The notes under the pieces are model-generated. The model ran no database searches. It had not been told where the DNA came from and saw nothing but the letters and a program-made list of their open reading frames with translations. Of a stretch of 64,000 nt of DNA, positions 1 through 64,000 are shown piece after piece. The stretch comes from an uncultured Alphaproteobacteria bacterium. GTDB lineage: Bacteria > Pseudomonadota > Alphaproteobacteria > RF32 > CAG-239. The DNA is taken from positions 131,239 to 195,238 of the forward strand of contig CALXWE010000001.1 in the NCBI GenBank assembly GCA_944392295.1, written 5' to 3'. Positions within the stretch are counted from its first letter, which is position 1, and each line of letters opens with the position of its first letter. Position numbers and translations under genes: made by a program.

Positions 1-72
1 CCGAAGTTTGAGTTGTTAAAAGACTTTAAACGAAATCATAAACTGTTTTTTTTTTTGCAACTTTAAAAGGAA

Positions 73-112
73 TAAAGCCCACAATAAGGGCTTTAATGCA
101 TAATTTTTTACA
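73..112 (+). terminator. Probable terminator of an upstream gene
   Basis: An 8-bp perfect hairpin (TAAAGCCC at 73-80, GGGCTTTA at 88-95) is followed by an AT-rich stretch with a T6 run. No gene can be recognised in bases 1-72, so the gene it would end lies outside the window. Confidence 0.5.
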
Positions 113-129
113 AACATTAAAAAAAATAC

Positions 130-158
130 TTGATTATTTATTATTTATGGAATAAAAA
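130..158 (+). promoter_or_regulatory. Candidate promoter for tRNA-Leu
   Basis: TTGATT (130-135) and TAAAAA (153-158) are separated by 17 bases, about 25 bases before the tRNA. The match to sigma-70 boxes is partial, so this is only a candidate. Confidence 0.35.
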
Positions 159-181
159 ACGCTTGTCTTTCATAAAAAAGT

Positions 182-267
182 GCGGCCGTGGCGGAATTGG
201 TAGACGCGTAACGTTGAGGTCGTTATGAACTAAGTTCGTGAAGGTTCAAGTCCTTTCGGCCGCACCA
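182..267 (+). tRNA. tRNA-Leu (anticodon GAG)
   Basis: The 86-base gene folds as a class II tRNA. The acceptor stem GCGGCCG pairs with CGGCCGC, the D-arm carries the leucine-type GCGGAATTGGTAGACGC sequence, and the anticodon stem TAACG/CGTTA encloses the loop TTGAGGT with anticodon GAG. The long variable arm is GAAC/GTTC, the T-arm contains GGTTCAAGTCC, and the terminal CCA is encoded. It reads leucine CUC/CUU codons. CorA follows 48 bases downstream. Confidence 0.95.
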
Positions 268-314
268 GAAATCTTACTACAATAATCACATATTTTTGTT
301 TTAAGGAGGTCGCC

Positions 315-1268
315 ATGCTGAGAATCTATAAATCTGAAGATGGCGGAAAGTTGGTTAAACTCAAAAAAAATAAAGTTTTGCCGCTTTCCTGGTATAATCT
401 TATCAACCCGACTCCCGAAGAAATGGAAAAGGTTTCTACTCAGTTAAAGCTCGATTCTGATATGCTTAAAAATGCACTGGACTTAGATGAGCGTTCACGT
501 GTTGAGTTTGAAGACGGCGTTTTATCTTTAATTGTTAATTTGCCGCTTATGGATGATGAAGGAAAGTTTGATACGCTGCCTTGCGGATTAGCCTTTACTA
601 AACACAATTTTTTGAGCATCAGCTCAAGAGACAATCGTATATTAAGTTCTTTTAATAAGAATACCGCTAAAACCTTTGATACTCGCGAAAGAGGGCGTTT
701 TTTGCTGCTGATACTTTCTAAATGCACGCAGTTTTACTTGAAATACTTGGCAATCATTAACCAAAAGACTGAAGAAATAGAATATTCCTTGCGTAAAACC
801 ACCAAGAACAAGGCGTTGTTCAAATTAATAGAAATTCAAAAATCGCTGGTATATTTTACCACGGCCTTAAAAGATAACCATTTGGTATTGTTAAAGATTT
901 TACGAATGGTCAATTCTCCGGCTTTATCTAAGGTGATTAAGTTTACTGAAGATGATATTGATATGCTGGAAGATGTAATTGTTGATAATAAACAAGCCAT
1001 AGAAATGGTAGATATGCACCGTTCGATTCTAGAAGGTATGATGGATGGTTTTGCCTCTATTATCAATAACAATTTGAACCTGGTAATGAAATTTTTGGCT
1101 GCCATTACGATTATACTTTCCATACCGACCATGCTTGCCAGCTTCTGGGGAATGAACGTTCCCGTACCCGGAGCCTCAAATCCGCATGGCTTTTTAATAG
1201 TTATGGCAATTTCGGCGGTAGCAACCATTTTTACGATTATATATTTCAAGAAAAAAGGAATGTTCTAA
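315..1268 (+). CDS. corA: CorA-family magnesium/divalent metal transporter
   Basis: This 317-residue protein has the CorA layout: a long soluble, mostly helical cytoplasmic N-terminal domain (about 1-255) and two C-terminal membrane helices (about 258-277 and 292-311) joined by a short periplasmic loop. The signature GMN (residues 279-281) lies at the end of the first helix, where it forms the ion-selectivity entrance in CorA pentamers. Length is normal for the family. A strong Shine-Dalgarno (AAGGAGG) sits before the ATG. It probably imports Mg2+, but some GMN proteins prefer Co2+, Ni2+ or Zn2+, and the sequence does not decide this. A shared terminator separates it from the convergent permease gene. 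Confidence 0.9.
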   Translation: MLRIYKSEDGGKLVKLKKNKVLPLSWYNLINPTPEEMEKVSTQLKLDSDMLKNALDLDERSRVEFEDGVLSLIVNLPLMDDEGKFDTLPCGLAFTKHNFLSISSRDNRILSSFNKNTAKTFDTRERGRFLLLILSKCTQFYLKYLAIINQKTEEIEYSLRKTTKNKALFKLIEIQKSLVYFTTALKDNHLVLLKILRMVNSPALSKVIKFTEDDIDMLEDVIVDNKQAIEMVDMHRSILEGMMDGFASIINNNLNLVMKFLAAITIILSIPTMLASFWGMNVPVPGASNPHGFLIVMAISAVATIFTIIYFKKKGMF

Positions 1269-1283
1269 AATCGGTCTGCAACA

Positions 1284-1323
1284 AAAAATCCCTCAAAGCG
1301 TAAAGCTCTGAGGGATTTTTTAA
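1284..1323. terminator. Bidirectional terminator between corA and the TauE-like gene
   Basis: An AAAAATCCCTCA / TGAGGGATTTTTT hairpin has A and T tracts on both sides, so it can end transcription from both convergent genes. Confidence 0.85.
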
Positions 1324-1335
1324 TTTAGTTGCGGC

Positions 1336-2124
1336 TTAAAGCCAACCGATAAAGCGGTTTCCGGCATCGAATATAACCTTTAAGAACAGCAATGCCAGTA
1401 CCGACAAAATAACGATACGTATAATTTTATTACCGTTTTTAATGGCAAGTCCGGCGCCTATATAGTTACCGGCAATACTAAACACGGCAACGGTTAAGCC
1501 CAGCGGAATTAAAACTGCGCCATTGAATAGAAATACCATTAAAGAGCAAATATCGGCAGTCATATTAACGATTTTGGCATTACCTTCGGCTTTAAGCAGG
1601 TTCATTTTTGCAAACCCTGAATAAACCAAAATTAAAAACGTGCCCGAACCAGGTCCGTAAAATCCGGCATACATACCTAAAAAGAAGGAAGATATAGCAA
1701 CAATTACATATTGCCAATTACGCGATATATGACCAACATTTTTAGGCTCCAAATCTTTTTTCAAGAGTACGTACATAGCAATCAAAGGCAGCAAAATAAG
1801 CAAAAGTATTTTGAAAATAGTTTCATTTACCATTAATGCAAAGTTACCGCCGGCAAAGCCGCCCAAAGCAGCCGTAATCACGCCGACGATTGCGAGCTGA
1901 TAATCTATACACTTATTTTTGCAATACCGAGCCGTGGCAACAATAATACCGCAGGTTGCCGAGAGTTTGTTGGTAAATACGGCTGCATGAGCCGGAAGTC
2001 CGGCAATCATATAAGCCGGAAGCGAAATAAGTCCTCCGCCTCCGCCGATAGAATCAACCACTCCGGCTAAAAAGGCTAAGGGACAAACAATTAAAAACAT
2101 TGAGAGAGTGAGTTCAATTTCCAT
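1336..2124 (-). CDS. TauE/SafE (YfcA-type) sulfite exporter family membrane protein
   Basis: The 262-residue protein is hydrophobic throughout, with about eight membrane segments. It shows the family hallmarks: a glycine-rich N-terminal signature GVVDSIGGGGGL (about residues 21-32) followed by SLPA, and a second similar half with GMYAGFYGPGSGTF near residue 155. TauE/SafE proteins export or import small organic or sulfur anions such as sulfite or sulfoacetate; the substrate here cannot be read from the sequence. The Shine-Dalgarno is weak (GAAAGAT). It is divergent from lspA across 181 bases and convergent with corA. Confidence 0.88.
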   Translation of the reverse strand: MEIELTLSMFLIVCPLAFLAGVVDSIGGGGGLISLPAYMIAGLPAHAAVFTNKLSATCGIIVATARYCKNKCIDYQLAIVGVITAALGGFAGGNFALMVNETIFKILLLILLPLIAMYVLLKKDLEPKNVGHISRNWQYVIVAISSFFLGMYAGFYGPGSGTFLILVYSGFAKMNLLKAEGNAKIVNMTADICSLMVFLFNGAVLIPLGLTVAVFSIAGNYIGAGLAIKNGNKIIRIVILSVLALLFLKVIFDAGNRFIGWL

Positions 2125-2253
2125 TTATTTATCTTTCATGTAGTAAAAATCACTATCAAAATAATGAAACATAAGTTTTAGCAAGTCAACAACCAAAAAC
2201 AAAGTGTATACATTTATCGGTATGATTTTTCTGTATATATGTCAAAAATGAGC

Positions 2254-2281
2254 TTTTAATGGATAATAAAATCCGTATAAT
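2254..2281 (+). promoter_or_regulatory. Candidate lspA operon promoter
   Basis: A perfect TATAAT (2276-2281) lies 16 bases after a weak TTTTAA (2254-2259). Transcription would start around 2288, immediately before the lspA Shine-Dalgarno, giving a very short leader. Confidence 0.45.
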
Positions 2282-2305
2282 AGCACGTAAAAAAGGAGAA
2301 CAATT

Positions 2306-2785
2306 TTGAGATTAGGGTTAATAACGGCACTTGGAGCGTTTTTGCTTGATCAGCTCAGTAAATGGTATATTTCTAAGCAAGTTTTACACGATGTATCAAG
2401 CATCAACATTTTTCCGTTTTTTAACGTAACGGAGGCTTGGAATACCGGTGTTAGTTTTTCAATGTTTAATAACGGCGGGCTCATGGGCACGTTTTTGTTA
2501 TCGGCATTTGCTCTGTTGGTTGTATTTTTCTTACTCTCGTGGCTTAAAAATGAGCAAAACAAGCTTATACAAGTGTCTTTAGGATTTATCATCGGCGGAG
2601 CGTTAGGCAATGTGCTTGATAGGGTACGCTTTGGCGCCGTGTACGACTTTTTGGACTTTTATTACCAAAGCTGGCACTGGCCTGTATTTAATTTGGCCGA
2701 CAGCTTTATCTGTATAGGGGCATTTTTGATTATTGCCCATAGTCTGTTAAGTAGAAAGCAGTCATTAAAGGAGGCAGTTAAATGA
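2306..2785 (+). CDS. lspA: Lipoprotein signal peptidase (signal peptidase II)
   Basis: LspA is the inner-membrane aspartyl protease that removes the signal peptide from diacylglyceryl-modified prolipoproteins. This 159-residue protein has four membrane helices and all family motifs: LDQLSKW (14-20), NTGVSF (46-51), GNVLDR (101-106) and FNLAD (128-132). The catalytic aspartates are D114 in VYDF and D132. Translation starts at TTG, with AAGGAG 6-8 bases upstream; no ATG is available near the start. Its stop overlaps the start of the next gene (ATGA). The next gene encodes a lipoprotein, a likely substrate. Confidence 0.96.
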   Translation: MRLGLITALGAFLLDQLSKWYISKQVLHDVSSINIFPFFNVTEAWNTGVSFSMFNNGGLMGTFLLSAFALLVVFFLLSWLKNEQNKLIQVSLGFIIGGALGNVLDRVRFGAVYDFLDFYYQSWHWPVFNLADSFICIGAFLIIAHSLLSRKQSLKEAVK

Positions 2786-2946
2786 GAAAAATAATAGTGG
2801 TACTTTTTATGGCAACGGTTATTTTGACAGGGTGCGGATTGACTAAAGAAGATTTAGGCTTAAAACGTACATCTCCCGATGCTTCAGTGGTAGAGACCCG
2901 CCAACCGTTGGATCTTCCGCCCGATTTTGATAAACTTCCCGATTAA
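2782..2946 (+). CDS. Small lipoprotein resembling the DUF3035 / BamF N-terminal region
   Basis: This 54-residue product has a type II signal peptide: a basic MRK start, a hydrophobic stretch and the lipobox LTGC with the lipidated cysteine at residue 18. The mature part runs through LGLKRTSPDASVV to ETRQPLDLPPDF, which matches the start of the alphaproteobacterial DUF3035 family ('vvtRaPLslPPdF'), placed in the beta-barrel assembly complex as BamF. Family members are usually about three times longer, so this is a minimal or shortened form. The start overlaps the lspA stop, with GGAGG just upstream, and M16 peptidases follow, as is usual for DUF3035 genes in Alphaproteobacteria. I am sure it is a lipoprotein; the family assignment rests on motif and context. 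Confidence 0.8.
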   Translation: MRKIIVVLFMATVILTGCGLTKEDLGLKRTSPDASVVETRQPLDLPPDFDKLPD

Positions 2947-2964
2947 CTTATCCTAAAGTAGCAA

Positions 2965-4335
2965 ATGAATAAAGTTGTTTATATAATTGTTTTGGCTGGT
3001 TTTTGTTTTTTGCAAAATGCCGAAGCTAAGCTGTTTAACGCCACGAGTTTTGAGCTTAAAAACGGTTTGGAAGTAGTGGTTATTCCCAATCATAAAGCGC
3101 CGATTATCAAGCAGATGTTATGGTATAAAGTCGGCAGTATTGATGAACCGTTAGGCAAGGGCGGTACGGCGCATCTGTTAGAACATTTAATGTTTAGGGG
3201 TACTAAAAACGTCAAGGATTCCGAATTTAACGATGTTGTTGCTTTGCACGGAGCCGATGCCAATGCATTTACCTCAGATGAAGTAACGGTCTACCATGAG
3301 TTTTCCGATATAAGCCGCTTGGAGGTTATGATGGCCTTAGAGGCTGATAGAATGGCTAATTTGGAAATAAATGATGATGCGTTTGACAAGGAACGCAAAA
3401 TTGTTTTTCAAGAGCGCCAACAAAGGGTTGTCAACAATCCGGCGGCGCGTTTTGCTGAAATTATGGAACGTACCTTGTGGCAAGATTCTCCTTATGCGCG
3501 CCCTGTAACCGGTACTGAAGCCGAGATTATGAGCATTAATAAAAGCGATGTCGAGGCCTTTTACAATCGATATTACACTCCGGATAACGCGGTTTTGGTA
3601 CTATCGGGAGATATAGATGTTAAAACAGCCATGAAACTGACTAAAAAATATTTCGGCAAAATTGATAAGAGAATGGCGTTTTTATCTTCAAAACAGCCCT
3701 CTGCAGCGTTAACCGATAAACAATCGTACCGTGTTGAAAGCCAAATGCGCGAAATTAAAACTCCGCGTTTGGTAAAAAGTTATGTAGTCCCGTCTTTGCC
3801 GCAAAATTCTAAGGAGGCCTACGCCTTAATGGTGTTTGCCAAATATTTCGGAGACGGCTACAATTCATTTTTGTATGATAATTATGTGTTAAAGGGAAAG
3901 GTGGTTTCGGCGTCATCTTCATACTCGGCATTAAGAAAAGGCCCCGGGGTATTTTCCGTATCCGTTTACTTATCAGATGAACAAGATATAGATAAGGGAG
4001 AAGAAATACTTAATACGTCGGTAGAAGAGGCCCTTAAACAGTTAACCGCAGAACGGCTGGAAACCGAAAAACAAAAAATGCTTTCAGGTTTGGTTTATAT
4101 TCAAGACAATCCCGAAGATGCAGCCATGCTTGCCGGACAGATGCTGGCTCTGGGTATGGGGTTATCGGATATTGAAAACTATGAAGAAAATTTAAAAGCC
4201 GTAAGTTTGGAAGATATACAATCCGCAGTTAATAAAATGTTGCGGCATTCAACGGATATTACCGGTTTGTTGCTTCCGTATAACACTCAAGAAAGTTCCG
4301 TATTGCCGGTCAAAACAACAGAGGAGGGCAAGTAA
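2965..4335 (+). CDS. M16 zinc peptidase, catalytically complete member of the pair
   Basis: This 456-residue protein begins with a cleavable signal peptide (about residues 1-21, ending AEA), so it acts in the periplasm. It has the inverted zinc motif HLLEH (H70, E73, H74) and the third ligand E150 in the VFQERQQR segment, spaced as in pitrilysin-type enzymes. A second, non-catalytic M16 half follows (about 200-430). M16 enzymes of this size typically pair with an inactive homologue to enclose peptide substrates, and the next gene encodes such a partner, coupled through a TAATG overlap. Likely role: degradation of periplasmic peptides or signal peptides. Confidence 0.9.
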   Translation: MNKVVYIIVLAGFCFLQNAEAKLFNATSFELKNGLEVVVIPNHKAPIIKQMLWYKVGSIDEPLGKGGTAHLLEHLMFRGTKNVKDSEFNDVVALHGADANAFTSDEVTVYHEFSDISRLEVMMALEADRMANLEINDDAFDKERKIVFQERQQRVVNNPAARFAEIMERTLWQDSPYARPVTGTEAEIMSINKSDVEAFYNRYYTPDNAVLVLSGDIDVKTAMKLTKKYFGKIDKRMAFLSSKQPSAALTDKQSYRVESQMREIKTPRLVKSYVVPSLPQNSKEAYALMVFAKYFGDGYNSFLYDNYVLKGKVVSASSSYSALRKGPGVFSVSVYLSDEQDIDKGEEILNTSVEEALKQLTAERLETEKQKMLSGLVYIQDNPEDAAMLAGQMLALGMGLSDIENYEENLKAVSLEDIQSAVNKMLRHSTDITGLLLPYNTQESSVLPVKTTEEGK

Positions 4336-5762
4336 TGCATCGTCGTTTTTATCGGGCCAATAAGCCGCGCCGTTTTCTGCTTTTAAAAATACTTTTATTG
4401 GTTGCCGTAGGTTACGGCGTATGGTGGGGTTATAAAGGATATGTTAATCCGACGTTTGATGCGGATAAAATTTATACCGATTCTATATTAAAAGAAAAAA
4501 CCTTTACCAAAATGCCAGTCGAGGTTGTTACGCCTCAAGGTTTAAAATTATGGCTGATTGAAGACCATGAAATACCGATAGTCAGTATGGCGTTTTTGTT
4601 TAAGAAGGCAGGACGAGGGTATGATGCTCAAAACCAAGAAGGCTTGGCTATGCTTGCTGCCGATGTTTTACCGCAAGGTGCCGGAAAATATAACGGACAC
4701 GATTATCATGAAACATTGGAATTAAACGGCATAGCTTTAGGTTTTAATGTTGGACTTGAAAATTTTTCGGGGCAAATTACATTCCCGTCAGCTAACATCG
4801 GAGCGGCAGAAGATATCTTATCGGAAACATTTAGAGCCCCGTTATTCCCTGACGATGCTCTAAAAAGCAGCAAACAACAGTTTTTAACAGCCTTAGCCGG
4901 TCAAAAAGAAACTCCCCAGGGCGAACTTGGCTTAGAGTTTGCCAAGGTGTTGTACGGTAATCACCCTTACGCTCGTAATCCGCTGGGCAATGCTCAAGAT
5001 ATTGAAAATTTGAGCCGTGAAGATTTGCAAAACTATATTAAGACCACGCTTGTTAAAGAAAATCTGATTATCGGTATTGCCGGCGACATAAATTCCGAAC
5101 GGGCATCAGAGTTAGCTGATAATGTTTTTGCAAACTTATCATCAAAATCTGATGTTGAAGAACTTGAAGCCCCTAAGATGAACTTACAAACCAAAAGACA
5201 TAAAATTGAAAGAAAAACCGCTCAGGTAACGAGTTCTTTTGCCGCTTTGGGAGTGACCCGTGAAGATAAAGATTTTTACCCACTGTATATTGCCAACTAC
5301 ATTTTCGGCGGTTCGGGTTTAACTTCGCGCTTATCGCTTGAAGCTCGTGAAAAGAAAGGGTTGACCTATGGTATCGGCACTTATTTGGCAACCGATAGAA
5401 AGACGCCTTTGATTTTAGGTCAGTTTTCTTCAACTCCGGAAAATTATGAACAAATGTATCAAATTTTGCTTCACCAATGGCAGAATTTTGCTACAAATGG
5501 AGTAACTAAGGAAGAACTTGAAGCCGCTAAAAATTATTTACTGGCCTCATATAATTTAAGGTTTAATTCAACAGATGGCTTGGCAGATATGCTGGTAGCC
5601 ATGCAACAGTATAATTTAGGATTGGATTTTTTACAAAAGCGCAACGACTATATAAAAAACATAACCTTAAAACAGGTAAACAAGGCCGCCAAGCGCTATT
5701 TTAACAATTTACCGATGGAAGTAAGTATCGGTAGCACCAAAGTACAAAAGGGAGAAAACTAA
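4335..5762 (+). CDS. M16 peptidase-like subunit lacking the zinc site
   Basis: The 475-residue protein starts with a basic segment and one membrane helix (about 17-33), so it is probably anchored with the rest in the periplasm. The N-terminal M16 half aligns with active members but has QEGLAMLAADVL where HxxEH should be, so it cannot bind zinc. The C-terminal half keeps the substrate-binding signature of inactive partners, SRLSLEAREKKGLTYGIG (about 334-351). It is therefore the presumed regulatory or substrate-binding half of a heterodimer with the preceding gene, whose stop overlaps its start (TAATG). Confidence 0.88.
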   Translation: MHRRFYRANKPRRFLLLKILLLVAVGYGVWWGYKGYVNPTFDADKIYTDSILKEKTFTKMPVEVVTPQGLKLWLIEDHEIPIVSMAFLFKKAGRGYDAQNQEGLAMLAADVLPQGAGKYNGHDYHETLELNGIALGFNVGLENFSGQITFPSANIGAAEDILSETFRAPLFPDDALKSSKQQFLTALAGQKETPQGELGLEFAKVLYGNHPYARNPLGNAQDIENLSREDLQNYIKTTLVKENLIIGIAGDINSERASELADNVFANLSSKSDVEELEAPKMNLQTKRHKIERKTAQVTSSFAALGVTREDKDFYPLYIANYIFGGSGLTSRLSLEAREKKGLTYGIGTYLATDRKTPLILGQFSSTPENYEQMYQILLHQWQNFATNGVTKEELEAAKNYLLASYNLRFNSTDGLADMLVAMQQYNLGLDFLQKRNDYIKNITLKQVNKAAKRYFNNLPMEVSIGSTKVQKGEN

Positions 5763-5763
5763 A

Positions 5764-7416
5764 ATGTTTGGACTTAACAATAAAGATAAAAACAATACCA
5801 AAGCATGGAAAAAGTTACAAAGCGAATATAAGCGTTTCAAAAAGGTAGAAATGCGTAAATTGTTTGCCGAAGATAAAAATCGGGCTCAAAAGTACACTTT
5901 ACACTTAAATGATTTAATTTTTGACTATTCTAAAAACCGTTTTGATGAAAAAGTTTTGGAGAGTTTGTTAAACTTGGCAGCTGAGCGTCAATTACCGCAA
6001 AAAATCAAAGAAATGTTTGAAGGCGAAAAAATCAACAATACCGAACATCGCTCAGTATTACACATAGCCCTTCGCAATCGTTCGGATAGAAAAATTTTCA
6101 GCGGCGGTAAAGATGTTATGCCGCAAATTAATGAGACCTTGGCTAAAATGAAAAAGTTTTCTGATGCCGTAAGGTTTGGTGAATTTAAGGGATATACCGG
6201 CAAAAAGTTGGTAAATATTGTAAATATCGGTATAGGCGGTTCTGATTTGGGTCCTTTTATGGTATGCGAAGCCTTAAAAAGATACTGGGCTAAAGATATT
6301 AACTGCTATTTTATTTCTAATATTGACGGAACAGCCTGTGCCGAAGTGTTAAACAAGCTGGATCCCGAGACAACTTTGTTTATTGTGGCTTCCAAAACCT
6401 TTACGACGGTTGAAACTTTAACCAACGCCAAGACCTGCCGCAAATGGTTGGTAAATGCGTTAGGCGAGCATGCGGTAGACAAACACTTTGTGGCACTTTC
6501 TACCAACAAAGAAGAAGTTACAAAGTTTGGCATTAATCCGGAAAATATGTTTGAATTTTGGGATTTTGTCGGCGGTCGTTATTCATTATGGTCAGCCATT
6601 GGTTTAATTGTAGCCATAGCCGTCGGTTTTGAAAATTTTGAAAAACTTTTGGAAGGTGCTTATGCCGTAGATGAACATTTCCGTAACTCCGAATTAAAAG
6701 ATAATATTCCGGTAATTATGGCGTTAATGGGTATTTGGTACAATAACTTCTTTAACGCCCATCGCTATACGGTTATTCCTTATGACCAGTATTTGCAGTA
6801 CTTACCGTCATATTTGCAACAGCTTGATATGGAAAGCAACGGTAAATCGGTAGATAAGCAAAATCAGTTTGTAAATTACGCCACGGGACCGGCAGTTTTC
6901 GGCGGAGCCGGAACCAATGTCCAACATTCATTTTTCCAGCTTTTGCACCAAGGAACGGAAATGGTGCCTGTAGATTTTATTGTTCCGGCAATATCGCATA
7001 ACGAGATTGGCAATCATCATCAAATATTGCTTTCGAATGTTTTGGCACAAGGTGAGGCTTTAATGCGTGGTAAAACCGTAGCCGAGGCAGCTGAAGAGTT
7101 AAGACAAGCAGGAAAGAGCAAAGAAGAAGTTGAATTTTTGAAAAAATATAAAAGTTTTAGCGGCAACCGCCCGTCTAACACTTTCTTGTTAAAGAAAATT
7201 GACGCCTTCTCTTTGGGTATGCTGATTGCCTTATATGAGCATAAAGTATTTGTTCAGGGTGTAATTTGGAACATTAACTCATTTGACCAAATGGGAGTAG
7301 AGTTAGGTAAGCAATTAGCGGTTAAAATCTTACCGGAGTTAGAAGGCACAGCTTACGGTGAGCATGACAGCTCAACATCAGCTCTTATCAAGGCTATTAA
7401 ATTGATGAGGAAGTAA
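5764..7416 (+). CDS. pgi: Glucose-6-phosphate isomerase
   Basis: Pgi interconverts glucose-6-phosphate and fructose-6-phosphate in the cytoplasm. The 550-residue length is typical of the bacterial/eukaryotic long form. Visible landmarks are the phosphate-binding IGIGGSDLGP segment near residue 155, SKTFTT near residue 213, the family signature VGGRYSLWSAIGL near residue 270, the MESNGKSV segment, the HQGTE segment with a catalytic acid/base, and the C-terminal conserved lysine region. A Shine-Dalgarno AAAGGGAG precedes the ATG by 8 bases. It lies two bases after the M16 gene, in the same operon. Confidence 0.97.
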   Translation: MFGLNNKDKNNTKAWKKLQSEYKRFKKVEMRKLFAEDKNRAQKYTLHLNDLIFDYSKNRFDEKVLESLLNLAAERQLPQKIKEMFEGEKINNTEHRSVLHIALRNRSDRKIFSGGKDVMPQINETLAKMKKFSDAVRFGEFKGYTGKKLVNIVNIGIGGSDLGPFMVCEALKRYWAKDINCYFISNIDGTACAEVLNKLDPETTLFIVASKTFTTVETLTNAKTCRKWLVNALGEHAVDKHFVALSTNKEEVTKFGINPENMFEFWDFVGGRYSLWSAIGLIVAIAVGFENFEKLLEGAYAVDEHFRNSELKDNIPVIMALMGIWYNNFFNAHRYTVIPYDQYLQYLPSYLQQLDMESNGKSVDKQNQFVNYATGPAVFGGAGTNVQHSFFQLLHQGTEMVPVDFIVPAISHNEIGNHHQILLSNVLAQGEALMRGKTVAEAAEELRQAGKSKEEVEFLKKYKSFSGNRPSNTFLLKKIDAFSLGMLIALYEHKVFVQGVIWNINSFDQMGVELGKQLAVKILPELEGTAYGEHDSSTSALIKAIKLMRK

Positions 7417-7421
7417 AGTTA

Positions 7422-9275
7422 ATGGGAATTCGTATTTTACCGGATAATCTGGTTAATCAGATAGCAGCCGGCGAGGTTATAGAAAGACCGGCCTCGGTAG
7501 TCAAAGAATTGGTAGAAAATGCCATTGACGCCGGAGCCGATAGTATTGAAGTAAGCTTAACCGGCGGCGGTAAAAATCTGATTATTATAACCGATAACGG
7601 TAAAGGTATGGATAAAGATGAGCTGGCCTTAGCGGTTGAACGCCACGCTACCTCTAAGTTACCTGATGATGACTTGTTTAATATAAAGCACTTAGGCTTT
7701 AGAGGCGAGGCGTTGCCGTCTATTGCCGCGGTTTCCCGTTTAAGCATTACAACTCGTCAAAAGGGCAGTGAAAATGCTTGGAAAATAGAAATCAACGGTG
7801 GTGAAAAATCGCAGGTTGCTCCGGCGGCTTTGTCGCAAGGAACACGTATTGAAGTACGGGATTTGTTTTACGCTACTCCGGCTCGTTTAAAGTTCTTAAA
7901 AGCCGACAGTTCGGAAGCCGCTCAATGTGTAGATATTTTAAACCGCATAGCGATGGCTAATCCACACATTTCGTTTTATTTATACAGCGACGGCAAAAAA
8001 AAGATAGCCCTTAATGCCTGTCAGGGAGAATTATTTGATGCCCGCTTAAAAAGATTAAGTGAAGTTATGGGCAAAGAGTTTGCCGATAATTCTATTTTGA
8101 TAGATGCTTCAAGGGAGAGTGTACGCATAAGCGGCTATGTAAGTTTGCCGACCTTGAACAAGGCTAATTCATTATCGCAGTATTTGTTTGTCAACAGTCG
8201 TCCGGTACGCGATAAATTGCTCTTGGGAGCCATTAAAGGGGCGTATCAAGATGTTTTAGCCTCCAATCGTTATCCTCTATGTGCTTTATTTATTGATGTA
8301 AAGCCAGAGTATGTTGATGTCAATGTCCATCCGACCAAGGCCGAAGTACGGTTTTACGATGCCCAGACGGTAAGGGGATTGTTGGTTGGCTCTATCCGCC
8401 AAGGCTTGTCTTTGGGTGATAAAGCGGTGGCAAATAATTTAGATTTAGAGGCCTTTGTGCAAGATAATATCCCAAGTTTCGGCTCATCGTATGCCCAAAC
8501 AGAGAACGATATATCTTCTTTTAATAACAATGAATATATTTTCAATGAAGAAACCAAATTTGTAAAACCTTATTTATCTGTTCAAGCCCCGAGCGTAAAA
8601 AGAGGCGCGGCGGTTTTGCCGGATTTGGAGCGGGTTTATTCGGTAAAAACCGAAGAAATACCGACCTCGTATGACCAAACCGCGGATATAATCGGACCTT
8701 TGGGATTAGCTAAAGCCCAGTTTCATGATACCTATATCATTTCGCAAACGGCAGACAGTATTATCATCATTGACCAACACGCCGCCCATGAGCGGATTGT
8801 AATGGAAAAATTAAAAGCCGATTTAGCCGCCGAACATAAAGTTGTAACTCAGATGTTACTAATTCCGGAGATTATAGATTTAAGTGTTTTGGAAAAAGAA
8901 AATATTTTATCGCAGAGCGAAAATTTAGAAAAACTCGGGTTGGTGGTTGAAGAGTTTGGTTCATCGGCAGTGATTGTAAGGGAAATACCGGCACTCATTT
9001 CGGGAGCAGATGTCAAAAAACTTATAACCGATTTGGCAGCTGAAATTGCCGAATGGGGAGGGGAATTTTCTTTAACCGACAAGTTACACCATATTTGTGC
9101 GACAATAGCTTGTCATGGTTCGGTACGAGCCGGCAGAAGGTTAAACATAGATGAGATGAATCGTCTTTTGCGAGATATGGAAAAAACCGAACATTCCGGA
9201 CAGTGCAATCACGGAAGACCAACCTATGTAGAGTTGAAATTAACCGACATAGAAAAGTTGTTTGCCCGTCGTTAA
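7422..9275 (+). CDS. mutL: DNA mismatch repair protein MutL
   Basis: MutL couples mismatch recognition by MutS to strand incision. The 617-residue protein has the N-terminal GHKL ATPase motifs ENAIDAGA, DNGKGMD and GFRGEAL, a linker of low conservation (about 340-430), and a C-terminal dimerisation domain. That domain contains the metal-binding endonuclease motif DQHAAHE plus E five residues on (starting at D451), so this MutL is expected to nick DNA itself, as in bacteria without MutH. The C-terminal CNHGRPT motif is also present. It follows pgi by five bases. Confidence 0.97.
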   Translation: MGIRILPDNLVNQIAAGEVIERPASVVKELVENAIDAGADSIEVSLTGGGKNLIIITDNGKGMDKDELALAVERHATSKLPDDDLFNIKHLGFRGEALPSIAAVSRLSITTRQKGSENAWKIEINGGEKSQVAPAALSQGTRIEVRDLFYATPARLKFLKADSSEAAQCVDILNRIAMANPHISFYLYSDGKKKIALNACQGELFDARLKRLSEVMGKEFADNSILIDASRESVRISGYVSLPTLNKANSLSQYLFVNSRPVRDKLLLGAIKGAYQDVLASNRYPLCALFIDVKPEYVDVNVHPTKAEVRFYDAQTVRGLLVGSIRQGLSLGDKAVANNLDLEAFVQDNIPSFGSSYAQTENDISSFNNNEYIFNEETKFVKPYLSVQAPSVKRGAAVLPDLERVYSVKTEEIPTSYDQTADIIGPLGLAKAQFHDTYIISQTADSIIIIDQHAAHERIVMEKLKADLAAEHKVVTQMLLIPEIIDLSVLEKENILSQSENLEKLGLVVEEFGSSAVIVREIPALISGADVKKLITDLAAEIAEWGGEFSLTDKLHHICATIACHGSVRAGRRLNIDEMNRLLRDMEKTEHSGQCNHGRPTYVELKLTDIEKLFARR

Positions 9276-9346
9276 ATGCCTTGAAAAGCCCAAAAGCGGG
9301 CTTATTTAATTTCCTTGAGATAACTATATCAACAAAGGAGATTAAA

Positions 9347-9721
9347 ATGGGAAAATTACTCAAAATTTTACTTTATCTTTTAATAATTATCGTCATTTAC
9401 ATATTGGGTGTAGGTTTTTACAAGGGTACCATCAATAGTGACACAACCTTAGGACAGGCCGCCACCGATGTTAGAAACGGCACGCAACAGATGATGCAAG
9501 ACGGCTATGATGCTACCAAAGAGAGCATAGAAAAAGGTTATACCAAAGCCGAAAAAGCCTTAAGCGGCAATAGTAAAGAGCAACCTCAAATGTCGGCTAA
9601 TCAGCCGCAAGCTTCGGAAGGTATGAACGCTGATAATATGCCTGCAAGTAATGCAGCTATGAATAATAGCGGTATGGATAACGAAATGAATAATGAAGAA
9701 GGCGGTTTTAAGCCTGAATAA
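9347..9721 (+). CDS. Small single-pass membrane protein of unknown function
   Basis: This 124-residue protein has one N-terminal membrane helix (about residues 5-23). It continues with a short charged, probably helical stretch (30-75: repeated QQMMQDGYDATKESIEKGYTKAEKA) and a low-complexity tail rich in M, N, Q and E. An AAAGGAG Shine-Dalgarno places the start at this ATG rather than at an in-frame ATG inside mutL. I do not recognise a family. It is the last gene before a strong terminator. Confidence 0.75.
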   Translation: MGKLLKILLYLLIIIVIYILGVGFYKGTINSDTTLGQAATDVRNGTQQMMQDGYDATKESIEKGYTKAEKALSGNSKEQPQMSANQPQASEGMNADNMPASNAAMNNSGMDNEMNNEEGGFKPE

Positions 9722-9742
9722 CGTTAAAATAGATAAAAACTC

Positions 9743-9778
9743 AAAAAAGCCTTTCCGAAAGAGGGAAGGCTTTTTTGT
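9743..9778 (+). terminator. Rho-independent terminator after the lspA-to-mutL block
   Basis: AAAAAGCCTTTCC and GGGAAGGCTTTTTT form a strong hairpin with one G-T pair, followed by T6. Confidence 0.88.
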
Positions 9779-9874
9779 TAACTTTTAAGAACAAAAATCA
9801 ATTTTAAGGCACTTTTTTTGCCCATAGAGAAGAAAACGGTATTTTAAGTTGGGCATAAAATTTAAAAAAAACTT

Positions 9875-9901
9875 TTGCATGAAAGCTATTTTTGCTATGT
9901 T
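9875..9901 (+). promoter_or_regulatory. Candidate gyrA promoter
   Basis: TTGCAT (9875-9880) and TATGTT (9896-9901) lie about 40 bases before the gyrA start, with a spacing of 15 bases, slightly short. Upstream, TGCCCA and TGGGCA near 9819 and 9849 form an inverted repeat of unknown use. Confidence 0.4.
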
Positions 9902-9940
9902 TTAGAAAGTTTGAGGAGTAATTAACTTAAGGAAAATATT

Positions 9941-12754
9941 ATGGAAGAAAATGAAATCAGCGGCACTCCGGTAAGTGCTGAAAACATTACGCCGACCATG
10001 ATAACTGAGGAAATGCGTCGTTCGTATTTGGATTATGCCATGAGCGTAATCGTATCGCGTGCGTTGCCGGATGTCAGAGACGGTTTAAAGCCGGTGCACC
10101 GCCGTATTATCTACGCCATGTATGAAAATGGCTATGATTGCACTAAACCTTATCGTAAATCGGCTCGTATCGTCGGTGAAGTTTTGGGTAAATATCACCC
10201 ACACGGCGACAGCTCGGTTTATGAGGCAATGGTGCGTATGGCTCAACCGTTTTCCATGCGTTTGCCCTTAGTAGACGGACAAGGAAACTTCGGCTCCATG
10301 GATGGCGACGGTGCTGCTGCCATGCGTTATACCGAAGCCAGACTTGCCAAAGTTGCCCACAAGCTGATTGAAGATATTGAATACGATACGGTTGACTTTA
10401 TGCCCAACTATGATGAGAGTGTTCAAGAACCGACGGTTTTGCCGGCTCGTTTCCCGAACTTGCTGGTCAACGGTTCCAACGGTATTGCCGTAGGTATGGC
10501 AACTAACATGCCTCCGCATAACTTAGGCGAGGTTATAGATGCTTGCTGTGCTTATATAGATAATCCGAACATTTCTTCCGAAGACTTAATCAACATCGTT
10601 CCCGGACCGGATTTTCCGACCGGAGGCTTAATTTTAGGCCAGGGCGGAGCTAAATCGGCTTATTTAACCGGACGCGGTTCGGTTATGATGCGTGCCAAAT
10701 GCACAATTGAGGAAATTCGTAAAGATAAAGAAGCTATTATCGTTCACGAAATTCCGTATCAAGTTAATAAAGCCGCTTTGGTTACGCGTATTGCCGAATT
10801 GGTAAAAGAAAAGAAGGTTGACGGCATTTCCGATATTCGTGATGAATCCGACCGTCAGGGTGTTCGCGTCGTTATTGAAATTAAAAAAGATTTTCAGGCC
10901 GATGTGGTGTTAAATCAGCTCTATAAATATACTCCTTTACAGACCAGTTTCGGTATGAATATGCTGGCCATTAACCATGGTCGTCCGATGATGATGACCT
11001 TAAAGGACATCATCGCTGCCTTTGTGGAGTTCAGAGAAGAGGTTATTCGCCGTCGTACCATTTATAAACTCAACAAGGCTCGTGATCGTGCCCATGTTTT
11101 GGTAGGTCTTGCCATTGCGGTTGAAAACTTGGATCCTGTAATTGAACTTATCCGCACCGCACCCAGCCCGCAAGAGGCTAAAGAAGCCTTATTGGCAAAA
11201 GCTTGGCCGGCAGGAGATGTTGAGGTTTTGGTAAAACTGATAGATGAGCCGGACCGCAAGGTTGAAAACGGAGTTTATCGTTTATCAGAAGACCAGGCTA
11301 AAGCCATTTTGGACTTAAAATTACAAAGATTGACAGGCTTAGAAAGAGAAAAAATCCATGAAGAATTGATGGGTTTGGGTGAAGATATTAAAGAATATCT
11401 TTCCATTTTGGCCAGCCGTGAAAAATTATACGGTATTATGCGTGATGAATTGGTTGAAGTTAAAGACGAGTACGCAACTCCGCGTTTAACCAAAATTGAA
11501 GATATTGAATACGATACCGATATTGAATCTTTAATTCAAAGAGAAGAAATGGTAGTAACGGTAACCGAAGCCGGATATATCAAGAGAGTTCCGTTAAATG
11601 CTTATAAAGCACAAAAACGCGGCGGTAAAGGCAAAGCCGGTATGACCACCAAAGAGGAAGATTTTGTTACCCGTCTGTTTGTGGCCTCAACCCACACACC
11701 GGTATTGTTCTTCTCCTCTAAAGGCTTGGTATATAAAATGAAGGTTTATAAATTGCCTTTAGGTTCACCGACCTCTAAAGGTAAGCCGTTTATCAACTTA
11801 TTGCCGTTAGATGAAGGCGAAAATATTACTACCATCATGAAACTGCCGGAAAACGAGGCCGATTGTCAGAATATGTCCATTATGTTTGCCACGGCTCAAG
11901 GTAATGTTCGCCGTAACTCGTTAATGGATTTTGTAAATGTTCAAGCCAATGGTAAAATTGCCATGAAACTTGATGAAGGCGATAAACTGGTTAACGTTTT
12001 CCAATGCAACGAAGACAACGATGTTATGTTGGCAGCCAAGAGCGGTAAATGCATTCGCTTCCCGGTAACCGATGTTCGTGTATTTGTGGGTCGTAATTCA
12101 ACCGGTGTTCGCGGCATTAAATTGGCAGACGGCGATGAAGTAATTTCTATGTCCATGTTAAAGCACATAGATGCCAACGCTGAACAAAGAGATGAATATT
12201 TGAAAGTATCATCGGCCATTAAACGTATGGAAGCCGAAGCCGGAGAGGGTGCAAGCATCACTCCTGAGCAGACCGGATTATTATCGCTCTTAACAGTTGA
12301 CGAGTTTAATAAGATGAAGGAACGTGAGGAGTTTATTTTAACCGTAACTTCCACCGGCTACGGTAAGCGTACATCTTCTTACGAGTACAGAGTAACCGGA
12401 CGCGGCGGACAAGGTATTGCCAATATGGAAATGTCGGCCCGCAACAAAGAAGTTGTATGCTCTTTCCCGATAGAAGACAATCATCAGTTAATGATGGTAA
12501 CCGACGGCGGTAAGTTAATTCGTATGCCGGTAGAGGACATTCGCATTGCCGGTAGAAAGACCCAAGGCGTAATTTTGTTCCGCACCGCCGATGACGAACG
12601 CGTTGTTTCGGTAACAAGGTTAACCGCCGATGACGGAGATGACGAGGAGTTGGAGGAAGAAACCGGTTCCGAGGTATTAGGCGAGAGTGTTGCCGATGTT
12701 GATGAAGCAGCCGACAGCACTGTAAGTGAGCCGGAAGTAACCACGGAAGAATAG
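9941..12754 (+). CDS. gyrA: DNA gyrase subunit A
   Basis: GyrA is the DNA-cleaving subunit of gyrase, which introduces negative supercoils. The 937-residue protein has the breakage-reunion domain with catalytic tyrosine Y130 ([10 protein letters not shown]). The quinolone-determining region [12 protein letters not shown] has serine at the E. coli Ser83 position (S91) and glutamate at the Asp87 position (E95), so no classic resistance change is seen. The GyrA box QKRGGKG (from residue 558), which separates gyrase from topoisomerase IV, opens the beta-pinwheel C-terminal domain. The last 40 residues are strongly acidic, as in many GyrA tails. Single gene with its own terminator. Confidence 0.97.
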
Positions 12755-12771
12755 CTCAAGTAAGGGCAAAT

Positions 12772-12806
12772 AAAAAAGGCTGTTGCACAGTGCAGCAGCC
12801 TTTTTT
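12772..12806 (+). terminator. Rho-independent terminator of gyrA
   Basis: A long hairpin (AAAAAAGGCTGTTGCA / TGCAGCAGCCTTTTTT, one wobble pair) ends in T6. The A tract on the other side lets it also act on the convergent minus-strand gene. Confidence 0.9.
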
Positions 12807-12820
12807 GTTGAAGAAGGGGA

Positions 12821-13312
12821 CTAGATGCCCCAGTCAGCCTCAACCTCGCGGTTGGGGTTGTTTTTATACAACCACAATGCCAACTTATAGGCATTAGATT
12901 CAAACATATATGGTACTTTGCCCCGGTTGTTTTTGCAGAACTTGCCGATTGCGGCAAGGAATTCTGCGAGCTCAAGCTTGTTTTTGCACACTGGTGCAAA
13001 AAAGCTCAATACTTCGCCGGAAGTGGCAATAACCACATCCTCGTCAGGGAAAATATTACCGAGGCAGATTTTTTCTACCTCTTCACCATCATGCCGTAGA
13101 GAAACTTTTAGATGATTCCCTCTACGCAGGCTCGTAGATTGGAACATCAAGTTCTCACCGCTAGAAGCGACCAGACAGTTCTCTTCCTGCCCGCCTTCAC
13201 CCCAAGAAAATCCCGGCACGTTAGCTTCATCTCCCCAGCCGGAAAAATCGTTCACGAAGACCATCTTTCCATTCAGCATATACTCCAACAATTTTTTCAT
13301 ATTTTTTCTCAT
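12821..13312 (-). CDS. Hypothetical protein, no recognisable family
   Basis: The 163-residue product is soluble, without signal peptide or membrane helix. The first half is beta-rich with several glycines and tryptophans. The second half contains a helical segment (KNKLELAEFLAAIGKFCKNN) and ends in an acidic, tryptophan-containing tail. A second start is possible at the fifth codon (13300); only a weak AAGG precedes the first. Base composition looks richer in G and C than the neighbours, and it lies alone between the gyrA terminator and a non-coding stretch with a repeated motif. This suggests a recently acquired or independently regulated gene. I cannot name a function. Confidence 0.6.
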   Translation of the reverse strand: MRKNMKKLLEYMLNGKMVFVNDFSGWGDEANVPGFSWGEGGQEENCLVASSGENLMFQSTSLRRGNHLKVSLRHDGEEVEKICLGNIFPDEDVVIATSGEVLSFFAPVCKNKLELAEFLAAIGKFCKNNRGKVPYMFESNAYKLALWLYKNNPNREVEADWGI

Positions 13313-13316
13313 TGCC

Positions 13317-13490
13317 TTACATACTTTCGTACCTCAACAATGAGTCTTTATAAATCTTACCTATCCCTGGGTATGTTTTTTAATTAAATCTTTATGTTAC
13401 TTCTGGTCCCAATGTCGCTGCGACAATATCAAGGGCGGTGCTTGCCGGCACTCTTTCCATAAATTTTTAATCCGTTTACATACTTACGTA
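13317..13490. repeat. Pair of direct repeats, TTACATACTTnCGTA
   Basis: TTACATACTTTCGTA (13317-13331) recurs as TTACATACTTACGTA (13476-13490), 14 of 15 bases identical. The first copy touches the ribosome-binding region of the minus-strand gene. The copies could be operator sites or the ends of a small insertion. The rest of the 320-base gap holds short hairpins (TGTCG/CGACA near 13422, GTGC/GCAC near 13438) and an AT-rich stretch, with no convincing gene. Confidence 0.5.
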
Positions 13491-13634
13491 TAGATAATAA
13501 TAATAAACAAAATACAAATATCAGCTATAATTATATCATAATGGCATTTTTTGTCAATGGTAAAATGATGCATTTGTCTTGTTTTTAAATAAAATATCAG
13601 TATGATACAAAGCATTGAAAACGGAGTTTGATGT

Positions 13635-15224
13635 ATGATACGCGTTAAAAATATAACCATAAGCTTAAATGCCGATGAAAAAGATATAAAAAAAGCCATA
13701 GCCGGTAAATTGCAAATAAGTACCGATAAAATTAAAGATTTCCGGCTGGTAAAAAAATCGCTTGATGCCCGTCATAAAAAAGATATTTGCTATATTATCT
13801 CCGTTGACTGCGAAATAGAAAGCGGCGCAAATTTAATAAAAAACAACGATATAGAAGAATATATTAAACCAACAGATTATGTTCTGCCGAAAGTTTCAAG
13901 TAAACAAAGACCGATAGTTGTGGGCAGCGGTCCGGCGGGTATGATGGCCGGATTGGCTCTTTCTGAGGCCGGATTAAAGCCGATTATTTTGGAAAGAGGT
14001 AAAGAGGTAGAAAAGCGTAAACAAGACGTAGATGTTTTTTGGCAGACCGGCAAGCTTGATATTATTTCCAATGTGCAATTCGGCGAAGGCGGAGCCGGAA
14101 CTTTTTCAGACGGTAAATTGATGACCGGCATTAAAAAAGACCAATATGTAAGAAAAGTGCTGGAAGAATTTGTTTTAGCCGGTGCCCCGGAAGAGATATT
14201 ATATCTGGCAAAGCCCCACATCGGTACCGATAATCTGGTAAAAATGGTTAAAAATATTCGCAAAAAAATTGAAAGTTTGGGCGGAGAATATCGCTTTGAG
14301 AACCGTTTAAATAAGCTGATTGTTAAAGATGAAAAAGTTATAGGTGTTGAAGTTGTTAAATCTGACGGCAGTAAAGATGAAATCGCCTCAGATACGGTAG
14401 TTTTAGCCATAGGTCATTCGGCACGCGATACCTTTGAAATGCTTTATCAGGAAAACATTCCGATAACTCAAAAGCCGTTTTCGGTGGGAGCCAGAATAGA
14501 ACATTTACAAAAAGATATCAATAAGGCCCAATACGGTCAAGAACACATCAAAGGCTTGGGTGCGGCTGATTATAAGTTGGCCGTACATCTTACGGGCGGG
14601 GCTTCGGCTTATACTTTTTGTATGTGCCCCGGAGGAAGTGTGGTAGCCGCTGCCAGCGAAGAGGGAAGAGTTGTAACTAACGGTATGAGTGAATATGCTC
14701 GAGATAAGGAAAATGCCAATGCCGCCTTGCTTGTAGGCGTGGATGAAACCGATTTTCAGTCAAAGCACCCCTTGGCCGGTATGTATTTCCAAAGAAAAAT
14801 AGAAGAGCAGGCTTTCAAACTCGGAGGTTGTGATTATAAGGCTCCGGCTCAGCTTGTCGGCGACTTTTTACAAAATAAAGAAAGTAAAAATTTAGGCGAG
14901 GTTAAGCCAAGCTATACTCCTGGAGTAAATTTAAGCTCAATAAGTGCGGTTTTACCGCCAAAAATTGTGTCAGTTATGCAAAAAGCCATTACGGAAATGG
15001 ATAAAAAGCTTAAAGGTTTTGCCAAATATGATGCCTTGTTAACCGCACCCGAAACCCGAAGTTCTTCCCCGATACGCATTTTACGCGATGAAACCTTCCA
15101 AAGCGAGGTTAAAGGCTTGTATCCGTGCGGAGAGGGAGCAGGATATGCCGGTGGTATTACCTCGGCGGCGGCCGATGGTTTAAAGGTTGCCGAGAGCATA
15201 GTCTTAAAATTGTCCATAAAATAA
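13635..15224 (+). CDS. FAD-dependent dehydrogenase of the COG2509 family
   Basis: The 529-residue flavoprotein has an N-terminal RNA-binding-like alpha/beta domain (about 1-85) typical of COG2509, then a Rossmann FAD-binding motif (VVGSGPAGMMAG, GSGPAG at 97-102) followed by the ERG acid that binds ribose. FGEGGAGTFSDGKL and a C-terminal GEGAGYAGGITSAAADGL segment contact the flavin. The family is widespread but its substrate is not established. Start: ATG with GGAG eight bases upstream. It is probably the first gene of its unit, after a non-coding gap. Confidence 0.85.
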   Translation: MIRVKNITISLNADEKDIKKAIAGKLQISTDKIKDFRLVKKSLDARHKKDICYIISVDCEIESGANLIKNNDIEEYIKPTDYVLPKVSSKQRPIVVGSGPAGMMAGLALSEAGLKPIILERGKEVEKRKQDVDVFWQTGKLDIISNVQFGEGGAGTFSDGKLMTGIKKDQYVRKVLEEFVLAGAPEEILYLAKPHIGTDNLVKMVKNIRKKIESLGGEYRFENRLNKLIVKDEKVIGVEVVKSDGSKDEIASDTVVLAIGHSARDTFEMLYQENIPITQKPFSVGARIEHLQKDINKAQYGQEHIKGLGAADYKLAVHLTGGASAYTFCMCPGGSVVAAASEEGRVVTNGMSEYARDKENANAALLVGVDETDFQSKHPLAGMYFQRKIEEQAFKLGGCDYKAPAQLVGDFLQNKESKNLGEVKPSYTPGVNLSSISAVLPPKIVSVMQKAITEMDKKLKGFAKYDALLTAPETRSSSPIRILRDETFQSEVKGLYPCGEGAGYAGGITSAAADGLKVAESIVLKLSIK

Positions 15225-15283
15225 GATATTAACTTGCGAAAGTACAAACATCGGTTAAAAATAGGATTTAACGGAGGTATAAA

Positions 15284-16618
15284 ATGTCGGTAGATTGGTT
15301 GATAAGCGGAGCATTACTGGTTATAGGCTTAGGTGGCTTGGGAGCTTGGCTCTTAAGCTTAAAAAAATTGCGTCATGCCGATTTGTTGCAAGTTCAAAAC
15401 GAGGTTTTACTGCAAGAAAAAGATAAAAAAATCGCTGAATTAAGCAGCCGCTGCCATACCTTGGAAGAAGATAATTTTAAGCTTGTTGCCGAAAATACCA
15501 AGGCTAAATCGGATATTGAAAATCAGACGAAATTTATGAATGAAAAGTTGGCAGATATTGAAAAAAACAAAGAAGATATGCTCTTAAGGTTCAAAAATCT
15601 TTCCAATGAAATTTTACAAGCTCAAAATCAGCAGTTTACCGAAGAGCAAAAGAACACTTTTTCTTTGCTGTTAAAGCCGTTCCAACAACAAATGGCCGAT
15701 TTTAAGAGCAAGGTTGAAGCCGCTCATGAAGACAGTATCAAAAATAAATCGTCGTTTGATGAGCAACTAAATAAACTGTTTAACTTAAATCAAAATTTGA
15801 GCAAAGATGCCCAAGACCTAAGTTCGGCTCTTAAAGGCAATAAAAAAATACAAGGTAACTGGGGCGAGTTTCAATTAGAGCGGATTTTGGAAATATCGGG
15901 CTTGCAAAAAGGCATTAACTACATTACGCAGGAAACTTTCCGTAACGAAGAAAATCAAATGCTTCGTCCCGATGTTATCATCAAGCTTCCTAACGACAGA
16001 AATGTAATTGTAGATTCCAAAGTGTCGTTAAACGACTATGTCAATTATGTAAATTGTGAAGATGAAACCTTAAAACAAGTGTATCTTAAAAAACACATTC
16101 AATGCATAAGGGGGCATATAGACGAGCTTTCCGGTAAAGATTATCAAAAATTGATAAAAAACAATGCTCTTGATTATGTGGTAATTTTTATTCCGGTAGA
16201 GAGTGCCTACGTTGAGGCGGTAAGAGCCGACAACAATTTATACGATTATGCCTATAAAAAGAACATAGCAATTACGACGCCGTCATCATTATTGCCGATA
16301 TTGCGTACCATAGAAAATTTATGGCAGATAGAAAAGCAAAATAAAAATGTGGCAAGCATTGCCGAGCTCGGAGGTTCCTTATATGATAAAATAGCCGGAT
16401 TTGTTGATGATATGCAAAAAATTGACAAGTCTTTAGACGCAGCTAAGAAAAACTATGATTTAGCTATGAATAAGCTCTCAAATGGTAAGGGCAATGCCTT
16501 GTCTTTGGCCGAAAGGTTAAAAAGCTATGGAGCTAAAGCCTCCAAGGTAATTTCCGTCGAGAGCAGGGATAATTTACAACTTTTAGAAAACAACAATAAA
16601 GAGAATGATAATGAGTAA
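15284..16618 (+). CDS. rmuC: DNA recombination protein RmuC
   Basis: The 444-residue protein has an N-terminal membrane helix (about 5-24), a long coiled coil (about 35-180), and the RmuC core (about 185-390) with the nuclease-like segments GNWGEFQLERILE, RPDVIIKLPNDRNVIVDSKVSL and VVIFIPVESAYVEA. RmuC limits inversion at short inverted repeats in E. coli and is thought to be a membrane-tethered nuclease of the PD-(D/E)XK type; the DSK triad is visible here. Its stop codon overlaps the start region of murG. Confidence 0.93.
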   Translation: MSVDWLISGALLVIGLGGLGAWLLSLKKLRHADLLQVQNEVLLQEKDKKIAELSSRCHTLEEDNFKLVAENTKAKSDIENQTKFMNEKLADIEKNKEDMLLRFKNLSNEILQAQNQQFTEEQKNTFSLLLKPFQQQMADFKSKVEAAHEDSIKNKSSFDEQLNKLFNLNQNLSKDAQDLSSALKGNKKIQGNWGEFQLERILEISGLQKGINYITQETFRNEENQMLRPDVIIKLPNDRNVIVDSKVSLNDYVNYVNCEDETLKQVYLKKHIQCIRGHIDELSGKDYQKLIKNNALDYVVIFIPVESAYVEAVRADNNLYDYAYKKNIAITTPSSLLPILRTIENLWQIEKQNKNVASIAELGGSLYDKIAGFVDDMQKIDKSLDAAKKNYDLAMNKLSNGKGNALSLAERLKSYGAKASKVISVESRDNLQLLENNNKENDNE

Positions 16619-17702
16619 AAAAATAATTTTTACAGGCGGCGGGTCAGCCGGTCATGTAACCTTAAATTTAGCCTTAATTCCTTTATTTTTGGAACAAGGC
16701 TGGGAGGTTGTGTATATCGGATCTTACAATGGCATAGAGAAGGATTTAATTTCTAAATTGCCTGATGTTAAATACTACGGTATAGCCACCGGTAAATTAC
16801 GCCGTTATTTTTCCTGGCAGAATTTTGTAGATATGATAAAGATCCCGTTAGGCATATTACAAGCTACCTGGATAGTATTTAAACAAAAGCCGGATATTAT
16901 TTTTTCCAAAGGCGGTTTTGTATCTTTTCCGGTAGTATTAGCTGGTAAAATTAACGGATGTCCGGTGGTTATGCATGAATCTGATGTAACCCCGGGGCTG
17001 GCTAACAAAATGTCCTTACCGTTTGTTTCCAAGTTTTTTACCACCTTTGCCGATACCGTAAAATATGTCAAAGATAAAAATAAAGTTTTACATATCGGTC
17101 CTGTTTTATCCGACAGATTTAAGGGTGGAAGCAAGGAAAGAGCCTGTGTTTTGTGCGGATTTAATGCCGAAAAACCGATTATTATGGTAATAGGCGGTTC
17201 TTTGGGCGCCAAAAGCCTAAATCAGGCTATAAGAGATAATCTGCCGACTTTATTAAAGGATTATCAGATTATTCACATTTGTGGCAAAGGACAAATGGAA
17301 GAAGGTGCTGATTGTTTAGGATATAAGCAATTTGAATATGTTGATGAAGAGCTCAAAGATTTTATGAAAGCTGCCGATGTTGTAATATCGCGAGCCGGAT
17401 CAAATTCCATTTTTGAGCTGTTAAGCCTGCATAAACCTATGATTTTAGTGCCGCTTCCGACAGGTTCCAGCCGCGGTGAGCAAATGTTAAATGCGCGTTC
17501 TTTTGAAGCTAAGGGTTATTGTGAGATTGTCTCAGATGAAGAGCTTGCAGATGCAGATAAGTTTTTATCAACACTTAAAAAAGTGTATGATAATCATAAC
17601 GAATATACTAAAAATATGCAAAAAAGTAAAATAGTGGCAACCGATAACAAGGAACTTGCCAAAACAATTATGTCATTTTGCAAAAACAATAATAAGAAAT
17701 AA
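16611..17702 (+). CDS. murG: MurG, UDP-GlcNAc:lipid I N-acetylglucosaminyltransferase, Firmicutes-like
   Basis: MurG converts lipid I to lipid II on the inner face of the cytoplasmic membrane. The 363-residue protein has the family's GGGSAGH loop (residues 9-15), HESDVTPGLANK, GGSLGAKSLN, and the donor-binding SRAGSNSIFELL segment. Several stretches (GKLRRYFSWQN, FSKGGFVSFPVV, HESDVTPGLANKM) are the wording of Firmicutes MurG rather than the usual proteobacterial one, which has HEQN. I place the start at the second ATG because AAAGAG is seven bases before it. It lies away from any division/cell-wall cluster, between rmuC and mnmA. Confidence 0.9.
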   Translation: MSKKIIFTGGGSAGHVTLNLALIPLFLEQGWEVVYIGSYNGIEKDLISKLPDVKYYGIATGKLRRYFSWQNFVDMIKIPLGILQATWIVFKQKPDIIFSKGGFVSFPVVLAGKINGCPVVMHESDVTPGLANKMSLPFVSKFFTTFADTVKYVKDKNKVLHIGPVLSDRFKGGSKERACVLCGFNAEKPIIMVIGGSLGAKSLNQAIRDNLPTLLKDYQIIHICGKGQMEEGADCLGYKQFEYVDEELKDFMKAADVVISRAGSNSIFELLSLHKPMILVPLPTGSSRGEQMLNARSFEAKGYCEIVSDEELADADKFLSTLKKVYDNHNEYTKNMQKSKIVATDNKELAKTIMSFCKNNNKK

Positions 17703-17713
17703 GGAAAAATAAA

Positions 17714-18799
17714 ATGAAAGTATTGGTAGGGTTAAGCGGCGGAGTAGATTCGGCAGCGACGGCGTATTTATTAAAAAGAAGCGGTCATGAGGTAATTGGG
17801 GCAACCATGTCTATATGGGACAAAGATACCGATTTTGGCGCCAGTTTAAAGGCAAAAGGGTGTTTCAGCCCGCATCAGGAGCAAGATATAGAAGCAGCCA
17901 GAAAAGTAGCCGAAACATTGGATATTCCGTATTATGTATTTGATTGCAGTGAAGAATATAAAAAGATTGTGCTGGCCGATTTTAAAAAAGAGTATTTGGC
18001 AGGTCGAACCCCCAATCCGTGCGTAGTATGTAATTCTACTATAAAGTTTGATGCTTTGCCGCGTACGGCTAGAGCTCAAGGCTTGGAATTTGATAAGTTT
18101 GCAACAGGTCATTATGCTCGTGTAGTCCAAGATAAAACAAGCGGGCGTTTTCAGCTTTTTAGAGGCATAGAAAAGAAGCGTGATCAGTCGTATTTTTTGT
18201 ATCGCTTAACACAAGAACAATTAAGCGGGGTTTTAATGCCGTTAGGTCAATATGTTAAAAGCGAAGTCAGAGTTTTTGCCCAAAAAGCCGGATTGGAAAT
18301 TTTTGATAAAAAAGACAGTCAGGATTTTTATTCAGGAGATATCAACGATATTTTACACCAAGAAGCCAAACCCGGCAATTTTGTAACCTTAGACGGCAAG
18401 GTTTTAGGTCAGCATGAGGGTATTTGGAATTATACCATAGGTCAGCGAAGAGGTATGGGCATATCAGCCGAGCGTCCGTTATACGTTATAGAAATAAGAC
18501 AAGCCACCAATGAGGTAGTGGTAGGTTTTGACGAAGAGGGTGGATGTAGTGGATTAATAGCCGATAATTTATGTTGGTCTTCCATAGAAGGAGTTGATGA
18601 ACCCTCGGAAGTAACCATAAAAGTTCGTTCGGCGCAAGAACCGTTTAGAGCTCATATTATACCTCTTGAAGGCGGTAAGATGAAAGTAGAGTTTTTATCC
18701 GAACAGAGAGCTATAGCGGCCGGACAGTCGGTAGTCTTCTACGGTGGAGATATGGTTTTGGGAGGAGGTATAATAGCCGAAACTTTTAAAAATTATTAA
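17714..18799 (+). CDS. mnmA: tRNA-specific 2-thiouridylase MnmA, variant active site
   Basis: MnmA thiolates U34 of the tRNAs for Lys, Glu and Gln. The 361-residue protein has the PP-loop SGGVDS (8-13), NPCVVCN with the first catalytic cysteine (C103) plus C106, the GHYAR segment, and the KKRDQSYFLY and YTIGQRRG tRNA-binding parts. The usual second catalytic cysteine of the TGICFIG segment is missing: the corresponding stretch reads KKDSQDFYSG, with tyrosine 206 at that place. The enzyme may work through C103/C106, or with an iron-sulfur cluster as proposed for some relatives. It is 12 bases after murG, probably co-transcribed. Confidence 0.9.
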   Translation: MKVLVGLSGGVDSAATAYLLKRSGHEVIGATMSIWDKDTDFGASLKAKGCFSPHQEQDIEAARKVAETLDIPYYVFDCSEEYKKIVLADFKKEYLAGRTPNPCVVCNSTIKFDALPRTARAQGLEFDKFATGHYARVVQDKTSGRFQLFRGIEKKRDQSYFLYRLTQEQLSGVLMPLGQYVKSEVRVFAQKAGLEIFDKKDSQDFYSGDINDILHQEAKPGNFVTLDGKVLGQHEGIWNYTIGQRRGMGISAERPLYVIEIRQATNEVVVGFDEEGGCSGLIADNLCWSSIEGVDEPSEVTIKVRSAQEPFRAHIIPLEGGKMKVEFLSEQRAIAAGQSVVFYGGDMVLGGGIIAETFKNY

Positions 18800-18816
18800 G
18801 ACAAAAAAATTAATGT

Positions 18817-18844
18817 TTGACAAATAAAAAAAATATGGTGTAGT
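18817..18844 (+). promoter_or_regulatory. Probable promoter of the PH-domain gene
   Basis: A perfect TTGACA (18817-18822) is followed after 16 bases by TGTAGT (18839-18844). The predicted transcript starts about 25 bases before the coding sequence. Confidence 0.6.
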
Positions 18845-18872
18845 TTATAAAAAACAATAACGGAGAACTATA

Positions 18873-19391
18873 ATGCTCGGAAGATACCAATATACGGCAA
18901 GTACATTAACCCCCGGAGAAGAAATTGAGTTGGTAGGTAGGTTACACTATTTTGCCCTGATTATTCCCTGTCTATTAACCACCGTTTCCTTTGCGGCCGT
19001 TTTTGCTGCCTTAGGATACACCTCAGCCTTAGTGCATTACAATCAGCCGATTTACTATTTGGCGGTATGGCTGCCGGTAATTGCCCTTGTAGTGTTTACC
19101 ATTGCCTCATGGCTTAAAAGAAGCTTAATCGAAATGGTTTGTACCAATAAAAGGGTGGTAAAAAGAACGGGCATTATTAACGTTACTACCGAAGAGCTGA
19201 ACCGAGAAAGAATTGAATCGGTAGAGATTCGCCAAAGCATTCTCGGACGTATTTTTAACTACGGTGATATTTTGTTTTCAGGCACCGGCACATCAAAGGT
19301 AGTGTTTAACTTTATTAACCAGCCGCGCTTAATGAAGCAGATTATAGACGCCGTAATCAACCGTCCGCTTGATTTACGTCCCAGTATGTAG
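18873..19391 (+). CDS. Membrane protein with bacterial PH domain (DUF304/bPH2)
   Basis: The 172-residue protein has two membrane helices (about 28-50 and 62-84). A bacterial pleckstrin-homology domain of the YdbS/YdbT type follows, with the characteristic MVCTNKRVVKRTGIINVTTEELNRERIESVEIRQSILGRIF-like progression: a strand, a T/R turn and the 'iesv..rqsllgRif.yG' signature. Function is unknown; such proteins are cytoplasm-facing membrane proteins. It has its own promoter and terminator. Shine-Dalgarno CGGAG lies 8 bases before the ATG. Confidence 0.85.
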   Translation: MLGRYQYTASTLTPGEEIELVGRLHYFALIIPCLLTTVSFAAVFAALGYTSALVHYNQPIYYLAVWLPVIALVVFTIASWLKRSLIEMVCTNKRVVKRTGIINVTTEELNRERIESVEIRQSILGRIFNYGDILFSGTGTSKVVFNFINQPRLMKQIIDAVINRPLDLRPSM

Positions 19392-19419
19392 TCAAATAAC
19401 GCTTTAATGGAGTTTTATG

Positions 19420-19455
19420 ACCCCGGAAGGTTTTAACTTCCGGGGTTAATTTTAT
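19420..19455 (+). terminator. Terminator after the PH-domain gene
   Basis: A ten-base-pair perfect hairpin (ACCCCGGAAG / CTTCCGGGGT, loop GTTTTAA) is followed by TAATTTTA. The T tract is interrupted but the stem is very stable. Confidence 0.8.
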
Positions 19456-19480
19456 CGTTGCTTAACTTATAATGTTTTGA

Positions 19481-19509
19481 TTGACTTAAGATAAAGATGA
19501 TGATAACAC
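19481..19509 (+). promoter_or_regulatory. Candidate promoter for the riboswitch-metK transcript
   Basis: TTGACT (19481-19486) with TAACAC (19504-19509) after 17 bases gives a start just before the aptamer. A TATAAT at 19468-19473 is an alternative -10 box, but its upstream -35 would overlap the terminator. Confidence 0.4.
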
Positions 19510-19522
19510 ATCTGACGTAAAA

Positions 19523-19571
19523 GTGTGGATTTAACCGAATTGTCCGGCACCATAAACGGACTAAAAAGGAG
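19523..19571 (+). promoter_or_regulatory. SAM-II riboswitch controlling metK
   Basis: The sequence closely follows the SAM-II consensus: GATTTAACCGnATTG, then ATAAA, then CTAAAAAGG. The fold can be traced. P1 is GTGT (19523-19526) with GCAC (19547-19550). The pseudoknot P2 is GTCCG (19542-19546), lying in the P1 loop, with CGGAC (19557-19561) downstream. The Shine-Dalgarno AAGGAG (19566-19571) directly continues the 3' arm, eight bases before the metK start. S-adenosylmethionine binding would therefore stabilise the pseudoknot and shut off translation of SAM synthetase, a simple product feedback. SAM-II is a known alphaproteobacterial class; the assignment here is from sequence and pairing, not from a model search. 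Confidence 0.9.
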
Positions 19572-19579
19572 ATTATAAA

Positions 19580-20584
19580 ATGTTAAAAACAGCAGAATTT
19601 GTGTCATTAGGTCATCCCGACAAAACAGCCGATTACATTACCAGCCATATTTTAGATAAAATGTTAGAGCAAGATAGCTCCGTGCGTTACGCTTTGGAAG
19701 TTATGGTAAAAGACAATACCGTAATTTTGGGCGGAGAAGTAGGCGGTAATGTAAGCTTAAAAGCAGTAGATGATTACGTCATTGAGGCTGTAAGCAACAT
19801 CGGCTATAATGCAAGATACACCAAAATCTGGCAGGATAACGCCATAGATATAAATAAGCTTAAAATTGTAAAGCTCGTAAGCAAGCAGTCAGACGATATT
19901 TATCAAGGCGTTAAAAACGGCGGCTGGGGAGACCAGGGCGTTTTTGTGGGCTATGCCTGTAAAGGTGAGGGCAATATGCCTCAGGAACTGTATTTGGCCA
20001 AAAAGTTAAACCGAGCAATTTATGAAAAAGCTTTATCGAGTGATAACTTGGGCTTGGATATTAAAACGCAGATTACTTTAGGTGAGGGCGGAAAGGTAAC
20101 AACGGCCATTGTTGCCGTACCAATGCTGAAACATGAAGATTTGCAAGACTTCGTAGCAGATGTTTTGCAGGCGGAGCCGGAAAAGTTAATAATTAACGGA
20201 ACCGGCGATTATGTAATGCACTCTTCTATTGCTGATTGCGGCATTACAGGGCGAAAACTGGCCTGTGATTTTTATTCAACGGCTTGTGCCGTAGGCGGTG
20301 GTTCGCCTTGGGGCAAAGATGCAGGTAAGGCTGATGTCAGCTTAAATATTTTAGCTCGGCTTATGGCAGTAGAAAACCTTGATGATAATGATGAAGTGTT
20401 TGTTTATTTATCATCTTGTATCGGTAAATCGGATTTACCAAGTGCCGTGGTAAAGAGCATAAAAGACGGTAAAGTAAGCACCCGTTGCTTGGAAGGTGAT
20501 TTTTCACCCCATACGGTCATTGAAAAATTGGGTTTAAATAAGCCTGTATTTGCCAAGCTTTGTAAGGAAGGTATAGTCCGTTAA
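19580..20584 (+). CDS. metK: S-adenosylmethionine synthetase, short divergent form
   Basis: The enzyme makes S-adenosylmethionine from methionine and ATP. The 334-residue protein keeps the active-site motifs in order: GHPDK (11-15), GGE near residue 51, GWGDQGVFVGYA (about 115-126), DCGITGRKLACD (about 214-225) and GGGSPWGKDAGKAD, the phosphate loop. It is about 50 residues shorter than the usual 380-400, mainly through shorter loops and a trimmed C-terminus, and many otherwise conserved positions differ (for example DFYSTAC where most have DTYGG). The upstream SAM-II riboswitch supports the assignment independently. A perfect 12-bp inverted repeat follows the stop. Confidence 0.92.
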   Translation: MLKTAEFVSLGHPDKTADYITSHILDKMLEQDSSVRYALEVMVKDNTVILGGEVGGNVSLKAVDDYVIEAVSNIGYNARYTKIWQDNAIDINKLKIVKLVSKQSDDIYQGVKNGGWGDQGVFVGYACKGEGNMPQELYLAKKLNRAIYEKALSSDNLGLDIKTQITLGEGGKVTTAIVAVPMLKHEDLQDFVADVLQAEPEKLIINGTGDYVMHSSIADCGITGRKLACDFYSTACAVGGGSPWGKDAGKADVSLNILARLMAVENLDDNDEVFVYLSSCIGKSDLPSAVVKSIKDGKVSTRCLEGDFSPHTVIEKLGLNKPVFAKLCKEGIVR

Positions 20585-20635
20585 AAAACTTGACATTTTA
20601 AGCATTAAGCAATACCTTTGAGCCAAGTTTTTTAA
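20581..20635 (+). terminator. Long inverted repeat after metK, possible terminator
   Basis: TTAAAAAACTTG (20581-20592) and CAAGTTTTTTAA (20624-20635) are perfect 12-base complements around a 31-base loop, with a T6 run in the right arm. The first bases belong to the metK stop codon. It is A/T-rich and weak for a terminator, and it may instead shape the leader of the next gene, which starts 17 bases later. Confidence 0.45.
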
Positions 20636-20652
20636 TAAAGAAGGAATAAAAA

Positions 20653-22920
20653 TTGTTAAAACCCGAATTATTGGCTCCAGCCGGAGATATTGAAGCCGGA
20701 TATGCGGCACTGTACTATGGTGCAGATGCCGTTTATTTGGGCTTGCAAAAATTTTCGGCTCGAGCTACTGCTACCAATTTTGATGAGCAAAATTTAAATG
20801 AGTTTACAGCCTATGCCCACCATTTAGGTAAAAAGGTGTATGCTGCTATTAATACGGTGGTTCAGGAAGATGAACTGAGCGATTTGATAGAAACTTTGGA
20901 TATTTGTTCTCGTTGCCGAGTTGATGCGATAATTATTCAAGATTTGGGTGTGGCTCGGGTTATAAGAGAAAGTTATCCCGAACTTGAAATGCACGCCAGT
21001 ACGCAAATGGCAGTGCATAATAAGGAAGGAGCCTTGTTCTTAAAAAGTTTGGGCTTTAGCCGTGTGGTAGTGGCAAGAGAGTTAACTCTGCCGGAAATAA
21101 AAGAAATTGCCTCCGTAAAAGATTTGGAAATTGAGGCTTTTATTCACGGAGCTTTGTGCTATTGTTACAGCGGTTTGTGCCAGTTTTCAGCCTTGGAAAG
21201 CGGACGCAGTGCCAACCGCGGCAAATGCTTGTATCCTTGTCGGTCCGAATTTAAGACAATCCACGGTAAAGAACATATTTTTTCTATGAAAGATATGGCT
21301 TTAACCAAAGATATTTTAAAAATGCCGGTAGCTTCGCTTAAAATAGAAGGTCGTAAAAAGAGTGCATTGTATGTGGCGGCGGTTACCGATTATTATCGCC
21401 GTATTTTGGATGGCAAAAACCCGGATATCGGCTTAGAGGAAAATATTAAACAGATATTTTCGCGCCCATGGTGTGAGTTTCATTTTAACGGTAAAGATAA
21501 AAACGTTACCGACAAAGATTTTGTTGGGCATCGCGGATTATTGATAGGTAAAATAGCCAACTGTTCCAAAGGGTGGATTTCATTTAAGACTAATCATGAA
21601 ATCGGCCGCTTTGACGGCTTGCAGATAGATGTTAAAGGCTTGGAAAAACCGTTTGGTTTTTCGGTACAGGATATGAAGTCGGCAGGTCGCAAAATTATTA
21701 TTGCCGCCAAAGGTGAATATATTGATGTAAAATTGCCGAGTGATTACCCGTTTTTAAGCAAAGGATCTAATGTTTATTTGGCTTCGTCAAGCAAAGTAAA
21801 GGGGTTGTATGACTATAAAAAGCCAAAACCTCAAGAATTTATCAACACTTGCGATATTGATGTGATTGTTGAAGTAAAAAGCGGTAAAGTTACGGCTCAA
21901 AGCGGTAAATATACATCGGAAATTGTAGGGGAATTTGCCAAGGCTGATAATGCTGAAAAAGTTAAAGAGGCTTTTCAAAGTTCATTTAACAAGACAGGAG
22001 GTACAGCCCTAAGACTTAATAAATTAACGGTAAACAATCCGCAAGGTCTGTTTGTGCCGGTATCGGAAATCAATAAGCTCCGCCGCAGCTTGTATGAACA
22101 GGTAGAAGTTTTACATAAAAAAGGCGTATTACCACAAGTTGATAAATCCAGCCAAAGTTGCTCAAAAGTTTGGACGGTAAAAATTGATAATGCAGATTAT
22201 ATTAAAGCCTTAAATATGGCAGATTTTAGTGAGATAATTTATCTTATCAACCCTAAAACAAGTTTGGAGCAAATAAGAGAACTGCCTAAAGAAAAAGTGC
22301 GCTTAAGCCTGCCGACGGTATGCCGCAAGCCGCAAGTGTTTGCCAAACTTATTAAGGAAGCGGTAGAAAAGGGGTATAATAAATGGGAAGCCGGTAATTA
22401 TTGGGCTATTGAAATGCTAAAGCCCTATAATGTTGATATAAGTTTTGATACTCAGCTTTATATGTTTAACTCCGAGGCAGTCCAAGAGTCAAAAAATATG
22501 GGAGCATCAAAAATAAGTTTTGCCTTGGAAGATACTCTGGAAAATATTGAGAAGTTATCGCAAACTTCACCTTTGGATACGGTTTTTGTGGTTTATCAGG
22601 ATGTTCCGCTGTTTACCAGTGCAGTATGCATAAGAGATAACGATTGTGCAAATTGCACACGTGAAAAGAAATGGTTGGAATTAACTAAGGACGGCAAAAA
22701 ATATGATGCTTTATCGGAAGAGTGCCAAATAATGCTTTTTGATAAACGTCCGCTGTGCCTGGCAACGGAAGCAGAGAAAGTAAATTGCAGCTTTTATCAA
22801 GCCGATTTTTGTTACAAAAAATATTCTTTGCCGCAAATAAAAGAGGTTCTTGATAAAATTATGCAATTTCAAGATATTGAAAATCCGTTAAAAGGTAATA
22901 TCAATAATCAGAAAATATAA
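20653..22920 (+). CDS. U32 family protein (peptidase U32 / RlhA-like)
   Basis: The 755-residue protein starts with LLAPAGDIEAGYAALYYGADAVYLG, typical of U32. It carries the U32 signature EAFIHGALCYCYSGLCQFS (about 161-179) and the following cysteines in RGKCLYPC, a cysteine set that probably binds an iron-sulfur cluster. A long C-terminal part (about 390-755) resembles the DUF3656-containing form with a further cluster of cysteines near the end. E. coli RlhA of this family hydroxylates C2501 in 23S rRNA; other members act in tRNA or ubiquinone hydroxylation, so 'peptidase' may be a misnomer. The start is TTG with GAAGGAA about seven bases upstream. Confidence 0.85.
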   Translation: MLKPELLAPAGDIEAGYAALYYGADAVYLGLQKFSARATATNFDEQNLNEFTAYAHHLGKKVYAAINTVVQEDELSDLIETLDICSRCRVDAIIIQDLGVARVIRESYPELEMHASTQMAVHNKEGALFLKSLGFSRVVVARELTLPEIKEIASVKDLEIEAFIHGALCYCYSGLCQFSALESGRSANRGKCLYPCRSEFKTIHGKEHIFSMKDMALTKDILKMPVASLKIEGRKKSALYVAAVTDYYRRILDGKNPDIGLEENIKQIFSRPWCEFHFNGKDKNVTDKDFVGHRGLLIGKIANCSKGWISFKTNHEIGRFDGLQIDVKGLEKPFGFSVQDMKSAGRKIIIAAKGEYIDVKLPSDYPFLSKGSNVYLASSSKVKGLYDYKKPKPQEFINTCDIDVIVEVKSGKVTAQSGKYTSEIVGEFAKADNAEKVKEAFQSSFNKTGGTALRLNKLTVNNPQGLFVPVSEINKLRRSLYEQVEVLHKKGVLPQVDKSSQSCSKVWTVKIDNADYIKALNMADFSEIIYLINPKTSLEQIRELPKEKVRLSLPTVCRKPQVFAKLIKEAVEKGYNKWEAGNYWAIEMLKPYNVDISFDTQLYMFNSEAVQESKNMGASKISFALEDTLENIEKLSQTSPLDTVFVVYQDVPLFTSAVCIRDNDCANCTREKKWLELTKDGKKYDALSEECQIMLFDKRPLCLATEAEKVNCSFYQADFCYKKYSLPQIKEVLDKIMQFQDIENPLKGNINNQKI

Positions 22921-22930
22921 AAAATAGTAC

Positions 22931-22958
22931 TTGCTATCATAAAATAAAAGTTTAATAT
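22931..22958 (+). promoter_or_regulatory. Candidate promoter for lepB-rnc-era
   Basis: TTGCTA (22931-22936) and TAATAT (22953-22958), 16 bases apart, precede lepB by about 30 bases. Confidence 0.45.
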
Positions 22959-22988
22959 AACGCCGAAAAGAAAAATAGGAATATCAAA

Positions 22989-23729
22989 ATGTTGGAAGAA
23001 GATAAAAAAGACGGTTGGGGAGAAACCATAAAAACCATAATTTATGCGGTACTTATTGCCGTAGTTATCAGAAGCTTTTTGTTTGAGCCGTTTAGAATAC
23101 CGTCAGGTTCGATGTACCCGACCTTGGAAGTTGGCGATTATTTGTTTGTATCTAAATATACCTACGGTTATTCGCGCTATTCTTTTCCGGCAGGTATAAT
23201 TCCGTTTAAGGGTCGTATTTGGGAGAGTATGCCTCAGCGCGGCGATATAGTGGTATTTAAATTTCCGGTAGATAACAAGACCGATTTTATTAAAAGGGTA
23301 ATCGGTCTCCCCGGTGATACCGTTGAGGTAAGAAGAGGACGTTTGTATATTAATGATAAGATTGTAGAAAGAGAAAGTGTAGGTAAATATACGGTAGATG
23401 AGTTTGTTATTCGTCCCGAAAATTATACCGAATATACCGAAACCTTACCGGAAGGATTTAAGCATAACATTTTGGAAGTTTCCGATTATGAGCCACAGGT
23501 AGATAACACTACCAAAGTAACGGTTCCCGAAGGGCACATTTTTGTTATGGGTGATAATCGCGACCGCTCCGATGACAGCCGTGTCAGCGTCGGTTTTGTT
23601 CCGGTTGAAAACTTAGTCGGCAAGGCCCGCTTTTTGTTCTTTTCACATAATGATAAAGGCGCTTGGTATAAACCCTGGACCTGGCCTAAAATGATAAGAT
23701 GGTCTAAAATTTTTGATACATTGCATTAA
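22989..23729 (+). CDS. lepB: Signal peptidase I
   Basis: LepB removes signal peptides from exported proteins at the periplasmic face. The 246-residue protein has one N-terminal membrane helix (about 14-32), the catalytic serine S41 in PSGSMYPTL, the general-base lysine K102 in FIKRVIGLPGD, and the C-terminal GDNRDRSDDSR box. The size and single helix are typical of Alphaproteobacteria. It forms the conserved lepB-rnc-era run with the next two genes, nine bases before rnc. Confidence 0.96.
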   Translation: MLEEDKKDGWGETIKTIIYAVLIAVVIRSFLFEPFRIPSGSMYPTLEVGDYLFVSKYTYGYSRYSFPAGIIPFKGRIWESMPQRGDIVVFKFPVDNKTDFIKRVIGLPGDTVEVRRGRLYINDKIVERESVGKYTVDEFVIRPENYTEYTETLPEGFKHNILEVSDYEPQVDNTTKVTVPEGHIFVMGDNRDRSDDSRVSVGFVPVENLVGKARFLFFSHNDKGAWYKPWTWPKMIRWSKIFDTLH

Positions 23730-23738
23730 GGATAAGCT

Positions 23739-24395
23739 ATGGAAGAATTGGAAAAGAGTTTAGGTTATTGCTTTAAGAATAAAAAACTTTTAAGTCAAGC
23801 TTTAACCCATCGTAGTTATTCTAATGATATTACGCAAAATTATGAACGTTTGGAGTTTTTGGGCGACAGAGTTTTAGGTGTTGCTATGGCCCATCTGTTA
23901 TATAATTTATTTCCAAATGAGCCTGAAGGCGACTTATCGCCGCGCTTTACCCGTTTGGTGCGCAAAGAAACAGTAGCCGAAGTTGCTCTGGAGCTGGGAC
24001 TTGATAAGTATATTAAGGCTGATAGTCCTGAGCTACGCCATAATGAAAATGTGCTGTGTGATGTTGCCGAAGCGGTTATCGGAGCCATCTGCATAGAAGC
24101 CGGCTTTACCACAGCCATAGATTTTGTAGACAGACATTGGCGGCACTTAATCAATAAGAGCTCGGAACCTGTAAAAGATAATAAAACCTTGTTGCAAGAA
24201 TTAACTCATCACCTAAAATTGGGTACGCCGGAGTATCGCCTGCTTAAAAAAGAGGGTAGCGAACACGAGCCTTATTTTCATATTGAGGCGGTTATAGGTA
24301 AATACAGTGCCGTAGGTTTTGGTAAAAGCAAAAAGTTGGCCGAACAAGAGGCCGCTGCCAAGTTAATTGCTGTTTTGGAACAAAAGCATGACTGA
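23739..24395 (+). CDS. rnc: Ribonuclease III
   Basis: RNase III cleaves double-stranded RNA in rRNA maturation and mRNA decay. The 218-residue protein has the signature ERLEFLGDRVL (36-46) and the second acidic motif DVAEAVIGAI (from about residue 108), which together build the metal site. A C-terminal double-stranded-RNA-binding domain (about 150-216) carries KKLAEQEAAAKLI. Its end overlaps the start of era by eight bases. Confidence 0.96.
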   Translation: MEELEKSLGYCFKNKKLLSQALTHRSYSNDITQNYERLEFLGDRVLGVAMAHLLYNLFPNEPEGDLSPRFTRLVRKETVAEVALELGLDKYIKADSPELRHNENVLCDVAEAVIGAICIEAGFTTAIDFVDRHWRHLINKSSEPVKDNKTLLQELTHHLKLGTPEYRLLKKEGSEHEPYFHIEAVIGKYSAVGFGKSKKLAEQEAAAKLIAVLEQKHD

Positions 24396-25293
24396 AGAAG
24401 TTAAAACCAGAGCCGGATTTGTCAGTCTTATTGGAGCGCCAAACGCCGGAAAATCTACCATTACCAACAATTTTGTCGGTTCAAAGGTCTCTATTGTTTC
24501 GCCAAAAGCCCAAACTACACGCACGGTCATTAAGGGTATCGGCATTTATGAAAATACGCAAATTATATTTTTAGACAGCCCCGGTATATTTAAGCCTAAG
24601 CGCCGGCTTGACAGAGCTATGGTAGCTTCGGCGTGGGAAGGAATTACTGATGCCGATATCGTAGTAATGGTGGTAGATGCGAAAAGGGGTTTTGATGAAG
24701 AAAGCAAGGCCATTGTCGAAAAATTAAATAAAGATAAAATTTCGGCAGTACTGGTCTTAAATAAAGTAGATTTAATTCAAAAAGAAAAGCTATTGTCGTT
24801 AAGTGCCGAAATAAATAAAGCCGGACATTTTAAGGAAACTTTTATGATATCGGCTTTAACTGGACAAAACATAGATGATTTTTATAAATATTTGGCGGAT
24901 AATTTGCCGGAAAGCCCGTGGTATTATCCAGAGGAGCAGATGTCGGATATGCCGCTTAAATTACTGGCTGCCGAAATTGTAAGAGAAAAGCTGTTTTTAT
25001 ATTTAAGACAAGAACTTCCGTATTGCTTAACCGTTGAGCCTGAAGTGTGGGAAAGAAGAGAAGATAATTCGGTAAGAGCGGAAATGACCATTTACGTGCA
25101 AAAAGATAATCAAAAAATTATCGTTTTGGGTAAAAATGGCAGTATGATAAAAAAAATCGGGCAGGCGGCAAGACAAGAACTGGAACGAGAGCTCGAGTGC
25201 CGCATTCATCTGTTTTTATTTGTAAAAGTCCGTGAAAATTGGATAGATGATCCGGCACGCTATGCCGACTGGAATTTAAATTTTAACAGTTAA
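24388..25293 (+). CDS. era: GTPase Era
   Basis: Era binds the 3' end of 16S rRNA during 30S assembly. The 301-residue protein has the G motifs GAPNAGKST (16-24), LDSPG (Walker B; most homologues have DTPG), NKVD, and the SAL guanine-recognition loop. A C-terminal KH RNA-binding domain has IVLGKNGSMIKKIG. The start lies inside rnc, so the two are translationally coupled; an upstream in-frame ATG at 24367 has no better ribosome-binding site. Confidence 0.95.
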   Translation: MTEEVKTRAGFVSLIGAPNAGKSTITNNFVGSKVSIVSPKAQTTRTVIKGIGIYENTQIIFLDSPGIFKPKRRLDRAMVASAWEGITDADIVVMVVDAKRGFDEESKAIVEKLNKDKISAVLVLNKVDLIQKEKLLSLSAEINKAGHFKETFMISALTGQNIDDFYKYLADNLPESPWYYPEEQMSDMPLKLLAAEIVREKLFLYLRQELPYCLTVEPEVWERREDNSVRAEMTIYVQKDNQKIIVLGKNGSMIKKIGQAARQELERELECRIHLFLFVKVRENWIDDPARYADWNLNFNS

Positions 25294-25355
25294 TTGAAAG
25301 TTTTAAAAAAGTGCATATATACCCTTAAGTTTTATACTTTAAGGGAGATAAAATT

Positions 25356-25685
25356 ATGGAAGTGTTTTTGTTTATTGCACTGTTTTTTGTTTACTTATTA
25401 ATGGCCTTTAGTGTTCCCGACACCATTTTAAAAAGGGTGTGGATATTAGGCTTTATTATAGCCTTTGCGGTAACTGCGGTTGCTATTATGCTGGTAAGCA
25501 CCGGTAAACAAACCGTATTGATGCAGGAAAGTGAAGTAAACTGGTACTACTTTTTGTATTTGTTCGGTTCGTTATCGGTTATGCTGGGGCTGATAAACAT
25601 CTGGATATACCGCAAGGCGCTATACCATATTTTTACCACGGAAGATGAAGAAACTTCCGATAATAAAACAACTAACAAAGATTAG
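25356..25685 (+). CDS. Small membrane protein, unknown
   Basis: The 109-residue protein has three predicted membrane helices (about 2-19, 29-48, 65-86) and a charged, hydrophilic C-terminus. AAGGGAG precedes the start. Its stop overlaps by four bases, tail to tail, with the stop of the minus-strand DsbD-like gene. No family is recognised; its position after era suggests co-transcription with the lepB-rnc-era unit. Confidence 0.65.
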   Translation: MEVFLFIALFFVYLLMAFSVPDTILKRVWILGFIIAFAVTAVAIMLVSTGKQTVLMQESEVNWYYFLYLFGSLSVMLGLINIWIYRKALYHIFTTEDEETSDNKTTNKD

Positions 25686-28324
25686 ATTTTAAAACTGTCC
25701 AAGGTCTGCTCAATATCGGTGTCGTTGATAAACTTCGGTAAGAGCAGACCGTTTTCCAAATTTAAATTATACATTATATACATCGGTAGTTCATAGGTTT
25801 CAAACTCTTGCATATAATTAGCAAGCCATTTTGAATTTTGCGCTGCGTTAAGCTGGATATATTCTAAATTATAAATCTGTTGCCAACGAGTAAGATTTTG
25901 CCGGCTTAAAGCTATTTGGTTGTTTATCTTGCAAACAATACACCACGGTGTCGTAATGCCGACGATTACGGTTTTTCCGTCAGTAATTTTTTGATGAATA
26001 GCATCGTAGGTAAAAGTTTGTGAAGAGTGATTATAAAATACTGCACGGTTAAAATATGCGCATACACATAAAGTTAATACAGCTAATAGGCATATTATTT
26101 TTTCGGTAATTTGTTTTTGATATTCCGGTAAATCTGTTTGATGCAGAGCGTATACAAAGCTAAACAGATACTTTAATACAAGCCAAGCCAGCAAGAGTAT
26201 AACCGTAAACTTTATAAAGTGCCATAATTGAGCTTGAATAAAGACAGTTACAAACAGCCAAGCTAAGGCAATCAGTAAGCAAAACATTCCAAACACATAT
26301 AAAAAACGCTTGACGTTGCTGTTTAGGTCCGTTGCGGCAGAATATTTTATCCATACGGCGATAAGCAAGTACGGCAGAGCCACTCCCAAAGATAAGTAGT
26401 TAAGAACAAATAAGGCACTTGTAATTTCTGTAGAAGTTATAAAGTGATATAACTTCGGTAAGAAAGGCACGCCGGAAATAATAAACATTACGGTAATTAT
26501 AACGGACATTACGGCGGCTTTTATGCTTAAATTAAGCGATTTAAGTTGTAAATTTTGATATTTAAGAGCTGCCGTTAAGGTAAGCATAAGTAAGATAATA
26601 AAGGTTAAGAACGCCGAGTTTGAATAGAACTGACCAAATATAATATGGCTGACATCAAAATATTTAATGGTGAGAAACAGGGTGTTAAATATGACAAATA
26701 CACCAAGAGCCAGCATAAAATAAAATTTTTCGGCAGATTTAGAAGTCCCGAATTTTAAAACGGTAAAGCTAAAAACGGCAAACCCCAGAGGAAATATAAC
26801 AAACAGTAAGCCGGAAATTAATGAGGAAAATAACGGTAATGAATTTTTATCATCCCTAACGGTATTTGATTGTTTAAGATTTATTTGCGTTCTGAGGCTG
26901 GTATAATCATTAAGCCTTGCCGTGAGAGTAAGTTCGCTTGATGGATAAAGATTATTATTAAGAGTGGCAACGGAAGCATAGATTTTTCCGTCATTAATGG
27001 CAATTTTAGGGTTGGCAAAACGTACAAGAGTATTGCTTTCCAAAAACAGCGCAAAGTTATCTATTTTTCCTTTAAAATCAAACACAAACAGCAAACGTTC
27101 AACCGAGCCGTCTTTGTTAAGTATTAAATTTGTTTTGTAGAGACTAAGGTATTTAGAATGATTTTTAGGTAAGTTGTAAAAGCTTTGTTTTACAAAATTT
27201 TGCATACTTGAAAAAGCATTGTCGGCAGCATTCTTGATAAAAATATCCGAAGTTATGGTTTGTTTTTGGCACATCATTTGCGGCGAGCAGTTTTGGAAAG
27301 TAAAGTCGGCTTTAAACGCTACGGGCTTAGTAGGATCGATGGTAGTTATTTTAATCGGGAAAGCTAAATCACCGGCATAAGCAGCAATCATTTCTTCGCT
27401 TGCCACTTTAATAGGTAACGGGTAGAGAACCTGATAATCTTTAACGTTAAACGTATCAGCAAGCTTTATATCCGGTTTAGAAAGCTCATCAGAGAGATTT
27501 CCGGCCAAAATAAAACGATGATTAGGGATAATAACGTGTACGGCCGCCATAATTTCCGAAACATCTTTAATGGTAGCGGTATCGGCAATAACACGAACTT
27601 TAAAACCGTTTTGACTTTGCCATTTGCCGATACCGGCATTTCCGACAAACGGGCTCGGCAGAGAAACGCCGTAAAACGGAATTTTAGAAAATTCTATTTT
27701 GCCAATCATTGATTTAAATTTTTCAAAAGCGGTTTTACTGCCTTTAGCATCGATTAAACGTTGCTGATAAGCCTCACGAGCTTCAACATCTTTAGGATTT
27801 GAACCATAGGTGAGGGCTTTTTTAAAATCTTGAACAAGGACAAAATGTTGTGCTTGAGGTTCAATATATCGGTAGTTTTGCGGCTGGTCAAAATCATCAG
27901 CTTCCAAGAACAAAGGAGGTTCTTTAGGCGCCAAAAATGAGGCTTTAATATCAGTATATTTTTCAACTCCCCAGCGATAAAAAACAACCATCCGACGAAT
28001 TAGTTTTGTTCTGTCATAGACCTCTTGCGGTGATAATTCGGGAAAAATCAAGGCAACATCGTCGGAAAAATCACCTTCTATGAGATCTCCGGGATATTTT
28101 TCATCAAAATATTTTCCGAGTAATAATAGTCTGCCAATAAAATCGTCGCTGTTTTTCATAACAAAGTCGCGCATACTGGCTGGGTGCGGCAAATCGAGGC
28201 GTCCGGTAACGGGCATCATATATTGAGGAGTTTTTTCAATATCGGCAACAACTTCGGAAGCAAAAGCGGTCGAAGCATTGACACAGAAAATTAAAAAAAC
28301 TATATATCTGATTATAGACAGCAT
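25682..28324 (-). CDS. DsbD/ScsB-like thiol:disulfide protein lacking membrane cysteines
   Basis: The 880-residue protein has a signal peptide (about 1-22) and a large periplasmic region with a DsbD-alpha-like part bearing a cysteine pair (C346 and C352, in FQNCSPQMMCQKQ). A block of about eight membrane helices follows (about 500-765), then a C-terminal thioredoxin-like domain with the redox motif WCIVC (C795, C798). DsbD relays electrons from cytoplasmic thioredoxin across the membrane through two conserved membrane cysteines next to prolines. Here the first equivalent helix reads GLLFVIFPLGFAV, with no cysteine, and no second Pro-Cys motif is seen. Electron transfer across the membrane must therefore differ or be lost. 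It is divergent from yqgE. Confidence 0.75.
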   Translation of the reverse strand: MLSIIRYIVFLIFCVNASTAFASEVVADIEKTPQYMMPVTGRLDLPHPASMRDFVMKNSDDFIGRLLLLGKYFDEKYPGDLIEGDFSDDVALIFPELSPQEVYDRTKLIRRMVVFYRWGVEKYTDIKASFLAPKEPPLFLEADDFDQPQNYRYIEPQAQHFVLVQDFKKALTYGSNPKDVEAREAYQQRLIDAKGSKTAFEKFKSMIGKIEFSKIPFYGVSLPSPFVGNAGIGKWQSQNGFKVRVIADTATIKDVSEIMAAVHVIIPNHRFILAGNLSDELSKPDIKLADTFNVKDYQVLYPLPIKVASEEMIAAYAGDLAFPIKITTIDPTKPVAFKADFTFQNCSPQMMCQKQTITSDIFIKNAADNAFSSMQNFVKQSFYNLPKNHSKYLSLYKTNLILNKDGSVERLLFVFDFKGKIDNFALFLESNTLVRFANPKIAINDGKIYASVATLNNNLYPSSELTLTARLNDYTSLRTQINLKQSNTVRDDKNSLPLFSSLISGLLFVIFPLGFAVFSFTVLKFGTSKSAEKFYFMLALGVFVIFNTLFLTIKYFDVSHIIFGQFYSNSAFLTFIILLMLTLTAALKYQNLQLKSLNLSIKAAVMSVIITVMFIISGVPFLPKLYHFITSTEITSALFVLNYLSLGVALPYLLIAVWIKYSAATDLNSNVKRFLYVFGMFCLLIALAWLFVTVFIQAQLWHFIKFTVILLLAWLVLKYLFSFVYALHQTDLPEYQKQITEKIICLLAVLTLCVCAYFNRAVFYNHSSQTFTYDAIHQKITDGKTVIVGITTPWCIVCKINNQIALSRQNLTRWQQIYNLEYIQLNAAQNSKWLANYMQEFETYELPMYIMYNLNLENGLLLPKFINDTDIEQTLDSFKI

Positions 28325-28415
28325 TTAACTAACAAAAAATGTTTTATTTACGACGAAATTATGGTACACTAAATAAGTTGAAGAGACAAATATAATTTTA
28401 GGATATATACAGCAA

Positions 28416-28985
28416 ATGGAACTTTACGATAACAAATTTTTGACAGGCAAATTTTTAATAGCGATGCCGGATATGGACGATGAGCGTTTTGAAAAGAGCG
28501 TTATTTATGTCTGCTCACACGGAGCCGACGGAGCCATGGGTTTTGTTATCAATAAAAAGCTTAATGATATATCTTTTTTTGATTTAGCTGTACCGTTATC
28601 GGTAGAACCGAAAGCTGAGCTTGGTAATATGTTTTTATATCAGGGTGGACCTTTGGAAAAGATAAGAGGGTTTGTATTACATAGCACCGAATATTCCAAG
28701 CCCGGAACGTTCAAGATAGATAGTAACGTGGCTATTTCTTCAACTTTGGATATTTTAAATGATATAGCGCAAGGTCAAGGACCAAAAGAAAATTTAATAG
28801 CTTTAGGCTACGCCGGATGGGAACCCAAGCAGTTAGAGTATGAGTTAATGGATAACAGATGGTTGGTAGTTCCGTCGGATAAGGATTTGATATTTAATAC
28901 GCCCGATGAATTTAAGTGGGAAAAGGCCATGGATGAGGCTAACATAGATTTAAGCCGCATGATAATGCGTACCGGTCACGCTTAG
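28416..28985 (+). CDS. YqgE/AlgH family protein (DUF179)
   Basis: The 189-residue soluble protein matches the YqgE/AlgH family throughout: LTGKFLIAMPDMDDERFEKSVIYVCSH at the start, GAMGFVINK, the YQGGPLEKIRGFVLH segment, and LALGYAGWEPKQLEYEL near the end. It is an alpha/beta protein of unknown biochemical function, named from a role in alginate regulation in Pseudomonas. It is transcribed divergently from the DsbD-like gene. Confidence 0.93.
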   Translation: MELYDNKFLTGKFLIAMPDMDDERFEKSVIYVCSHGADGAMGFVINKKLNDISFFDLAVPLSVEPKAELGNMFLYQGGPLEKIRGFVLHSTEYSKPGTFKIDSNVAISSTLDILNDIAQGQGPKENLIALGYAGWEPKQLEYELMDNRWLVVPSDKDLIFNTPDEFKWEKAMDEANIDLSRMIMRTGHA

Positions 28986-29007
28986 GAAATAATGAAGATT
29001 TAAAAGA

Positions 29008-29041
29008 CTAAAGAGGTAAGTTAGACGACTTACCGCTTTAG
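29008..29041. terminator. Hairpin between convergent genes, possible terminator
   Basis: CTAAAG-A-GGTAAGT (29008-29021) pairs with ACTTACC-G-CTTTAG (29028-29041) around a six-base loop, 13 pairs with one internal mismatch. There is no clear T tract, so factor-independent termination is uncertain. Confidence 0.5.
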
Positions 29042-29046
29042 TATAA

Positions 29047-29619
29047 TTATCGTTTTAGGATAAGAGTATGCCAAACGCGGCTATATCCGCCGGCATCTGC
29101 GCACAAGTCATCTTTGTAATGAATTGCAACAGCAACTCCGTTTTTTGTAGCCCAAAACCATTGTGCTTTAAGAGAAGCGTCGCCTGATTTTTCACGCAAA
29201 GCAGAAACAGCTTCCCAGTTTTTTTGTAGACACACGGCATCAGGAACTTCAAGTAATTTACCTCCCAAACGAGCCATATATGCTGTTAGAGTAGGAGGGT
29301 TCACTTGATCTATAATACGGCTATGAATAACCAAGGTCGGACTGATGCGATAACCGATAATTCTTCCGTTTTCCGGCAAGAATTCAGTGCTTTCAACCAT
29401 ATTTTCGTAGACATAGCGTGGGGTTACATAGTCATCTGCTTTTTGGGGCAAGGTACCATTCCAAAGAGGTTCTCCTGCCGGACCGGTATAAACACCTTCC
29501 TTATATGATAACTCATTTCGCTTTTCTTTGATACGCCTTAGCATAAAAAAGACAACCAAGCAGTACGCTAAAAGTGCAATTACTACAAAAACGATAATTA
29601 TAATAGCACTCATAATCAT
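29047..29619 (-). CDS. Single-pass membrane protein, unknown
   Basis: The 190-residue protein has one N-terminal membrane helix (about 4-27), a basic stretch, and a soluble domain. The domain's C-terminal half (LLEVPDAVCLQKNWEAVSALREK ... WFWATKNGVAVAIHYKDD ... YSRVWHTLILKR) is reminiscent of Lcl/DUF1566-type domains, which carry a similar W-containing end. The resemblance is weak and I do not assign a function. Two start codons (29619, 29613) are possible; neither has a strong Shine-Dalgarno. Confidence 0.65.
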   Translation of the reverse strand: MIMSAIIIIVFVVIALLAYCLVVFFMLRRIKEKRNELSYKEGVYTGPAGEPLWNGTLPQKADDYVTPRYVYENMVESTEFLPENGRIIGYRISPTLVIHSRIIDQVNPPTLTAYMARLGGKLLEVPDAVCLQKNWEAVSALREKSGDASLKAQWFWATKNGVAVAIHYKDDLCADAGGYSRVWHTLILKR

Positions 29620-29763
29620 AACCGGAATATTTTGAGAGGCTTATTTGACTGGGTCCTCTTTTATTTAACAATAATTTTTAATTGCCAGCAGTTTATAATT
29701 GACATTAAAGCTTGTCAATCACCCTTTAGAAAAGGCAGATTTTGTATCAAAGGCTTTAAACAC

Positions 29764-29794
29764 AAAAAAACTTTCCACAAAGGAAAGGTTTTTT
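29764..29794 (-). terminator. Second copy of the tRNA-Lys terminator
   Basis: AAAAAAACTTTCC / GGAAAGGTTTTTT form the same hairpin as the proximal copy, but with one mismatch in the stem. Confidence 0.6.
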
Positions 29795-29938
29795 ATTGGT
29801 GAGCTTTGGCGGGATTATTCCGCTTGCGCTCCATTCACTGACGCTCATCGGCAAAGCCGACCGGCGTCTTTTCATCCGCCTTTCGCTGGTAGTCGAACCC
29901 ATTTCCATGGCTTCAAATCCCACACGGGTTTTAAACAC

Positions 29939-29969
29939 AAAAAACCTTTCCACAAAGGAAAGGTTTTTT
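29939..29969 (-). terminator. Terminator of tRNA-Lys
   Basis: A perfect 13-bp stem (AAAAAACCTTTCC / GGAAAGGTTTTTT, loop ACAAA) begins two bases after the CCA end of the tRNA on the minus strand. Confidence 0.88.
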
Positions 29970-29971
29970 AT

Positions 29972-30047
29972 TGGTGAGCCCGACGGGATTCGAACCCATG
30001 ACCCTTTGATTAAAAGTCAAATGCTCTACCGACTGAGCTACGAGCCC
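29972..30047 (-). tRNA. tRNA-Lys (anticodon UUU)
   Basis: On the minus strand the 76-base gene reads GGGCTCG, GCTCAGTCGGTAGAGC (D-arm), TTTGA-CTTTTAA-TCAAA (anticodon TTT), ATGGG-TTCGAAT-CCCGT (T-arm), CGGGCTC and an encoded ACCA. It reads AAA and AAG and is a substrate of MnmA, encoded elsewhere in the window. Confidence 0.96.
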
Positions 30048-30203
30048 TCACGCGATGTGCTAGTATATAGATTATAAAAAATCACGTGTCAACAAAAAAA
30101 ATAAAAAAAGTTAAAAAAAGTGATTTTGCTGTTTATTTATTAATAATTATATGCTAACTTATCAACAAATAACACATTAATGTAATTAATTATGAGGTCG
30201 AAA

Positions 30204-30524
30204 ATGGCTGAAAATCAGGCAAATATGAATAATAAAAGCAGATATGATATTTTACAAAATGATAAAGGCGAAATTTTAATTATTTTGCAACAACGCAGCG
30301 GCGGAGCTGAAAATCCACTGTTTGTATATGATGGTTCTCAATATGCACTCCTTTACCGTAGCCATGAAAGTACCGTCTATTTTGATGATATAGTTGAAGG
30401 AGCCAGAAGTGCCCTAAAATCAGTAACTTCTATGCAAATCGTTGAAATAGATGATGATGAGGTTATTCGTGAATATAAAGTTCCGGTCAGAATCGTAAAA
30501 GACGTTAAGGCCTTGATGGATTAA
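30204..30524 (+). CDS. Small soluble protein, unknown
   Basis: The 106-residue product has no membrane helix or signal. A beta-rich core (RYDILQNDKGEILIILQQR ... PLFVYDGSQYALLYRSHESTVYFDDI) is followed by a helix and a charged end. The start chosen has GAGG six bases upstream; an in-frame ATG twelve bases earlier would place that sequence inside the gene. It has its own terminator and so may be independent of the NuoL-like gene behind it. Family not recognised. Confidence 0.65.
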   Translation: MAENQANMNNKSRYDILQNDKGEILIILQQRSGGAENPLFVYDGSQYALLYRSHESTVYFDDIVEGARSALKSVTSMQIVEIDDDEVIREYKVPVRIVKDVKALMD

Positions 30525-30547
30525 AAGTTTCAGTTAAATCTTAATTT

Positions 30548-30570
30548 AAAGGGCTGTTTAGCCCTTTTTT
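30548..30570 (+). terminator. Terminator before the NuoL-like gene
   Basis: AAAGGGCT-GTTT-AGCCCTTT followed by T's is a classic short terminator. It lies only 20 bases before the next coding start, so transcription of the NuoL-like gene needs read-through or a start inside this short stretch. Confidence 0.85.
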
Positions 30571-30589
30571 GTTAAAATGGTATAAATAT

Positions 30590-32248
30590 ATGATATCTCA
30601 AGTTGTTATGTATCTGAGTCTGTTGAGTTTTCTGTTTATGCTAAAAACTAAGAACAGCCACGATACAATTATCAGCGGAATTTTTACGATTCTGTTTGCT
30701 TTGTATTTTTATGGTTTTGTTAATTCTTGGATAATCGGACAAGAAAGTACATTTGCCGTCTTGTGGGATAGCTCTCGAAGTGGCGACATTCGCCTCAATA
30801 TTAACTCGAGTCTAAAAAACTATCAGATGATATTCCCGTTTTTTGTTATTAGCCTTATGGCAATGTTTAATAATTTGTTTTTTAAATACGAAAGTCATAA
30901 AAAAAACTTAAGTATCTATATTTGCTTAAATTTTGTTTGCCTTATTATGCTAATAACTGCTGAAAATTTTATTCAAATGACAACCTTTGTCTTTATGACG
31001 GATATTATAAGCCAACTACTTATTAAAGATGTTAATGCCAGCCGTGGTTATGCAATATACAACCTTATAGCCGATATGGGATTGTTTTTAGTTTTTGCCC
31101 TTTTAAGAGGGAATTCTGTTAGTCTTAATCTTGAAAGCTTTAACATAGTCTCGGTCCCTTATCAAAATTTTGCAGCGATTCTAATCTTAATCAGCTTGTC
31201 TATAAAACTAGGATTTTTCATTTTTCATACTTATTTGCTTGACTTAACCAGTACCAAATTTCATCGTCTTATCTTAATTTTTTACTTATCGTCTCCGATT
31301 GTTGCTATTATTTCACTGGTTAAACTTTCGGCATTTTTGCATCATTTTGCTTATTTTGATGCATTTATGAATGTTTTTATATCACTCAGCTTAATATGGG
31401 GAGGAATCGGGTTGGTATTAATCAACGGCTTAAAATCAAAGTCGGTGTACCTTAATATGATGCTCCTGTCAATTATTACCAAAATAGCAGAACCGGTATC
31501 TTTTACGTGGAATACTCATTTTTCAGCATTGCTGGTACTGGCTTTCCTATTTAATATATGCCTTTATTATATGCACTATTATTCAGCTCGCGAAACCTCT
31601 CTAAGTAGTAAGTTTAAAGGTATGAATATTGCCCCTCTATACATAATAGCGATTATCTGGGTACTGATTACGGTGGCTTTTAGCATGGAATTGTTTTCAT
31701 TTTACGACAACAATAATCAGTATTATATTTTAGGCTTTATGAGCCTGTTTTTATTTAGCGCTGCCCATACTTTCAATCAATTGTTTCAAACTGTTAGGCA
31801 GCAGTTATATACCTCACTTTATGATAAGCGTCCGTTAGTAATTTTAAGTCTGTCAGCTTTTTTGGCAAGCGTGGTGATATATCATAACTATTATACATAC
31901 TGGATAGTCGCTATTCTCAGCGTGTCGGTATTTTTAATATTTTTATTTCCAATGCGTTTTATCTTTAAAAATGTCGCCGGCTATGAAAAATTGCAACAAA
32001 TTGACTTTTTCCCAAAGCTCTACAATCTTATTTTATTTAATCCACTCAGAATAACCGGTAAAACCTTAACTTTATTTGTCGATTTTATGTTCTTTGAAAA
32101 AACGCTGCGCAGTTTTGTTAATGCCGTAAGCGGATTTATTATTCGCATTTTTCGACAATTAAGCAGAATGGGCTTTATCAGGTATACGGCATGGATTTTA
32201 ATTTCATTAATGATTATGTTTTGGTTTTTATTGGAAGGACAATTCTAA
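30590..32248 (+). CDS. NuoL-like antiporter subunit, degenerate
   Basis: The 552-residue, many-helix protein is recognisable as NuoL by order, size and its C-terminal part (LYNLILFNPL ... a long amphipathic stretch ... a final membrane helix ending MIMFWFLLEGQF). It also has the central SIKLGFFIFHTYLLDL, aligning with GKSAQLPLQTWLADA of E. coli NuoL. Of the residues I recall as essential for proton transfer, the TM7 lysine is kept, but the TM5 glutamate is replaced (FVFMTDIIS), and the TM8 histidine and distal lysine appear lost. The alignment is by eye. The start is uncertain, with no good Shine-Dalgarno; a TTG at 30569 in the terminator is less likely. Confidence 0.75.
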   Translation: MISQVVMYLSLLSFLFMLKTKNSHDTIISGIFTILFALYFYGFVNSWIIGQESTFAVLWDSSRSGDIRLNINSSLKNYQMIFPFFVISLMAMFNNLFFKYESHKKNLSIYICLNFVCLIMLITAENFIQMTTFVFMTDIISQLLIKDVNASRGYAIYNLIADMGLFLVFALLRGNSVSLNLESFNIVSVPYQNFAAILILISLSIKLGFFIFHTYLLDLTSTKFHRLILIFYLSSPIVAIISLVKLSAFLHHFAYFDAFMNVFISLSLIWGGIGLVLINGLKSKSVYLNMMLLSIITKIAEPVSFTWNTHFSALLVLAFLFNICLYYMHYYSARETSLSSKFKGMNIAPLYIIAIIWVLITVAFSMELFSFYDNNNQYYILGFMSLFLFSAAHTFNQLFQTVRQQLYTSLYDKRPLVILSLSAFLASVVIYHNYYTYWIVAILSVSVFLIFLFPMRFIFKNVAGYEKLQQIDFFPKLYNLILFNPLRITGKTLTLFVDFMFFEKTLRSFVNAVSGFIIRIFRQLSRMGFIRYTAWILISLMIMFWFLLEGQF

Positions 32249-32249
32249 A

Positions 32250-33668
32250 ATGCTGCAAAATTTACTGTTAATTATCATATTTTTGCCTCTTTTAGGCTGT
32301 CTTTTTGTATCCATATCTAAAGATGAAAGCCCCTCAAAATCTGACAATGCCGCACTTGTTGCCTTGTGGAGTATAGTGTTTAATATCTTTTTAATTCTTA
32401 TGTTGTTTTCCTATCTTGATTTAAATACGGATTCTGTACAGGCCGTAAGCAATCATATGTGGCAGATATCGCCGAAAACAAATGTTATATTTGGAGTAGA
32501 CGTCCTATCATTGATGTTGATGCTTGGTATACATTTTGCAATATTAATCGGTATATTAAGCATTAAAAATGAGCCAACAAATCAAAAATCGCTTATCTGT
32601 TTTGCGCTGCTATTTTTATTTAGCTGTTCTGGGCTGTTATCAGCTGTTGATTTATTTACATTTTTGGCGTTTTTTGTATTAATGTTTATTCCTTTGTTTA
32701 TGCAAATAGGTCTTGGAAAAAATTCACGAATAGCTGGGCGCTTTTTTATGTATAACGGGTTAGGCGCCATGATGTTGTTATTATCGGTTACGGCTCTTTA
32801 CAATTATCGACATACAAGCCTCCCTATAAACGAAATCGCAGATATTCACCTAAATGGTGAACGAGGCATTTGGATATGGAGCGGTATTTTTATAGCCTTT
32901 ATGTTCCGCATTCCAGTCTGGCCGTTCCACTATTGGATAAGTTCGGCAACCATAACTGTTCGTAATCCTTTAACTTTCATTTGCACTAATATATTGCCGA
33001 TATCTGGACTGTTTGGCTTTATAAGATTTTGGCCGGCCTCGATTCCTGAACAAATTTCATCTTTGACACCGGTTTTTGCCATATTGTGTGTAGTAACCAT
33101 GTTATATTCGGCTTTTAGAGCCTATAGTTCTGTCAGTATACGTGAAAAACTGTTTTCTTACAATTTTATATATTATTTACTGTATCTTCTGGGTGTCTTT
33201 TCACCCACAGATATTTTGCAACGTAATTTAGCCTATTCGTTATTTGCATTCTTATTAGTTACATCGGCTTTAGCTATGATAACATTTCATCTTGAACGAG
33301 AAAGCCTAAAAAGCGGCGGAGCACTTGGAGGAATATTATGCGTATTGCCGAAAGCTTCGCTTGCTTATGTGTTGCTTATTTTGGCTGCCGTAGGCTTTCC
33401 GGTTTCAGGACTGTTTTGGAATAACTTTATTATTTTATCGCAAATTTTAATGTCTAACATTTTTATTGGCACAGTGGCCGTACTTACCATACTTTTGGCG
33501 GCTATATTTTTGCTGCAAAGTTTGTATATTCTTAAAGATAAGTCATGCTTATTTTTAAGTGGTAATAACAAATTATCCGATATTGATGTTTTTCAGTTTG
33601 GTGCATCTCTGATGGTTGCCGTAATTTTATTTTTATCGTTTATCAAGCCATTATGGTTTGTATACTAA
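32250..33668 (+). CDS. NuoM-like antiporter subunit, degenerate
   Basis: The 472-residue membrane protein aligns over its length with NuoM. AFMFRIPVWPFHYWIS corresponds to AFAVKMPVVPLHGWLPD, and VGFPVSGLFWNNFIIL to LGMPGTGNFVGEFMIL. By eye every key ionisable residue of the pump pathway is changed: TM5 Glu to Phe (LAFFVLMFIP), TM7 Lys to Arg, TM8 Lys to a non-charged residue, the discontinuous-helix His lost, and TM12 Glu to Asn. The reading frame is intact and long, so the protein seems to be kept for something. It follows the NuoL-like gene by one base. Confidence 0.78.
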   Translation: MLQNLLLIIIFLPLLGCLFVSISKDESPSKSDNAALVALWSIVFNIFLILMLFSYLDLNTDSVQAVSNHMWQISPKTNVIFGVDVLSLMLMLGIHFAILIGILSIKNEPTNQKSLICFALLFLFSCSGLLSAVDLFTFLAFFVLMFIPLFMQIGLGKNSRIAGRFFMYNGLGAMMLLLSVTALYNYRHTSLPINEIADIHLNGERGIWIWSGIFIAFMFRIPVWPFHYWISSATITVRNPLTFICTNILPISGLFGFIRFWPASIPEQISSLTPVFAILCVVTMLYSAFRAYSSVSIREKLFSYNFIYYLLYLLGVFSPTDILQRNLAYSLFAFLLVTSALAMITFHLERESLKSGGALGGILCVLPKASLAYVLLILAAVGFPVSGLFWNNFIILSQILMSNIFIGTVAVLTILLAAIFLLQSLYILKDKSCLFLSGNNKLSDIDVFQFGASLMVAVILFLSFIKPLWFVY

Positions 33669-33677
33669 GGAGCGACA

Positions 33678-35084
33678 ATGGAAACTTTTTTATGCCTTAT
33701 TAAAGAGCTTTGCTTACCGATAGGAATTGTAGCTTTATTGTTTCATTATTACTGGAGCGATAAATCGGCAAAAGATTGCTTTAGCATATCTAAATATTTT
33801 ATCATAATCAGTATTGCCTTGGAAGTGTGGGGCTATGATAAGGAGTTGTTTCCGCAATTTTTCAAGACAGACATCTATAATTTAACATTTCTGCTGGCAA
33901 CATCTTTAGCTTTTTATGTATGGCTACTTTTATCAATTAAGTGGTTTACAACAGAGAATTTACCATCTTGTCGATTCTGTGTACAAGCACTTTTATTATT
34001 ATTTTGCTACAACAAGCTCATAACGAGTAACAATATCGCAATTACGGCCATAGCTTTATTGCTCATAATCATATTGCAATATATGTTATTACGCTTTAGC
34101 CAAGATAATGAAGAATTTCATAACATAAGTGGAAGATATGCTGCCAGCATAGGAGTTTTTGTTATACTGATTGGAGCTGCGGTATGGATTTTATATCCTC
34201 AACATCTTGAATATACACAAGTATCGCAGATTCTAGTTAATCTATCCGCTCCGGAAAAATTAATTATAGCTTCCGGACTGGTACTGGTATTTATGTTTAT
34301 GTTGGGAGTGGCTCCTTTACATTTTTGGCTTTCCGACACTATCGGTCCTTCTATCTTACCTGTTTCTGCTTACTTTGGCTTTGTTCCCTTGGCTGCAATA
34401 TGGGGTATGTTTATTAAAATAAACACAATTTTATTACCCGATTTATTGCCACAACTTGAAAAAGTATACATTTTATGCGCCATCGTATCTCTTGTTATCG
34501 GAGCTATAGGGGTCAACACAACGCGCAATTTACGTAAAATCTTTTCATCATCATCAATTTACAATGCCGGAATTATCTTATTGATATTTTCACCGTTTAA
34601 TACTCAAGCCGTTACCAACGGAACTTTTTACTTATTAATTTATATAATAGGTATAACCGGAATTTATGGCTTGTTTTACGGACTAAAGAGTAACGGCGAA
34701 TACTTAAGCAATCTTAATACCATGCATGGCTTTTTTAAATCACGACCATTATTGGCGCTGATATTATTTGTTCTCTCTTGCTCATTAATGATGATTGTCC
34801 CATTTCCAGGCTTTTTGTCATTATGGAATTTATTAACGTCAAATATGGCAGAAAACAAAGTACTATTAAGCTGTATTGTGATGCTTTGTACGGTTGTACT
34901 TATTCCGGCTTTTATGCACGTATGCCGCGCCATATTTTTTACCGACAAGAGTACCAATTTCGACCGAGTTGACTACAGTGTATATGAAGTTGTTTTGTTA
35001 AGTGTCGGAATCTTGATTTTTATTATGTTATACCCCAACAAAGTATATGATGGCATTAATGCGGTATTGTTTTACGGAGAATAA
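33678..35084 (+). CDS. NuoN-like antiporter subunit, degenerate
   Basis: The 468-residue membrane protein corresponds to NuoN: FMLGVAPLHFWLSDTIGPSILPVSA aligns with [25 protein letters not shown]. The TM7 lysine is methionine, the TM8 lysine leucine (GFVPLAAIW), the TM5 glutamate is replaced by a hydrophobic residue, and the TM12 lysine region reads GFLSLWNLL. GGAG lies just before the ATG. birA follows at five bases and then RNase J, the same order as after nuoN in many Alphaproteobacteria. This is what ties the trio to an ancestral nuo operon. Confidence 0.75.
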   Translation: METFLCLIKELCLPIGIVALLFHYYWSDKSAKDCFSISKYFIIISIALEVWGYDKELFPQFFKTDIYNLTFLLATSLAFYVWLLLSIKWFTTENLPSCRFCVQALLLLFCYNKLITSNNIAITAIALLLIIILQYMLLRFSQDNEEFHNISGRYAASIGVFVILIGAAVWILYPQHLEYTQVSQILVNLSAPEKLIIASGLVLVFMFMLGVAPLHFWLSDTIGPSILPVSAYFGFVPLAAIWGMFIKINTILLPDLLPQLEKVYILCAIVSLVIGAIGVNTTRNLRKIFSSSSIYNAGIILLIFSPFNTQAVTNGTFYLLIYIIGITGIYGLFYGLKSNGEYLSNLNTMHGFFKSRPLLALILFVLSCSLMMIVPFPGFLSLWNLLTSNMAENKVLLSCIVMLCTVVLIPAFMHVCRAIFFTDKSTNFDRVDYSVYEVVLLSVGILIFIMLYPNKVYDGINAVLFYGE

Positions 35085-35089
35085 TAATT

Positions 35090-35824
35090 ATGAAACAAAT
35101 TGGTTCATGGATATGGAAAGATGTGGAAGCTACCGGAAGCACTAACGACGAAGCATATACATTAAGCTGTGAGTTGCACCTACCGTGTGTAGTAACAGCG
35201 CGTGAGCAAAACAAAGGAAGAGGTAGGAGAGGGCGCAGCTGGATAGGATATAAAGATAATTTATTTATGTCATTTTCCTTTCCGATGCCGTCTCATCAAA
35301 TAGGTCAGGTAGTTATTTTAAGCGGTCTTGCTATATTAAGATTGGTGCAATCTTTTTGCCCCGAGGTTAAAGTTGAGGTAAAATGGCCAAATGATGTTTT
35401 GGTCGATGGAGCTAAAATATCCGGCATATTATTTGAAAAAGGACCGAATGATTTTTGGATTATGGGAATAGGTGTTAATATTGTAGCTCATCCTGAGCCC
35501 TGTCAAGCGGGATATGCTACGACAGGTCTAAACTATTTAGGAGCAAACACTAACCGTTTGGAAGCGTTTAAAAGGTTTGTCAGAATCTGGGACGATATAA
35601 TGACAGATTATCAGGACAACGGATTTTGTAATTTACGCCAGGCATGGCTTGACAACGCCTTCAAATTAGATAAAAAAATAATGATTAGACAAGATAATAA
35701 AAGTACGGAAGGTGTATTTAAGGGCATTGATGATAATGGATGCCTGCTGCTTGAGCAAGAAGGTCAAGATATAAAGGTTCTGGTCGGAGATGTCTTCGGA
35801 ATAAAACAAGAAGAGGAAAAATAA
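35090..35824 (+). CDS. birA: Biotin-protein ligase
   Basis: BirA activates biotin to biotinyl-AMP and attaches it to the biotin carboxyl carrier protein. The 244-residue, single-function form lacks the N-terminal DNA-binding domain of E. coli BirA, so it is not a repressor. The biotinyl-AMP loop GRGRRGRSW (43-51) and KWPNDVLVDGAKISGIL are present, as is the small C-terminal SH3-like domain. It is embedded in the nuoN-like / birA / RNase J run. Confidence 0.94.
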   Translation: MKQIGSWIWKDVEATGSTNDEAYTLSCELHLPCVVTAREQNKGRGRRGRSWIGYKDNLFMSFSFPMPSHQIGQVVILSGLAILRLVQSFCPEVKVEVKWPNDVLVDGAKISGILFEKGPNDFWIMGIGVNIVAHPEPCQAGYATTGLNYLGANTNRLEAFKRFVRIWDDIMTDYQDNGFCNLRQAWLDNAFKLDKKIMIRQDNKSTEGVFKGIDDNGCLLLEQEGQDIKVLVGDVFGIKQEEEK

Positions 35825-35825
35825 G

Positions 35826-37514
35826 TTGCAAAAAGATGGAATATATTTTTTGCCATTAGGCGGGGCTGATGAGATTGGTATGAATATGTACGCATACGGT
35901 ACCAATGGTAAATGGATTGTGGTAGATACGGGCTACGGATTTTTAAATGATGATTATCCGGGAATGGACATGTGCTATGCATCTCCGGCTTTTTTAGAAG
36001 ATTTTAAGGATAAAATTGAGGGCATTTTCATCACCCATGCTCACGAAGACCATATGGGCGCAATCGCTCAGGTTTGGCCGTCTTTGCAAGCGCCTGTATA
36101 TGCAACGGCTTTTAGCTCCGGACTTATAAGAGAACGTTTAAAAGAATATAAGATGGAAAACATTGTTCCTATTAAAGAGGTAAAGCCGGGAGATAGGGTG
36201 GATTTAGAAGAATTTAAGGTTGAGTTTGTAGCGCTTGTTCATTCTGTACCTGAAACCTGCGGTTTATTTATTAAAACCGAATACGGCAACATTTTCCATG
36301 CTACGGACTGGCGTTTTGATGATGGCAGGCTTGCTATGCTGCCGACAGGGACAAAGGCTTTAAAACGGGCAGGTAAAGATGGAATTACGATGTTTGTCTG
36401 TGACTCGACAAACGTTATGTTGGATAAAATTCAACCCAGCGAATCAGAAATTCGTAAAAATTTGGAAGAATTGATACCGAGTATTAAAGGAGGATTGATA
36501 GTAACTTGCTTTGCTTCAAACTTAATGCGTTTGGAAAGTTTAGTGCTAGCAGCACAAAAAGCTGGACGCACGCCGGTTTTATTGGGAAAAAGTCTACTTA
36601 CCAATATCAGGATTGCCAAAGAATGCGGATACTTTGCCGATTTACCGCCGGTTCATACTCCTGAAGAAGTTCAAGGCATAACTTCAGATAAAGCCATGTA
36701 TATTTGCACCGGTTCCCAAGCCAATTATCGCAGTGCTTTAAGTGTAATAGCCAAAGGTGAGAGTAAATATGTTAAATTAAGCTCTGATGACACCATAATT
36801 TTTTCATCAAAAATTATTCCCGGCAATGAAGAAAAAATTGAAAAGATGCAAGAAAAAATGATGGATTTAGGCGTAACTGTAATTACCGAAGAAACGGCAC
36901 CGGTTCATACTTCCGGACATCCGTCTAAAGAAGAGCTAAAGAAGATGTATAAAATCTTAAAGCCAGAGATAGTCTTTCCGGTTCACGGTGATAAACGATT
37001 TATCAGAGAGCATAAAAGGTTTGCTCTAAAGTGTGGAGTTAAGGATGTATGTTCCGGTCAAAACGGTGATTTATTTTGGTTAAAAGACGGTAAGATAGTA
37101 AAAGAAGAGGAAGTCTTTTCCGACATTATGGGTGTTGACCGAGGACGCTCGGTATCATTATCGTCCGATTTAATCAAAAATCGGCGTCGTATAGCATATA
37201 ATTGCAGTTTATTTATAAGCTGCGTTATTTCTGCGGATAATAGAGTTGCCGATTTAGAAATATCCTCGATAGACATTTTGGCTCAAGAAGATTGGGAAGC
37301 GTTAAGCGAAGAGATAAAAAATGCGGTTATACCGTTAATTGAGGCTCGTTTAGCCGAGCGTGGCGGGCTTGATAATTCTTGTAAAGATTTTATCCGAGGA
37401 CAGATACGTAAAAGGGTTTATAAAGCAACCGATATTAAGCCGGTTACGTTTTTGCATATATATCAAGAAAACAATGACATAAATGCCAACAAGGAGGAAG
37501 AGCAATGTCAATAG
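35826..37514 (+). CDS. rnj: Ribonuclease J
   Basis: RNase J is a zinc-dependent beta-CASP endo/5'-exoribonuclease in mRNA turnover and rRNA maturation. The 562-residue protein has the metallo-beta-lactamase motif HAHEDHMGA (71-79), a beta-CASP domain (about 200-360), HTSGHPSKEEL with a metal-binding His, and a C-terminal dimerisation domain. The start is TTG with AGAGGAAA upstream; birA ends one base before it. It overlaps the next gene by ten bases. Confidence 0.93.
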   Translation: MQKDGIYFLPLGGADEIGMNMYAYGTNGKWIVVDTGYGFLNDDYPGMDMCYASPAFLEDFKDKIEGIFITHAHEDHMGAIAQVWPSLQAPVYATAFSSGLIRERLKEYKMENIVPIKEVKPGDRVDLEEFKVEFVALVHSVPETCGLFIKTEYGNIFHATDWRFDDGRLAMLPTGTKALKRAGKDGITMFVCDSTNVMLDKIQPSESEIRKNLEELIPSIKGGLIVTCFASNLMRLESLVLAAQKAGRTPVLLGKSLLTNIRIAKECGYFADLPPVHTPEEVQGITSDKAMYICTGSQANYRSALSVIAKGESKYVKLSSDDTIIFSSKIIPGNEEKIEKMQEKMMDLGVTVITEETAPVHTSGHPSKEELKKMYKILKPEIVFPVHGDKRFIREHKRFALKCGVKDVCSGQNGDLFWLKDGKIVKEEEVFSDIMGVDRGRSVSLSSDLIKNRRRIAYNCSLFISCVISADNRVADLEISSIDILAQEDWEALSEEIKNAVIPLIEARLAERGGLDNSCKDFIRGQIRKRVYKATDIKPVTFLHIYQENNDINANKEEEQCQ

Positions 37515-38482
37515 TACCAGCAAAATTAAAAAAAAGCGATAAAGTTATGATAATAGCCCCGTCAAGAGGCTTAAAACTGCTAGGAGCCGATTGTCGCCAA
37601 ATTGCCGAAGAGCGTTTAAAAAATTGGGGTTTGGAAGTAGTTTTTGCCCCCAATACTACCGATGAAAATTTTGACATGGAAGGTTCTGCATCCGTAGCCA
37701 AAAGGGTAGAAGATATTCACACCGCCTTTGCCGACAAATCGGTAAAAGGTATTTTCACGGTCATCGGCGGTTTCAACTCCAATCAACTGGCAAAACATTT
37801 GGATTATGATTTAATTGCTAAAAACCCGAAAATCTTTTCCGGCTTTTCGGATATTACCGCCTTACATGCCGCCATTTATGCCCAAACCAAAATGGTAACT
37901 TATTATGGTCCGCATTACAGCTCGCTGGGTATGTTAAAAGGTTGTGATTATACTTTAAGTAATGCTCATAATATATTGTTTGAAAATGATAAATTTGAGT
38001 TAAAGGCTTCCGATGAATGGTCTGATGATGCCTGGTATATCAATCAAGAAAAGCGTGAATTTATTAAAAACGAAGGTTGGTGGCAAATAAGAGAAGGTGA
38101 GGCCGAAGGCACGATTATCGGCGGTAACTTGTGCACCTTTAATTTGCATTTAGGAACAAAATATCGTCCGCAGTTTGAAAAAAACACGATATTGTTTATT
38201 GAAGATGATGAAGAAAGTCATTTGGTTCATTTTGAACGTAATTTGCAGGCCTTGCTGAATCAAGATGATTTTGTAAACGTTAAAGGACTGGTTATCGGTC
38301 GTTTTCAAAAAGCATCTAAAGTTGACAGAGCCGCTTTAGAGTTTATTTTAGATAAGCCGGAATTGAAAAATATGCCGATTATTGCCAATATAGATATGGG
38401 ACATACTACGCCCATAGCAACCATTCCTTTAGGTGGCAAATGCAAGATAAAAGACGGTAGAATATTTATTTCGGAAAAATAA
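37505..38482 (+). CDS. S66 family LD-carboxypeptidase (LdcA/MccF-like)
   Basis: S66 enzymes remove the terminal D-alanine from tetrapeptides in murein recycling, or in MccF inactivate microcin C-type peptidyl nucleotides. The 325-residue protein has the nucleophile S115 in FSGFSDITAL, the IIAPSRG start, IIGGNLCTFNLHLGT with a conserved Glu/His environment, and the C-terminal DMGHTTPIATIPLGG bearing the catalytic His. The long insertion with WYINQEKREFIKNEGWW is closer to MccF-type members. AAGGAGG lies upstream, inside the RNase J gene. Confidence 0.87.
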   Translation: MSIVPAKLKKSDKVMIIAPSRGLKLLGADCRQIAEERLKNWGLEVVFAPNTTDENFDMEGSASVAKRVEDIHTAFADKSVKGIFTVIGGFNSNQLAKHLDYDLIAKNPKIFSGFSDITALHAAIYAQTKMVTYYGPHYSSLGMLKGCDYTLSNAHNILFENDKFELKASDEWSDDAWYINQEKREFIKNEGWWQIREGEAEGTIIGGNLCTFNLHLGTKYRPQFEKNTILFIEDDEESHLVHFERNLQALLNQDDFVNVKGLVIGRFQKASKVDRAALEFILDKPELKNMPIIANIDMGHTTPIATIPLGGKCKIKDGRIFISEK

Positions 38483-38496
38483 CGAGTTAAGCGGCA

Positions 38497-38562
38497 AAAA
38501 GCGGTTCTTGAATTTTTAGGAGCCGCCTTTGCCGTATAAAGGCTAAAACCGCTTGCTTTTTT
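38497..38562 (+). terminator. Complex hairpin terminator after the S66 gene
   Basis: AAGCGGTT and AACCGCTT (38547-38554) enclose a second hairpin (AGCCGCCTTT ... AAAGGCT), followed by GCTTTTTT. It separates the rnj operon from the hydrogenase. Confidence 0.75.
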
Positions 38563-38621
38563 AAAGATTAATTGTTATAAAAGAAAAAAATTTAATATTT
38601 AACGGAAAGGTATGATAACAA

Positions 38622-40082
38622 ATGCTGACAGCCAAAAATAACGTTGCCACGCTACGTGCCGAAGTGCTAACCAAAGTAGCTCAAAGCTTTTTACAAAATA
38701 ATTTTGCCGATATTGAAGGCTTACCCACCGTCATTGCCGCAGATGATAAAAAGCCTCTGCGCGGTTCTGTTGCCAAAGACAGACAAGTTTTAAAAGAACA
38801 AATTGTTTCGGTACTGGGCTTTACCCCTGAAAACGAAGATTTGACGCGTTCTCTTGCCGATTTCACTCAAGAAGCCTTAAAAAGAAAATCAGCACCAACC
38901 GCTACAGTATCGGTTTTACCGTCAGCTTGTGCGGCTTGTAAAAAAACATGCTTTACGGTAACGGATATGTGCCGTGGATGTGTAGCTCGTCCATGTGAGG
39001 TAAACTGCCCCAAAAAGACCATTACTGTAGAAGATAAAGCCTTTATTCATCAAGAAAACTGTATAAAATGCGGAATGTGTGCCAATGTTTGCCCGTACGG
39101 AGCCATTAACAAAGCTCCGGTCCCGTGCGAAGATGCTTGTCCGGTAGGAGCTATCAGCAAAGATGAAAACGGCTTTGAACACATTGATTACAACAAATGT
39201 GTATCCTGTGGTAAATGTTTGGTATCCTGTCCGTTCGGAGCTATCGTTTATAATTCACAAATGATAGATGTGTTAAATCAAATTAAAACTTCCGGTAAAA
39301 AAGTTGTCGCCATGTTGGCCCCAGCTATTGTTGGTCAGTTTGGCAATGATATCGGTAAAGTAATAACAGCCTTAAAGCAAATCGGCTTTGCCGAAGTGGT
39401 CGAAGTTGCCGAAGGAGCCGATGTTACCACCATGAAAGAGGCTGCAGAGTTTATTGAACGTATGGAGCAGGGAGAGCCGTTTATGACTACTTCTTGCTGT
39501 TCGGCATGGTTTAAGTCGACCGAAACTTTAGTTCCGGAATTAGCTCACTACGTATCAAGCACCAAAACGCCAATGTATTACATTGCCGAAATTGTTAAAA
39601 ATAAAATGCCTGATTGTATTACGGTATTTGTTGGACCTTGTTTGGCAAAACGTATTGAAGCTGAAAGAGATCCGAATGTCGATTATGTTTTGGTGTTTGA
39701 AGAAATATCGGCAATTTTGGCAGGTTCGGGCATTAACGTTGCCGCATGCGAAGCAGCAAGTTTTGAACACGTCTCATCGGCACAAGGCCGTATTTATCCG
39801 GTAACCGGCGGCGTAGCCGGAGCGGTAGCTCATATTGTCGGAGATAAGATGGAATGCAAGCGCGAAGCTATTGACGGCTTAAATAAAGAAGCCTTCCGTA
39901 AGTTAAAGATGTACGCTGCCAAAAAGAGTGCAGGTGAGTACAATTTAATTGAAGTAATGTGCTGTGAAGGCGGCTGCGTAGGCGGTCCAGGGTGTGTGGT
40001 TACACCTAAAAAATCAGCCATTATGGTTGAAAATTATGTAAAAGCCAGCCCTGATTTAAAGGATATGCAAGGCAATAAATAA
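38622..40082 (+). CDS. hydA: Monomeric [FeFe] hydrogenase, group B-like
   Basis: The 486-residue protein has an N-terminal 100-residue region and a run of cysteine motifs for several [4Fe-4S] clusters (CAACKKTC 103-110, CRGC ... CEVNCP 117-129, CIKCGMCANVCP 147-158, CVSCGKCLVSCP 193-204). The H-cluster domain follows. Its three signatures are L1 TSCCSAW (C292, C293), L2 GPCLAKRIE (C340, K343) and L3 EVMCCEGGCVGGPG (C448, C452). All four cysteine ligands of the H-cluster and the proton-relay cysteine are kept. L1 has Ser for Pro, and L2 has GPC instead of MPC, wording I associate with group B enzymes. It catalyses proton reduction with ferredoxin. The stop overlaps the start of murF. Confidence 0.93.
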   Translation: MLTAKNNVATLRAEVLTKVAQSFLQNNFADIEGLPTVIAADDKKPLRGSVAKDRQVLKEQIVSVLGFTPENEDLTRSLADFTQEALKRKSAPTATVSVLPSACAACKKTCFTVTDMCRGCVARPCEVNCPKKTITVEDKAFIHQENCIKCGMCANVCPYGAINKAPVPCEDACPVGAISKDENGFEHIDYNKCVSCGKCLVSCPFGAIVYNSQMIDVLNQIKTSGKKVVAMLAPAIVGQFGNDIGKVITALKQIGFAEVVEVAEGADVTTMKEAAEFIERMEQGEPFMTTSCCSAWFKSTETLVPELAHYVSSTKTPMYYIAEIVKNKMPDCITVFVGPCLAKRIEAERDPNVDYVLVFEEISAILAGSGINVAACEAASFEHVSSAQGRIYPVTGGVAGAVAHIVGDKMECKREAIDGLNKEAFRKLKMYAAKKSAGEYNLIEVMCCEGGCVGGPGCVVTPKKSAIMVENYVKASPDLKDMQGNK

Positions 40083-41407
40083 TGCAATCGCTTAATTCAT
40101 TAAAGATAGCCGAAATTACCGGCTCGGACTCAAAAGTAGCATCGGTGGAAATAGATTCTGTTTCCACCGATAGCCGCAAATGCGGTGTTAAAGATGTATT
40201 TATAGCTATTAAAGGCGAAAAATTCGATGGACACGATTTTGTTAAATCGGTAATCGATAACGGCTGTCCTTTGGTAATAGTCAGTCATCGTATCAAAGAT
40301 ATTCCTTCGGAAAAACAAATCGTGGTTGCCGATACGCTGGAGGCTTACGGCAAACTCGGAGCCTATAATCGTTCTTTATTTAAGGGTAAAGTTATAGGTT
40401 TAACCGGCAGTGCCGGAAAAACCACCACCAAAGAAGAGCTTAAGTTTATACTCTCGCATTTTGGCAGGGTTTATGCTACTCCCGGTAATCATAATAATTT
40501 TGTAGGCGTTCCCGAAAGCTTATGTAATATAGATATGAGCGCTGATTATGCCGTTATTGAAATGGGCATGAGTGCCAAAGGCGAAATTGCAAGACTTACC
40601 TCGTATGTTAAACCGGATATTGCCTTAATAACCAATGTTTATCCGATGCATATCGAATTTTTTAACAGCTTTGAAGAAATAGCTTACGCTAAGGCGGAGA
40701 TTTTTGAGGGGTTAAATAAAAACGGCATCGCCGTAATTAATGCCGACACCAATTTTGCCAACATTTTGGAAAAACAGGCAAAACAGCATACTCTACATAT
40801 AGAAAAATTTGGTAAAGACTATCTTCCTGATACCGATTTTACGACGCAAGAAGAGGGCGAACAGTACGTATACAACGCCTGGGCAGTATTAAAGGTTGTA
40901 AAAGCTCTCGGGCTTGATGAGAAAAAAGCGGCAAGTTTTATAAAGGATTTCGGAGCCTTGGAAGGCAGAGGCAAGCGCTATCAATTGAAGCTGCCGCAAA
41001 ACAAGGGCGAATATACTTTAATTGACGACAGCTATTCCGGCCAACCCGAAGCCATGAAACTGGCTTTACAGTCTTTGGATAAGATGAAAACCTCGGGTCG
41101 TAAAATAGCCGTGTTGGGAAAAATGGCGGAATTGGGTGATTTATCATTAGCAAAACATATAGAGATAGGTAAGTGTGTAGCCTCAAGCTCTATCAATATA
41201 GTTATCGGTGTTTGCCCTGAGATGAAAGATATGCTCAATCAGTTACCTCCGAGCAAAGAGAGTTATTACTTTGAGAGTAAAGAGGGCGTAAGTGAGTTTT
41301 TATTAAATAAACTCTTGCAAAAAGGAGATATTGTCCTTATAAAAGGGGCCAGATACTCTTCCAAGCTGTACCAAGTTACGGAAGAATTGAAAGAAAAAGG
41401 AAAATAA
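40082..41407 (+). CDS. murF: UDP-MurNAc-tripeptide:D-Ala-D-Ala ligase
   Basis: MurF adds D-Ala-D-Ala to complete the UDP-MurNAc-pentapeptide. The 441-residue protein has the three Mur ligase domains: an N-terminal part with the [22 protein letters not shown] motif, the central ATPase with [13 protein letters not shown] (about 105-117) and PGNHNN, and a C-terminal domain with [11 protein letters not shown] and KGARYSSKL. It is not in a division/cell-wall cluster but is joined by a TAATG overlap to the hydrogenase upstream and is two bases before nrdR. Confidence 0.92.
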
Positions 41408-41409
41408 AA

Positions 41410-41904
41410 ATGAAATGTCCGTTTTGCGGCTGTGATGATACGGTAGTAAAAGATTCGCGCAATACCGACGATGATACGGCAATCCGCCGTCGTCGCGAAT
41501 GCCCGGAGTGCGGCTCGCGCTTTACCACTTTTGAGCGCGTGCAGTTACGCGAATTAATTGTGATAAAAAAGAACGGCGAGCGAACTTTTTTTGATCGTGA
41601 TAAGCTGTATCGCTCCATAGAACTGGCAGTACGCAAACGCCCGATTTCCGCCGAACGGGTTGAAAAAATAGTTAACTCCATTCAACGCCGTTTTGAAAGC
41701 TCGGGAGAAAGTGAAATTTCAACGGAAGCTATCGGAGAGGCAGTAATGGATGCATTATCTCGTCTTGACAACATAGCTTACATAAGGTTTGCTTCGGTTT
41801 ACAAAGATTTTAAGGAAATTAAAGATTTTGAAGACTTTGTAGACACCATAGATAAATTGGCAAAACCGGCAACGGAAACTTTAGAGGAAAACAAAAATGA
41901 CTAA
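41410..41904 (+). CDS. nrdR: Transcriptional repressor NrdR
   Basis: NrdR represses ribonucleotide reductase genes in response to dATP/ATP. The 164-residue protein has the zinc ribbon (C3, C6, C31, C34) and the ATP-cone domain (about 49-139, with [16 protein letters not shown]). The nrdR-nusB order is common in Alphaproteobacteria. It overlaps nusB by eight bases. Confidence 0.96.
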
Positions 41905-42385
41905 ATTTGTATCAAGAAAAATACGTCGTAAATCGGGAGCTCGTTTAGCTGCCGTACAAGCTACATATATGATAGCCTACGGTCAACTTCCGGTAGATGA
42001 AGTTATAAAAGATTTTACCGAAGGCAAAGTCGGACGCTACGTTATAGAAGAAGACAGTGTAACCGAGAGCGAAGAGTTAATAGAGCTTTCGCCGATAGAT
42101 AAAGAGTATTTTGAACATTTGGTCAGAGGCGTGCATGCCAAAAAGCAAGACTTGGAAAAATCATTATCACACTATTTAAAGAGTGATTGGACCTTAGACC
42201 GTATGGATGGCACAATGCAAGCATTGCTGTTGTGCGCGGTTTACGAACTAAGCAATACTTTAGATGTTGATACCAAAGTTTTAATACAGGAATATGTCGA
42301 TTTAGCCTACGCTTTTTATAGCAAAAATGAACCTAAAATGGTAAATGCCTTGCTTGATCAAATAGCTCATGCCATAAGAGGATAA
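41897..42385 (+). CDS. nusB: Transcription antitermination factor NusB
   Basis: NusB with NusE binds boxA RNA and helps rRNA transcription elongation. The 162-residue all-helical protein starts with [21 protein letters not shown], the arginine-rich RNA-binding first helix, and ends with [32 protein letters not shown]. Its length is that of alphaproteobacterial NusB. Confidence 0.94.
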
Positions 42386-42401
42386 TAAAAAGGAGAGGGC
42401 T

Positions 42402-42938
42402 ATGAGCAAACTAAAGTTGTACGAATATCCGCATCCGATATTACATAAAAAAGCTGAAAGGGTTACAAAAGTTGATGATGAAATCCGTAAGCTCTTGGAT
42501 GATATGTTAGAAACGATGTATGCCGACAAAGGAGTAGGGCTTGCCGCTCCGCAAGTTGGCGTGTCTAAGCGCATCATAGTCATAGACACCGAACAGCGTG
42601 ATGAAGACGGTAACTATAAGCCCGGTCGTCCGATGTATTTAATCAACCCGGAAATAATTTATAAATCCGAAGAGAAGATACTGTTCTGCGAAGGTTGTTT
42701 ATCCATTCCCGGTCAAAGTGCCGAAGTTGAAAGATATGAAAGCATCAAGGTAAGATATTTAGATTATGACGGTAAAGAACAAGAAATTGAGGCAACCGAT
42801 TATCCGGCAGTAGTTTTGCAACACGAAATAGACCATCTTGACGGCATTTTATATATCGATAGATTAAGCCGTTTAAAAAGAAATATGCTGTTAAAAAAGC
42901 TTGAAAAATACAGAAATTCAAGAGAAGAACAAGAGTAA
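42402..42938 (+). CDS. def: Peptide deformylase
   Basis: Def removes the N-formyl group from new proteins. The 178-residue protein has motif 1 GVGLAAPQVG (44-53), motif 2 EGCLSIPG (97-104, metal ligand C99) and motif 3 QHEIDHLDG (140-148, ligands H141 and H145, catalytic E142). AAGGAGAGG is just upstream. It is usually paired with fmt, which is not adjacent here. Confidence 0.96.
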   Translation: MSKLKLYEYPHPILHKKAERVTKVDDEIRKLLDDMLETMYADKGVGLAAPQVGVSKRIIVIDTEQRDEDGNYKPGRPMYLINPEIIYKSEEKILFCEGCLSIPGQSAEVERYESIKVRYLDYDGKEQEIEATDYPAVVLQHEIDHLDGILYIDRLSRLKRNMLLKKLEKYRNSREEQE

Positions 42939-43042
42939 ATAAGCTAAGTTATCCCCTTGTAAAAAAATCAAAGCTTTACTATTTATAAGATTGTGCTTAT
43001 TTTAAACAGGTAAAAACAATAATCTATAAAGGATATTATTAA

Positions 43043-43261
43043 ATGACAAAGAATGCACAAAATGATTTTTTAAATGATATCAAAGAAAACAAAATAGCTG
43101 TAACCGTATTCTTAATCAACGGTGTTAAATTACAGGGCGTTATTACGTGGTTTGATGAGAGTTCTCTCCTTTTGCGCCGCGACGGACATACCCAGTTAGT
43201 ATACAAACACGCCGTATCGACTATTATGCCGAGCACCGCGGTTGATGTTGTAGAAGACTAA
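43043..43261 (+). CDS. hfq: RNA chaperone Hfq
   Basis: Hfq is the hexameric Sm-like protein that helps small RNAs pair with mRNAs. The 72-residue protein has the Sm1 motif [19 protein letters not shown] and the Sm2 motif [10 protein letters not shown] (common form YKHAIST). It lacks the long C-terminal tail, as in most Alphaproteobacteria. It is followed by hflX, its usual partner, three bases later. Confidence 0.96.
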
Positions 43262-43264
43262 GCA

Positions 43265-44569
43265 TTGTCAAACTTAAGCAAAAAAGGTCAAACCGACGCT
43301 TGTGTAGTTTGTCCTTTTGTCGTGAGCCAAAAAAAATTAATGTCTGCAGAAAGCCGATTGGCTGAAGCTGTTGGTTTGTCTGAGGCTATAAGTTTGAATG
43401 TGGTGTTTACGCAAACTCCCAAATTGCGAGATATAAAGCCTGCAACCTTTTTTAGCAATACTTTTATAAATGAGCTGAAAGACGAGATTGAAGAAAGCAA
43501 TGTTTCTTTAGTTATTGTTGATGCATCTTTAACTCCCGTCCAACAAAGAAACCTTGAACAAGCCTTAAACGTTAAAGTAATAGACCGGACGGCTCTTATT
43601 TTGGAAATTTTCGGAGAAAGAGCTCAAACCAATGAAGGTAAACTGCAAGTAAGTTTAGCTCATTTGACCTATCAGCGTTCGCGCTTAGTAAGGAGCTGGA
43701 CCCACTTGGAACGTCAGCGCGGCGGCGCCGGATTTCTAGGCGGTCCCGGAGAAAAACAAATAGAATTAGACCGCCGTTTAATTGATGAAAAAATCTTAAA
43801 AATCAAAAAAGAATTAGAAAAGGTTAAAAATACCCGAGAACTGCAACGAGGTAATCGGCGCAAAGTCCCGTATCCGATAGTTGCTTTGGTGGGCTATACC
43901 AATGCCGGAAAATCATCGTTATTCAACAGGCTTTCGGGAAGTTCGGTAATGGCGCAAGATATGCTTTTTGCCACGCTTGACCCCACTTTAAGAAAAGTCA
44001 AGCTTAACTCCGGCAGAGAAGTTATATTTTCAGATACCGTAGGCTTTATTTCTGATCTGCCGCACGAATTAATAATGGCCTTTCGTTCAACACTGGAGGA
44101 AGTTTTAGAGGCTGATATTATTGTCCACGTAAGAGATATTTCAAATATTGATACCGATTTACAAAGAAAAGACGTTCTCGAAGTGTTGCATAATCTAGGT
44201 TTAAAAGACATAGAAGAAAAAGAAAATTATATTGAATTGTTAAATAAGACAGACTTATTAAGTGAGCCGGAAATAAAAAATTTAGCTCAAAAGGTTTCAA
44301 ACCCGAATAAAGCGATTATATTATCATCGGTCATTACCGGTCTTGGTTGTGATAAGTTGTTGGAAGAGGTAGATAAAAAGCTATCGTCAAAAGAGTGCAA
44401 GTTGCATTTAAAAGTAAAAAACGAAGACGGTAAGTTGCAAGCTTGGCTTTATGACAATGCAGAAGTTTTGAATACCGTATCCTACGATGATGAAACTGAA
44501 TTTTACATACAAATCAGTACGACCGATATTGCCCGTTTGAGTAAGAAGTTTAACCTTAAGCTTATTTAA
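43265..44569 (+). CDS. hflX: GTPase HflX
   Basis: HflX splits stalled ribosomes under stress. The 434-residue protein has the N-terminal nucleotide-binding domain, the glycine-rich linker RGGAGFLGGPGEKQIELDRR, and the G domain with GYTNAGKSSLFN, DTVGFI and NKTD. Translation most likely starts at a TTG just after hfq; the next in-frame ATG would cut off the beginning of the N-terminal domain. Confidence 0.94.
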   Translation: MSNLSKKGQTDACVVCPFVVSQKKLMSAESRLAEAVGLSEAISLNVVFTQTPKLRDIKPATFFSNTFINELKDEIEESNVSLVIVDASLTPVQQRNLEQALNVKVIDRTALILEIFGERAQTNEGKLQVSLAHLTYQRSRLVRSWTHLERQRGGAGFLGGPGEKQIELDRRLIDEKILKIKKELEKVKNTRELQRGNRRKVPYPIVALVGYTNAGKSSLFNRLSGSSVMAQDMLFATLDPTLRKVKLNSGREVIFSDTVGFISDLPHELIMAFRSTLEEVLEADIIVHVRDISNIDTDLQRKDVLEVLHNLGLKDIEEKENYIELLNKTDLLSEPEIKNLAQKVSNPNKAIILSSVITGLGCDKLLEEVDKKLSSKECKLHLKVKNEDGKLQAWLYDNAEVLNTVSYDDETEFYIQISTTDIARLSKKFNLKLI

Positions 44570-44570
44570 T

Positions 44571-44945
44571 ATGAAAAAGATAGTTTTAATTTTAATGATA
44601 GCTCTTTGCAGTTGCGTAAACGCAACGGTCGATAACGGATACAACCAAAAGCTTGCACAGTGGATGGGTAAGCCACAGTGGCTTTTATTCAAGAGATGGG
44701 GCACACCTGACGAGCAATTTTCCGTAGATGCCGGAACATATGTTGTATCATACACCAAGATATACAAGGCCTCAGCATGGGACAGAAGCAAAATATATGC
44801 CAAAGAGCTAAGCTCGGAGGTTATGGGTATCGGTCCGGGATACGGGACATCACAGCAACCGCAGATATACTATTGCAAAACAAGCTTTACATTACAAAAC
44901 GGCATAGTAACAGATTATGGTTTCAATGGCGATAATTGCGTATAA
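44571..44945 (+). CDS. Small lipoprotein, possibly BamE/SmpA-like fold
   Basis: The 124-residue protein has a lipoprotein signal peptide (MKKIVLILMIALCSC; LCSC as lipobox). The mature part has WMGKPQWLLFKRWGTPDEQFSVDAGTYVVSYTK, then a C-terminal pair of cysteines (YYCKTSFTLQNGIVTDY ... GDNC). The 'wGtPd ... Y' beginning and 'C ... F.l..G.v' end are typical of small envelope lipoproteins with a BamE-like fold; function is unknown. It follows hflX by one base. Confidence 0.75.
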   Translation: MKKIVLILMIALCSCVNATVDNGYNQKLAQWMGKPQWLLFKRWGTPDEQFSVDAGTYVVSYTKIYKASAWDRSKIYAKELSSEVMGIGPGYGTSQQPQIYYCKTSFTLQNGIVTDYGFNGDNCV

Positions 44946-44983
44946 AATGTTTATAAAAATTGCAAGTTGATTTTAATTATATT

Positions 44984-44997
44984 ACTAATTAATTAGT
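44984..44997. promoter_or_regulatory. Palindrome before the MltB-like gene, possible operator
   Basis: ACTAATTAATTAGT is a perfect 14-base palindrome 24 bases before the gene. It could be a repressor site, or chance in an A/T-rich gap. Confidence 0.25.
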
Positions 44998-45021
44998 GTG
45001 TGAAATTAGACGGAATTGCCA

Positions 45022-46326
45022 ATGTTTAAATTTATAAAAATAATGATACTATTGCTAGTAGGAGTATATTCATTCTCTTCCGTCGTTTTTGCTAAAGAGC
45101 AGGCTCCTCAAGAGTGGTTGGACTGGTTAGACGACCTAAAACAAGAAATGCGCGATAAAGGCATAAGTCAAGCCACTATTGATAAGGCATACGGTGATAA
45201 TACTTATTATCATAAAGCTCCCGAAGTTGTTAAAAAAGATAAAGAACAAACAGAGTTCATTTTAACCTCACAAGAATATATTAACCGTCTGGTAAATCCG
45301 TATCGAGTTAATCAGGCGCGTAAGTACTATAAACAAATCAAGCAACAATATCCGCAACTTGAAGAAGAGTATGGTATTCTGCTAAATTATTTGGTGGCTT
45401 TTTGGGCTATTGAAACCAATTTCGGTCAAAATAAGGGGAAATATCACATCATTGATGGTCTGACCAATTTAAGTTATAAAAATCGACGTTCGACATTCTT
45501 TAAAAATGAGCTATACAACGTTTTACAAATTATGGAGCGTTATAATTTAAGCGGTGAAAAGTTAATGGGTTCTTGGGCGGGAGCCATGGGGCATTTCCAG
45601 TTTATGCCTTCAACTTATAATGCTTACGGCGTAGATTATGACGGTGACGGAATAGTTGACATATGGGATTCTTTTGATGACGCGATAGCCTCAGCGGCCA
45701 ATTATCTGCATAGTTTAGGTTGGAAATCAAACGAGCCATGGGGCGGAGCTGTAATTTTGCCGTGGAATTTTGACTATACTCAAACCGGCATAAATAATAC
45801 CAAGAGCGTGGAGCAGTGGAATAAACTCGGAGTAAGACAACCTAATGGTCATAAATTGGCATGGAATGCCACATTAAAAGGAGCCATACTTATTCCCGAC
45901 GGGCGCAAAGGCGTAGCTTATATGGTCTTTGGCAATTTTAAAAAGATTATGATATGGAACCGTTCCGAAAATTATGCCTTAGCAATAGGAATATTGGCCG
46001 ATTATATTGATAGTACGCATAACTATATACCCGTTAAAAGCGTGCAACAATATGTCCTTACCAACAAAGATGTTAAATTAATCCAAAACTTTGCCAATCG
46101 TGTTTTAAAAACCCATTTAAAAGAAGACGGTATACTCGGTCCTAAAACCAAAGAAGCCGTAAAGCAAATACAGAAAAAAGCCGGAATGCATCAAGACGGA
46201 TATCCCGACTATCAATTATTAAACAAAATCAAAAAATACAACCCCAAGACCGGCTTTAAGGTTCCGCCGCAGCCACGTAAAAAATTGCCGAAAAAATTAC
46301 TGCCGCACAATATCAACAAGGGTTAA
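45022..46326 (+). CDS. Lytic murein transglycosylase, MltB family, with peptidoglycan-binding domain
   Basis: The enzyme cleaves the glycan strand of peptidoglycan, forming 1,6-anhydro ends. The 434-residue protein has a signal peptide (about 1-24), a SLT_2/MltB catalytic domain with the catalytic glutamate at about 131 in FWAIETNFG and the GSWAGAMGHFQFMPSTY segment, and a C-terminal peptidoglycan-binding (PG_binding_1) domain with EDGILGPKTKEAVKQIQKKAG. The tail is basic and proline-rich. It opens an envelope gene run with rlpA and dac. The ATG is preferred over a TTG six bases upstream, because GACGGAA is then well placed. Confidence 0.92.
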   Translation: MFKFIKIMILLLVGVYSFSSVVFAKEQAPQEWLDWLDDLKQEMRDKGISQATIDKAYGDNTYYHKAPEVVKKDKEQTEFILTSQEYINRLVNPYRVNQARKYYKQIKQQYPQLEEEYGILLNYLVAFWAIETNFGQNKGKYHIIDGLTNLSYKNRRSTFFKNELYNVLQIMERYNLSGEKLMGSWAGAMGHFQFMPSTYNAYGVDYDGDGIVDIWDSFDDAIASAANYLHSLGWKSNEPWGGAVILPWNFDYTQTGINNTKSVEQWNKLGVRQPNGHKLAWNATLKGAILIPDGRKGVAYMVFGNFKKIMIWNRSENYALAIGILADYIDSTHNYIPVKSVQQYVLTNKDVKLIQNFANRVLKTHLKEDGILGPKTKEAVKQIQKKAGMHQDGYPDYQLLNKIKKYNPKTGFKVPPQPRKKLPKKLLPHNINKG

Positions 46327-46402
46327 AAGATACTGGACGATAACAAAAAAAAATACTACATTATCACCAATAATGTTTAATTAATAAAAAAAGACAGAAT
46401 TT

Positions 46403-47227
46403 ATGGACGATTACAAAATAAAACATTACCTGATATTGTTTACACTTATCTGGAGCTTGTTTGCGTGTTCAAGCACCGGAACACCTGAACTTAGCGGATT
46501 ATCTCCTCAGGCTCAGGCTGTCGCCATAAAGCAATACGGCGGCACATATAAGGTAGGTAAACCCTACAAAATTATGGGACAGTGGTATTATCCGCAAGAA
46601 GATTACAACTATTCGGAAGTCGGTATGGCCAGCTGGTATGGTGATGATTTCCATGCCAAAAAAACTGCCAACGGTGAACGCTATGATATGAACACCTTAA
46701 CTGCGGCGCACAGAACACTGCCATTACCATCAATTGTTAAAGTTACCAACTTGGAAAACGGTCGTTCTTTAGTATTAAGAGTAAATGACCGCGGGCCATA
46801 TGTAAAAGACCGTATTATAGATATATCCAAACGCGGCGCCCAGCTTTTAGGCTACCAAACCAAGGGAGTAACCAAAGTACGGGTTGAAATTTTAGCCAAA
46901 GAAAGTAAAGCCTTAAAAGCCGCAATGCTCGGCACCAGTGTTGAAACGGAAGATTTAATACCGGCAATGCCTAAATATACTCCGTCTGTTAATAGCGACC
47001 TGACATATTATGTACAGGCCGGATCGTTTTCACAAGAATATTTAGCTCAAGACTTGTGTGCACGGCTTCAAAAGTTTGGCAAGGCTGCCATCAGTGAAGC
47101 CTGGGTAGGCGGCGCTGTTTTTTATCGTGTTCGTATCGGTCCGTTTAGCTATGAGCAAGAAGCAATAGTTACATTAAATAAAGTTCGCAATTATGGCGTT
47201 TATGATGCCAGAATTATAAGAGAATAA
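46403..47227 (+). CDS. rlpA: RlpA-like septal lipoprotein with SPOR domain
   Basis: RlpA cleaves glycan strands without stem peptides at the septum. The 274-residue protein has a lipoprotein signal (lipobox LFAC, C22), a double-psi beta-barrel domain with GMASWYGDDFHAKKTANGERYD and the catalytic RVNDRGPY, and a C-terminal SPOR domain (about 193-274) with TYYVQAGSF, which binds denuded glycans. It lies 13 bases before dac. Confidence 0.94.
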   Translation: MDDYKIKHYLILFTLIWSLFACSSTGTPELSGLSPQAQAVAIKQYGGTYKVGKPYKIMGQWYYPQEDYNYSEVGMASWYGDDFHAKKTANGERYDMNTLTAAHRTLPLPSIVKVTNLENGRSLVLRVNDRGPYVKDRIIDISKRGAQLLGYQTKGVTKVRVEILAKESKALKAAMLGTSVETEDLIPAMPKYTPSVNSDLTYYVQAGSFSQEYLAQDLCARLQKFGKAAISEAWVGGAVFYRVRIGPFSYEQEAIVTLNKVRNYGVYDARIIRE

Positions 47228-47240
47228 GGAGATTAAACAA

Positions 47241-48383
47241 ATGAAATATGGTAAAATGTTTTTATTAGCAGCTCTTTTAAGCACCGTAAGCTTAAAGTCA
47301 TATGCCTTTGATACAGCGGCTCGCAATGCTATTTTAATGGATTATGATACTGGAGCATATATTTATACTAAAAACCATGACGTACAAATGGCACCGGCTT
47401 CCATGAGTAAGCTAATGACCATATACATTTTGTTTGATAAATTGCGTGATGGCTCACTGTCTTTGGACGATAAATTTACGGTAAGCGAAAATGCTTGGCG
47501 TAAAGGCGGCGCAGCCAGCGGCGGTTCTACCATGTTTTTAAAAATCGGTGAGAAAGTCCCGGTTGAAGACCTATTGCAGGGTATTATTGTACAATCCGGC
47601 AACGATGCCTGCATTGTTGCAGCTGAAAATATTTCCGGCACGGAAGAAGATTTTGCGGTTCTGATGAACGAAACTGCCGAAAGAATAGGCTTAAAGCACA
47701 GCAGCTTTGCCAATTCAACGGGCTTGCCGCATCCTGACCAGAAAATGTCGGCTGAAGATTTAGCCTTGTTGGCACATCGCATCATCAAAGAATTTCCTGA
47801 ATATTACCATATTTTCTCGGAAAAATATTTTACTCACAACAACATTAAGCAAGGCAATCGCAACCCGTTATTATACAGCATGAAAGGCGCCGATGGCTTA
47901 AAAACCGGGCATACCGAAGAAGCAGGCTTTTGCTTAACAGCCTCGGCAACTAGAGATGGACGTCGCTTAATCGGAGTAATGGCCGGTATGAATAGTAACA
48001 AAGAACGCTCCGAAGAAGCAGAACGCTTAATGAACTACGGTTTCAGAGAGTTCGATAATTATCAAATTTTAACAGCCTCACAAGTTATCGCCGAAGTTCC
48101 GGTTTGGTATGGCAAAGCCAAAAGTGTACAAATGGTTGTACCCGAAGATGTTATTGAAACAATACGTCGGAATGAAAAAGATAAATATACCATGAAAGTA
48201 GTATATGATGAACCTCTTAAGGCTCCGATAGAAAAGGGTGCGGTTATCGGCTATGCTCAACTGAGTGACCCGGAAGGAAATATCCGTAAAATTAACTTAG
48301 TGGCCGGAGAAAGTGTTGAAAAAATGGGAGTTTTCGGTCGTTTTATGGCTAACTTAAAATACCTGGTATTGGGAGACAAATAA
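47241..48383 (+). CDS. D-alanyl-D-alanine carboxypeptidase (PBP5/6 type)
   Basis: The enzyme trims the terminal D-alanine of peptidoglycan pentapeptides in the periplasm. The 380-residue protein has a signal peptide (1-22) and the penicillin-binding motifs S54-M-S-K57, S119-G-N and K221-T-G in order. A C-terminal beta domain and an amphipathic end (GVFGRFMANLKYLVLGDK) anchor it to the membrane. Its stop overlaps the tmk start (TAATG), as in the usual rlpA-dac-tmk-holB arrangement of Alphaproteobacteria. Confidence 0.95.
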   Translation: MKYGKMFLLAALLSTVSLKSYAFDTAARNAILMDYDTGAYIYTKNHDVQMAPASMSKLMTIYILFDKLRDGSLSLDDKFTVSENAWRKGGAASGGSTMFLKIGEKVPVEDLLQGIIVQSGNDACIVAAENISGTEEDFAVLMNETAERIGLKHSSFANSTGLPHPDQKMSAEDLALLAHRIIKEFPEYYHIFSEKYFTHNNIKQGNRNPLLYSMKGADGLKTGHTEEAGFCLTASATRDGRRLIGVMAGMNSNKERSEEAERLMNYGFREFDNYQILTASQVIAEVPVWYGKAKSVQMVVPEDVIETIRRNEKDKYTMKVVYDEPLKAPIEKGAVIGYAQLSDPEGNIRKINLVAGESVEKMGVFGRFMANLKYLVLGDK

Positions 48384-49027
48384 TGCAAGGTAAATTCATC
48401 ACCTTCGAAGGGGGTGAGGGAACCGGCAAATCTACGCAAATCAAGTTGTTAGCAGAATATCTGCAACAACACGGTAAAGATGTTTTACTCACCAAAGAAC
48501 CGGGAGGAACCGATATCGGTCTTGAGCTTCGCAAAATTTTGCTGGAAGGTAAGGTCGAAAAGTTTGATGCCGTAGCCGAAACGTTGATGTTTTTTGCTGA
48601 CCGCCGTATACATATGCAGCAAAAAGTTTGGCCGGCAATGCAAAATGGGCAGTGGGTATTAAGCGACAGATTTGCAGATTCCACCATGGTCTATCAATGT
48701 TATGCCGATAATAAAGGCATATCTTACCAAGATATAATGGCTTTATATAAATTCAGTGTCGGTAATTTTAAGCCAGATTTAACCATCATTTTAGACATTG
48801 ACCCGAAAGTCGGTCTGGCACGTTCGTTTAAAAAGGCCGAAGGAATGTTACAAAAAGAGCTTCGTTTTGAAAGCAAAGCTTTACAGTGGCACGAGCGCGT
48901 TCGCCAAGGCTATTTGCAAATTGCCCAAAATGAACCTGAGCGCTGTGTTGTGTTAAATGCCGATAAAAGTATAGCCGATTTACATCAAGATGTAATTACT
49001 GCCATAAAGGAAAAGTTTAAAATATAA
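48383..49027 (+). CDS. tmk: Thymidylate kinase
   Basis: Tmk phosphorylates dTMP to dTDP. The 214-residue protein has the P-loop FEGGEGTGKSTQ (8-19), the substrate loop KEPGGT, the DRFADSTMVYQ segment (DR motif) and the LID region. Translational overlap with dac upstream; holB follows by nine bases. Confidence 0.96.
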   Translation: MQGKFITFEGGEGTGKSTQIKLLAEYLQQHGKDVLLTKEPGGTDIGLELRKILLEGKVEKFDAVAETLMFFADRRIHMQQKVWPAMQNGQWVLSDRFADSTMVYQCYADNKGISYQDIMALYKFSVGNFKPDLTIILDIDPKVGLARSFKKAEGMLQKELRFESKALQWHERVRQGYLQIAQNEPERCVVLNADKSIADLHQDVITAIKEKFKI

Positions 49028-49036
49028 GGAAACATC

Positions 49037-50080
49037 ATGAGCGAAATACAGCCGCATAATAATCCGTATCTGATAGGGCATAAAGAGGCCGAACAGATAT
49101 TTTTAAACGCCTGGAAAAACTCCGGGTTGCATAATTCGTGGATTATAAGCGGCATAAGCGGCATCGGTAAAGCAACTTTTGCCTATCGTATCGCTCGTTT
49201 TTTACTATCAGCTGATGAAAGCAAAAAGCAAAGTTATACATCATTAGAAGTGGCTGAAAACAGCCCTGCTTTTAGGCTTATTGCCAATAGGGCACACCCT
49301 GATTTAAAGATTATTGAGCGAGATTTTATTGATACTGATAAAAAGAAGATAATCAAAGCTATTAAAGAAGGTGAAGCTCTAGATGATGAAGCATTACAAG
49401 AATTAAAAAAATCTTCGGTCATTAAAGTAGATGAAGTTCGTACCATCAATGAATTTTTAAGCAAAAAGTCTTTTGACGGCAACTGGCGCATAGTAATAAT
49501 TGATAGTGTGGATGATTTAAACGTAAACGGAGCCAATGCGGTATTAAAAGTATTAGAGGAGCCTCCGGCAAAAAGCTTATTGCTGCTTATAAGCCACAAT
49601 CCCAACAAATTATTGCCGACTATAAAGTCAAGGTGCGCCAAACTTAATTTACAACCCTTATCGGAGGCTGAGGTAGCATCACTTTTAAGACGTTATAATC
49701 CCGAATTATCGGAAGCGGCAGTACAGGGCATAGCTAAAATAAGCGCCGGCAGCATAGGTCATGGACTGCGTTATGCCGAATATGGCGGTTTGGACATGTA
49801 TAAAACGTTGGAAAGCTTGTTCTATGCCGGCAAAAATTTTGATTTAAGCCAAGCTCTTGATTTTAGTGAAAAAGTTGCCAAAGATGAAGAATTGTGGAAT
49901 TTAGCCGTCGAGCTTATTGAGCACTTTTTTATTGAAAATATAAAGGGCGGCGAAAAGGTAGAACAACTAAGCCAAGCCCTACAAAAAACCAGAGGTTGGC
50001 TGCGTGATGTCATAAATTTAAATATGGATAAAAAACAAGTAATGTTTAACATAATAAATACGGTAAGCGGGGTATTATAA
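49037..50080 (+). CDS. holB: DNA polymerase III delta' subunit
   Basis: Delta' is part of the clamp loader. The 347-residue protein has an AAA+ module with a Walker A-like ISGIGKATFAYR segment, the IDSVDDLNVNGANAVLKVLEEPP segment, and the SRC sensor-1 motif (TIKSRCAKL). The usual zinc-binding cysteines of DnaX-type loaders are absent, as expected for delta' in Alphaproteobacteria. The stop overlaps the tatD start. Confidence 0.92.
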   Translation: MSEIQPHNNPYLIGHKEAEQIFLNAWKNSGLHNSWIISGISGIGKATFAYRIARFLLSADESKKQSYTSLEVAENSPAFRLIANRAHPDLKIIERDFIDTDKKKIIKAIKEGEALDDEALQELKKSSVIKVDEVRTINEFLSKKSFDGNWRIVIIDSVDDLNVNGANAVLKVLEEPPAKSLLLLISHNPNKLLPTIKSRCAKLNLQPLSEAEVASLLRRYNPELSEAAVQGIAKISAGSIGHGLRYAEYGGLDMYKTLESLFYAGKNFDLSQALDFSEKVAKDEELWNLAVELIEHFFIENIKGGEKVEQLSQALQKTRGWLRDVINLNMDKKQVMFNIINTVSGVL

Positions 50081-50865
50081 TGCTGATAGACAGTCATTGC
50101 CACTTAAGTTCGGAAGAAATATATCCAAACCTGCCGCAAGTCCTTGAACGTGCCAAAGCAGCTGGTATAGAATATATGTTAAATGCCGGAGGAAAGTTTG
50201 ATGAATTATCTGTTCAGTTGCAAATAAGTCAACAGTATCCGCAAGTGTTTACGGCAACCGGGGTTCATCCGCATAATGCGCAAGAATATGCAAGCGTGAA
50301 CTGTGAAGACGTATTAAAAAACACCAAATACGACCAAGTCGTAGCAATAGGTGAATGTGGGCTTGATTATTTTTATGATTTCAGCCCTAAAGATGTACAA
50401 ATCAAAACTTTTAAGGAAATGATAAAGGCTGCTCAGGAGAGCCAACTACCGTTAATAGTTCATAGCCGCGAAGCCGAAGAAGATACAGCGCAATTATTAA
50501 CTAAAGCCTATAAAGAAAAACCGTTTTACGGGGTTTTGCATTGCTATTCATCAAAGTGGGAGCTGGCTCAAGCGGTTCTCGATATCGGGTTTTATGTTTC
50601 GGCATCGGGTATGATAACCTTTAACAATGCTCAAGAGCTAAGGGAAAATTTTAAAAAAGTTCCGCTTGAGAGATTGTTGATTGAAACAGATTCTCCTTAT
50701 TTGGCGCCAAAACCGCTAAGGGGCAAAGTAAATGAGCCGTCGTTTATAATTCACACTGCGGATTGTTTAGGACAAATAAAAGGGCTTGATTTAAAACAGA
50801 TATCGGCTATAACAGTAAAAAACTTTTTTGACTTATTCAAAAAAGCACAAAAATTAATAAAATAA
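50080..50865 (+). CDS. TatD family metal-dependent hydrolase
   Basis: The 261-residue protein is a TIM-barrel DNase-type hydrolase. DSHCHL at the start binds metal, IGECGLDYFY supplies the Glu, PLIVHSREAEEDT and GVLHCYSS give histidines, and LLIETDSPYLAP carries the conserved Asp. TatD proteins act as 3'-5' exonucleases or DNases in repair. The metG gene often found between holB and tatD in related bacteria is missing here. Confidence 0.93.
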   Translation: MLIDSHCHLSSEEIYPNLPQVLERAKAAGIEYMLNAGGKFDELSVQLQISQQYPQVFTATGVHPHNAQEYASVNCEDVLKNTKYDQVVAIGECGLDYFYDFSPKDVQIKTFKEMIKAAQESQLPLIVHSREAEEDTAQLLTKAYKEKPFYGVLHCYSSKWELAQAVLDIGFYVSASGMITFNNAQELRENFKKVPLERLLIETDSPYLAPKPLRGKVNEPSFIIHTADCLGQIKGLDLKQISAITVKNFFDLFKKAQKLIK

Positions 50866-50879
50866 GAAAGAACTAAAAC

Positions 50880-51668
50880 ATGAATAAGTTAATCATATTA
50901 GGAAGCGGTGCAGCCCCCGGAGTTCCGGCTATAGCCAACGGTTGGGGAGCTTGTGACCCAAATAATCCGAAAAATATCCGCCGCCGTACGGGTACGTATA
51001 TAGAAATTGACGGCGTTAAGCTGCTGATAGATACATCGCCGGATTTGCGGGCTCAGTTATTAGATAATGAGAATATTCGTTTTTTAGACGGAGTTTTATA
51101 TACGCATAGTCACGCCGACCATTTACATGGTATAGATGATTTGCGAGATTTAAATCGTTTATTGTTAAAACCGATGGAAGTTTACGCCAATCAAGAGACA
51201 GCAAATGAAATCAAAGCTCGTTTCCCTTATTTGGTAGCCGATAGGAATAAAATGAATAATCCTATATTTAGACCAAGCATAATTCTTAATATTATTGAAG
51301 AAGGAACGGAATTTTTTATCAAAGGTTTAAGTATTGTGCCTATTGAACTTAAAGATCATCCCGTACATTCAACCGGATACATCATAAACAACGGAGATAT
51401 TGTTTACATAGCCGATTGCAAAACCATATCTGATGAAGGATTAAAGTTAATACCTAAAAATCCGCGATTTTTGATTTTGCCGCTTACGACAATAGCTCCT
51501 CAACCATCACATATGGGTCTTGAACAGGTTTTAAAATATGTTGATACCATAAAGCCGCAAACAACCATAATTAATCATATGGCTGTAGAATGCGACTACG
51601 ATAACATTAATAGATTAACGCCGGAAAACGTATTGCCGGCATATGACAATATGGTACTGGAATTTTAG
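50880..51668 (+). CDS. MBL-fold metallo-hydrolase (PhnP-like)
   Basis: The 262-residue protein has the metallo-beta-lactamase motif HSHADHLHGIDDLR (H about 76), the start LGSGAAPGVP typical of PhnP/lipoyl-like phosphodiesterases, and distal HPVHSTGY and NHMAVECDYDN segments. Its partner location after tatD is conserved in Alphaproteobacteria. The substrate is unknown; PhnP members cleave cyclic phosphodiesters. Confidence 0.9.
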   Translation: MNKLIILGSGAAPGVPAIANGWGACDPNNPKNIRRRTGTYIEIDGVKLLIDTSPDLRAQLLDNENIRFLDGVLYTHSHADHLHGIDDLRDLNRLLLKPMEVYANQETANEIKARFPYLVADRNKMNNPIFRPSIILNIIEEGTEFFIKGLSIVPIELKDHPVHSTGYIINNGDIVYIADCKTISDEGLKLIPKNPRFLILPLTTIAPQPSHMGLEQVLKYVDTIKPQTTIINHMAVECDYDNINRLTPENVLPAYDNMVLEF

Positions 51669-51685
51669 TAACAAGGGGGTAGAGT

Positions 51686-52579
51686 ATGCTTTGTATATAT
51701 CACATAGCCGATCATGATGGAAAAGGCTCGGCAGCCATCGTAAAGAGTGTGTATCCTGATATAGAATTAATGGGATTAAACCACGATATGGAAATTCCGT
51801 ATGATGAGATAAAAAAACACGATAAAATAATAGTATGTGATATTTCTTTACCGCTTGAGTTTATGTTTGAGTTAAATGAAAGCGCAGATTTTACTTGGAT
51901 TGATCATCATATATCGGTTATTGAACAATATGAAAAAACCGTTACCCAGAAGGGCAAAAAACCATTAAAAGGCTTAAGAAGAGTAGGTACTGCAGCAATG
52001 GTATTAACTTGGGAATATTTTTATCCTGATAGAGAGCTGCCTCTCGGTATAAAGCTGTTGGGATTGAATGATATTTTTGATTTGAAAGATAAAAGAGTTC
52101 GTCCGTTTGAATATGCAATGCAATCGTTAGGAGTTAATCGCCCGACTGATAAGGTATGGGAAGATGTTATTAACGGGACTATGGATATAGATGCCATGGT
52201 AGAGAAAGGTAAAGCCATATTATCATACATTCGCAATCGTAATTTTAGGTTGGTAAGGGCGCAAGCCTTTGAAAGCGAGTATGAAGGACTAAAATGTATA
52301 TGTGCCAATATGCCGCAAGGATATTCAGAATTTTACGATTCTTTGGATAATATAAAAGATTACGATATGATGGTAAACTTTTTCATGAACAAAAAGAATT
52401 GTTGGAATGTATCATTTTATACAAGCAAAGAAGATGTAGACGTTTCAAAAATTGCCGAAAAGTTTGGCGGCGGCGGTCACGCCAAAGCAGCCGGAGCATC
52501 ATCGCTAAAAGAGTTGCCCGAATTTTTAAGAAAAGGTCAAATGTGGGTAAGCCCCAAACTGTTAAATCAGCAAAAATAA
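51686..52579 (+). CDS. DHH family phosphoesterase (NrnB-like)
   Basis: The 297-residue protein has the metal motifs HIADHDGKGSAA, CDISL and DHHIS (the DHH triad), and a C-terminal DHHA1 domain with FGGGGHAKAAGA. Family members degrade short oligoribonucleotides or cyclic dinucleotide products. A GGGGG-containing Shine-Dalgarno precedes the ATG. It lies 19 bases before dnaJ. Confidence 0.88.
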   Translation: MLCIYHIADHDGKGSAAIVKSVYPDIELMGLNHDMEIPYDEIKKHDKIIVCDISLPLEFMFELNESADFTWIDHHISVIEQYEKTVTQKGKKPLKGLRRVGTAAMVLTWEYFYPDRELPLGIKLLGLNDIFDLKDKRVRPFEYAMQSLGVNRPTDKVWEDVINGTMDIDAMVEKGKAILSYIRNRNFRLVRAQAFESEYEGLKCICANMPQGYSEFYDSLDNIKDYDMMVNFFMNKKNCWNVSFYTSKEDVDVSKIAEKFGGGGHAKAAGASSLKELPEFLRKGQMWVSPKLLNQQK

Positions 52580-52598
52580 AGAAAAGAGCTAAGAAAAG

Positions 52599-53735
52599 AT
52601 GACAGAAAAAGACTACTATGAACTTCTTGAAGTAAGCAAAGATGCCAGTGGTGATGAAATAAAGAAAGCATTTCGCCGCTTGGCGATGAAGTATCACCCG
52701 GACAGAAACCCCGGAGATAAAGAAGCGGAAATTCGTTTTAAGGAAATAAATGAAGCTTACGAAGTGTTAAAAGATGAGCAAAAGCGAGCTGCATACGACA
52801 GATACGGGCATCAAGCCTTTCAAGGAGGTATGGGCGGCGGAAATCCGTTTGGCGGAGGTTTTGGCTTTAATGCCGAAGATTTATCGGATATTTTTTCCAA
52901 TATGTTTTCCGATTTCATGGGCGGCGGACGCACTCAAAGCCGCAACGGTCCGATAAGAGGAGCCGATTTAAGCTATAATCTGGAAATAAGTCTGGAAGAG
53001 GCTTTCAGCGGTACGGAAAAAGAAATAAAAATCAAGACCACCGAAACTTGTGAGACTTGTCATGGTAACGGTACTGCCGACGGCAAAGAAGCTCCCGTAT
53101 GCGATATGTGTAAAGGCAGCGGTAAGGTAAGAAGGCAACAAGGCGGATTTTTTGTTTTTGAAACAGTATGTCCGCAATGCAAAGGCGAAGGTCGAGTTGT
53201 TAAGGACAAATGTAAGGATTGCGGCGGTCAAGGTGTTATAAGAGTAGAAAAATCTTTAAAGGTCAAAATTCCGTCCGGAATTGAAAACAATGTCAGAATG
53301 CGTATATCAGGAGCAGGCGAGGCCGGTAAGAGAGGCGGAGCTAAAGGGGATTTATACGTATTTATCTCTATCAAGGACCATAAGTTGTATGAAAGAGACG
53401 GCAAGGACTTGTATACAGCTATACCGATATCCATGGCATGTGCGGCGCTAGGCGGTAAGCTTGAAATTCCGGGAATAGACGGTCAAAAAGTTGAAGTTTC
53501 GGTACCTGCCGGAACGCAAACCGGAAGCAAGTTAAGGGTTAAAAATGCCGGAATGAGTATTATGAATACGGAAAAGCGCGGTGATTTATACGTAATTTTG
53601 AAAGTTATTACCCCAACCAACTTAACACCTCGACAAAAAGAGCTTTTGGAAGAATTTAGAAGCTTAAGTGGTGATGACGATTGCCAACCTGAAATAAAAA
53701 CTTTTTTAGATAAAATAAAAGATTTATTCAAATAG
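52599..53735 (+). CDS. dnaJ: Chaperone DnaJ
   Basis: DnaJ delivers unfolded proteins to DnaK and stimulates its ATPase. The 378-residue protein has the J domain with HPD (YHPDRNPGD), a Gly/Phe region (about 75-115), the zinc-binding region with four CxxCxGxG repeats (CETCHGNG, CDMCKGSG, CPQCKGEG, CKDCGGQG), and the C-terminal substrate and dimer domains. dnaK, usually upstream, is not in this window. Confidence 0.97.
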   Translation: MTEKDYYELLEVSKDASGDEIKKAFRRLAMKYHPDRNPGDKEAEIRFKEINEAYEVLKDEQKRAAYDRYGHQAFQGGMGGGNPFGGGFGFNAEDLSDIFSNMFSDFMGGGRTQSRNGPIRGADLSYNLEISLEEAFSGTEKEIKIKTTETCETCHGNGTADGKEAPVCDMCKGSGKVRRQQGGFFVFETVCPQCKGEGRVVKDKCKDCGGQGVIRVEKSLKVKIPSGIENNVRMRISGAGEAGKRGGAKGDLYVFISIKDHKLYERDGKDLYTAIPISMACAALGGKLEIPGIDGQKVEVSVPAGTQTGSKLRVKNAGMSIMNTEKRGDLYVILKVITPTNLTPRQKELLEEFRSLSGDDDCQPEIKTFLDKIKDLFK

Positions 53736-53812
53736 TTTTTATACACATTCAAAGAAGCCGAACTTGTAAAAAAGGTAATGTACGATTAAAATCGGTTTTG
53801 AGGAGAAACTAA

Positions 53813-55060
53813 ATGATTTTTTCAAAATTTGAGCGGATGCTGGCTGGTAGATATTTAAGAGCCAAACGTAAAGAAGGCTTTATTTCGGTGATAACCGGCT
53901 TTGCCTTTACCGGAATAGCCTTAGGCGTAGCAACGCTTATTATCGTAATGTCGGTTATGAACGGGTTTAAAAGTGAACTTTTATCGCGTATTTTGGGCAT
54001 AAACGGACATATTATGATTGTTTCCGCCCCCGGTTTTCCTTTTACCGACTACAAAACAGCGGTCAATGATATTGAAAAAATAGAAGGAGTTTCGCTTGCC
54101 GTACCGATGATAGAAAAGCAAATTTTGGTATCAAGCGGCAATACGGCACAAGGGGCTATGGTAAGAGGAATAAACAAGGATGACTTGCTAAAAAAGCCCA
54201 TACTGCGTAACGGGTTTGAAGGAATTAATATTGATAAATTTACCGATGATAAAGTTATTATCGGAAGTCGTCTGGCCGATAAAATGGGGATTATTCCCGG
54301 AGATAAAATAACCTTAATTTCTCCCAACGGTAAGGTAACAGCCTTTGGTACCGTTCCCAGAATGAAGACCTATGAGGTTTTGGGTACGTTTAATGTAGGT
54401 ATGTATGAATATGATGCTACATATATATTTATGCCCTTACTGGCTGCACAAAAATATTTCGGTATGGGTAGCTCCGTTTCGCAAATTGACGTAACTTTAG
54501 CAGATGATGGACAGTTGCGCCTTATTCGGAGCATTATTGAGCAAAGTATCGGCATAGATGCTTATGTCTATGACTGGAAACAAAGCAATTCAGCCTTTTT
54601 TAATGCCATAGATGTTGAGCGTAATGTTATGTTTTTAATTTTAACGCTTATTATTTTAGTTGCCGCCTTTAATATAATTACCGGTCTTATTATGCTGGTT
54701 AAAGATAAAGGGCGCGATATTGCAGTTTTGCGTACCATGGGAGCAACAAAAGGTATGATAATGCGTATTTTCTTTATTGACGGGGCTTTTATTGGTTTTG
54801 TCGGTACTTTAATCGGTTTGGTTTTAGGTATACTGTTTTGTGAAAATATTGAGAGTATCCGCCAATTTTTGGAAAGTTTATCAGGAAGAGAGCTGTTCTC
54901 GGCTGAAATTTACTTTTTATCACAACTTCCGGCTAAGATTGATTGGAATGAAGTAGGGGTTGTAGTCGGTGTTTCGTTATTACTGTCGTTTTTGGCAACG
55001 CTTTATCCGGCGTATCGTGCAGCCAAATTTGACCCGGTGGAGGCTTTGCGCTATGAATAA
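53813..55060 (+). CDS. lolC: Lipoprotein-releasing system permease LolC/E
   Basis: LolC/E is the membrane part of the ABC machine that extracts outer-membrane lipoproteins from the inner membrane. The 415-residue protein has four membrane helices: one near 23-50, a large periplasmic domain (about 50-265), and three C-terminal helices. The MacB/FtsX-type GFISVITGFAFTGIALGVATLI and AVLRTMGATKGMIMRIF segments are clear. Alphaproteobacteria usually have this single homologue (LolF type). Eight-base overlap with lolD. Confidence 0.94.
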   Translation: MIFSKFERMLAGRYLRAKRKEGFISVITGFAFTGIALGVATLIIVMSVMNGFKSELLSRILGINGHIMIVSAPGFPFTDYKTAVNDIEKIEGVSLAVPMIEKQILVSSGNTAQGAMVRGINKDDLLKKPILRNGFEGINIDKFTDDKVIIGSRLADKMGIIPGDKITLISPNGKVTAFGTVPRMKTYEVLGTFNVGMYEYDATYIFMPLLAAQKYFGMGSSVSQIDVTLADDGQLRLIRSIIEQSIGIDAYVYDWKQSNSAFFNAIDVERNVMFLILTLIILVAAFNIITGLIMLVKDKGRDIAVLRTMGATKGMIMRIFFIDGAFIGFVGTLIGLVLGILFCENIESIRQFLESLSGRELFSAEIYFLSQLPAKIDWNEVGVVVGVSLLLSFLATLYPAYRAAKFDPVEALRYE

Positions 55061-55778
55061 AAGCAATTTAACATTAGAACTGCAAAACATTACTAAGCAT
55101 TACTATCAAGGCGAACAAAAGCTTGAAGTTCTAAAAGGCATAGATTTACAACTCTCCGGCGGTGAAGTTGTCGCTTTAATCGGACCTTCCGGCTCAGGAA
55201 AATCAACATTGCTGCAAATTACCGGCTTACTGGATAAGCCCACCAAAGGCAAAATTTTTATTGATGGTAATGAATGCAGTACGGCCGATGACAAGTTGCG
55301 TACGGTTTTACGACGCGATTACTTGGGTTTTGTGTATCAATATCATAATTTGTTGGCCGACTTTGATGCTCTGGAAAATGTAATGATACCACAGCTTATA
55401 GCCGGTAAAAAGCCAAGTGAAGTCAAAGAAAAAAGCGAATGGTTGCTAAATAGGCTTGGCTTAAAAGAACGCATTCATCATCGTCCGGCCGAATTATCGG
55501 GCGGCGAGCAGCAAAGAGTTGCCATTGCGCGTGCTCTTTCCAACACTCCGAAAGTATTGCTTGCCGATGAACCAACCGGTAATTTGGATCCGCACACTTC
55601 CGATAATGTATTTTTAGCCTTGCTTGATATCGTAAAAGAGACGGGGTTAACTGCATTAATTGCCACACACAATTTAGATTTAGCCGGCAAAATGGACAGA
55701 CAGCTGCAGTTAAAAGACGGAATTTTGGTAGATATGCGCCCCGGAAAACGCATTAAAGAAGCTAAAAACTTTTATTAA
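55053..55778 (+). CDS. lolD: Lipoprotein-releasing system ATPase LolD
   Basis: The 241-residue ABC ATPase has Walker A GPSGSGKST, the LolD/MacB-family Q-loop, signature LSGGEQQRVAIARAL and Walker B VLLADEPTGNLD. The start lies inside lolC, so the pair is coupled. In many Alphaproteobacteria dnaE follows; here hydE does, after 14 bases. Confidence 0.95.
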   Translation: MNKSNLTLELQNITKHYYQGEQKLEVLKGIDLQLSGGEVVALIGPSGSGKSTLLQITGLLDKPTKGKIFIDGNECSTADDKLRTVLRRDYLGFVYQYHNLLADFDALENVMIPQLIAGKKPSEVKEKSEWLLNRLGLKERIHHRPAELSGGEQQRVAIARALSNTPKVLLADEPTGNLDPHTSDNVFLALLDIVKETGLTALIATHNLDLAGKMDRQLQLKDGILVDMRPGKRIKEAKNFY

Positions 55779-55792
55779 ACAGTTGATAAGCT

Positions 55793-56827
55793 ATGCTTGA
55801 AATAATTCAAAAAGCCGAAGAGCAGCATACTCTTACTTTTAATGAAATCGTAGAATTACTAAAATCCGACTCTTGTTTGCCGGAAATTATGTCGGCAGCG
55901 GATAGAACACGTAAAAAATATGTAGGCGACGGAGTTCATTTAAGGGCTTTGATTGAATTTTCCAATTTTTGCAAAAATAATTGCTGCTATTGCGGATTAC
56001 GTAGAGATAATCATAATATTGAGCGTTACCGACTGGATGAAGAAACCATTATAACTCTGGCAAGGCATGCGGCCATTGATTTAGGCTTTAAAACCATAGT
56101 GTTGCAATCAGGTGAAGATTTATGGTTTACTCAAGAAAGGATGTGCTCAATCATAAGTCAAATCAAAAAGCTTGATGTGGCATTAACCTTAAGCATCGGG
56201 GAAAAAAGCGCTGAAGATTATAAAGCCTATAAAGAAGCCGGATGTGATCGTTTTTTATTGCGCATTGAGACAACCGATAAAAAATTATACGAACGCCACG
56301 ACCCACAGATGAGCTGGAGAGCAAGATATCAGTGTTTAAAAGACATAAGAAAAGCCGGTATTGAAGTAGGTTCCGGCTGTTTGGTAGGGCTTCCCGGGCA
56401 AAGTATAGAAAGTCTGGCGCGAGACATTTTGTTTTTTAAGACGATTAATGCCGATATGATAGGTATAGGTCCGTTAATACCACACCCCGATACACCGCTA
56501 AAAAATGCCCAAGGAGGAACATTTACCATGGCCGTAAGAGTGATGGCAATAACGAGGTTATTGTTACCCGATATCAATATACCGGCCACCACCGCTATGG
56601 AGACATTGGAATCTGACGGTCAAATCAAAGCTTTACAAGCCGGAGCTAATGTGATTATGCCTAACGTTACCTTAGCTCAATACCGTAAAAATTATGAATT
56701 GTACCCTAACAAATCGCAAACCAACGCCGTAAATACGTCAGGTTTAGAGCCTATAAGAAAGCGTTTAGAGAGTATTAATCGTTTTATAGCCGAAGGCAAA
56801 GGTTATCACCAAAAGCAAAGATCCTAA
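55793..56827 (+). CDS. hydE: [FeFe] hydrogenase H-cluster maturase HydE
   Basis: HydE is a radical SAM enzyme that helps make the H-cluster dithiomethylamine/CN/CO-bearing diiron unit. The 344-residue TIM-barrel protein has the CxxxCxxC motif (C60, C64, C67 in CKNNCCYCG), LQSGED, SIGEKSAEDYKAYKEAGCDRFLLRIETTD, and GIGPLIPHPDTPL, all typical of HydE (some BioB/PylB-like relatives share the barrel but not these). It supports a working hydrogenase at 38.6 kb; hydF and hydG are not in the window. No strong Shine-Dalgarno is seen; it probably depends on coupling to lolD. Confidence 0.93.
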   Translation: MLEIIQKAEEQHTLTFNEIVELLKSDSCLPEIMSAADRTRKKYVGDGVHLRALIEFSNFCKNNCCYCGLRRDNHNIERYRLDEETIITLARHAAIDLGFKTIVLQSGEDLWFTQERMCSIISQIKKLDVALTLSIGEKSAEDYKAYKEAGCDRFLLRIETTDKKLYERHDPQMSWRARYQCLKDIRKAGIEVGSGCLVGLPGQSIESLARDILFFKTINADMIGIGPLIPHPDTPLKNAQGGTFTMAVRVMAITRLLLPDINIPATTAMETLESDGQIKALQAGANVIMPNVTLAQYRKNYELYPNKSQTNAVNTSGLEPIRKRLESINRFIAEGKGYHQKQRS

Positions 56828-56861
56828 GGCTAAGGAATTTACGCGTACTTTTTACTATAAA

Positions 56862-56893
56862 CAAACCCCCAAGATTTACTTAGGGGTTTTGTT
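56862..56893 (+). terminator. Terminator of lolC-lolD-hydE
   Basis: AAACCCCCAAG and CTTAGGGGTTTTG form a hairpin with one mismatch, followed by a short T tract. It sits just before the convergent minus-strand gene. Confidence 0.7.
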
Positions 56894-56917
56894 ATGCAAC
56901 ATTTTTATGAGCTTTCA

Positions 56918-58139
56918 TTATCTGTCATAAGACTTGGTGTTTTGATTTTGACAAATATTACACATAGCCTGTACTAATTGCTTAGAAACTCCAGTAAGTT
57001 CTTTTGTCTTCAGGGTTTGTCCCTTGGTGAGCTTATCCAATGCTTGATCCAAAGATATGGCATATCCGTCTTTTTCACATATGTCAAAGAGCTTTTTACA
57101 ATCAGGTCTGCTGGAAAAATCAATTTCATTTCCGGTATAGACAACACTGGTTATATTCAAAGCCGCAGCGTCCGATGTATAAGAAAAACTATCATGAGTA
57201 TTTACGACAAAATCACAAACATCCAATATTGCCGGATAAATATTACCCCCGATTTTTTGAGCTTGCTGCGCAAAATCATCTTTATGATTTCCGTCGTATA
57301 TTCTAAAATTTTTCTCAGCTTCATCGGGATTTTGAGCTAATTGTTTGGAGTTATAAAAGTCCATATTAAACAGCTTACATTTCTCGTATAAAAAATCAGT
57401 AACATCGTTAGGGGTTCGAGGGCTATTGGTAAATATAACATGATATCCTAAAACTTTGAGTTTTTTTTGCGGCAGAAAGTAAATTTTCTGCATCTTTTAC
57501 GGTAAAAGATATTGCCCCGTTATCTGTTTTTCCGCCGAGTGAAAATAAAACATTTTTTTTGTTTCTAAGATGCTCCAGTTCAGCCTTTTTAAGAGGAGAA
57601 TTAGCCTCTTGACGAATACGCAACCAAGAAAGGTTACTCGGCACCCCCAAAGTCTGCACAATTTTTTCAGATAGGTGAGGATTAGATTTAATCAAGGCTT
57701 CATCTTGAGGTTTAATCTGATGCCTGCCGACATGAACAAGATCAACATTTTGATAATCATGCACATTACTGGCAATAACCATAGTTTTAATAGATATACC
57801 TCTTTTGGCAAAACTATTTTTTAGAGCTTCTGACAAGTTATCGACTTCTTCTTTTTCATTATTTGCGTTACTATGCCCATATGGCAACACAACAAACTGC
57901 GGAGCTTGTTCTTTGTTAAGTGTCATTTGCATACAAAATTTTTCAACGGTTTTATCTATAGCTTCAATGTAACTTTTTTTATCTGCAAAATTTTTGGAAG
58001 ACAACAATGTTCCGTCGTCTGCCTTAAGTAACTCATCACGCGTAACCGGCACTTTATCACTACCGGCGGCCTCTAAAATAACACCTCTGATTTGATTGTT
58101 GGTTCCTGCGCCTTCAGATTCTATTCCTATAACTCTCAT
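56918..58139 (-). pseudogene. ELM1-family (COG3660-like) gene split by a frameshift at an A8 tract
   Basis: Two overlapping minus-strand frames together make one protein. Codons from 58139 give 238 residues beginning MRVIGIESEGAGTNNQIRG and reaching FTVKDAENLLSAAKK; the downstream frame (from about 57460 to 56918) continues LKVLGYHVIFTNSPRTPNDV to the end. The frames change at eight A's (57461-57468). With seven A's the reading would run straight through to about 400 residues. The joined protein resembles the ELM1 family: a GGK segment, the 'tnSpRTP' motif, and a late DSFSYTSDAAAL segment like the sugar-nucleotide-binding part of glycosyltransferases. GGAGG precedes the start. It may be a sequencing error, phase variation, slippage, or a true pseudogene. 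Confidence 0.75.
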
Positions 58140-58181
58140 TAACAGCCTCCATAAAAATGTTATGTATTTATATGTTATAGG

Positions 58182-59933
58182 TTATAACTTTTGTACAGTT
58201 TTATCAATGCTTAATTGAGCCACAAATAAAGTTCCCAAAACATCTTTACCGTTTTCTTGCCTCAGAACAAGTTGCCGATGAGATATATTTTGGTATCCGG
58301 CATTTTTGAGCAGATTAAGTACATAATCGGGGTTATGCTGATATCTTCCGGTAGAGGCTAGTTTGCAGTCGGTTACGCCTTGCGGAGCATTTTCAGTGGT
58401 AAAAAGAAAATTTATCGGATAGCAAAGGTTAATAACATCGGAAATATTCTCAATATATTCAAATACATCTAAAGACATAATAAAGTTATACTTTAGTTTA
58501 TTTCCTTGCAAAAAATCAAGAATATCGCTTTTTATAAGTTGCGCATAAAGCTTCCGTGAAGCCGCAATATCCAGCATTTTTTGCGATATATCAACCCCAA
58601 CAAACTCATTGTTTTGAGTTTTAAATGCAATCGCCGCCAAACCGGTTCCGCAGCCTAAATCTAAAATACGTCCCGTAAACTCAGGAATAATGGTCTTAAT
58701 TTTATCAATCACACCGTAGTTAATGCTGCTCATTGTGTTATCATAGGTTTGAGCAAACTCATCAAACAAAGCCTCGGCATATTGAGAAAGTTGCGGAGAT
58801 TTTTGCTGCGAAAAAGCCGAGAATATGTGTAAGGCAAAAACGTTATCGGGAGCAAAATTTTTCCACTGACCGGCAATCTGAAGAGCTCTTTCAGGGCTTT
58901 GTTCATAAAACAAAGTGAGAGTTTCAGCTAAATTTACGGAAAAATCAACTTCTTTTGGATTAAGCTTAAAGGCATTAAGTAACAAATCAAGAGCTTGCTC
59001 ATATTCACCCATATCTTTTAATATAAGCGCCAAATTATTGCTTATTTCCGGCATGCTAGGATTTATAATTACAGCTTTACGATATTCTTCCAAAGCCTCA
59101 ACAGTTCTTTTTTGAGCATAGAGCAGGGCGGCATATCCGGCATGAGCCTCGGCATTATTCGGCTCCAGATTAAGCGCTTGCTTAAACAAGTCTTCGTCTT
59201 GTTCTAAAACGGCCAGATTAATCATAGCCGATGAACAATATTTGTTAAGTCCGAGAGCTTTTTCAAAATAAGCAGCGGCTTGACTTTTACGATTTGTTTT
59301 CAAGGCAATTTCACCGGCTAAGAGAAAAATCTCAAAAGAGGTAGCATCATATTGCAAGGCTTGGTCAATAAATTCTTGAGCCTTATCAAATAGAGATTTG
59401 TTAAAATTCATTAATGCCAGGTAATAGTAGGGAAGGGCTTGCTCCGGATATTTAAGCGTTAATTGCTCAAGTGCCGAGACATCGTTTTTTAAAACCAATA
59501 AATTAACTTCGGCCTCCAAGTAATTAGCATCGAGAGCCAAAGCCTTAAGGTAGCATTTTTCAGCCTCCATCGTATTATGTAAGCATTCATAAACACCGCC
59601 TAAATTATTGAAAGCCTCTTTTATGTTCGGGTTAAGTTCAATCAATTTCAAGTAAGCGTTTTTAGCTTCGGTAAATTTATGCAAAGCTTGTAAAGAAACT
59701 GCCAAATTAAAATACAAAGGTTGATGAGAAGGAGTAATCTGCAATGCTTTGTAAAAGCATTCCGTAGCTTGTTCGAACAGTCCTTGAGCATGCGCAACCA
59801 AGCCCAGCATATTCAATACGTCGGGATTTTGCGGATTTGTTTGTAAAATCTGCCTATAGAGCCGCTCGGCCTGAGTAAAAGCACCATCGGCGTACAAAGC
59901 GTTAGCCTGTTCAAACATTAGCGTATAAGACAT
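58182..59933 (-). CDS. TPR-repeat protein with C-terminal SAM-dependent methyltransferase
   Basis: The 583-residue protein has about ten tetratricopeptide repeats (roughly 1-370; for example ALYADGAFTQAERLYRQIL, MLGLVAHAQGLFEQATECFYKAL). A class I methyltransferase domain follows (about 400-560) with motif I ILDLGCGTGLAA and SLDVFEYIENISDVI. Similar fusions occur in Alphaproteobacteria near glycosylation genes; the substrate is unknown. The start is the ATG with AAAGGAG seven bases upstream, rather than TTG codons just before it. The ELM1-like gene starts 42 bases downstream, in the same operon. Confidence 0.9.
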   Translation of the reverse strand: MSYTLMFEQANALYADGAFTQAERLYRQILQTNPQNPDVLNMLGLVAHAQGLFEQATECFYKALQITPSHQPLYFNLAVSLQALHKFTEAKNAYLKLIELNPNIKEAFNNLGGVYECLHNTMEAEKCYLKALALDANYLEAEVNLLVLKNDVSALEQLTLKYPEQALPYYYLALMNFNKSLFDKAQEFIDQALQYDATSFEIFLLAGEIALKTNRKSQAAAYFEKALGLNKYCSSAMINLAVLEQDEDLFKQALNLEPNNAEAHAGYAALLYAQKRTVEALEEYRKAVIINPSMPEISNNLALILKDMGEYEQALDLLLNAFKLNPKEVDFSVNLAETLTLFYEQSPERALQIAGQWKNFAPDNVFALHIFSAFSQQKSPQLSQYAEALFDEFAQTYDNTMSSINYGVIDKIKTIIPEFTGRILDLGCGTGLAAIAFKTQNNEFVGVDISQKMLDIAASRKLYAQLIKSDILDFLQGNKLKYNFIMSLDVFEYIENISDVINLCYPINFLFTTENAPQGVTDCKLASTGRYQHNPDYVLNLLKNAGYQNISHRQLVLRQENGKDVLGTLFVAQLSIDKTVQKL

Positions 59934-60062
59934 CAACAATCTCCTTTGTTGCTAGATTGTACGGCTATTTTTTTGAAAATCCAGTTTTATTTTCATTTTT
60001 CGCTTGCATATTTAAAAAAAATGTAATAGGTTGAGCATACTTCCGGGTATGAGGATAATTTA

Positions 60063-60096
60063 TCCCGTTTTGAAGAGATGTTCAAAACTACCGGGA
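60063..60096 (+). promoter_or_regulatory. Structured leader hairpin of rpsD
   Basis: TCCCGTTTTGAA pairs with TTCAAAA and CGGGA, separated by a four-base bulge (CTAC), around a GAGATG loop. A second CCGGG lies 30 bases upstream. Ribosomal protein S4 regulates its own synthesis in several bacteria by binding a structured leader, so this could be such a site; no known S4-leader class is recognised. Confidence 0.4.
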
Positions 60097-60130
60097 CAAT
60101 AACATAAAAACATATAAAGGATTAAAACTT

Positions 60131-60745
60131 ATGAAAAGTATAGTAACAACCAAGAAAAAGCCCAGTCGTCGTTATGGCGTAAACCTTTGGGGAGACGCTA
60201 ATAGCCCGATTAATAAAAGAAATTATGCCCCTGGTCAACATGGTCAAAGAAGAAAAAAGACCACAGACTATGGTGAGCAATTGTATGCTAAACAAAAATT
60301 AAAAACCTATTATGGTAACATTTCCGAAAAGCAATTCCATAAATACTACGAAGAAGCTATTCGTCGTTCAGGCGACGCTGCTGAAAACTTAGTAGGCTTA
60401 TTGGAATCTCGTTTGGATAACTTGGTATACAAAGCAAAATTTGTACCGACCGTATTCGCTGCACGTCAATTTGTAAACCACGGTCATGTAACCGTAAACG
60501 GTAAGAAAGTAAACATTCCTTCTTACATGGTAAAAGTTGGCGATGTAATCGAAGTAAGAGAAAAATCAAAAGCTATGGCCATGGTTGTAGCCTCTGTTGA
60601 AGCTCAAGGTCGTGAAACTCCTTCTTATTTGGAAGTTGACACCAAAAAATTATCAGCTAAGTACACCTTTGTACCGAAGTTTGATGATATTCCGTATGCT
60701 GCGCTTATGGAACCGAATCTGGTTATCGAGTTTTACTCCAGATAG
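60131..60745 (+). CDS. rpsD: 30S ribosomal protein S4
   Basis: S4 is the primary 16S rRNA-binding protein of the 5' domain. The 204-residue protein starts with the basic [29 protein letters not shown] region and has the S4 RNA-binding domain with [12 protein letters not shown] ... [37 protein letters not shown]. It is a single gene between a leader and a terminator, as usual in Alphaproteobacteria. Confidence 0.98.
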
Positions 60746-60769
60746 TAGTGTTAAAATTACAAACAAAAG

Positions 60770-60792
60770 AGCAGGGTTTTCCCTGCTTTTTT
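60770..60792 (+). terminator. Terminator of rpsD
   Basis: AGCAGGG-TTTT-CCCTGCT followed by a T run is a textbook intrinsic terminator. Confidence 0.92.
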
Positions 60793-60906
60793 GTTATATT
60801 ACAGGCTAAAATGTGGATATATGAGGAGAAACACTTGTTCTAAGGATATAATTCATAAATAATAATGCCAACCAAGAGTTTTGTAAGAGAAAGAAGAATA
60901 ACCATC

Positions 60907-62913
60907 ATGTATACCAGACATTTTCGAGCACCATTGACATTTAAAAGTGATAAATTTGCAAGGGGCTATAAAAAAGAAAATAAATTTAAGGTTTCAACCG
61001 CTATCTTAAGCATTATACTTAAAGGTCTATATATATTTCTGTTACTTGCCATTGATCTTATTCTTTTTACCGATTCCGGTAATTTAAATATTTTTAAATC
61101 AGACACTTTTTTATCATCAGAAATCATCTTGCTCTTAAGCGGAGTATTAAGTTTTACCATAATCATTATGGCGGTTACTTCTTTTTCAAGACTGCTGCAA
61201 GATGCGGTATGTGCACTTTTTACAGGTCTGTTTATCATAGTACTGTTAAATCAATTTGCCCAATTTGATCCTCATTCATTTATCGGAGATTATCTACAAA
61301 TCTATATGGGCTCGGCTGTGCCGATGTTTTTTTATAACTATTCCAACATTATACTTGCCGTATTTTTGGCCATAATAGCCTTCGTTATATTGTATAGTTT
61401 TGGTCTTATCGTTCTTTCGGTATACGTTTTGATGTTCATTATAGCCTTTGCCGGAATTTTGCGCTATGGTTTTAATAATAATCGGAAGCAACATGACTTT
61501 ATAGAAATATACCAATCGCAACTCAAAAATTACGATACGGCAGATGGTCAAAAATTTATTTATATTATGCTACCCAATCTTTCTTCTTATAAATATTTTG
61601 CAATTGTAAGTGACAAAGAAGCTAAAGAGGTTGAAAATTTAATGCTCGGCTTTTTTGCCAAGAATAAGTTTGAAGTATTTTCAAATGCTTATAATGAGCA
61701 AAACGATGCATTTATGAACATGGTTCGTTCCGTTAATTTGTTCAGTGAAGAAGATCCGCAAAAACACATCATGGACACCATGCTAATTTATAAATACTGG
61801 AAATTTTTTAATGTAAATGATGAATACATCTTTTTAAAAGACAATCAGATGTTTGATACGTTCCGCAAAGCCGGATATAAAATTTCGGCCTATAAATCGC
61901 GCGGTTTTGACCTATGTCAAAAAAATCATATGTTTAACGTAGACCGCTGTACCGAAAAATTAAATCGTCCCGTTAATTTGTATAGTATGCAAATGAAGCC
62001 AACGGAACGGTCACAGATGCTTTTTATAGAATGGTTATCAAGCATGAAACTATTTAAAAATATGTCTGGTGTATATCAAGCTTTAAGGGTATTCGGAGAA
62101 CCTGAAAAAATGCCTTTAGTAGGTATCAACTACAACAACCTCTATGTTATAAACTCTGTAAAAACTTTTGATGTTTTAGCCGACAACATAATAGAAGATA
62201 AGGGCAGACAAGCTTATTTTGTATACGCCGATATCCCGTCTGATATGTTTATATATGATGAATATTGCGATTTTAAGCCACGAGACGAATGGATTAATAT
62301 GCAAAACATGCCGTGGATAACAAAAGATAACACCACCAGCAAACAAAGGGCCTATTTTGAACAAACAAAATGTTTATATGGTAAATTCCAAGAATTTATA
62401 AATAAACTTGATAAAGCCGGTTTGTTAAATAAGAGTGTTATTGTAATAGATGGCGTTTCCGGAGTTAACAACTTTAAGAACCAATCATATTCTGATTTTG
62501 TAGATGACTTTATCTATAACAAAATAACGACCATAGCCATCAAATCACCGATTAATAAAGACATAATAATAGATAACAATATATGCCAATCGCATACTGT
62601 GTTACGCAACTATCTTTACAAAGATAACAGTTGTGATGGTCTTGAAAGCATTAATATCCATCACAGTTTAAAAGATGAGTTAGTTCAAAAGCTGCAAAGT
62701 TTGGAGGTAAGTAAAGAAGAGGCTAAGCAAAAGATACCTGAGTTTGAAAGCTGGTATAAAAGATGGTGCCATGCCAACCATATCAATTCTCAAGAAAGTA
62801 TTGATATCATAAAGAAAGACAAGAGCAAAGAGCCTATACATCCGGATACGACTTCAGAGGTTCCTGAACTGCAAAATGATATTTTACAACAAAGTAGTCA
62901 GGAAAACAAATGA
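60907..62913 (+). CDS. Membrane protein with degenerate sulfatase-like periplasmic domain (PbgA/YejM-like)
   Basis: The product has five predicted membrane helices near the N-terminus (about 35-55, 70-93, 100-120, 147-168, 172-193). A large periplasmic domain resembling alkaline-phosphatase/sulfatase folds follows: FIYIMLPNLSSYKYFAI at the start, then YFVYADIPSDMFIYDEYCDFKPRDEW where active enzymes have histidines, and NKSVIVIDGVSGV. Metal-binding residues seem absent, as in PbgA/YejM, the five-helix sensor of lipopolysaccharide/cardiolipin balance. The tail is hydrophilic. An earlier ATG (60865) is possible but has no Shine-Dalgarno, and a promoter-like TTGTTC-N15-TAAATA overlaps it. The stop overlaps the yejE start (ATGA). 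Confidence 0.7.
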   Translation: MYTRHFRAPLTFKSDKFARGYKKENKFKVSTAILSIILKGLYIFLLLAIDLILFTDSGNLNIFKSDTFLSSEIILLLSGVLSFTIIIMAVTSFSRLLQDAVCALFTGLFIIVLLNQFAQFDPHSFIGDYLQIYMGSAVPMFFYNYSNIILAVFLAIIAFVILYSFGLIVLSVYVLMFIIAFAGILRYGFNNNRKQHDFIEIYQSQLKNYDTADGQKFIYIMLPNLSSYKYFAIVSDKEAKEVENLMLGFFAKNKFEVFSNAYNEQNDAFMNMVRSVNLFSEEDPQKHIMDTMLIYKYWKFFNVNDEYIFLKDNQMFDTFRKAGYKISAYKSRGFDLCQKNHMFNVDRCTEKLNRPVNLYSMQMKPTERSQMLFIEWLSSMKLFKNMSGVYQALRVFGEPEKMPLVGINYNNLYVINSVKTFDVLADNIIEDKGRQAYFVYADIPSDMFIYDEYCDFKPRDEWINMQNMPWITKDNTTSKQRAYFEQTKCLYGKFQEFINKLDKAGLLNKSVIVIDGVSGVNNFKNQSYSDFVDDFIYNKITTIAIKSPINKDIIIDNNICQSHTVLRNYLYKDNSCDGLESINIHHSLKDELVQKLQSLEVSKEEAKQKIPEFESWYKRWCHANHINSQESIDIIKKDKSKEPIHPDTTSEVPELQNDILQQSSQENK

Positions 62914-63926
62914 GTTCACTCTGGACAAGGAAATTATCGGCATTTAAGCACAACCGAAGGGCGTACGTTTCGGCCGTAATTTTCTTAATAATCTTTGTTT
63001 TATCATTATTTTCTGAACTTATCGCCAACGATAAGCCATTGCTGATTAATTATAAAGGAAATTTTTATTTTCCGATTATTCATGAATACAGTGATAAATT
63101 TTGGGGAGGAGATTTCCCGACTCCTGCGGATTATAAGGACGATTATATAATTGATAAAATAAATCAGTTTGGTTGGATGATTATGCCGCCGATACCATAT
63201 TCGTATAATACCGTAGACTATAAAACGGAAGGTACATTTCCATCCTCTCCTGATAAGCGGCATATTTTAGGTACGGATGATGAGGGAAGGGATATTTCCG
63301 CACGTATATTATACGGTATCAGGTTATCGGTAATTTTTGCTTTTTTGCTGACGATTTTTTCATCGGCACTGGGAATAATAATCGGAGCCATACAAGGTTA
63401 CTTTGGCGGGAAGCTGGATATTTTCTTGCAGAGGTTTATAGAGATATGGGAATCTTTGCCTCAATTATTTATTTTAATAATCGTAGCCAGTGTTTTTATG
63501 CCGACATTTTGGACCATATTGCTGATATTGATGCTTTTTTCATGGACATCATTGACATCAATGGTAAGAGCTGAATTTTTAAGGACGCGTAATTTTGAGT
63601 ATGTAACAGCGGCCAAAGCTTTAGGAGTAAGCAATATTAGAATTATCTTTAGGCATATATTGCCCAACGCCTTGGTTACAAGCGTAACATTTATACCATT
63701 TATTTTATCGGAAGCCATTGTAGCGTTAACATCGCTGGATTTTCTGGGCCTAGGGTTATCCGGGGAATACCCGTCTTTAGGCGATTTAGTACGGCAAGGT
63801 AAAGACAATTTACAAGCTCCATGGATAGGTATAACCATTTTTGTGGTATTATCCGGACTGCTTACTTTACTGATATTTATCGGTGAGGGGGTACGAGACA
63901 CATTTGATACAAGGAAAAATCAATGA
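62910..63926 (+). CDS. yejE: Peptide ABC transporter permease, YejE type
   Basis: YejE is one of two permeases in the YejABEF importer for peptides such as microcin C. The 338-residue protein starts with a short cytoplasmic part and one helix (about 16-38), followed by the long periplasmic insert with NYKGNFYFPIIHEYSDKFWGGDFPTPADYKD, which is typical of YejE rather than OppC/DppC. The HILGTDDEGRDISARILYG segment and the binding-protein-dependent transport domain with EYVTAAKALGVSNIRIIFRHILPN (EAA motif) come next. Coupled by overlaps at both ends. Confidence 0.93.
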   Translation: MSSLWTRKLSAFKHNRRAYVSAVIFLIIFVLSLFSELIANDKPLLINYKGNFYFPIIHEYSDKFWGGDFPTPADYKDDYIIDKINQFGWMIMPPIPYSYNTVDYKTEGTFPSSPDKRHILGTDDEGRDISARILYGIRLSVIFAFLLTIFSSALGIIIGAIQGYFGGKLDIFLQRFIEIWESLPQLFILIIVASVFMPTFWTILLILMLFSWTSLTSMVRAEFLRTRNFEYVTAAKALGVSNIRIIFRHILPNALVTSVTFIPFILSEAIVALTSLDFLGLGLSGEYPSLGDLVRQGKDNLQAPWIGITIFVVLSGLLTLLIFIGEGVRDTFDTRKNQ

Positions 63927-64000
63927 GTGAGGGTAAACCGATATTATCTGTAAAAGAGCTGTCGATATATTTCAACAACGGCGGAGCAGAGGCCTTTTGT
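63923..64000 (+). CDS. yejF: Start of an ABC transporter ATPase, probably YejF (cut by window end)
   Basis: Only 26 codons are visible: MSEGKPILSVKELSIYFNN and a few more. 'iLsVkeLsi.F' is the usual start of peptide-ABC ATPases, and the ATGA overlap with yejE makes YejF likely; no Walker motif is visible yet. Confidence 0.8.
   Translation, partial: MSEGKPILSVKELSIYFNNGGAEAFC

Follow-up and report, generated by a model that had tools for sequence, protein, structure and literature searches.

A probable SAM-sensing leader element of a SAM-II/SAM-V subclass preceding a phage-type metK gene in gut Alphaproteobacteria

The window, i.e., the whole 64 kb stretch of DNA that was analysed, contains a metK gene directly preceded on the plus strand by a 49-base H-type pseudoknot (19523–19571). 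Read from the sequence, the element consists of the segments GUGU-GGA-UUU-AA-CC-GAA-UU-GUCCG-GCAC-CAUAAA-CGGAC-U-AAAAA-GGAG. The features of the locus in window positions were as follows:

19418–19448 (+), terminator-like (intrinsic) hairpin of the preceding gene, 12 pairs with a U-rich tail
19523–19526 (+), GUGU, 5' strand of P1, pairing with 19547–19550 in a pair series that covaries in relatives
19527 (+), extra G on the 5' side of P1 (GUGU-G-GA-UUU)
19530–19532 (+), UUU, third strand of the triplex (SAM-V U8–U10 in the numbering of PMC6061858), invariant in relatives
after 19532 and before 19535 (+), AA between UUU and CC
19535–19536 (+), CC, predicted 5' strand of P2a (anti-Shine-Dalgarno), pairing with the Shine-Dalgarno GG at 19568–19569
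ending at 19539 (+), GAA between CC and UU, read from the sequence
19539–19541 (+), equivalents of ligand-pocket residues A18-U19-U20, with UU invariant and the first position A or C, as in SAM-II
19542–19546 (+), GUCCG, 5' strand of P2, complement of 19557–19561
19547–19550 (+), GCAC, 3' strand of P1, pairing with 19523–19526
19551–19556 (+), CAUAAA, loop of 6 nt, its length differing among relatives
19557–19561 (+), CGGAC, 3' strand of P2, complement of 19542–19546
19562–19566 (+), UAAAA, equivalents of ligand contacts U47-A48-A49-A50 (mapped on PMC6061858)
19563–19567 (+), AAAAA run, read from the sequence
19567–19571 (+), Shine-Dalgarno AGGAG (GGAG at 19568–19571), its GG also being the predicted 3' strand of P2a
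19580–20584 (+), metK, phage-type SAM synthetase of 334 aa, according to Pfam domains, TIGR01034 score and tree

The hairpin at 19418–19448 sets the metK leader apart from the upstream sequence, and a promoter scan of the plus strand revealed no convincing promoter. The core pattern occurred once in the 64 kb window, in none of 100 dinucleotide shuffles and only this one time in the whole genome; its uniqueness, together with the P1, P2 and P2a pairing, indicates that the element is real and correctly placed. MFE folding was uninformative (z of -0.62), as expected for a small pseudoknot, and the GUCCG/CGGAC helix did appear in it. An earlier note had traced a core and pseudoknot helices from 19523 onward, and these could indeed be read directly. 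The P1 that it described was recovered in the GUGU/GCAC pairs, but comprised here only 4 bp, one of them G-U, with the fifth position used in alternative ways. The ribosome-binding site, said to follow the 3' strand of the pseudoknot directly, does overlap the element and lies 8 nt from the metK ATG at 19580, but the GG of the Shine-Dalgarno is itself the predicted P2a strand (CC:GG).

About 100 relatives have conserved the element ahead of metK. With the window MetK as the query, matches were obtained in 47 of 54 relative genomes, and among the fetched loci L001–L014 the motif was present on all 14 window-type metKs (at least 57% identity). It was found neither at the L015 metK (46% identity) nor at the inspected canonical metKs. 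A covariance model built from 13 sequences (R1) matched in 87 of 152 family genomes, often several times per genome, and in 6 of 289 class genomes, four of them in three other families; R1 had no match at C21, a second metK of the short type in G029. The G119 locus, situated near a contig end, was not re-readable as a clear element. The pattern scan of species genomes returned at least 105 stretches, and the matches listed came from Alphaproteobacteria or proteobacteria assemblies, with named sources mostly from gut and rumen. Two viral pattern matches (L243 and L246) were chance-like and were disregarded.

Among 118 distinct copies, P1 was in a fixed register and covaried strongly. Pair 4 was UA in 62, GC in 22 and AU in 21 copies and was paired in 90% of copies vs. 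47% after shuffling (0 of 2000 shuffles as high), and pair 5 was likewise paired above every shuffle (0/2000), these figures not being strict probabilities because the copies are related. Pair 3 was always G-C, and pair 2 was U-G or U-A (C-G in three copies). If it is C or U, the base following GUCC pairs with the last G of the P1 5' strand; if it is G or A, its partner is the base preceding GGAC (22 of 28 copies vs. 1 of 90 for the rest), which makes it a swing position common to P1 and P2. P2 was near-invariant, with one double change from GUCC/GGAC to GUUC/GAAC (L110). The P2a CC:GG was present in 13 of 13 sequences and unvarying in alignment A3 of relatives, in which CUAAA was also invariant. 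The P2 core and P2a show so little variation that covariation provides hardly any test of them, and P2a is predicted from its conservation and from the precedent of SAM-V and metX.

At gathering thresholds, Rfam gave no match at the element, and the elements of 20 relatives were likewise missed. Relaxed thresholds applied to 281 bases resulted in SAM-V (RF01826) as the best match, with 22.0 bits and an E of 0.2 against a gathering cut-off of 41 bits. SAM-II (RF00521, cut-off of 36 bits) was absent from the relaxed-threshold list and from the source genome, the positive control of this search giving matches in 52 of 115 class genomes. RF01826 was matched in 0 of 128 family genomes, in a search with no matching positive control, and no covariance match of the SAM/SAH riboswitch (RF01727) was obtained up to E 10. 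The earlier note had named the element a SAM-II riboswitch and a covariance score below threshold as its refutation; the score was indeed below threshold, and membership of the Rfam SAM-II family has to be dropped, with a translational SAM-II-type element before metK retained. To take such a score as refuting the element altogether is too strict, because covariation and ligand contacts both stand up and it is the Rfam models that fail to cover the clade. Despite them, the comparative evidence establishes a real and widespread SAM-II/V-type element.

In the crystal structure of SAM-V, SAM is held by U8–U10, A18, U19, U20, U47 and A48–A50, and a 2-bp P2a includes the Shine-Dalgarno (PMC6061858). 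Mapped base by base onto this numbering, the window agrees in letter with every one of these SAM-II/SAM-V ligand-contact residues. With SAM-V the element also shares the translational design, the ACUAAAAAGGAG 3' strand with the Shine-Dalgarno, and the 4-bp P2 and 2-bp P2a with the Shine-Dalgarno inside by which SAM-V is defined (PMC6061858). It differs in having neither the P3 helix nor the long internal loop, only a 6-nt loop being present, in its SAM-II-like GGA-UUU entry and AACC linker, in its other targets and in its gut and rumen alphaproteobacterial hosts, whereas SAM-V is known from marine bacteria (PMC6061858). SAM-II in its translational metX form (RF00521, 2QWY) is similarly an H-type pseudoknot with P1, P2 and a 2-bp P2a over the Shine-Dalgarno. 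The metX aptamer, UCGCGCUGAUUUAACCGUAUUGCAAGCGCGUGAUAAAUGUAGCUAAAAAGGG (PMC8494917), has GAUUUAACCG-AUUG and CUAAAAAGG in common with the element and shows the like core GAUUUAACC..AUUG...CUAAAAAGG. However, the P2 of the element has 4–5 Watson–Crick pairs (GUCC/GGAC) and reads UUGUCC...GGACUAAA, whereas the fetched canonical SAM-II copies have the short UUGC...GCUAAA (GATTTG...TTGC...GCTAAA as DNA); most SAM-II have UUUG in place of UUUA, and the P1 of 4–5 bp also differs. The SAM/SAH riboswitch is alike as a small pseudoknot 5' of metK in Alphaproteobacteria, but its core is different.

The letter-by-letter comparison thus gave a SAM-II entry and linker combined with a SAM-V-like P2 and Shine-Dalgarno strand and no P3. 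R1 gave no match on canonical SAM-II copies, so that the subclass is separable. The element was filed as an undescribed SAM-II/SAM-V subclass with a SAM-II-like ligand core, a SAM-V-like P2 of 4–5 bp and a P1 of 4–5 bp; no earlier description of it was found in the open-licence literature. Feedback on metK by SAM/SAH riboswitches is already known (PMC2864571). The novelty lies in a subclass that Rfam lacks, that is joined to a phage-type metK and that has also spread to genes of islands, with this genetic context as the unexpected part.

The window MetK possesses three SAM-synthetase domains (PF00438, PF02772 and PF02773 in Pfam), and its TIGR01034 score of 168 bits did not reach the curated cut-off of 309. 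The phage-type character of this enzyme, as well as the presence of the element before other genes and on phages, goes beyond the earlier note. This short, phage-type protein was the only MetK found in the source genome (G000). A canonical metK was present in 46 of 128 family genomes, most others having the short type only. In four near-complete genomes of genus g14 (G015, G028, G260 and G265) no metK match was observed, possibly due to SAM auxotrophy or an assembly gap. Relatives of the window MetK were encoded by 63 viral contigs. The IQ-TREE analysis of 90 MetKs placed the window MetK among 70 rows forming one clade, 28 of them viral (support 100/100), and canonical MetKs from its own family and class fell apart from it (100/98); prophage and viral rows were scattered among chromosomal ones. 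A transfer of metK from phage to host would be the simpler reading of this unrooted tree.

The element together with metK was identified on three viral contigs (L242, L244 and L245). L242 encodes a GpA terminase, a lambda-type portal, a serine recombinase and a ParB-domain N6/N4 DNA methyltransferase, and a methyltransferase of the same kind is encoded by L245. The host loci L100–L102 have the metK–ParB order of the phage contigs. In the phage modules of L242, L244 and L245, the element, metK and the ParB-domain DNA methyltransferase lie close together. Many phage contigs (L284–L330) carry the short MetK type without the element, with metK sometimes directly after the apparent end of a methyltransferase gene. 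In sister genomes, a gene similar to MTA/SAH nucleosidase is oriented divergently to metK at L002–L005, L009 and L090 (NCBIfam-confirmed for L002 only); no match to it was found in the genome of the window.

Copies whose P1 has covaried (AAAGUG/CACUUU) stand before a 160-aa family, ankyrin-repeat proteins and a 207-aa family. In islands of a mobile or defence-like kind, the element was located ahead of the 160-aa family at L092, L097, L103, L108, L110, L114, L115, L122 and L136, of ankyrin proteins at L095, L109 and L112, and of the 207-aa family at L106 and L113. The 160-aa family gave no match in Pfam, PHROGs or PADLOC and has the invariant residues GSPL.G and LW....W. Type I restriction-modification genes, a DrmD-like helicase or genes resembling recombinases adjoin several such copies. 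On the viral contigs L270–L273, L278 and L279, a 60-aa ORF is preceded by GUGCGAUUUAACCUUACUUGCGGCACACAGCUAAAAAGGA, a SAM-II-like motif that is ultra-compact, with a loop of only about 3 nt.

The element is very probably a SAM-sensing translational OFF switch of a SAM-II/SAM-V subclass, inherited with the only metK found in the genome, the phage-type one. This reading draws on the observed anatomy, conservation, covariation, gene association and phage linkage; counting against it are the below-threshold Rfam scores and the copies located before genes with no known SAM link. SAM binding and the OFF direction would follow by analogy, the mechanism being modelled on SAM-V and metX. Without SAM, P2 would be a simple helix, leaving the Shine-Dalgarno free and metK translated. 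Once bound, SAM would fix the UUU strand in the major groove of P2 and thereby stabilise P1 and P2 together with the short P2a helix (CC:GG). This helix would capture the Shine-Dalgarno and stop metK translation as product feedback.

A P1, loops and P2 length unlike those of SAM-II and SAM-V, together with targets that in part are not methionine genes and the control of metK by a SAM/SAH riboswitch in Rhodobacterales (PMC2864571), could suggest that the same fold binds SAH, both SAM and SAH, or another metabolite of the SAM cycle. This seems unlikely, as the element keeps all of U9, U20 and A48, whose U:A.U triple recognises the sulfonium charge in SAM-V (PMC6061858). Leader regulators often look like a small element overlapping the Shine-Dalgarno, as would a protein-binding or autoregulatory translational operator, e.g., MetK acting on its own leader in place of a riboswitch. 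Such an operator is very improbable given that the ligand pocket of an established riboswitch recurs in the element, which also stands before unrelated proteins in genomes with a canonical-type metK. The high conservation of the sequence around the Shine-Dalgarno might finally reflect a promoter or ribosome-binding context with no regulatory RNA structure, which is hardly credible in view of the P1 covariation and the P1/P2 swapping; moreover, only 8 nt separate the end of the element from the ATG, a place where no promoter is expected.

For the proposed SAM-sensing translational switch, the arrangement of the relatives is informative as to the step controlled. The metK ATG was located 12–18 nt past the core in 70 relatives and 83–134 nt past it in 27, in which the Shine-Dalgarno of the element precedes a short ORF. 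This leader ORF is read in frames that differ between loci and in most cases passes through a hairpin CCTTTGGTT...AACCAAAGGAG over the metK Shine-Dalgarno; a strict pattern detected the hairpin at 25 of 27 leader-ORF loci but at none of the 70 loci with the direct arrangement. The loci include L141, L143, L148, L152, L166, L174 and about 20 more, with a conserved hairpin of 8–9 bp. A leader ORF with a hairpin over the Shine-Dalgarno is a translational-coupling layout, which implies translation as the controlled step. In these 27 relatives, translation of the leader ORF would open the hairpin over the metK Shine-Dalgarno, and the relay would be a two-step translational switch.

A further, tentative and rather doubtful possibility is a role of the element as a mobile SAM sensor. 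Phages would carry it along with a SAM synthetase of their own next to a DNA methyltransferase, this pair of element and metK would have displaced the host metK across much of a gut bacterial family, and the sensor would be shared by island genes (the 160-aa family and ankyrin proteins) near restriction systems. Such island genes would perhaps respond to a fall in SAM during infection or methylation demand. Because of the linkage to phages and islands, SAM sensing by mobile genes becomes directly testable. The gap between SAM-II and SAM-V would be filled by a common, overlooked subclass, and in a gut bacterial family with a phage-type metK the majority of genomes would carry a regulator missed by Rfam, a metabolite riboswitch tied to phage metK/methyltransferase modules and to the cargo of mobile islands.
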